This document shows, piece after piece, positions 1 to 21,292 of a stretch of DNA of 21,292 nucleotides (within the stretch, counting starts at the first letter, position 1; each line of letters opens with the position of its first letter). The stretch is from Bodo saltans (lineage: Eukaryota; Euglenozoa; Kinetoplastea; Eubodonida; Bodonidae). The translations under genes and the position numbers were made by a program. A model generated the notes under the pieces. It worked only from the letters and a program-made list of their open reading frames with translations. It was not told where the DNA came from and did no database searches. The DNA lies in assembly GCA_001460835.1 (NCBI GenBank), contig CYKH01000290.1, forward strand, positions 1 to 21,292, written 5' to 3'.

Positions 1-159
1 TATAGGAGCTGTCGTCGACCGAACCGCTCTTGCACGACATACCGTCGTGAGGCGTGGGACTCGGGCCACCCATTGTAAAGAGAAGGATATATAGGAGCTG
101 TCGTCGACCGAACCGCTCTTGCACGACATACCGTCGTGAGGCGTGGGACTCGGGCCACC
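1..159 (+). repeat. Two 70-bp direct repeats with 19-bp spacer at the element's 5' side
   Basis: Positions 1-70 and 90-159 are identical by eye (period 89 bp). Each unit holds a 6-bp hairpin, CACGAC/GTCGTG around a 5-nt loop (33-49 and 122-138), and a GUGG/CCAC hairpin further 3' (54-69). An outer pairing AGGAGC with GCTCTT is also possible. The spacer ends in a TATATA run (about 86-91) that could serve as a TATA-like box for the second unit. Repeated 5' units could be promoter repeats, part of the terminal repeat of a YR element, or a structured (possibly self-cleaving) RNA; none of these is shown. More units may lie upstream of the window. Confidence 0.75.
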
Positions 160-174
160 TATCAACCAGCGAGC

Positions 175-208
175 GAGGTGCGAGCGGCAGAAAAACTGCG
201 GCGACCTC
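175..208 (+). other. Predicted kink-turn RNA hairpin 1 in the 5' leader
   Basis: The sequence folds as a C-helix GAGG (175-178)/CCTC (205-208), a 3-nt bulge TGC (179-181), tandem G.A pairs from GA (182-183) opposite GA (203-204), and an NC-helix GCGGCAG (184-190)/CTGCGGC (196-202) with one G.G mismatch, closed by an AAAAA loop. This is the kink-turn layout: 3-nt loop on one strand, two sheared G.A pairs, helices on both sides. Kink-turns are bound by L7Ae/15.5K-type proteins. A role in this element (translation, packaging or localisation of the RNA) is inference. Confidence 0.6.
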
Positions 209-211
209 TGT

Positions 212-253
212 GTAGGTGCGAGCAGGTAACCTAAAAGGTTACGGCGACCATAC
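212..253 (+). other. Predicted kink-turn RNA hairpin 2 in the 5' leader
   Basis: This second hairpin lies three bases after the first and has the same core but different helices. The C-helix is GTAGG (212-216) with CC (248-249) and TAC (251-253), A250 bulged. The bulge is again TGC (217-219), followed by GA (220-221) opposite GA (246-247). The NC-helix is GCAGGTAACC (222-231)/GGTTACGGC (237-245), with an A.G mismatch and one bulged G, and a TAAAA loop. Core bases are kept while the helices differ and still pair, which supports a selected RNA structure over a simple duplication. Confidence 0.6.
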
Positions 254-397
254 CGCTTGGTTGTATCCGTTCTCTGTTCTCTGTTCTCTGTGCTGCTGGT
301 TTTGGTTTCCCCTCAAGAGAGGGTACTCACAGGGTTCGCCGCGTGAAGGCAACCAGGCAGACTTTGAACCCCAGATGAAGAAATAACTCTGACTCAG
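254..397 (+). promoter_or_regulatory. Pyrimidine-rich leader with candidate splice acceptors
   Basis: Three tandem TCTCTGT heptamers (271-291) sit in a pyrimidine-rich stretch that continues to TTTCCCCTCAAG near 316. AG dinucleotides follow near 316, at 396-397 and at 417-418, the last two just before or inside the open part of ORF1. Such a tract is what a cis- or trans-splice acceptor needs, but no matching donor and upstream ATG exon can be seen in the window. The first ATG anywhere in the leader is at 375 and is followed at once by in-frame stops (384, 390). Confidence 0.3.
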
Positions 398-749
398 ACC
401 ATCTCACACGTGCTTCAGCTCCTTCAAGAACCCCAAGGATTCATCCATCATCGACACCACCCAGATCGAGCAAGCTTTCCAGCAGGTCTTCGAGCACACA
501 ACATGGCTCAACAATCAAGTAGTGCAGCTGCAGCAGGAGAAAGTTCCTCTCGAGAAACTTGCCGCATCCGTCCGTGAAGGCCTTGGGAAGATCAAGAGCC
601 AGGTAGGCCGCGCTCAACGCCTTGCCGTCCCCCAACCTTCCTACCGACCTCGGTCCCCTTCGCGCACCTCCGCCCCACGACGCGCATCCTCTGCGACTAC
701 TCGCTACCGTCGTCCCCGCGGTGGTGAAACCTCGGAGTCAAATTTTTAG
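393..749 (+). CDS. ORF1, Gag-like RNA-binding protein (118 codons, no ATG)
   Basis: This frame is open from just after a TGA at 390 to the TAG at 747-749. It lacks an ATG; the in-frame ATG at 375 is cut off by TAA (384) and TGA (390). Residues about 20-72 are rich in Glu, Gln, Leu and Val in a coiled-coil-like pattern (for example NNQVVQLQQEKVPLEKL). Residues about 82-112 are rich in Arg, Pro, Ser and Tyr, typical of a disordered nucleic-acid-binding tail. No zinc knuckle is present. Position before Pol and the basic tail suggest Gag; VIPER ORF1 is likewise small. Expression would need splicing, a non-AUG start or an exon outside the window; alternatively the 5' end is damaged. The frame ends at a slippery site that links it to ORF2. 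Confidence 0.6.
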   Translation, partial: LRPSHTCFSSFKNPKDSSIIDTTQIEQAFQQVFEHTTWLNNQVVQLQQEKVPLEKLAASVREGLGKIKSQVGRAQRLAVPQPSYRPRSPSRTSAPRRASSATTRYRRPRGGETSESNF

Positions 750-775
750 CAAGTCCTGTCAGCATCCACCAGGAC
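740..775 (+). promoter_or_regulatory. -1 programmed ribosomal frameshift site (slippery heptamer plus stem-loop)
   Basis: Read in the ORF1 frame, the sequence is TCA AAT TTT TAG. The heptamer A AAT TTT (740-746) fits X XXY YYZ with X=A, Y=T, Z=T. Slipping back one base lets both tRNAs re-pair and continue at TTA (746) in the ORF2 frame, which is open from 728 on. A perfect 6-bp stem GTCCTG (753-758)/CAGGAC (770-775) with an 11-nt loop begins six bases downstream, the usual spacing. No clear pseudoknot partner for the loop was found. Heptamer, frame offset, adjacent stop, spacing and stem all agree. Confidence 0.8.
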
Positions 776-3700
776 GTTAATCAAAAAGTGATCAATCGAG
801 CATCGATCCCGCGTGTAGCATCGGCATGGCCAGCGGCACGTCTGGGTCCAGCGGCGTCGATTGGTCAGCAGCACTCGCACTCCCGCTCTCGCCCGGCTCT
901 CGACTCCGACTCCCGCGCACCACCAGACGCTTCCCCAGCAGCGCCCCCTCACGCAGGCGACGCACCTGGCTGCCTCTCCTCCGACGAGATCGACTTGATC
1001 CTCGGCACACACACCCTTCTCCCAGCTAATGCCTTCTGGCGACTTCACCAAGGCACGCTCGACCTCGAACACATCCGTCGTCGACTCCAGACCAACGGAT
1101 TCACCGTACTTCACACTCGGCACCACTGGCTTCTTCTGCGCATCTCTGGCACCCACATGCATGCCTACGACTCCGCGCAATCGAACCCTGTCGCCCGGGA
1201 CCTACACGTTCTTAGCCGCCAGCTTGGCATGACAGCGATGACACTTCACCCCTGTCCACAGCAGCTTCGTGGCACCAACGAATGCGGCCTCTTCACCATT
1301 TTGAACGGCCTGCTTCTTCTCCATGGTCGCGACATCCCGCCCCGCACTGACCGCGTCTCCTTAGCAGCGCTTCGTGCGGTCTTTCCCGACCCCGCTGAGA
1401 TCCTCCGACTCGGTTGCTCAGCCTACAAAATTGACGCCCCCACCACCATCGGCTGGCGTCATCAACCCTACGCGACTGGCGGCACCTCCCCAGTCGCGCT
1501 CAGTCATGACACCACTGTCCGCTCAGAAGCTCTCGACCGCCCCACACCCCCAACGCATCCCGCATACAGGCACGCCCCCTACGGTGGTGCTCGTCTCGGG
1601 TCGCCCCAACCGAGCCAACTTCGACCCGGCGGAATAGCGAACCCGATAAACGTTGACGAAACACTCACAAGCAGCGACGACCACACCTCGGTGGACACGG
1701 CCCCGGGACCACACCTGGACGTGGTCGGGACCACACCGGCGCCAGCGCACGCAGTGCATCGCGTTGCAATACTCGGATACTCCGCGCAGGTCCAGCCCGT
1801 CCAAACGAGCACCCCGACGGTCGCACAGCAACGATTGTCGACAACCGCTACATCCCACGGGACACTCACGGAGACACGGTTAGAAGACACGACCACACGC
1901 GACGACGCGCTGTCTGAGCTGACGATTGCAGAGGAGCGATACGCCAACGCCCTGCGAGTCGCGGCCCACCACGACGGCCTTCAAGGGAGTGACCTGGATC
2001 ACCTCATCGCGATGGCCAAAGCCGAGGGTACGAATGACGTCAGTGTTCTCTCTGTGGTAGGGCGCCGCCCAGTACACCTTACACGCAACTATCTAAAACC
2101 AATTCACGTGGGTGCTAGCGACAGCGGGCATTACTTTTTACTCTACGTGGACAAACGCGGAGTGACCTACGTGTTCAATTCGATGCCCTCATTCCGCCCG
2201 CACGAGTCCCTTGAGGCGATCCGGACAATAACCGGATCGGACCCGAGCCGGGCGATAGACATTGGCCCACAGGGCACTGAGGAATGTGGATTCTGCGTCG
2301 TCAATGCTGCACGTGAGCTCCTGGGCGCAACATTCATGCTACGGGCCCCACCGGGTCACCTACGCGCCCGTTATGCGCCGGACCTCGTACAAGCCCGGCT
2401 CACCGACCTTGAGGCAGCACGTGCCGCCGTCGCATTGCTTGCCTCGCAAACTTTACACGATGAGCAACGCCCCGCCATCATTGCATCCGCGACTCCCGCA
2501 CTTCCTGCAATGGTCGACAGCCGGTTCGAGTCCATCCTCAAGACCTTAACCACCGGTCAGCGCATCCGTTGCGACTTCCGCGAGCGCACGGACATCGATG
2601 GTACCTCGCACGATATCCTTTCTTGGACAGGCAACGTCACCAAACCATGGAACCGATCTCGCCGCTGTGTCGAAGTTCTTTGGGATTCGGGCTTACCGTG
2701 CTTCTCCGGTCGGCGTCGAGCTGCACTTCCCGAAGCCGACCTTCCAGACCCTCTCTGGGAATACATCGCGCTCACGGCCGACGTCGCCCCCGATACACCC
2801 TCTCAACAGATCCCAGCGTCACTACCCGCGGCACCGCCAGCTCTGCCAGCTCCCACGTCCCCGCCTGTCTGTGTCGCCCCTGTCGCACCTAGAGATTCTC
2901 TGTTACCTACGGTACGGCACACGTCCACACAACCGCCACCTCATTTCAAGGATTGGTGGCTCACCCCGCATGCTTCGGTTCGCAGCATGCTTCAGAAAGC
3001 GGCTTCCAAAGCCAACGCGCTCGTCTGTATTACCATCCTACCGGACGCCGGCACACGGCACGACGATGACATCGCCATTACAGTCATAGGACGAGCTCGC
3101 GTCGAAGGATCCGACACCCTGCTGCAAATAACACACCAGAGGTGCGCGTCATGCGGCTGCTTTGGCCAAGCCGATATGCTGGACAACGCTAAACCTCTTC
3201 TCATCCCTATGCCCGCATCCCACTGCACTTATTATTCGGCCCGCGTTATTGATTCCCTGCCTCCATCCGAATGCAGCTGCCAAGCAGACGACGCCCTCGA
3301 CTGCGAAACCTCCCATGGAGTAGCCTCCGCGGACTTTATCAGAGAACTGGCGCCAGATGCCTCTCTCGGCTTTTCCACCAAGGACAACTTGCGAGGCGAA
3401 GTCTGCGCACGATGGTTCATCCACCATCAGAAACCTGCTTTCGTACACACTCTTGCTTGGAAGCAACTTCATCCCAGTACTCGTGCAGGGCATATCCGGT
3501 GGCTCAACAGGCTTAAAGAGATGCCTAGACGCTACCACACAGCACCTCTAGGTAGTGCCGCCGTGCAGTTGGTTCTCGAAGAGGCACGTGACAACCACTG
3601 GACCTCATGGTCCACAATCGCCTCAGCTCTTTCGACAATCGCATCGGCGCTACGACACCTTCCGCAATACACGTCGAACACACAAGCCATCGATCTCAGC

Positions 3701-6382
3701 ACAGACGTCTCATTTGCCTCTGCCGCAAAAAGAGCACAGCATCTTGCACGAGTTACGAAAGGTCACACCCAAGCGGAAGCACTCACCGTTGAGCAATACG
3801 ACGCAGCGTTATCAGCATGCAAGCAACCAGCCGTTCGACTCTTCTTGATCCTGGCATGGGCGTTCGCCGGCAGAGCAGGCGATATCCGCCAAATACGCGG
3901 GCACGACGTTAGCCTCAAGGAACCCCCTATAGGTTCGAGACAGATGCTCTCGGTCACATTCAGGCGAGGCAAAGGAGCCGCTTTCTGGGGGCCCTACACC
4001 ATAGCTACTATGGTTGACACATCCACCATGAAGGCCCTCCTCGACCATATTAGAGAACGCGGCAAAATAGTTGATCTCTTCACCGACGCTGAACAACGTA
4101 CTCTCAGCGGATTCATCCGTCAAGCCGGCGGCCATGACTTACGCAGCATACGCAGAGGCCGCCTTCAACATCTGGCAAATCGCGGGGCCTCCACCGAGGA
4201 ACTGCGACTGCTAAGCGGCCACAAACGCACAGATACTTTGCTCAGATACTTAGGCTGGGGTCTCTTCTCGTCGGATAGCAAATCAGCCGCAGAACGCCGG
4301 GACGTCCTCGACCTTCCCACGTCCCAGAACCCCACCGGAGGCGGATCAGAGGCGGACCCCCTCGCACCAGCACCACGCAAAATGGGCAAATACTCTGGCT
4401 ACTGCGGCTCACAAGGACGTCGAACACGAGCTCCTCCAGTCCCGTTCCGCACCCCCAAGTCGGAAGACCTGGGCATCACCCACGCGGACGCGGCTAACTG
4501 GCCCCTCAAAGCCAAGGACATTGCCACACTCGACTGGACTCGTGTCTCGCACGCCCTCGGCAGCAGCGCCAAAAGCAACGCCGCCCTCGGCAACCATCTC
4601 ATTCCCGCATCAGATTGGACACGCATCGACGACGCTCTCACGAATATACAAAAATGGTGCAGCGACGCGCCCCTTCGCGAGCACTCAGATGGACGGACTT
4701 TCGACGTTACGGAAATTCCCCATACCAAGATCTCACGAAAGGACTTCGACGTTCTGATGGGGAGCAAGAAGACCACACCTCTCCGTCCGTCCGACGTCAT
4801 TCGAGGGTGGTGCAACGGGTATCTCATACCCCAGCCCAAACGAGCGCAACGCAGACCCGTGTGGGAGCCGTGCGCCAACCGCTGGGAGCTGGCCGACAAG
4901 CCGGAAGCCTCCTACCCATCGCGTCGCGTACGGCGCTACCTTCGACGTCACAAGCTGGTTATGGATTTCGACTTCTCCCAATTCTTTGACCAGTTCCCGC
5001 TCAGCATCGCCTCTCAGGAGTTCTACGTATGCAAATATCTTATAGACGACGGCTCTACGGAGCTGGTAAAACTCACACGACTACCGATGGGAGTCACCTT
5101 CGCGCCGGCCATCGCCCAGACCCTTACGGACGTCCTCATCGCCCCCCTCCTCCAAATCCCCGACATCCGTGTATTCACTATGATCGATAACGTTCGCATC
5201 GCGGCCGCATCCACACCAGCCCTAAAGCACGCCGTCCATCTTTTCCTCGACAGGTGCCGCGCTGCAGGTGTCATCCTCAACGAGCAAGAAGACACGGCAG
5301 GCAACTCCATCGCGATCGACGTCACCGACGACAAGGCTCTCGAACAGTGGGCCCGCACGCCAAAGATCTTCCTGGGAGAGTTACTTAACCCAGTGTCAGG
5401 GAGCATAAAAAACGCACCCAAGAACTTGCAGAAGCTCCTGGCCGCGTGGCTCCGTATCAGCTCCGCGGGTCTACCCGCGACACCCCAAGCGGCCACATCC
5501 TCGACGTCACCGCGTACGGCGAACACCTCTCCGGTCACACTACGTCATCTTATCTCCGTGATATCCCTCATCTTCTGGATGATCCACACACACGACGTTC
5601 ACTTATCGTCGGTTCACTCGCTCCTTCAGAGCTACAGCAAGCTCTGCACACGCGCATCAATCACAGGCTACGACTCGCTCGTCGAATACCTAGACCCCAA
5701 CCTGGCGCACACCATTCGCGAGTGGGTCGACAAGCTACGCGTATTAGACGACGAGGCAAGCCCGGGGTCCCCCATACCCGTCGAACCCGCTCCACCTAAC
5801 CTGACAGACGACCACTATGACATCGTCATCAATTCGGACGCTTGCCGCCTCGGCTGGGCGGCCTTTGTCACTCGGCGTCTCGCCGGAGAACAATACCTCC
5901 TCAAGCAGCGTTGGCGCGCCGGTTCCCTCACACGATTCGACCTCAGCACAGTATCAGAACCCGTCGCACTGGTCCGCGCTCTGTGCTGGGTTCGCGAGCA
6001 ACCCTGGTACACTCAATCGCTTCGCGTCCTCTGCATCACAGACCACGCCGCGCTTGCCACCGGCCAACGACGTTGGTGGGACCAGCAATCTGGGTTCTCT
6101 CTGAACCCTTACCTGAATGAGGCCTTTCGCCTCATCAATGAGATGGATGCAATTGTCTGTTTCATCGACGGTAGTTTAAACCCCGCAGACTCGCCCTCGC
6201 GCAGCTCGACGTTAGGCGTTTGTGGGGCGCCCCTCACCGCCACCATGTGCACTGGCCAAGCCCACTTGGTCCCGCCGCTGGCCATGCTAGACTACCCACT
6301 CCCGCTCGCCTCGTCCGCAGATGGGGCTCGGCTAGGGCGATGGTCTTCATCGACAATTACAATGCCCAAGATGATGGGCTAA
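746..6382 (+). CDS. ORF2, Pol polyprotein: two Ulp1-like proteases, tyrosine recombinase, RT, RNase H
   Basis: The frame is open from 728 to TAA at 6380-6382. Its first in-frame ATG (1157) lies inside the first protease, so entry by -1 frameshift at 746 is likely. Residues are counted from the GTG codon at 788. Residues 80-180: C48/adenain-like protease with H113, D128, Q159 and C166 (NECGLF). Residues 415-515: second such domain with H448, N464, Q495 and C500 (EECGF). Residues 577-660: Tudor/SH3-like pattern (WTGNV, VEVLWDSG, LPEADL). Residues 786-831: Cys cluster (CASCGC, SECSC). Residues 865-1170: tyrosine recombinase with R1029, K1062, H1116-x-x-R1119, H1145 and Y1154, all present. Residues 1385-1500: RT with D1395 (DFSQFFDQFP), LPMGVTFAP and MIDN (D1467), where YxDD is usual. 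Residues 1678-1806: RNase H with D1684, E1724, D1752 and D1801. No frameshift or stop interrupts it, so it is young or active. The N464 and IDN changes are the only atypical catalytic positions. Confidence 0.93.
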   Translation, partial: LASPVSIHQDVNQKVINRASIPRVASAWPAARLGPAASIGQQHSHSRSRPALDSDSRAPPDASPAAPPHAGDAPGCLSSDEIDLILGTHTLLPANAFWRLHQGTLDLEHIRRRLQTNGFTVLHTRHHWLLLRISGTHMHAYDSAQSNPVARDLHVLSRQLGMTAMTLHPCPQQLRGTNECGLFTILNGLLLLHGRDIPPRTDRVSLAALRAVFPDPAEILRLGCSAYKIDAPTTIGWRHQPYATGGTSPVALSHDTTVRSEALDRPTPPTHPAYRHAPYGGARLGSPQPSQLRPGGIANPINVDETLTSSDDHTSVDTAPGPHLDVVGTTPAPAHAVHRVAILGYSAQVQPVQTSTPTVAQQRLSTTATSHGTLTETRLEDTTTRDDALSELTIAEERYANALRVAAHHDGLQGSDLDHLIAMAKAEGTNDVSVLSVVGRRPVHLTRNYLKPIHVGASDSGHYFLLYVDKRGVTYVFNSMPSFRPHESLEAIRTITGSDPSRAIDIGPQGTEECGFCVVNAARELLGATFMLRAPPGHLRARYAPDLVQARLTDLEAARAAVALLASQTLHDEQRPAIIASATPALPAMVDSRFESILKTLTTGQRIRCDFRERTDIDGTSHDILSWTGNVTKPWNRSRRCVEVLWDSGLPCFSGRRRAALPEADLPDPLWEYIALTADVAPDTPSQQIPASLPAAPPALPAPTSPPVCVAPVAPRDSLLPTVRHTSTQPPPHFKDWWLTPHASVRSMLQKAASKANALVCITILPDAGTRHDDDIAITVIGRARVEGSDTLLQITHQRCASCGCFGQADMLDNAKPLLIPMPASHCTYYSARVIDSLPPSECSCQADDALDCETSHGVASADFIRELAPDASLGFSTKDNLRGEVCARWFIHHQKPAFVHTLAWKQLHPSTRAGHIRWLNRLKEMPRRYHTAPLGSAAVQLVLEEARDNHWTSWSTIASALSTIASALRHLPQYTSNTQAIDLSTDVSFASAAKRAQHLARVTKGHTQAEALTVEQYDAALSACKQPAVRLFLILAWAFAGRAGDIRQIRGHDVSLKEPPIGSRQMLSVTFRRGKGAAFWGPYTIATMVDTSTMKALLDHIRERGKIVDLFTDAEQRTLSGFIRQAGGHDLRSIRRGRLQHLANRGASTEELRLLSGHKRTDTLLRYLGWGLFSSDSKSAAERRDVLDLPTSQNPTGGGSEADPLAPAPRKMGKYSGYCGSQGRRTRAPPVPFRTPKSEDLGITHADAANWPLKAKDIATLDWTRVSHALGSSAKSNAALGNHLIPASDWTRIDDALTNIQKWCSDAPLREHSDGRTFDVTEIPHTKISRKDFDVLMGSKKTTPLRPSDVIRGWCNGYLIPQPKRAQRRPVWEPCANRWELADKPEASYPSRRVRRYLRRHKLVMDFDFSQFFDQFPLSIASQEFYVCKYLIDDGSTELVKLTRLPMGVTFAPAIAQTLTDVLIAPLLQIPDIRVFTMIDNVRIAAASTPALKHAVHLFLDRCRAAGVILNEQEDTAGNSIAIDVTDDKALEQWARTPKIFLGELLNPVSGSIKNAPKNLQKLLAAWLRISSAGLPATPQAATSSTSPRTANTSPVTLRHLISVISLIFWMIHTHDVHLSSVHSLLQSYSKLCTRASITGYDSLVEYLDPNLAHTIREWVDKLRVLDDEASPGSPIPVEPAPPNLTDDHYDIVINSDACRLGWAAFVTRRLAGEQYLLKQRWRAGSLTRFDLSTVSEPVALVRALCWVREQPWYTQSLRVLCITDHAALATGQRRWWDQQSGFSLNPYLNEAFRLINEMDAIVCFIDGSLNPADSPSRSSTLGVCGAPLTATMCTGQAHLVPPLAMLDYPLPLASSADGARLGRWSSSTITMPKMMG

Positions 6383-6711
6383 CAACAGCAAGATTTGAAG
6401 CATCCAGAAACAAGAGTACGCGGGGGAAGGGATCCCCAAAATTCAAGACACGAGAAATACGAAACAAACTCGAGTAGCCGAATGCTACACCGCAACACAA
6501 AGGACTATTATCAATGTATCAACGATCGCGGGGGGTAGGGTTTTGCGCCTGTGCCGAATACCCTTTTCTTGTGTGAACCCCTCCTCCTCCGACGAAGATA
6601 TAGACATTTACCTTAGGTTCTGGTGGTGGAAGTTGTTTTTTCCCGCTTTTTGCTTGTTCTCTTTAAAGGAAAGCACAATGCTGGCACGTGGTGTGGTTTC
6701 GTGTTTTTTTT
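6383..6711 (+). other. Non-coding 3' region of the retrotransposon
   Basis: No ORF is present. Composition changes within this stretch from A/C-rich (to about 6500) to T/G-rich (from about 6590). A GGGGGG-TAGGG-TTTTG run lies near 6530. No AATAAA signal is visible and no copy of the 5' leader was found here. The 3' end of the element should lie in this interval. Confidence 0.45.
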
Positions 6712-7495
6712 AATGTGTACATGACTTCGGTGTGCTATCCTCTTTCCGCACTGAACCTGTAAGTGACAAGGGCTGCGACATGTTTGTTCATACGTTGGAA
6801 TCTTTGAATAAGTTTTTAGTTGTGCGTGCTACCCGCTGTACGCCGTGTCCATTTTTCCCTCGGTCGGGTTTAATGCCTCTGTGGTGCCAACGCGTTTCCA
6901 CTGCCGTGCAGTCGAGTTGGCCAGTTTCTCCTGTGAAATTCGCGGTGGGTATCTGAAAACCGACGCCTCAGATTCAAGTCGTTGCCGTCTCTTGACACCA
7001 GTGATTCACTCACAAATCGCAGCCATACGAATCAAGGTGATCTGCTGTGATGAAGGTTGCAGAATCAGAACACAATGAAATTTGCTGAACTGCTTCCGGC
7101 CACAGGCTGTTGTTCCACTTTTGACAAGAGGAACTGTTCTCGGACTATGAATGTTCCTCCTCTGCTTTTTCCTCTGATTATCTCCTTTGAAGCCACTTCA
7201 AAATTGTATTTCTCCGGTGGTGACACAAGCAAGCGTGCGGTCGCTTCCTTGTCTTGGCATTCATCCGTTGTCCTCCAAGAGTGCGTTCTCCCTGCAGGAG
7301 GAGGCCCGGATGCGGTGGCGGCGTAGACGGGCGCCCGCAAAGAATAAAAATCCGACGCACAGTGAGCAAATGTACGCATGCTTTTTATGAGCACTCACAC
7401 GCTTCGCTGATTTGCTCTGCCGCAAGCTGCAAAGATCCTATTTTCTCGAGTAAGAAACAATCCCCGGCAGGTCTGGGAGCAGCGCTTTACTGCAC
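6709..7495. repeat. Repeat family A, copy 1
   Basis: Positions 6709-6762 match 13955-14012, and about 7196-7495 match 14018-14545 with long near-identical blocks; the 430 bp between are missing from the 14.0-kb copy. Part of the middle (about 7110-7220) also matches the copy at 8.9 kb. On the - strand it contains a conserved reading frame (separate entry). Its left edge is the first sequence after the retrotransposon that is shared with another locus, so it marks an outer limit for the element's 3' end. Confidence 0.7.
7065..7394 (-). pseudogene. Family A coding remnant, unknown protein (about 109 codons)
   Basis: The - strand frame reads through THSWRTTDECQDKEAT, then LLVSPPEKYNFEV and GTFIVREQFLLSKVE to a stop at 7065. 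The 8.9-kb copy keeps QDKEATTRLLVSPLEKY and GTLIV-EQFLFSKVE, with gaps that keep the frame. The 14.0-kb copy keeps THSWRTTDECQDKEATTRL. Conserved frame across diverged copies shows this was protein-coding and under selection before decay. The family is not recognised. Surroundings suggest a retroelement protein (Gag region) rather than a host gene. The start is not assigned because the upstream frame is broken. Confidence 0.45.
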
Positions 7496-7777
7496 TCACT
7501 ACACCAGTAATTGCGTTGATACTTATTAGTGGTTGCGAGCGTCCCGTTTGTGTGAGTGGTCCAGGCTGCCACCTTGAACTTGGTTTCGCTACCGTGTGTC
7601 TAAAGCCATCTAACTAAAAAAAAAAATGAAGCCTCTTTGTACCCCTGTGGCTTTGTGTCGGCCATTTCCTTCCAATCGCTGCGCTTGTATGCATCGGGTC
7701 GTTGTGTCCAATGATGAATCAGTCGTATATGTTTCTACTGTTGTGCTAAGTTCATTGCTAAATCTACTACTTGCAGC
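7496..7777. other. Intergenic stretch with a short ATG frame
   Basis: The only item of note is a - strand ATG at 7665 (MADTKPQGYKEASF, then a poly-Phe run from a T tract and a stop). It lies about 220 nt downstream of the leader module at 7885-7926 and starts Met-Ala-Asp, like the Gag-like ORF at 18747. The A tract on the + strand (7616-7626) is a simple homopolymer. Nothing else is supported. Confidence 0.3.
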
Positions 7778-7851
7778 AAGGTTGCTGCTTCTTCAAAAAT
7801 AGATCCTAAAGAGATTGTACCAATTTCCAGAAGGTTGCTGCTTCTTCAAAA
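7778..7851. repeat. 21-bp direct repeat, period 53 bp
   Basis: AAGGTTGCTGCTTCTTCAAAA occurs in near-identical form at 7778-7798 and 7831-7851. It lies in the presumed - strand leader below the module at 7885 and is absent from the other two module copies. A local duplication is the simplest explanation. Confidence 0.7.
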
Positions 7852-7884
7852 TTCACAAACACAAACCAAACGACAAAGGAAGGA

Positions 7885-7926
7885 TCAGTAGGTTCACGAA
7901 GGTGTATAAAACAACCTTCTCCCACG
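7885..7926 (-). promoter_or_regulatory. Conserved leader module, copy M1
   Basis: Read on the - strand, the module starts CGTGGGAGAAGG, has a variable T-rich middle, and ends CTTCGTGAACCTAC-TGA. It is shared with 13906-13948 and 18877-18921. GAAGG and CCTTC can pair as a short hairpin. This copy lies directly after the end of the Gag-like pseudogene at 8697-7950 and has no intact ORF downstream, so it is probably a decayed copy. Confidence 0.55.
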
Positions 7927-7949
7927 TGCCCTTCGTCTCCTGGACGTAG

Positions 7950-8697
7950 GGTGTGTGCCTCGTCTCTCTGCTCGCTTCTTTGTCGTCCTTGTGTCTGTGC
8001 GGTTGTCACAATCCAGTTCGTTTGTACCCACTATTTCCACTGTCGTCGTTTGTATTCGACTGCATTCTTTGATGTCGGACTTCCGATTGTTGTCTTGATT
8101 TTTGCCATGATCGTCCCGAGAGTCACCTTTCCTTGCGCCCTGTCGTCTGCCAATGCCTCCTGCGAAGTAGGAAGTACGAGTCACCACCTTCCTTGAGTAA
8201 ATGTTTCCAATTCTCATTCCTTCCCAGAGAACAAGAACTGCTCTGTTGTTTATGTCTTTGCGACTCGTGATGTCTTCGATTTTCTTGATTTGTCTGACTG
8301 TGTTATTTTATGTCGTGTAAATAGGATGACCTTTGGTCCGTAATACAAAGATATTTCTGTGTTGGACACCGGTCGCCTGTGAGTGGCCTAGCAGAAATTG
8401 ATTTGCCTCGACGTTGATTGCCGGTAAGGGCGCTTCGACCCTTTTTTGAGTTTTTTTTGAAAATTCTACTTTGTGTGGGATTGTGGGCCATTCGATGGAA
8501 CGTCGGGAACATTGTCTGGGCCGCTGCCACCCATTTTTCGGCCACCTCGGACCGCTCTCTGCTGTGGTCATACACACACAGTGAGAGGTCTAGCAGAAGT
8601 AAATACTCGTGGGGTTGAGGGGACGGCCGCGGTTGCCAATAATCATTGCAATCGTCGAAGGGAGCGCATCTTTGTGGTTGGTCAGCTGTGTCGCCAT
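7950..8697 (-). pseudogene. Gag-like pseudogene (MATQ type), frameshifted, with in-frame stops
   Basis: An ATG at 8697 opens MATQLTNHKDALPSTIAM, then RGRP. After a frame change near 8625 the sequence runs in one frame for about 220 codons: SEVAEKWVAAAQTM, FHRMAHNPTQSR, then past a TAA near 8303 to HKQQSSSCSLGRNENW, and past two TGAs to DDKEASRETRH near 7955. The HKQQSSSCS-x-GR-x-ENW block is also coded at 18.2 kb with a 9-nt in-frame gap and mostly synonymous third-base changes, so the frame was selected. SEVAEKW...AAAQTM resembles SAVENF...SAQTM at 17.27 kb. It is basic and rich in Gln, Ser and Lys, as Gag linkers often are, but no diagnostic domain is present. Confidence 0.45.
7955..7987. 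repeat. 33-bp perfect repeat shared with 16087-16119
   Basis: These 33 bp appear identical at 7955-7987 and 16087-16119. On the - strand the block codes DDKEASRETRH in the frame of the Gag-like pseudogene above. A perfect match between otherwise diverged neighbours points to a recent copying event, or to a tightly conserved part of the family. Confidence 0.7.
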
Positions 8698-8869
8698 GTC
8701 TAAGTCCCTGAAGGTAGTTCCTCCAGTGAGCATACTCGAGATACTGTACTCTCGGTTTTGGGGTTTGTTGAGCGTCGTTGAACCGCGGCCGCTCTTCCCC
8801 TCTAGATACTGTGTCTACCGCCTTACAAGGTTAAAACTGAGACTCTTTTCGGCGTTATCGCAATGTCAA

Positions 8870-9055
8870 ACACACAAAGGAATGGCTCCACTTTTGAAAA
8901 GAGGAACTGTTCTACTATTAATGTTCCTCGTCTGCTTTCCTCTGATCTCATTGTATCCATTTTCAAAATTGTATCGTATTTCTCGAGTGGTGAAACAAGC
9001 AAGCGTGTGGTCGCCTCCTTGTCTTGGCTTTTGTCCGTATCTTGGCGTTGTGTAC
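8870..9055 (-). repeat. Repeat family A, copy 2 (coding remnant)
   Basis: The - strand frame gives QDKEATTRLLVSPLEKY followed by GTLIVEQFLFSKVE, clearly related to 7065-7394. Flanks differ from copy 1 on both sides. Only the C-terminal part of the family A protein is represented and no start is visible. Confidence 0.55.
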
Positions 9056-9507
9056 TTGTACCGGAAAACTAAGGTGTGGGCTTCTCTGTGTGGTGCCCCT
9101 GATATCTTGTTCTTCTCCGACCACGTCGTTGGGTGTTGTGTCTAGTGACAACCCTTGAACTTTTTCGCTGTCCACCCCGCCCAGTCGCGCAAGTTGCAAC
9201 TTTGCGCCGTATGTCACATTTAGATCGCGGGTGGTTCCTTCTGCGTGACTGGCTGCAGCGAATGTCGCCTTGCCACGGACGGCGAAACGGTATTGCCGCA
9301 GCGACCCCGCAAGTTCTGGAGGCGAGCAAGCCGGACCCCCATCGCGTCGATGCACTGAGCAACTCTGTGATCACGCGTTGAGTCCGATTACGGAGACTTT
9401 TTGATTTTCACATTTTCAAAAAGTTGGTGAAGTACAAAATTCTCCATTTCCAGATTTGAGTCCAAACGAGTGAGGGGTTCAATACATCGTCCTCAGTGCG
9501 ACATTGC
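9056..9507. other. No supported gene
   Basis: Open frames on both strands are Arg-rich and show no recognisable motif or match elsewhere in the window. I see nothing that can be named. Confidence 0.4.
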
Positions 9508-10283
9508 TCAACGTTTGCCTGGGCGCCGCGCCAGCTGTGGGCACTGGCGCTTCAGGTGGCCAGCCTGATGGCAGGGAAAGCACGTCATCGTGGATTGTAG
9601 CACCGTCTCGAACGCTTCGATGGATGATTCGGAAAACTGTGATGATGGGGCTGGAATGGAGTTTGGTCTCGGTTTTTTCCCTGGTGCCTTGACGATGGCT
9701 AACATGTTTCGCTCAGGGTCGACGTCTGCGTTTATTGAGTTAAGCCACGCTAGGTCGCGGGCGACGTCTTCTTGGACATCTGCGACGAGCTCGTACACCG
9801 CCAGGATTGCCTCCGCAGCGGTTGTTGTCATCCTGTAGTGTCCGTTACGACCGTCTCCTGTATAGCTCGTTCCGGCGACAAAAAACGCTTGTCGGTCTTG
9901 TATTGCGGAGTTCTTGTTATGCGATTCGTGTGCGCGGACCGCCAGTAAGGCCGGCAGGGGAATCCCTTCAGCTGTGCGGACGAGGAAACGGTTACTCACT
10001 TCATGTGCAAATACGGCGTCAAAGAGGGCCGGCCCCGCATCATCGATGCCGTACACGTGCCCCCACTTTTTCTGGCCGGAGGAAGCGGTTGGGTGTAGGC
10101 CTTGGCGATACAAAGAAACACCGCCCCCTAGAGTGCATTAGGGGGGAATTTGTGTGTGCTGTTGCGGTCCATTCCCAAATCATCTTTTCCACCAAGAATT
10201 TTTTGACGGACGTCGTGGTTCGCTGATTGAACTAGTAGCAGCAAAATCTCTCCATTCACACCGGCACTGGTGTCCGCCTTCAT
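9508..10283 (-). pseudogene. Gag-like protein with CCHC zinc knuckle, one frameshift
   Basis: An ATG at 10283 (MKADTSAGVNGEILLL) runs to a TAG near 10132. The adjacent frame then continues for about 200 codons to a stop at 9508; the switch lies at a C5/G5 run (about 10124-10128), a typical indel site. The C-terminus has CFPCHQAGHLKRQC, a perfect C-x2-C-x4-H-x4-C zinc knuckle as in retroelement Gag nucleocapsids, followed by a basic end. The segment ELVADVQEDVARDLAWL resembles IDVDVQEDVSW at about 20.6 kb. The protein would bind element RNA. It belongs to an element different from the intact one, whose ORF1 lacks a knuckle. Confidence 0.65.
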
Positions 10284-10889
10284 TTCCCCGCCTGTGTTGG
10301 TGGCTCCGCTATTATCCTCCCATCCCTCTGCCCTATTTTCCCCTGGTTGTCTCACCTTTTTTGAGTTGATGCGTCAACTAAAAGTAAATCATCGTGTCGT
10401 GCCTTTGTTTGGGTCGCCGATCCAAGAAGTGTTGATCTTTTTCAATTGAGATTCCTCTCGACGCTGTTGGTCGCCTCGGTAACGTCAAGTCGAACTTCAG
10501 CAACTTCCCGTGTTCGCTTGCTCTGGAGGTCTAGTCTTAGAGCACCGCCAGTGAAAGTCAGACAAATTCAGCTTCGAAGCAGCAAGCGGCCAAAACTTCA
10601 ACGTGTATACGTTTATGGCCTTCATCAGTTTCCTCGGTATGTTCCCTGTTGGAATCGAGCAACGTAATTTGCCAGGAATCCGGAGAACTGTCTTGTGTCT
10701 GGCCATGTAGAAGTTGAAACGCTTTTGGTCCGGTACTAATTCTCCGTGAAATTCCGCCATGCTGCCCAACCGCTGGCAACTGATAGTGAACAGCTACCTG
10801 TTTTAACTTGCCAGTTTATGCTGAAGTCCCTTAATGCTGTTGTGTTTTTTTATTATTTTGTCGTCATCGTATTCTTCGTGTGCTGTGGT
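10284..10889. other. No supported gene
   Basis: On the - strand this lies after the recombinase remnant, where RT would be expected in a YR-RT-RNase H order. No RT motif (DFS..F, LPMG, xxDD) or RNase H motif was found in any frame. RT was lost, has decayed, or was never present. Confidence 0.35.
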
Positions 10890-11300
10890 GGCTGAGCTTG
10901 AGCTTCAGCAAGCATCTCTCGCAACTTCGATGGCGAGCGTCGGCGTCTCTGGTCAGCAGCTTGTATTGCGGAGGAGAGCTGTAAATACAGCTCTTCTCTG
11001 TGTTCGTTCACTCTCCCAGTGCAATACTGGATTGGAGGTGCTGGGGATCCAGGGGGGCTGTGTGGACTGTGTAGGGACCTCGCACGCGGGCCCCCTTCCC
11101 GCGGCGGAAACGAACTGACAGCGAGCCGTCCTCCTGCAGGATCACGTCCTCCTTCGCCAACTGCAGGATACATCCGACGCGTGCGGCTGTCGCCCAGGCC
11201 AATGATCGCTGCTGAGGTAAGGAGACACGTCTCCGTCGAGACCACCTTCCGTACCTCGGCGGGGGACACCGGGACGGGCTGCTCGCTTGATGGCGTCCAT
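10890..11300 (-). pseudogene. Decayed tyrosine recombinase related to the intact element's
   Basis: Three - strand pieces line up with residues about 995-1130 of the intact Pol. PVSPAEVRKVVSTETC matches the helix before the catalytic Arg. LAWATAARVGCILQL, then LSVRFRRGKGA and GPYT match LAWAFAGRAGDIRQI, LSVTFRRGKGA and GPYT; catalytic Arg and Lys are kept. After another frame change, DQRRRRSPSKLREMLA may correspond to HDLRSIRRGRLQHLA, with His lost. Frame changes fall near 11200 and 11005, and the SGH...Y end is missing. It is inactive. Roughly 45% identity in the core puts it in the same clade but not the same family copy. It may belong to a decayed element that starts at the leader module near 13.9 kb. 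Confidence 0.72.
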
Positions 11301-11355
11301 TTCGAGGCCATGTTCATCAAATCGCTGGTTGTCGAGTGCGTGTACACACATGCTT

Positions 11356-11516
11356 CCCCTTGTCTGCGCCTGACGAATGTGGTCATTGGCGGGACCGGGC
11401 AAAGGAGGTTCGCTAGCCTCGCACTTTGCGCATTTGTTAGGCTTTGGCTCAACGACTTGCGTTTCCATGCCACCCCCTCACATAATTCCCCTTGTTGTCT
11501 GCGCTGACGAATGTGA
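11356..11516. repeat. Imperfect 26-bp direct repeat
   Basis: A block containing CTGACGAATGTG occurs at 11356-11381 and, with small indels, at 11488-11515. On the - strand both copies code HIRQ (HIRQAQTRG and HIRQRRQQG). It lies upstream of the decayed recombinase in the same orientation, so it is probably a local duplication inside that element. Confidence 0.5.
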
Positions 11517-12424
11517 TGCCGCCAATTTGAGTATCGGCACACTAATCCTGATCACCAATTATTCTCATCATGATCATATGCGCAAGCCAGGTGTGAGCAC
11601 CTGCCACTCCCATTTGTCCTTACATTCCGTGGTCATTCTGTGCGGCTTCCTCTGGAATCTCCTTCCTATCGATGGTAGAGGTCCGACGGTTGTTGGTTTC
11701 GCCGATCGCCTAACGCTTTTACGTGTGCAGGCTTAAACATATGTTGTTTTTTTTTACGACAGACACTCTTCCTGCACTCCATGAACATCTCCCGTAGCTG
11801 CCGTATTCTCTCCAGCATGTGGTGCACACAAGAATTGTTTGCACGGAGTGCCGGGAATCGTTAGGAGGATGGAAGCTCACGTCTCCATTGTGCAGAATGA
11901 TGGTCCGGATACCCCAGAGGATGCCGACGCCCGTGCCCTTCGTAGTTGGATCTGTGGTCACTACTTCACTTACTGCAGTAACCACTGGGCGGAAATTATC
12001 GCCGATCCATCTCCAAAACGCCTCAGACAGTTCATCTCGCTTCTGAGGATTGGTTCGTCACGATGGCGTTTGGGCATTGGTGTGATAACTCTACCCTTAC
12101 CACATGTTCCTTGAAACGCTGTGTCAAGCATAATGGCGCCTGTGTTAAGACCTGAAAAATAAAAGCAACTTGTCTCGAAGCTTCCCCCAGGTCAAGGTTG
12201 GTCAACACATCATAACTAGCGCACGCCATTTCTCTTTCCACCCTCCTGCAGCAGTCGGCTTGTCACTAACACTCTTGTCTCCGTTGTTTTCGTTGTTGAT
12301 GTCCTTCTTGGCCGTGCGATGATTTTTCGGCACGGCCACAACGCGCTAATTCTCAAACCCCCATCGCCATCCAGCAGCTGAGGTCCGCAATCGCCTGGAA
12401 CATGTCGACCTGTGATGAGTTAAT
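11517..12424. other. No recognised gene
   Basis: A + strand frame (about 11839-12114) with a segment such as WICGHYFTYCSNHWAEII has a protein-like look but matches nothing I recognise and lacks a clear start. The - strand has NLDLGEASRQVAFIFQVL near 12.2 kb. Neither is supported enough to call a gene. A T9 tract lies near 11745. Confidence 0.25.
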
Positions 12425-13108
12425 TCATTCGCAGCTTTCACACTCTTTCAAGCGGTGGTTGCCGCAAGCGGTGGCGCACGTCCTCCATCCGACGGATCTT
12501 GGCTGCGAGGTACTCCACTTCACCTTCTTACGCGAACGGCGCTGATTGAGGTTCACCCGCTTCTGTGTGAAGATGAAGAGCTTGTCTCTGTCTGCCGCAA
12601 CGACGTGCGACCCCCGATTGAGCTTTTCCAAATTCGGCTGGCAGCGCCTTCTCATCCCCTCCTTTTGCGCGTACTTACATCGCTGCAGCTGCGTGAAAAA
12701 TCTGTTTGCTGCACTGCTTGACTTCCTCTTCTTGGCAAGTGATCGCTTGTTGTCTTCATAAAATGTCAGACGCTAATGACCTTCGGAAATACGTACTTTT
12801 CTGTAATCCAGAGGCTTTCACAAAGAACGTCCGCATGCCCCCTGGGTGGTGAAGTCCCAGCAGACGTCTGCTGGGAATGCCCTGAAGGAGCGCAGAGGTG
12901 GCGGCACGGATGCAGGCGGGTCTTACCCATCTGTTGCAATTTGTAGTAAATTTACTCTGGAGGTCCTTTTTTTCGGAGTCCACCATTGCAACTGAGGATT
13001 TAAAGTGAACTTGTTGTCGTTGGTGGAAAAAAAAGTCAAATCCTTCATCTGCTTTTCAAACCTTCCTCTTGTTTTCGCTGTGGTTTTGATATCCTTCAGT
13101 CCGACCAT
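12425..13108 (-). pseudogene. Protein-like - strand remnant, unknown
   Basis: Three overlapping - strand frames (13108-12923, 12986-12756, 12655-12425) have protein-like composition, for example KFTLNPQLQWWTPKK, MVDSEKKDLQSKF and MRRRCQPNLEKLNRG, with frame changes between them. They continue the direction of the Gag-like remnant at 13.79-13.06 kb and precede the recombinase remnant at 11.3 kb, so they may be the decayed middle of one element. No domain is recognised and the joins are inferred. Confidence 0.25.
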
Positions 13109-13786
13109 TACTCACTCCCGCGAACCCCACCACATGCATTTCCCTGCAGACATTTATGCCGTGATACAAATGGTGCACTTGTTGCTGGGCGTAATGCTGA
13201 TGCGTTTGTGGCGGCTGATGCGTCTGTGAGTATCCCAAATTGGGTGTCTCCTCTCTCGCTGACGGATGCGGGGGTTTGTCGTTTCTTGTAGTTGGCGCGC
13301 TCGGGTATTCGTCGAGTCTTCGGGTATCGGGAGTGTTTCGTCTTCGTGTAACCTATCTCGTCGTGGTCGTGGTAGCTGTTCTGATACTGGCAATGCTGGC
13401 GGGGGGCAGTGTTTCGTCTTCGCGTGAAATTGCATTGAACACGATACTACTAATTTCTGCATCGTTCTTGTCAGCAGTTGTGGCCCACTGCACTACCGCA
13501 AGTGGCCCACAAAACTGCGGCAAGTTGGGGGCCCAGCGCATCGACCCAGCCTCGGCAACTGTGTCGTTCCATCTCCGGTGCTGCCGTTCTCCTGCATACC
13601 TCAAAACGTGACGTAAACGACGTCACCCGGGCAGCATCTCGCCAGCCTCCGCTCCACCACGGGCCAGGGGATGGCTTCCGTGGGGAGCAGTGGGCTTGAG
13701 GCTCGGGGCGGGGGCGGAGGCGGAGTTGGTGGACGTCCTCTGCCTCGCGAGGCACGGACCCTGATTGGTGTGTCGCTGTCGCTCAT
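13056..13786 (-). pseudogene. Gag-like pseudogene (MSDS type) downstream of leader module M2
   Basis: The ATG at 13786 opens MSDSDTPIRVRASRGRGRP, a Pro run, then IPWPVVERRL, and stops at 13601. The same protein appears to go on in other frames: NLPQFCGPLAVV (13604-13353), and a Gln/His-rich stretch (THQPPQTHQHYAQQQVHH) ending KRKV at 13056. The ORF at 18747 has the same plan: M-[AS]-D start, RGG, Pro-rich stretch, LPWELVLRRL, then KLPQFAGSLSVP. That shared plan supports a real gene family. It begins 120 nt after the leader module M2. The low-complexity basic N-terminus fits Gag, but no capsid or zinc motif is seen. Confidence 0.5.
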
Positions 13787-13822
13787 GTTATGTTTTCAAG
13801 CAGAGGTGCTGACCTTTCAAGG

Positions 13823-13948
13823 CTTAACAGAAACAACCAAATTGAAGACATCACCAAATCCCAGTACCCCTATAACATACAAAAATAGTAAAACAAAAAA
13901 AGGACCAGGTAGGTTCACGAAGGGACACAAAGGCTCCCTTCTCCTACG
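13823..13948 (-). promoter_or_regulatory. Leader module M2 with possible 5'-UTR intron
   Basis: The module (13948-13906 on the - strand) shares GTAGGAGAAGG, CCTTT and CTTCGTGAACCTAC with the other two copies; GAAGG can pair with CCTTC. Downstream, GTATGT at 13880-13875 and a pyrimidine/T-rich stretch ending TTAAG at 13823 could bound a 58-nt intron. The 18.8-kb copy has GTATGT and TTTAG at similar spacing, and both are followed shortly by GTCAGCA. The ATG at 13786 follows. Function (transcription start, splicing signal or RNA structure) is inferred from position only. Confidence 0.5.
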
Positions 13949-14021
13949 TAGCTGTTTGAATGTGTACTTGGCTTCGGTTTATGCCATGCTCTTTCCGTAA
14001 GCACTGAACCTGCAAAATTGT

Positions 14022-14113
14022 ATTTCTCCAGTTGTGACACAAGCAAGCGTGTGGTCGCCTCCTTGTTATTTCTCCAGTGGTGACACAAGCAAGCGTGTGG
14101 TCGCCTCCTTGTC
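14022..14113. repeat. 46-bp tandem duplication inside family A copy 3
   Basis: Units 14022-14067 and 14068-14113 differ at very few positions (CCAGTTG against CCAGTGG). Copies 1 and 2 carry a single unit. Since 46 is not a multiple of three, the duplication breaks the - strand frame, so it occurred after the copy stopped being functional. Confidence 0.8.
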
Positions 14114-14174
14114 TTGGCATTCGTCCGTCGTCCTCCAAGAGTGCGTTCTCCCTGCGGGAGGAGGCCCGGATGCG

Positions 14175-14361
14175 CTCATCCTTGGTGACAACCAAAGATG
14201 AACACCAATGACTCCGTTGTGCTCCGACGGCGCTCCTGGGGGAAGTGGTGGAACACCGCGAGAGGGCCACGGCGGCACATACCCCCTCCCCCTCGGCTAT
14301 CTGGCAACGCGACTCCGGTGGCGAGGAGCGGGTCCGCTTCGCGCGGTCATCCTCACCCATG
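14175..14361. other. About 187-bp segment present only in family A copy 3
   Basis: Copy 1 reads straight through from GAGGCCCGGATGCG to the GGCGGCG-GTAGA-GGGCGCC part, whereas copy 3 has this extra, GC-rich segment between. No terminal inverted repeats are obvious. It is either an insertion here or a deletion in copy 1. On the - strand it codes a Pro-rich stretch (VPPLPPGAPSEHNG) in the frame of the neighbouring family A protein, which slightly favours a deletion in copy 1. Confidence 0.5.
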
Positions 14362-14541
14362 GGCGGCGGTGTAGATGGGCGCCAGCGAAGAATAAAAATT
14401 CGACGCACAGTAAGCATACGTGTACGCTGTGCTTTTATGAGCACTCACACACTTCGCTGATTGGCTCTCGCCGCCGCTAGCTGCAAGAACCTATCGAGGA
14501 GGAAGAAACAATCCCCAGCAGGTCTGGGAGCAGCTCTTCAC

Positions 14542-14877
14542 CGAACCAAAAGTTGTGCAAAGGCCTCTCTGTCCCCGGTCGGCGCTGTGCAGCAGAGAGA
14601 CACGTCTGCCTGCGTGACCCTTCACGTTCTACTCCTGTGCTGCCATGGCTGCATTTGGTCTTTTTGTCCCACACCAGGCCACTCTGTACACCAGGTATGT
14701 CGACCTACTAGAATTTACAAAGAATTGTGGCTTATTTTGCACGTCGAATTGATCCGCGCCAGTTTATTGTTTCAGCGGTTGATTTTTGTTTTTTTGTTCT
14801 TTGATGTCGGATGAATTGATTTTTTGTACGTTAGCGTCCTTTCGTTGAGTGCTCCGCGGTCGAACGGAGTCTCGAGG
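14542..14877. repeat. Repeat family B, copy 1
   Basis: This block matches 17682-18000 in the same orientation with high identity; it carries a 17-bp extra duplicated segment at about 14678-14694. On the - strand it holds the C-terminus of a conserved frame (14772-14966) and WDKKTKCSHGSTGVEREGS in another. Confidence 0.8.
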
Positions 14878-14966
14878 TGCGTCTGCAAAGCGAAATCGGA
14901 TTCGTCGTTTGGTTGTGCCATTCCTAGTGCGTCCTCTCGGATAATATTCGTAAAGGCGGTGATCAC
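14772..14966 (-). pseudogene. Lys-rich C-terminal coding remnant, family B copy 1
   Basis: The - strand frame ends YKKSIHPTSKNKKTKINR and a TGA at 14772. The copy at 17889 ends YKKSIRPTAKNKKTKINR and the same TGA, while upstream residues (ETPFDRGALNER here) diverge. The very basic tail would suit RNA binding. No true start is visible; the remnant is only the end of a larger protein. Confidence 0.4.
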
Positions 14967-15416
14967 AGAATTGCGTTTTCGCGATTCACATAGTTACTGG
15001 ACCCAATTTAAGTTCGAGGTTTCCTCAGTCATGTTGTGGAGGTTTCCCTCCAACAACATGTCTAACACCTTGCCAAATTCAGGTCGTTCCTCTGTCCTTG
15101 GAGGTCGAAAACCTCCTCGAGGTTTGCGCGTTCGCGCTTCGGACCCTCCGCGAGGCGTGCAAATATAATATCAAATAGGTTCCAATCAAGGCCTCCGTCA
15201 TCGTTAACTGCCCATCCTTCGCGAGCGCAATGAACCTCTTTTGACGATCGTCCGCAGAATGTTGCCCCTTATGGTACGCTAGCCGCGCGCGTCCTTGTTC
15301 AACCTCTTTCCACCAGGGGAAGATCGCGGCGCTTCCCTTTCCTTAAAGTGCTGAGCTAGCACGGCGGTAGCGTCCGGAGAAGTGGGCGGGATCGGAGCGG
15401 CAAATTGCAATGTTTT
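14967..15416. other. No supported gene
   Basis: No open frame here carries a recognisable motif. A 23-bp-scale imperfect palindrome (CATGTTGTGGAGG ... CCTCCAACAACATG, 15030-15060) could fold as a hairpin of 12-13 bp; no function is evident. Confidence 0.35.
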
Positions 15417-15632
15417 CTATCGAATCTTCGCAGCCACGTCGGCAGCCTCGGCCCGGGACATACAAGCATTGAGATTGATGTCCTTTCGCGGCCAATTGAA
15501 GACGGTGATCACACCGTCTTCCATTGCCGCTTCGCATGCGTGCGTCTTGAGGCAGTTACGTCCGCCACAGACGCCAAGGCTTGCGAAGTCCCAACAGACA
15601 GACTTCGGGTTGCCAGCCCACCGGCAGGCCAT
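15417..15632 (-). pseudogene. CCCH zinc-finger fragment, probable retroelement Gag
   Basis: From an ATG at 15632 the frame runs 71 codons to a TAG at 15417. It contains CWDFASLGVCGGRNCLKTH, a C-x8-C-x4-C-x3-H zinc finger of the CCCH class that binds single-stranded RNA. A TAG lies eight codons upstream of the ATG, so the protein is either short or truncated at its N-terminus. Neighbours are decayed retroelement pieces in the same orientation, which favours a Gag-type nucleic-acid-binding module over a host RNA-binding protein. Confidence 0.5.
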
Positions 15633-16376
15633 CCCTCTTGGATTCTGCTACTTTACCCGGTCTATTTCAGTACTTGTTTTCAAAGGTTCCTACTCGCTAT
15701 CCGATGGATGTTTAGGCGAGTTTGCCTGTTTTTTTTTCCTCCTCACCTTCCCTGGGCACAACAAGCAAGAAGGACGATGTGACACACATAAGTTTATAAA
15801 CGTAAACGTTACAACACTATCCTGGACGTGAGGAGATGAGGTACGTCATTATTTCGCCAGCACACCCTTTTCTCTGTCTGCCTAGACAGTGCATAAGGTC
15901 GCTTTTCTTTTTTCTACTTCGTACCTCTAAGCACTTCATTACAGTCGTCCTATTGTTCTGCGTTGTTCACAGTCACTCTTCTCTTGGTGGAATAGTCCGT
16001 CCGCTCCTTTGCCCTCATATCTCCTTTTTTTTTACTTTTTTTGTTTTTGCATCTTATTGACGCAGTGGCCGATTCTTTTTTTTTTTGTGCCTCGTCTCTC
16101 TGCTCGCTTCTTTGTCGTCTGCCAAGCCTCCTGCAACTCATTTGGGCCATCGCTCCCGAATCGAGCCAGGACGATCTGTCCAGGAGGTTTTCGAGGATAC
16201 ATTGGCCGAACCTAATGCTTTGGTTATCGTCCTCAAAGCCACACTCGGAAAGCCTTCTCGCCGCCTGCCAACGTGTGCAAGCAGGCCGGGCGAACATGTT
16301 TGTTGCGAGGAGTTACAGAATCGAATCCAGAGAAACCAGCGGAAAGCTGTATTTTTTTTGAGTCATTTTAACATCA
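15633..16376. other. Mostly featureless; contains the 33-bp repeat
   Basis: T-rich on the + strand, including a T tract around 16070-16085. The only supported item is the perfect 33-bp match (16087-16119) to 7955-7987. No gene is called. Confidence 0.4.
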
Positions 16377-16652
16377 TTACTTTCCGTTTTCGCAAGGAAC
16401 GACAAACGCCAACTCCTCGAGTTGGTGCGCGTTTGCGAACGGACACAGCAGCCTCCAGGATTCTGGAAGCCTGCTGAGCCGTTCGCAATCCCAATTTTTT
16501 GGGACCAGCGTGACGAGTCCAAACGGATCAGATACTATAGCCTCCCTCCCATCCTCTTTCTTGCGGCCACGCCTGGCACCTCCTTTATCGTCGTCGTCGT
16601 CACGTTCTCGTTTCAGCGCGACTAGGCGGTTAAACTCGCCGATCCGTATCAC
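16377..16652 (-). pseudogene. Charged protein remnant, unknown
   Basis: The - strand frame of about 91 codons reads VIRIGEFNRLVALKRERDDDDDK and then an Arg/Lys-rich stretch (RRGRKKEDGREA), ending at 16377; the frame remains open a little upstream of 16652 (VVKKLARSK). The acidic-then-basic pattern resembles a disordered nucleic-acid-binding linker. It lies between the 17.76-16.97 kb remnant and the CCCH finger, all in the same orientation, and may be part of the same decayed protein. Confidence 0.3.
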
Positions 16653-16964
16653 CTTCGATCTTGCCAGCTTCTTGACAACAGTGTTTTCTTACTGCGTATG
16701 CGCTTACTGTACCACCCCCTTCATACCGTCCAGTGTCTACATCGTCCTTTGGTATATTAGTACTTCGTTCTCTTGCCGCGTTCATCTTTAGAAAGCAAAT
16801 TATCTTGTTGAGAATGCGCTAATGAAACCAGTTGCTTCTTGACAACGAGGTACCACGAAACAAGTCTTTGTGGGAACGCGAGAGTGGTGCCTCGACTGCT
16901 TGCCACAATATTGTGCTTGTTGAGATCGTTGAGACCAGAGCGTCATAACCTAATTTTCCAGGCT

Positions 16965-17759
16965 GTCTCACCTTTCCTGAGACTGCGACACAGCGCCGCG
17001 GACGTCAGCGATCTTTTGCTTCGCGTCGGCCCGCGAAACTCCTCGATTGACGAGGATCTCGGTCATGAAAGTCTCTGCCATCTGTCCTCGACTCCCATTG
17101 TCTAGTTGCCCGCTCAGTCAAACATCTTGATAAATGTTGTCGCGCTCAGTGGTTTCTACTTTTTGGTCTCGTTTGCTGCGGTCGGTAAAAAAAAAGGAAC
17201 TTGCGTTTTCTGACAACGATTTATGTGGGATCGACCACTCAATCGTGCGCCGTGCGACCATCGTCTGCGCGGATGATGAAAAATTTTCCACCGCCGAGAA
17301 ACCACCCGTCATCGCTCAGAATGACAAAAAACGTCTCGGAGGCTTTTGACCCTGCCAATGCCTCGAGATGAGCTTCACCTTGGCAGGCTGCCAGGCGCAA
17401 GCATAGATCGAATGTTTAGCGATGTCGCTTAAATCACTCTTTTCACACTGTAGTGCTGCCGGGACAATACCCTTGCCAGCACCCTGGAACAACGCCAGAA
17501 ACCGTTTTTCCACCGCCGAGAACCCACCCACATAGTTCCCTGGGGAATGTTCTTAGGAATTCGCAGTCCCCCACACAGCATTTGCCATGCACCCCCTGAC
17601 TCCTTTCCCGTTGCCATTGAGCAAAGCTTCGTTCAGCGTTGCCAAATCTGTGATAGTCGACGGTCGGCCCTTTCTGTACAACGAACCAGTTGTGCAAAGG
17701 CCTCTCTGTCCCGGTCGGCGCTGTGCAGCAGGCACACGTCTGCCTGCGTGACCCTTCAC
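16965..17759 (-). pseudogene. Gag-like pseudogene, single frame with three stops
   Basis: One - strand frame runs about 265 codons with only three stops (near 17553, 17316 and 17118), where about twelve would be expected at random. Readable parts include TDLATLNEALLNGNGKG, GGFSAVEKRFLALF, CEKSDLSDIAKHSIY, GGFSAVENFSSSAQTM and MAETFMTEILVNRGVS. GGFSAVE occurs twice, about 220 bp apart, together with a repeated TTTTCCACCGCCGAGAA block on the + strand, so part of the gene was duplicated. SAVENF...SAQTM resembles the 8.5-kb remnant. The family is not recognised; position among Gag remnants is the only functional hint. Confidence 0.45.
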
Positions 17760-18000
17760 GTTCTACTCCTGTGTTTCCATGGCTGCATTTGGTCTTTTTG
17801 TCCCACACCAGGTATGTCGACCTACTAGAATTTACAAAGAATTGTGGCTTTTTTTGCACGTCGAATTGATTCGCGCCAGTTTATTGTTTCAGCGGTTGAT
17901 TTTTGTTTTTTTGTTCTTTGCTGTCGGACGAATTGATTTTTTGTACTGCAACAGTAAGCATCCTTTCGTTGAGTACCCCGCGGTCGAGCAGAGTCTCGCG
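17682..18000. repeat. Repeat family B, copy 2
   Basis: Long near-identical match to 14542-14877, lacking that copy's 17-bp duplication. It spans the C-terminus of the 17889-18101 remnant and the start of the 17759-16965 frame. Confidence 0.8.
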
Positions 18001-18101
18001 TATTCGTCTGGGACGTTCTCCGGTGCGTCGGTGTTGCCATCACTGAAACGTCTCCTCTTGATCTCAATTGTCATGAACGACGAAGGAAAAAACAACGTCA
18101 C
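17889..18101 (-). pseudogene. Lys-rich C-terminal coding remnant, family B copy 2
   Basis: From MTIEIKRRRFSDGNTDAPEN (ATG near 18074) the frame continues to KNKKTKINR and TGA at 17889, shared with 14772. It lies directly downstream of the Gag-like pseudogene 18747-18148, beyond a 50-bp tandem duplication that disturbs the frame, so it is probably that protein's C-terminal part. Confidence 0.4.
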
Positions 18102-18104
18102 TGC

Positions 18105-18190
18105 CGAAGTTGGGAATACGAATCACCAACGACGTGGGAAGAACAAATCACCACCGAAGTGGGGAATACGAATCACCAACGAAGAAACCT
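18105..18190. repeat. 50-bp tandem duplication
   Basis: CGAAGT-GGGAATACGAATCACCAACGA occurs at 18105 and again at 18155 (period 50). Fifty is not a multiple of three, so the duplication shifts the - strand reading frame at the junction between the two coding remnants around it. Confidence 0.75.
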
Positions 18191-18747
18191 TCCTTGCGTA
18201 AATGATTCCAATTCTCATCCCTTCCCTGAGAACAAGAACTGCTCTGTTGTTTATGTTCTTCGATACTACGTTTCTGCTCCAACTCCACGAAAGCGGCATT
18301 GCCTGTAATGGCACCGACAGTGAGCCGGCGAACTGCGGAAGCTTCGCGTCCCACAGGACGGATACTCCCCAGTGGTCGGGACGCCTACGATCGTCCCCAA
18401 CCACCGGCGCAGGACACGCTGTTCGGGGAGTCTGTCACCCACGTTACTTTTTTGCTAAGAGCACTCGCTGCTTTTATTCCTTCTGCAGCCGCAAACCCTT
18501 CTTTTTACACGTCCAAGCGGTCCCCACTCAGCGGCCCGCGTTGACCCGCACCTGCGCCCAGGCGACGCAACACCAACTCCCACGGGAGTGGTTGCGGTTG
18601 CGGTTGCGGCTTGGCCTGATTCTTCTTCTCACCACCACGCATATTTTGAGCCGGAGTGAAGATAACGGCGTCGTCATCCGCCAACGTGAGTTCTTGAGCC
18701 GAATTTTGAGTTGCCGAGTTTTGAGTCGACATTTGAGCGTCCGCCAT
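18148..18747 (-). pseudogene. Gag-like pseudogene (MADA type) downstream of leader module M3
   Basis: The ATG at 18747 opens MADAQMSTQNSATQ, then RGGEKK, a Gln-Pro repeat (PQPQPQPLPWELVLRRL) and a TAA near 18505. The same frame continues KEGFAAAEGIKAASALSKK, meets a TAG near 18390, and goes on through SAVRRLTVGAITGN, FVELEQKRSIEEHKQQ and GRDENWNHLRKEG to a TGA at 18148. Two stops in about 200 codons, both one C-to-T step from Gln codons, fit a recently dead gene. The latter half matches the 8.2-kb remnant and the N-terminal plan matches 13786. It starts about 130 nt after leader module M3. Gag is inferred from position and basic, low-complexity composition; no defining domain is seen. Confidence 0.5.
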
Positions 18748-18799
18748 TTTGTCTGTACCTGTGAGAACTTCTGTGTTTCAGCAAAAAAGATTGCTGACC

Positions 18800-18921
18800 C
18801 TAAACAAACAATCACAAAAACCAGAAATAAATATCCCATACAAAACATACCCAAAACAATCACAGAAAGGAATTTCTCAGTAGGTTCACGAAGTCCCCAT
18901 AAAAGGATGCCTTCTCCCACG
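18800..18921 (-). promoter_or_regulatory. Leader module M3 with possible 5'-UTR intron
   Basis: The module (18921-18877) reads CGTGGGAGAAGG, CCTTTTAT and CTTCGTGAACCTACTGA. A possible intron follows: GTATGT at 18850-18845 to TTTAG at 18804-18800 (51 nt), after which GGTCAGCA is shared with the M2 locus. If not spliced, an ATG inside it would open a frame beginning MGYLFLVFVIVCLGSAIFF, which looks like a signal peptide but is more simply a T-rich intron. Confidence 0.5.
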
Positions 18922-18939
18922 CATCGTGGCAACTGATCG

Positions 18940-19389
18940 TCATTCTTCTCTTTCAAAAGAAAGATGCCTCCATCCAGTTGAAACATTTTCAAACCACTTA
19001 ACTACGTCGTCCTTTCTCTCTCTCCACGAAGGGGCAAGAGCTGTGTCTCCGAACATCTCGCGCCCTGCATCTAGCGGCTCCTTGACCAGTGCTTCCTTCA
19101 TTGTTTGGTTTCCGGCTGGTGCGCGGCAGCAGGATACGTCAACTTGAGGCCTACGATGATAGTCTGGTCGAAACCTCCCATAAATGAACATTGTCATTGA
19201 ATGTCTGCCTCCATGTGAGAACGGTCTGCTTGAGAGATCGTGGTTGCCAATTGGTTGGTTGGCCTCGACCAGCATTGCACATTCATTGGCGCACGATGCT
19301 GGTCGTCGTCCCCTCACTGCACTAAAGGTTTCCTTGGGGACGGGACTAACTTCTTTTCGTGTTCGCAATCGCAAGTTCCTTAATGTCAC
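18940..19389 (-). pseudogene. Protein-like - strand ORF, unknown
   Basis: A frame of about 149 codons with a non-ATG opening ends at 18940, only 19 bp before leader module M3. Its second half (MTMFIYGRFRPDYHRRPQV, EALVKEPLDAGREMFGD, WRERKDDVVKWFENV) has protein-like composition. No family is recognised. It may be the 3' end of the element whose Gag-like part lies at 20.9-19.7 kb, with M3 starting the next copy. Confidence 0.3.
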
Positions 19390-19693
19390 ACTTCCACTTC
19401 TCCACCTTCGTTGACCATGTTACGAAATCCTAAAGATCGTCTTTTCCTCCAAATTTCTTCCTTCAGTTTCTTATTACGACGTGCGCCATCCCTTCATGGC
19501 GCACGCACTCGTCCCGCTCCTGCCTCCACCATCTCCATTTTGGGCGACAAAATCAACCCCAGGAGCATGACAGCAACTACAACGTTCCTGGCCCTTGTTT
19601 GGTGTTCGCCTGGCCATTTTGAAGACTGCTCGGAGCTGACGTTCGTCGAAGTTGAAGTATCGTTCGGTACTTACTATCTCGAGGTTTTAAGAT

Positions 19694-20088
19694 CTAGCGT
19701 GCATGTTCGTCGAGTTCTGCTTTTCGGGTGAATGGTAGGTACCCGTGTATTGTAGGATCCGGCGCGTTGACTGTTTGTGGATGGCGTTCGCTCCTAACTT
19801 TTCGCACATTTGCTTCAACTGCTTGACCTGGTGGGAGCTTAATGATATCGAATATATGTTGCATCTTGGCCCGCACCACTTCGGGAAAATTTGGCAGCGA
19901 TTTCCGAAGCTTCTGCATCGGATCTAAGAGAGCCAGCATTTCGTCCCGCGCGGCTATTACTGGCAAGCGCCATTTTGGGACGAAGGCCTCAATAGGGGCC
20001 ACATGATCATCCAGAGTTTATCGTGTTGTTTGTCTGTAAGCGCGACCTCGATCACTGCTGGGTCCTCTAGGCAGTATTCTATCCTAGG
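19694..20088 (-). pseudogene. Protein-like remnant with one frameshift, possible Gag/capsid part
   Basis: One - strand frame gives LEDPAVIEVALTDKQHDKLW and ends in a different frame near 20005. The next frame continues PIEAFVPKWRLPVIAARDEM, LLDPMQKLRKSLPNFPEVVR, AKMQHIFDIIKLPPGQAVEA to a stop at 19694. The join is natural and the sequence is helix-rich and low in stops. No named domain is recognised. It follows the DVQEDV-containing remnant in the same orientation. Confidence 0.4.
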
Positions 20089-20267
20089 TTCTATCCTATG
20101 CCTAGATACTAGAAGTGTCTGTCGCTCGATTTTCATGCTTGTTTCGTGCGGGCGAAGTGCTACGCGGTTGGTTCAAGTGCAGGCGCGTATGTGCTGCGCA
20201 TACTTTCGAGAGCCAACCCTCCATTTTGGACTTCTTTTTGTTGAGGAGTCTGTCTAGCGCATCGTGG

Positions 20268-20917
20268 TTACTGGTGTAAGGTCGACGCAGCGGCGACTCT
20301 CAACTTCAAAATCGGATGATGCCTCGCAGAGAGCTCATGCATCAATTCGAGCCAATGTCTGCGGTTGCTAGTCCTCTGGGCGGGCCCTGTGTTTATTCCA
20401 GCGCAGTAGGAGTATCCGGTGATCATTTCTCGTATCTTTTCAAGTTCTTTATGAACTTCAGAGGAAAGGTTTGCTCGCTTTGCTTGTTGGGACTCTGAAG
20501 TGCCCCGCACCAACGCTGTGTTCCGTCTTGTGGTGCTTCATTAGTAGCTCCCTTGTTTTTCCAGCGGAGTAGGAGTATCCAGCTAACATCTTCTTGGACG
20601 TCCACGTCTATCCGCCCACACTCCAACTTCTGTCCACAGGCCGTAAGTGCGTTGGTGAAACAGTATCGCCGCCCGAGAAATCCCTCTGTTGTACTCTTGC
20701 TGATCGTATGATTCACGTGGGTTTCCGTTATCCGCAACATTTTTTGAGTTTCTAAGCGAGCACGTCTTTTCCGTCGCTTTCCAACATGTTCGTGACAATG
20801 TTGGAATGTGTGTGTCTTGTGATAAACACCAAAGAAAACATCGAGTGCCTGAACCATCGCCGAAGAGTTGGCCTCGGCTTCGGAGACTTGTAAAGGGTCA
20901 GATTGCCCTTTTGGCAA
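20268..20917 (-). pseudogene. Diverged relative of the CCHC Gag, frameshifted
   Basis: The - strand frame 20917-20423 contains ETHVNHTISKS, GFLGRRYCF and IDVDVQEDVSW, which line up without a gap with HESHNKNSA, AFFVAGTSY and LVADVQEDVAR in the Gag at 10283-9508. The reading then moves to 20513-20268 (SSEVHKELEKIREMITGYSY, RRHWLELMHELSARHHP). A 25-bp block TTCCAGCG-AGTAGGAGTATCC is duplicated at 20395 and 20558. The zinc knuckle is not visible here. Homology is weak outside DVQEDV. Confidence 0.4.
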
Positions 20918-21292
20918 GGTTTTCCGAACGTACTCCTCCAGAGGAGGAAGTCACAAAAACAGATGGCCCGCCGCAAAATTGAACGGCTCCTCCATAGCCT
21001 CCCCTTCCTTCAACGAAGCGACACGTCACAATGCCTAGTCGAGATGTTGGGAGAGGTCGAGCCGCGATGAAAACCATGTTCTCAACCATGATTTCATGTG
21101 CCCCTCGTCGTGCAAGCACGGAAAAAAAGGAGACGCAAGTCCACTCTTTGAACAGTAGATAGTCGTCACGCCATGCGGTCGACAGCTTTACACTATCTTT
21201 CCCTTGAAGGCAGCGATAGATGTACGTCAACAAGAAATGTTGTTCTATTTCGTGAACATGTCCTTGTGTGCCCTCTCATCCGTACTTTTTTT
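20918..21292. other. No supported gene
   Basis: A - strand frame of about 111 codons (21233-20898) shows no motif and no match within the window. I see nothing that can be named, though the window edge may cut a feature. Confidence 0.35.

Follow-up and report, generated by a model that had tools for sequence, protein, structure and literature searches.

Gag-Pol Expression in Described Systems

Retroviral gag-pro-pol regions contain −1 frameshift sites, and at the shift sites of luteoviruses and dianthoviruses a UAG codon stands right behind the slippery heptamer. In barley yellow dwarf virus, the frameshift has a stem loop positioned 6 nt downstream of the slip site (PMC5009743, accessible part). 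Among retrotransposons with a tyrosine recombinase (YR), the published trypanosomatid VIPER and TATE elements are reported to have separate ORFs, as far as the available portions of these reports go. The T. cruzi VIPER consensus comprises three genes, with ORF1 at 169-1509, YR at 1510-2517, and RT/RH at 1386-4214, and the available sections of its description make no mention of programmed frameshifting (PMC5146736). TATE copies of Bodo saltans have been described, in the sections available, as a single ORF holding three genes, and the one copy described with repeats carries a repeat A of 73 bp (99% identity) and a repeat B of 161 bp (81%) (PMC6681497). The available parts of the VIPER/TATE literature examined make no mention of a ribosomal −1 slip at the end of the first gene of such elements.

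Identity of the Element and Its Host

The retrotransposon at the beginning of the window (the whole 21,292-nucleotide stretch of DNA analysed) is most likely a TATE-type YR element of a kinetoplastid, with Bodo saltans as the host. The choice of TATE over VIPER was made through the repeats, without comparison to reference TATE or VIPER proteins: both repeat pairs agree in length and identity with those printed for a B. saltans TATE copy in the accessible part of PMC6681497, and the two are probably the same copy. The original prediction had compared the element with VIPER-type elements, described with separate ORFs; the element instead matches a published TATE copy, and TATE of B. saltans is reported as one ORF in the sections at hand. 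Further copies of the B repeat at about 14010-14174 of the window make this repeat look dispersed. Split direct repeats of the form A1 - B1 A2 B2 were not found, the A copies being in tandem only at 1-162 and the B-like sequence dispersed; the contig starts at base 1 of the window, so part of such repeats may be missing. The right edge of the 74-bp unit (Table 1), at about 448, coincides with the start of sequence found only in this window, and the copy looks 5′-truncated. A possible snoRNA or other RNA at 291-448 was considered; the segment has no Rfam match, and its fold is not unusual.

The host eL21 protein scored 254-278 bits against five distinct PDB sequences, presumably those of T. brucei, Leishmania, and T. 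cruzi, with the next best at 140 bits, which points to a kinetoplastid. A T. cruzi-type spliced-leader pattern had no match in the genome, which is uninformative because spliced-leader exons differ between genera.

Table 1. Positions of the features of the element and its surroundings in the window
Feature	Position	Strand	Remarks
73-bp repeat in two direct copies	1-73, 90-162		99% identical; matches repeat A in the B. saltans TATE copy of PMC6681497
81-bp dispersed unit	291-371		81-82% identical copies in contigs C302 and C355
74-bp dispersed unit	375-448		Other copies: one solo in C558 (99%), one at the C402 edge (100%)
ORF1, putative Gag-like C-terminal part	449-746	+	From position and composition; Arg/Ser/Pro-rich tail; codon statistics at 450-599
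ORF2: protease 1 - protease 2 - tyrosine recombinase - RT - RNase H	728-6382	+	−1 frame of ORF1
Slippery heptamer A AAU UUU	740-746	+	In ORF1 frame
UAG stop of ORF1	747-749	+	Directly after heptamer
Hairpin, 6 bp	753-775 (753-758/770-775)	+	6 nt 3′ of heptamer; weak
Longer stem	789-867	+	Within fold of 134 nt from 747; beyond classical stimulator range
Protease 1	965-1420, approximate	+	His 1124, Asp 1169, Gln 1259, Cys 1283
Protease-2-like motif H...N...Q...C	2126-2290	+	Asn replaces Asp; motif read
Tyrosine recombinase	3728-4300, approximate	+	R, HxxR, H, Y present
Reverse transcriptase	4940-5284	+	Pfam RVT_1 4.7e-10; box = MIDNV
RNase H motifs	5831-6202	+	Read by eye

In ORF2, the YR with its catalytic residues lies upstream of the RT, followed by an RNase H recognised from its motif only; the Pfam match of the recombinase (6.6e-4, 19.9 bits) is below the cut-off of 27.1. 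Protease 1 is probably a clan CE (SENP/Ulp1-like) cysteine protease, as judged by the catalytic motif of that clan. It has neither a significant Pfam match nor a PDB sequence match, and the best PDB matches of its low-confidence model (pLDDT 45) were SseL, SENP1/2/5, and poxvirus I7L, none at E≤0.001. A structural model of protease 2 (pLDDT 37) was discarded as not usable. The published B. saltans TATE shares with this element the long single ORF with YR and RT/RH and differs from it in that neither an ORF1 in another frame nor a slippery site is mentioned in the available sections (PMC6681497). The word "protease" is absent from the main text of that paper, and what is labelled Gag-like in the published single ORF may correspond to the protease region of ORF2.

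The Junction of ORF1 and ORF2

The frame of ORF1 is open from 393 to 746 (118 codons) and that of ORF2 opens at 728, behind a TGA at 725-727, and runs to 6379, 1884 codons without any other break. As the original prediction stated, ORF1 ends on a canonical A AAT TTT heptamer with an adjacent UAG, ORF2 is in exactly the −1 frame, a 6-bp stem begins 6 nt downstream, and ORF2 has no ATG before the middle of protease 1. The first one, at 1157 (aa 144), lies past the proposed catalytic His but ahead of the Asp, and starting there would cost protease 1 its His. What escaped that prediction is the lack of any ATG in ORF1: the sole in-frame ATG before its stop lies at 375, and stops at 384 and 390 close the frame again behind it. 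Since ORF1 is without a start codon, this copy is unable to make Gag-Pol from an AUG; intact copies would be expected to have a gag AUG.

The heptamer, with the pattern X XXY YYZ in the 0 frame, is the only canonical one in ORF1 in any phase and lies inside the 19 nt in which both frames are open. With codons drawn from ORF1 20,000 times, 0.69% of the draws placed an in-frame canonical heptamer in the overlap; the figure was 6.5% when the six overlap codons alone were permuted. Heptamers in ORF overlaps are not rare, being present in 7 of 42 overlapping −1 ORF pairs (the three junctions discussed here included) and in 6 of 44 +1 pairs.

The hairpin behind the heptamer, with an 11-nt loop and −6.5 kcal/mol, is weak: the fold of 747-800 has a z-score of −1.9, and 7 of 75 ORF2 windows (its own included) were at least as low. 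The fold of 747-880 reached z = −2.9, unmatched in 200 shuffles, with 4 of 74 ORF2 windows as low, its own again included. A pseudoknot beside the heptamer was rejected, the best loop complement being 5 bp.

Proposed Mechanism

Judged from the sequence, Gag-to-Pol expression by −1 frameshifting at A AAU UUU is the probable reading for the TATE element of the window. The TATE family would thus produce a Gag-like protein, and the protease-recombinase-RT-RNase H polyprotein would be made only as a fusion to Gag. At the end of gag, the Asn-tRNA on AAU and the Phe-tRNA on UUU would slip back by one base on A AAU UUU, and the slipped ribosomes would miss the adjacent UAG and continue as ...ESNF-LASPV.... 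The slip rate would be such that the majority of ribosomes stop at the UAG, leaving Gag in excess over Gag-Pol. Polyprotein cleavage, the task of the aspartic protease in retroviruses, may fall to the clan-CE-like cysteine protease, the first domain downstream of the shift. The frameshift proposed in the original prediction therefore stands as the best reading, with two VIPER-like copies alike, whereas the missing ORF1 start and the weak stem count against it.

An in-frame X XXY YYZ, a short spacer, a putative downstream structure, and pol in the −1 frame are shared with retroviral, luteovirus, and dianthovirus sites. The differences from retroviral sites lie in the presence of a YR rather than a DDE integrase, of a cysteine rather than an aspartic protease, and in the weak stem. 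As in the window's element, the RT/RH of T. cruzi VIPER is offset by −1 from gag, which it overlaps by 124 nt, whereas its YR keeps gag's own frame behind the gag stop (computed from the coordinates in the available part of PMC5146736).

VIPER-like Copies and Other Junctions in the Genome

Contigs C431 and C337 contain two divergent copies (27-28% protein identity), called VIPER-like from their layout and the report of VIPER in B. saltans (PMC6681497, in its available part), not from comparison of VIPER proteins. In both, the YR that follows gag is shifted to −1 relative to it, and the overlap holds a canonical heptamer in the gag frame, as at the window's junction; they differ from it in the heptamer (A AAA AAC against A AAU UUU) and in the length of the overlap (226 and 232 nt against 19). 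A AAA AAC lies 51 nt (C431) and 48 nt (C337) before the gag stop. Permutation of the overlap codons yielded a heptamer in fractions of 0.29 and 0.13 for the two junctions, and the RNA structure at these junctions is not unusual. Comparison of the two copies revealed conservation of the gag frame before the heptamer (p=0.0002) and of the YR frame from the heptamer to the first YR ATG (p=0.0004), with control frames not conserved (p 0.11-0.73). The conserved frame thus switches at A AAA AAC, upstream of any recombinase ATG. The C337 recombinase matches that of C431 only up to residue 225 of 343, so this copy is probably incomplete; the RT is in a separate ORF in C431, and C337 ends before it. 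A second C431 heptamer, T TTA AAC, in the YR frame and toward the third open frame, was set aside as likely due to chance in an overlap of 970 nt, none being present in the YR frame of the C337 YR ORF.

Conservation in other copies, which the original prediction had called for, was thus seen only as this analogous heptamer in C431 and C337. In C434 the recombinase occupies the +1 frame relative to a gag-like ORF and has an ATG of its own, and an in-frame heptamer is lacking there; the dead copy in C558 has not kept the heptamer, and a minus-strand CCHC gag fragment in the window has no in-frame heptamer. C13 (which starts inside the RT), C594 (with an N run upstream), C500, and a second YR fragment in C431 were left out of this comparison.

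A second TATE gag/pol junction, on which conservation of stem and heptamer within TATE could be read, was not found in the own genome, IMG/VR, or GTDB. Own-genome matches to ORF2 consisted of a 58% identical fragment, 55 aa of recombinase, within the window, and of others listed at 29-37% in C431, C434, C13, and C594; the protease region had no match elsewhere in the genome among the matches listed. ORF1 matched only the 74-bp unit (C402, C558) and, weakly, contig C452 (34% identity, E 1.58), again among the matches listed. Queries with single proteins, an approach limited to close relatives, confirmed no relative on IMG/VR and GTDB contigs. The own-genome search covered 29.3 Mb against 39.9 Mb of the B. 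saltans assembly as given in the available part of PMC4728078, and the 12 contigs with lengths noted all exceed 10 kb. The published second single-ORF TATE copy may lie on a contig outside the 29.3 Mb searched.

Alternative Explanations

Homopolymer runs are hot spots of indels. If the T run at 743-747, one of 18 runs of five or more between 393 and 6382, had suffered an indel long ago, gag and pol would formerly have shared one frame and this copy would be broken there. The copy already lacks a gag start, and the available sections of PMC6681497 place all three genes of the B. saltans TATE copies in one ORF. However, no other break is found across the 1884 codons, the break coincides exactly with an in-frame canonical heptamer, and a single indel cannot make the long −1 overlaps and frame-specific conservation that the heptamer-bearing VIPER-like relatives retain, which leaves this explanation unlikely. 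Sequencing error in the run is unlikely as well if the genome is that of B. saltans, whose assembly is Illumina at 170x (PMC4728078, available part).

Less probable still, ORF1 could be a chance open frame, basic and of low complexity, beside a 5′-truncated pol whose start is non-AUG or lost. Its 118 codons lack an ATG, 393-448 falls inside the 74-bp dispersed repeat, and none of the three gags set against it showed similarity (shuffle p 0.12-0.36). Codon statistics gave no coding signal at 600-746, a stretch uninformative in this respect, and for 450-746 as a whole 36 of 552 rest-of-window stretches scored as high. Against chance stand the in-frame heptamer at the end of ORF1 and the segment 450-599, whose score is comparable to that of ORF2 itself and is reached by none of 216 off-frame stretches and by 2 of the 558 from the rest of the window. 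The ORF2 frame also shows a coding signal just after the heptamer, 746-970 being equalled by 1 of 214 off-frame stretches.

Separate translation of ORF2, with initiation at a near-cognate codon or with ribosomes that re-initiate once past the stop of ORF1, for which the C434 arrangement and the separate ORFs of trypanosomatid VIPER and TATE (in the available parts of these reports) would be precedents, is very improbable in view of the lack of an ATG from 728 to 1157 and of YR-frame conservation that starts upstream of the first ATG in the two VIPER-like copies.

Implications for VIPER and TATE Elements

The available parts of the VIPER and TATE papers, which report separate ORFs or one ORF, do not describe how these elements express their recombinase and RT. 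Beyond the window's element, it is conceivable, if tentative, that kinetoplastid VIPER and TATE as a group produce recombinase or polyprotein fused to Gag through a −1 shift, with a clan-CE cysteine protease immediately after the shift site replacing the retroviral aspartic protease in TATE. With a −1 shift site in common, these elements would offer a testable mechanism that sets the ratio of Gag to enzyme and would link the DIRS order to retrovirus-like Gag-Pol expression, and the Gag label given to part of the B. saltans copies may have to be revised. If the group-wide reading is true, the Gag-Pol strategy would extend beyond elements with LTRs and DDE integrases.

The ORF1/ORF2 Junction

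The Gag-like frame ORF1 is open from 393 to 746 and ends TCA AAT TTT TAG, and the polyprotein frame ORF2 is open from 728 to 6379 in the -1 frame relative to it, so that 728-746 is the sole stretch in which both are open. The slippery sequence A AAT TTT (740-746), the single canonical heptamer of ORF1, lies in frame inside this overlap and is directly followed by the TAG, as the original prediction had described. An in-frame canonical heptamer arose in the overlap in 0.69% of 20,000 draws of ORF1 codons, and in 6.5% of cases when the six overlap codons were permuted. It was also confirmed that ORF2 has no ATG before the middle of its first protease, the first one, at 1157, falling after the proposed His but ahead of the proposed Asp in this SENP-like domain. 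The predicted downstream stem exists as a hairpin at 753-775 (-6.5 kcal/mol) but is weak, with an equal or better fold in 7 of 75 54-nt ORF2 windows, the site counted. For the 134-nt stretch starting at 747, the fold beats 200 of 200 shuffles (z -2.9; 4 of 74 ORF2 windows as low, site counted), and the 90-nt fold is average (40 of 74 ORF2 windows). Downstream RNA structure is therefore weak support for frameshifting.

Coding signal was scored with a codon model built on ORF2 codons 300 onward, using off-frame stretches and the rest of the window as references. ORF1 450-599 scores like ORF2, a level reached by 0/216 off-frame and 2/558 rest-of-window stretches; 600-746 is an Arg/Ser/Pro-rich tail for which the score is uninformative, and 450-746 as a whole is equaled by 1/210 and 36/552, respectively. 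The corresponding counts are 1/214 and 38/554 for ORF2 746-970, and 11/218 and 66/558 for 746-862 alone. These scores indicate that the coding frame switches between ~600 and ~860, where a -1 passage is possible only at 728-746.

Two clan-CE-like (SENP/Ulp1) cysteine protease motifs are present near the N-terminal end of the polyprotein, at 965-1420 and 2126-2290, the second with Asn replacing Asp; the TATE sections of PMC6681497 make no mention of protease motifs. A single-sequence model of protease 1 (pLDDT 45) gave SseL, SENP1/2/5, and poxvirus I7L as top PDB structure matches, none with an E-value ≤0.001, and searches of Pfam and of PDB sequences returned nothing significant and no match, respectively. 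Motifs and model thus lend weak support to a putative clan CE assignment. In the RT box of three aligned YR elements (window 5180-5194; loci L024 and L023), which reads MIDNV, YLDNL, and CVDNV, Asn stands at the place of the second Asp of YxDD.

Probable Identity and Truncation of the Element

Copies were sought in the 29.3 Mb, 934-contig genome, of which the window is one entire contig (G000:C144); long open frames are present in the contigs examined. Its eL21 protein matched five distinct PDB sequences at 254-278 bits, the next match scoring 140. These five come from trypanosome and Leishmania ribosomes, and the host is therefore a kinetoplastid.

For one B. saltans TATE copy, repeats A1 and A2 on the 5′ side (73 bp, 99%) and B1 and B2 on the 3′ side (161 bp, 81%) have been reported (PMC6681497). 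The window contains a pair at 1-73/90-162 (73 nt, 99% identity) and another at 7114-7268/8887-9038 (161 alignment columns, 81.4%). Judged by repeat lengths and identities, the element is very probably the TATE copy published by Ribeiro et al. in 2019, rather than the VIPER-type element originally named. Repeat B (7114-7490, 8887-9038), a TATE end in print, has further window copies at ~14 kb (14010-14541), and given these looks like an ordinary dispersed repeat.

ORF1 contains no ATG, and its first 56 nt (393-448) are part of a 74-bp dispersed unit; a 99% copy is solo in contig C558 and a 100% copy lies at the edge of C402, with unrelated sequence beyond the unit. The copy thus appears truncated at ~448/449, with the C-terminal part of Gag remaining. 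Truncated in this way, the window copy would itself make no Gag-Pol from an AUG; the frameshift claim applies to the element's family. The segments 291-371 (81 bp) and 375-448 (74 bp) are short dispersed units, solo in other contigs, and gave no match in Rfam.

In the same genome, the C-terminal half of ORF2 matches a minus-strand stretch of the window (58% over 55 aa of recombinase) and, at 29-37%, sequences in C431, C434, C13, and C594. The first 591 aa (the protease part) and DNA 600-1000 match only themselves, and no close relatives were found in IMG/VR or GTDB genomes. Another YR element has left remnants on the minus strand at 9508-10137 and 11047-11214. One is a gag of 209 aa that matches a CCHC knuckle weakly; the other, also on that strand, is a YR fragment sharing 58% identity with the ORF2 YR and 46% with a C431 fragment.

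Heptamers in Other Copies

Two VIPER-like copies carry -1 junctions and lend independent support.

Frames of the VIPER-like copies in the same genome
Feature	Locus coordinates	Contig and strand	Remark
VIPER-like gag	L024 6699->5755	C431, minus	named VIPER-like by layout
VIPER-like YR	L024 5986->4958	C431, minus	-1 frame of gag
VIPER-like RT/RH	L024 4884->3232	C431, minus	
Second copy, gag	L037 3710-4390	C337	
Second copy, YR	L037 4165-5028	C337	-1 frame of gag

The single canonical heptamer of the C431 gag/YR overlap (232 nt) is an in-frame A AAA AAC (C431:10805-10811, minus), and the C337 overlap (226 nt) has one in-frame A AAA AAC (C337:19335-19341) plus three out-of-frame heptamers; the gag stop follows 51 and 48 nt downstream, respectively. 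The copies share 27-28% protein identity. In pairwise comparison with 5,000 shuffles per test, the gag frame was conserved upstream of the heptamer (p=0.0002) and the YR frame from the heptamer to the first ATG (p=0.0004; WRKDLNVIQK/WKADVNHIQK). Values were 0.52 for the gag frame past the heptamer (0.73 read beyond the stop), 0.11 for the third frame, and 0.26 for the YR frame upstream of the heptamer. This switch in which frame is conserved, at the heptamer and upstream of any YR ATG, is the sequence signature of -1 shifting that fuses YR to Gag. In the C431 element, a 416-aa third frame also overlies the YR ORF (L024 minus strand, rc 1987-3234), and the YR frame contains T TTA AAC at rc 2236; this heptamer may mark another -1 shift site or may be due to chance.

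Several results count against. Heptamers are common in ORF overlaps: in twelve loci totaling 239,056 bases, with the counts of the two strands added together, they occurred in 7/42 -1 pairs, the three under study included, and 6/44 +1 pairs, and in 1/6 overlaps of ≤30 nt, namely the window junction. An in-frame heptamer arose at 0.29 (C431) and 0.13 (C337) by codon permutation, and at 0.12 and 0.05 in draws of ORF codons. Folds downstream of both heptamers are ordinary (z -0.27 and 0.24). The C337 YR aligns to that of C431 over residues 38-225 of 343 only, so this copy is probably incomplete.

Three further junctions lack the in-frame heptamer. In C434, the YR has its own ATG and is +1 relative to an ORF judged gag-like from its position, and no heptamer is in frame within that ORF. 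The dead C558 copy (65% DNA identity to C337) has stops and has not kept the heptamer, and the window's minus-strand CCHC gag, a fragment with no adjoining recombinase frame, has none in frame. As C558 carries stops, the latter junction is fragmentary, and the C434 YR frame is open for 283 aa, C434 is the real counter-case. A -1 relation with an in-frame heptamer was thus found at 3/6 junctions (C13, C594, C500, and a second C431 YR fragment lying outside the count).

Interpretation

The main rival to programmed shifting is a once-continuous ORF that long ago suffered an indel in its T run. Two B. saltans TATE copies are each reported as 'one ORF with the three genes' (PMC6681497), which lends it some probability, although the Gag-like part of that single ORF may be the protease region instead. 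A base-calling error is unlikely, the assembly being Illumina at 170x (PMC4728078). On the sequence evidence, -1 Gag-Pol frameshifting is likely in kind, in a TATE family and not through this truncated copy. Slippage on A AAU UUU would yield Gag plus a lesser amount of Gag-Pol, with the clan-CE-like protease as candidate maturation enzyme.

In the open-access passages covered, on VIPER, TATE, and related elements, no programmed Gag-Pol shifting is described; 'frameshift', where used, refers to mutations or YR-RT frame relations. The coordinates published for VIPER of T. cruzi as a consensus (PMC5146736) place RT/RH, by calculation, at -1 relative to gag with an overlap of 124 nt, and the layout may therefore be more widespread.
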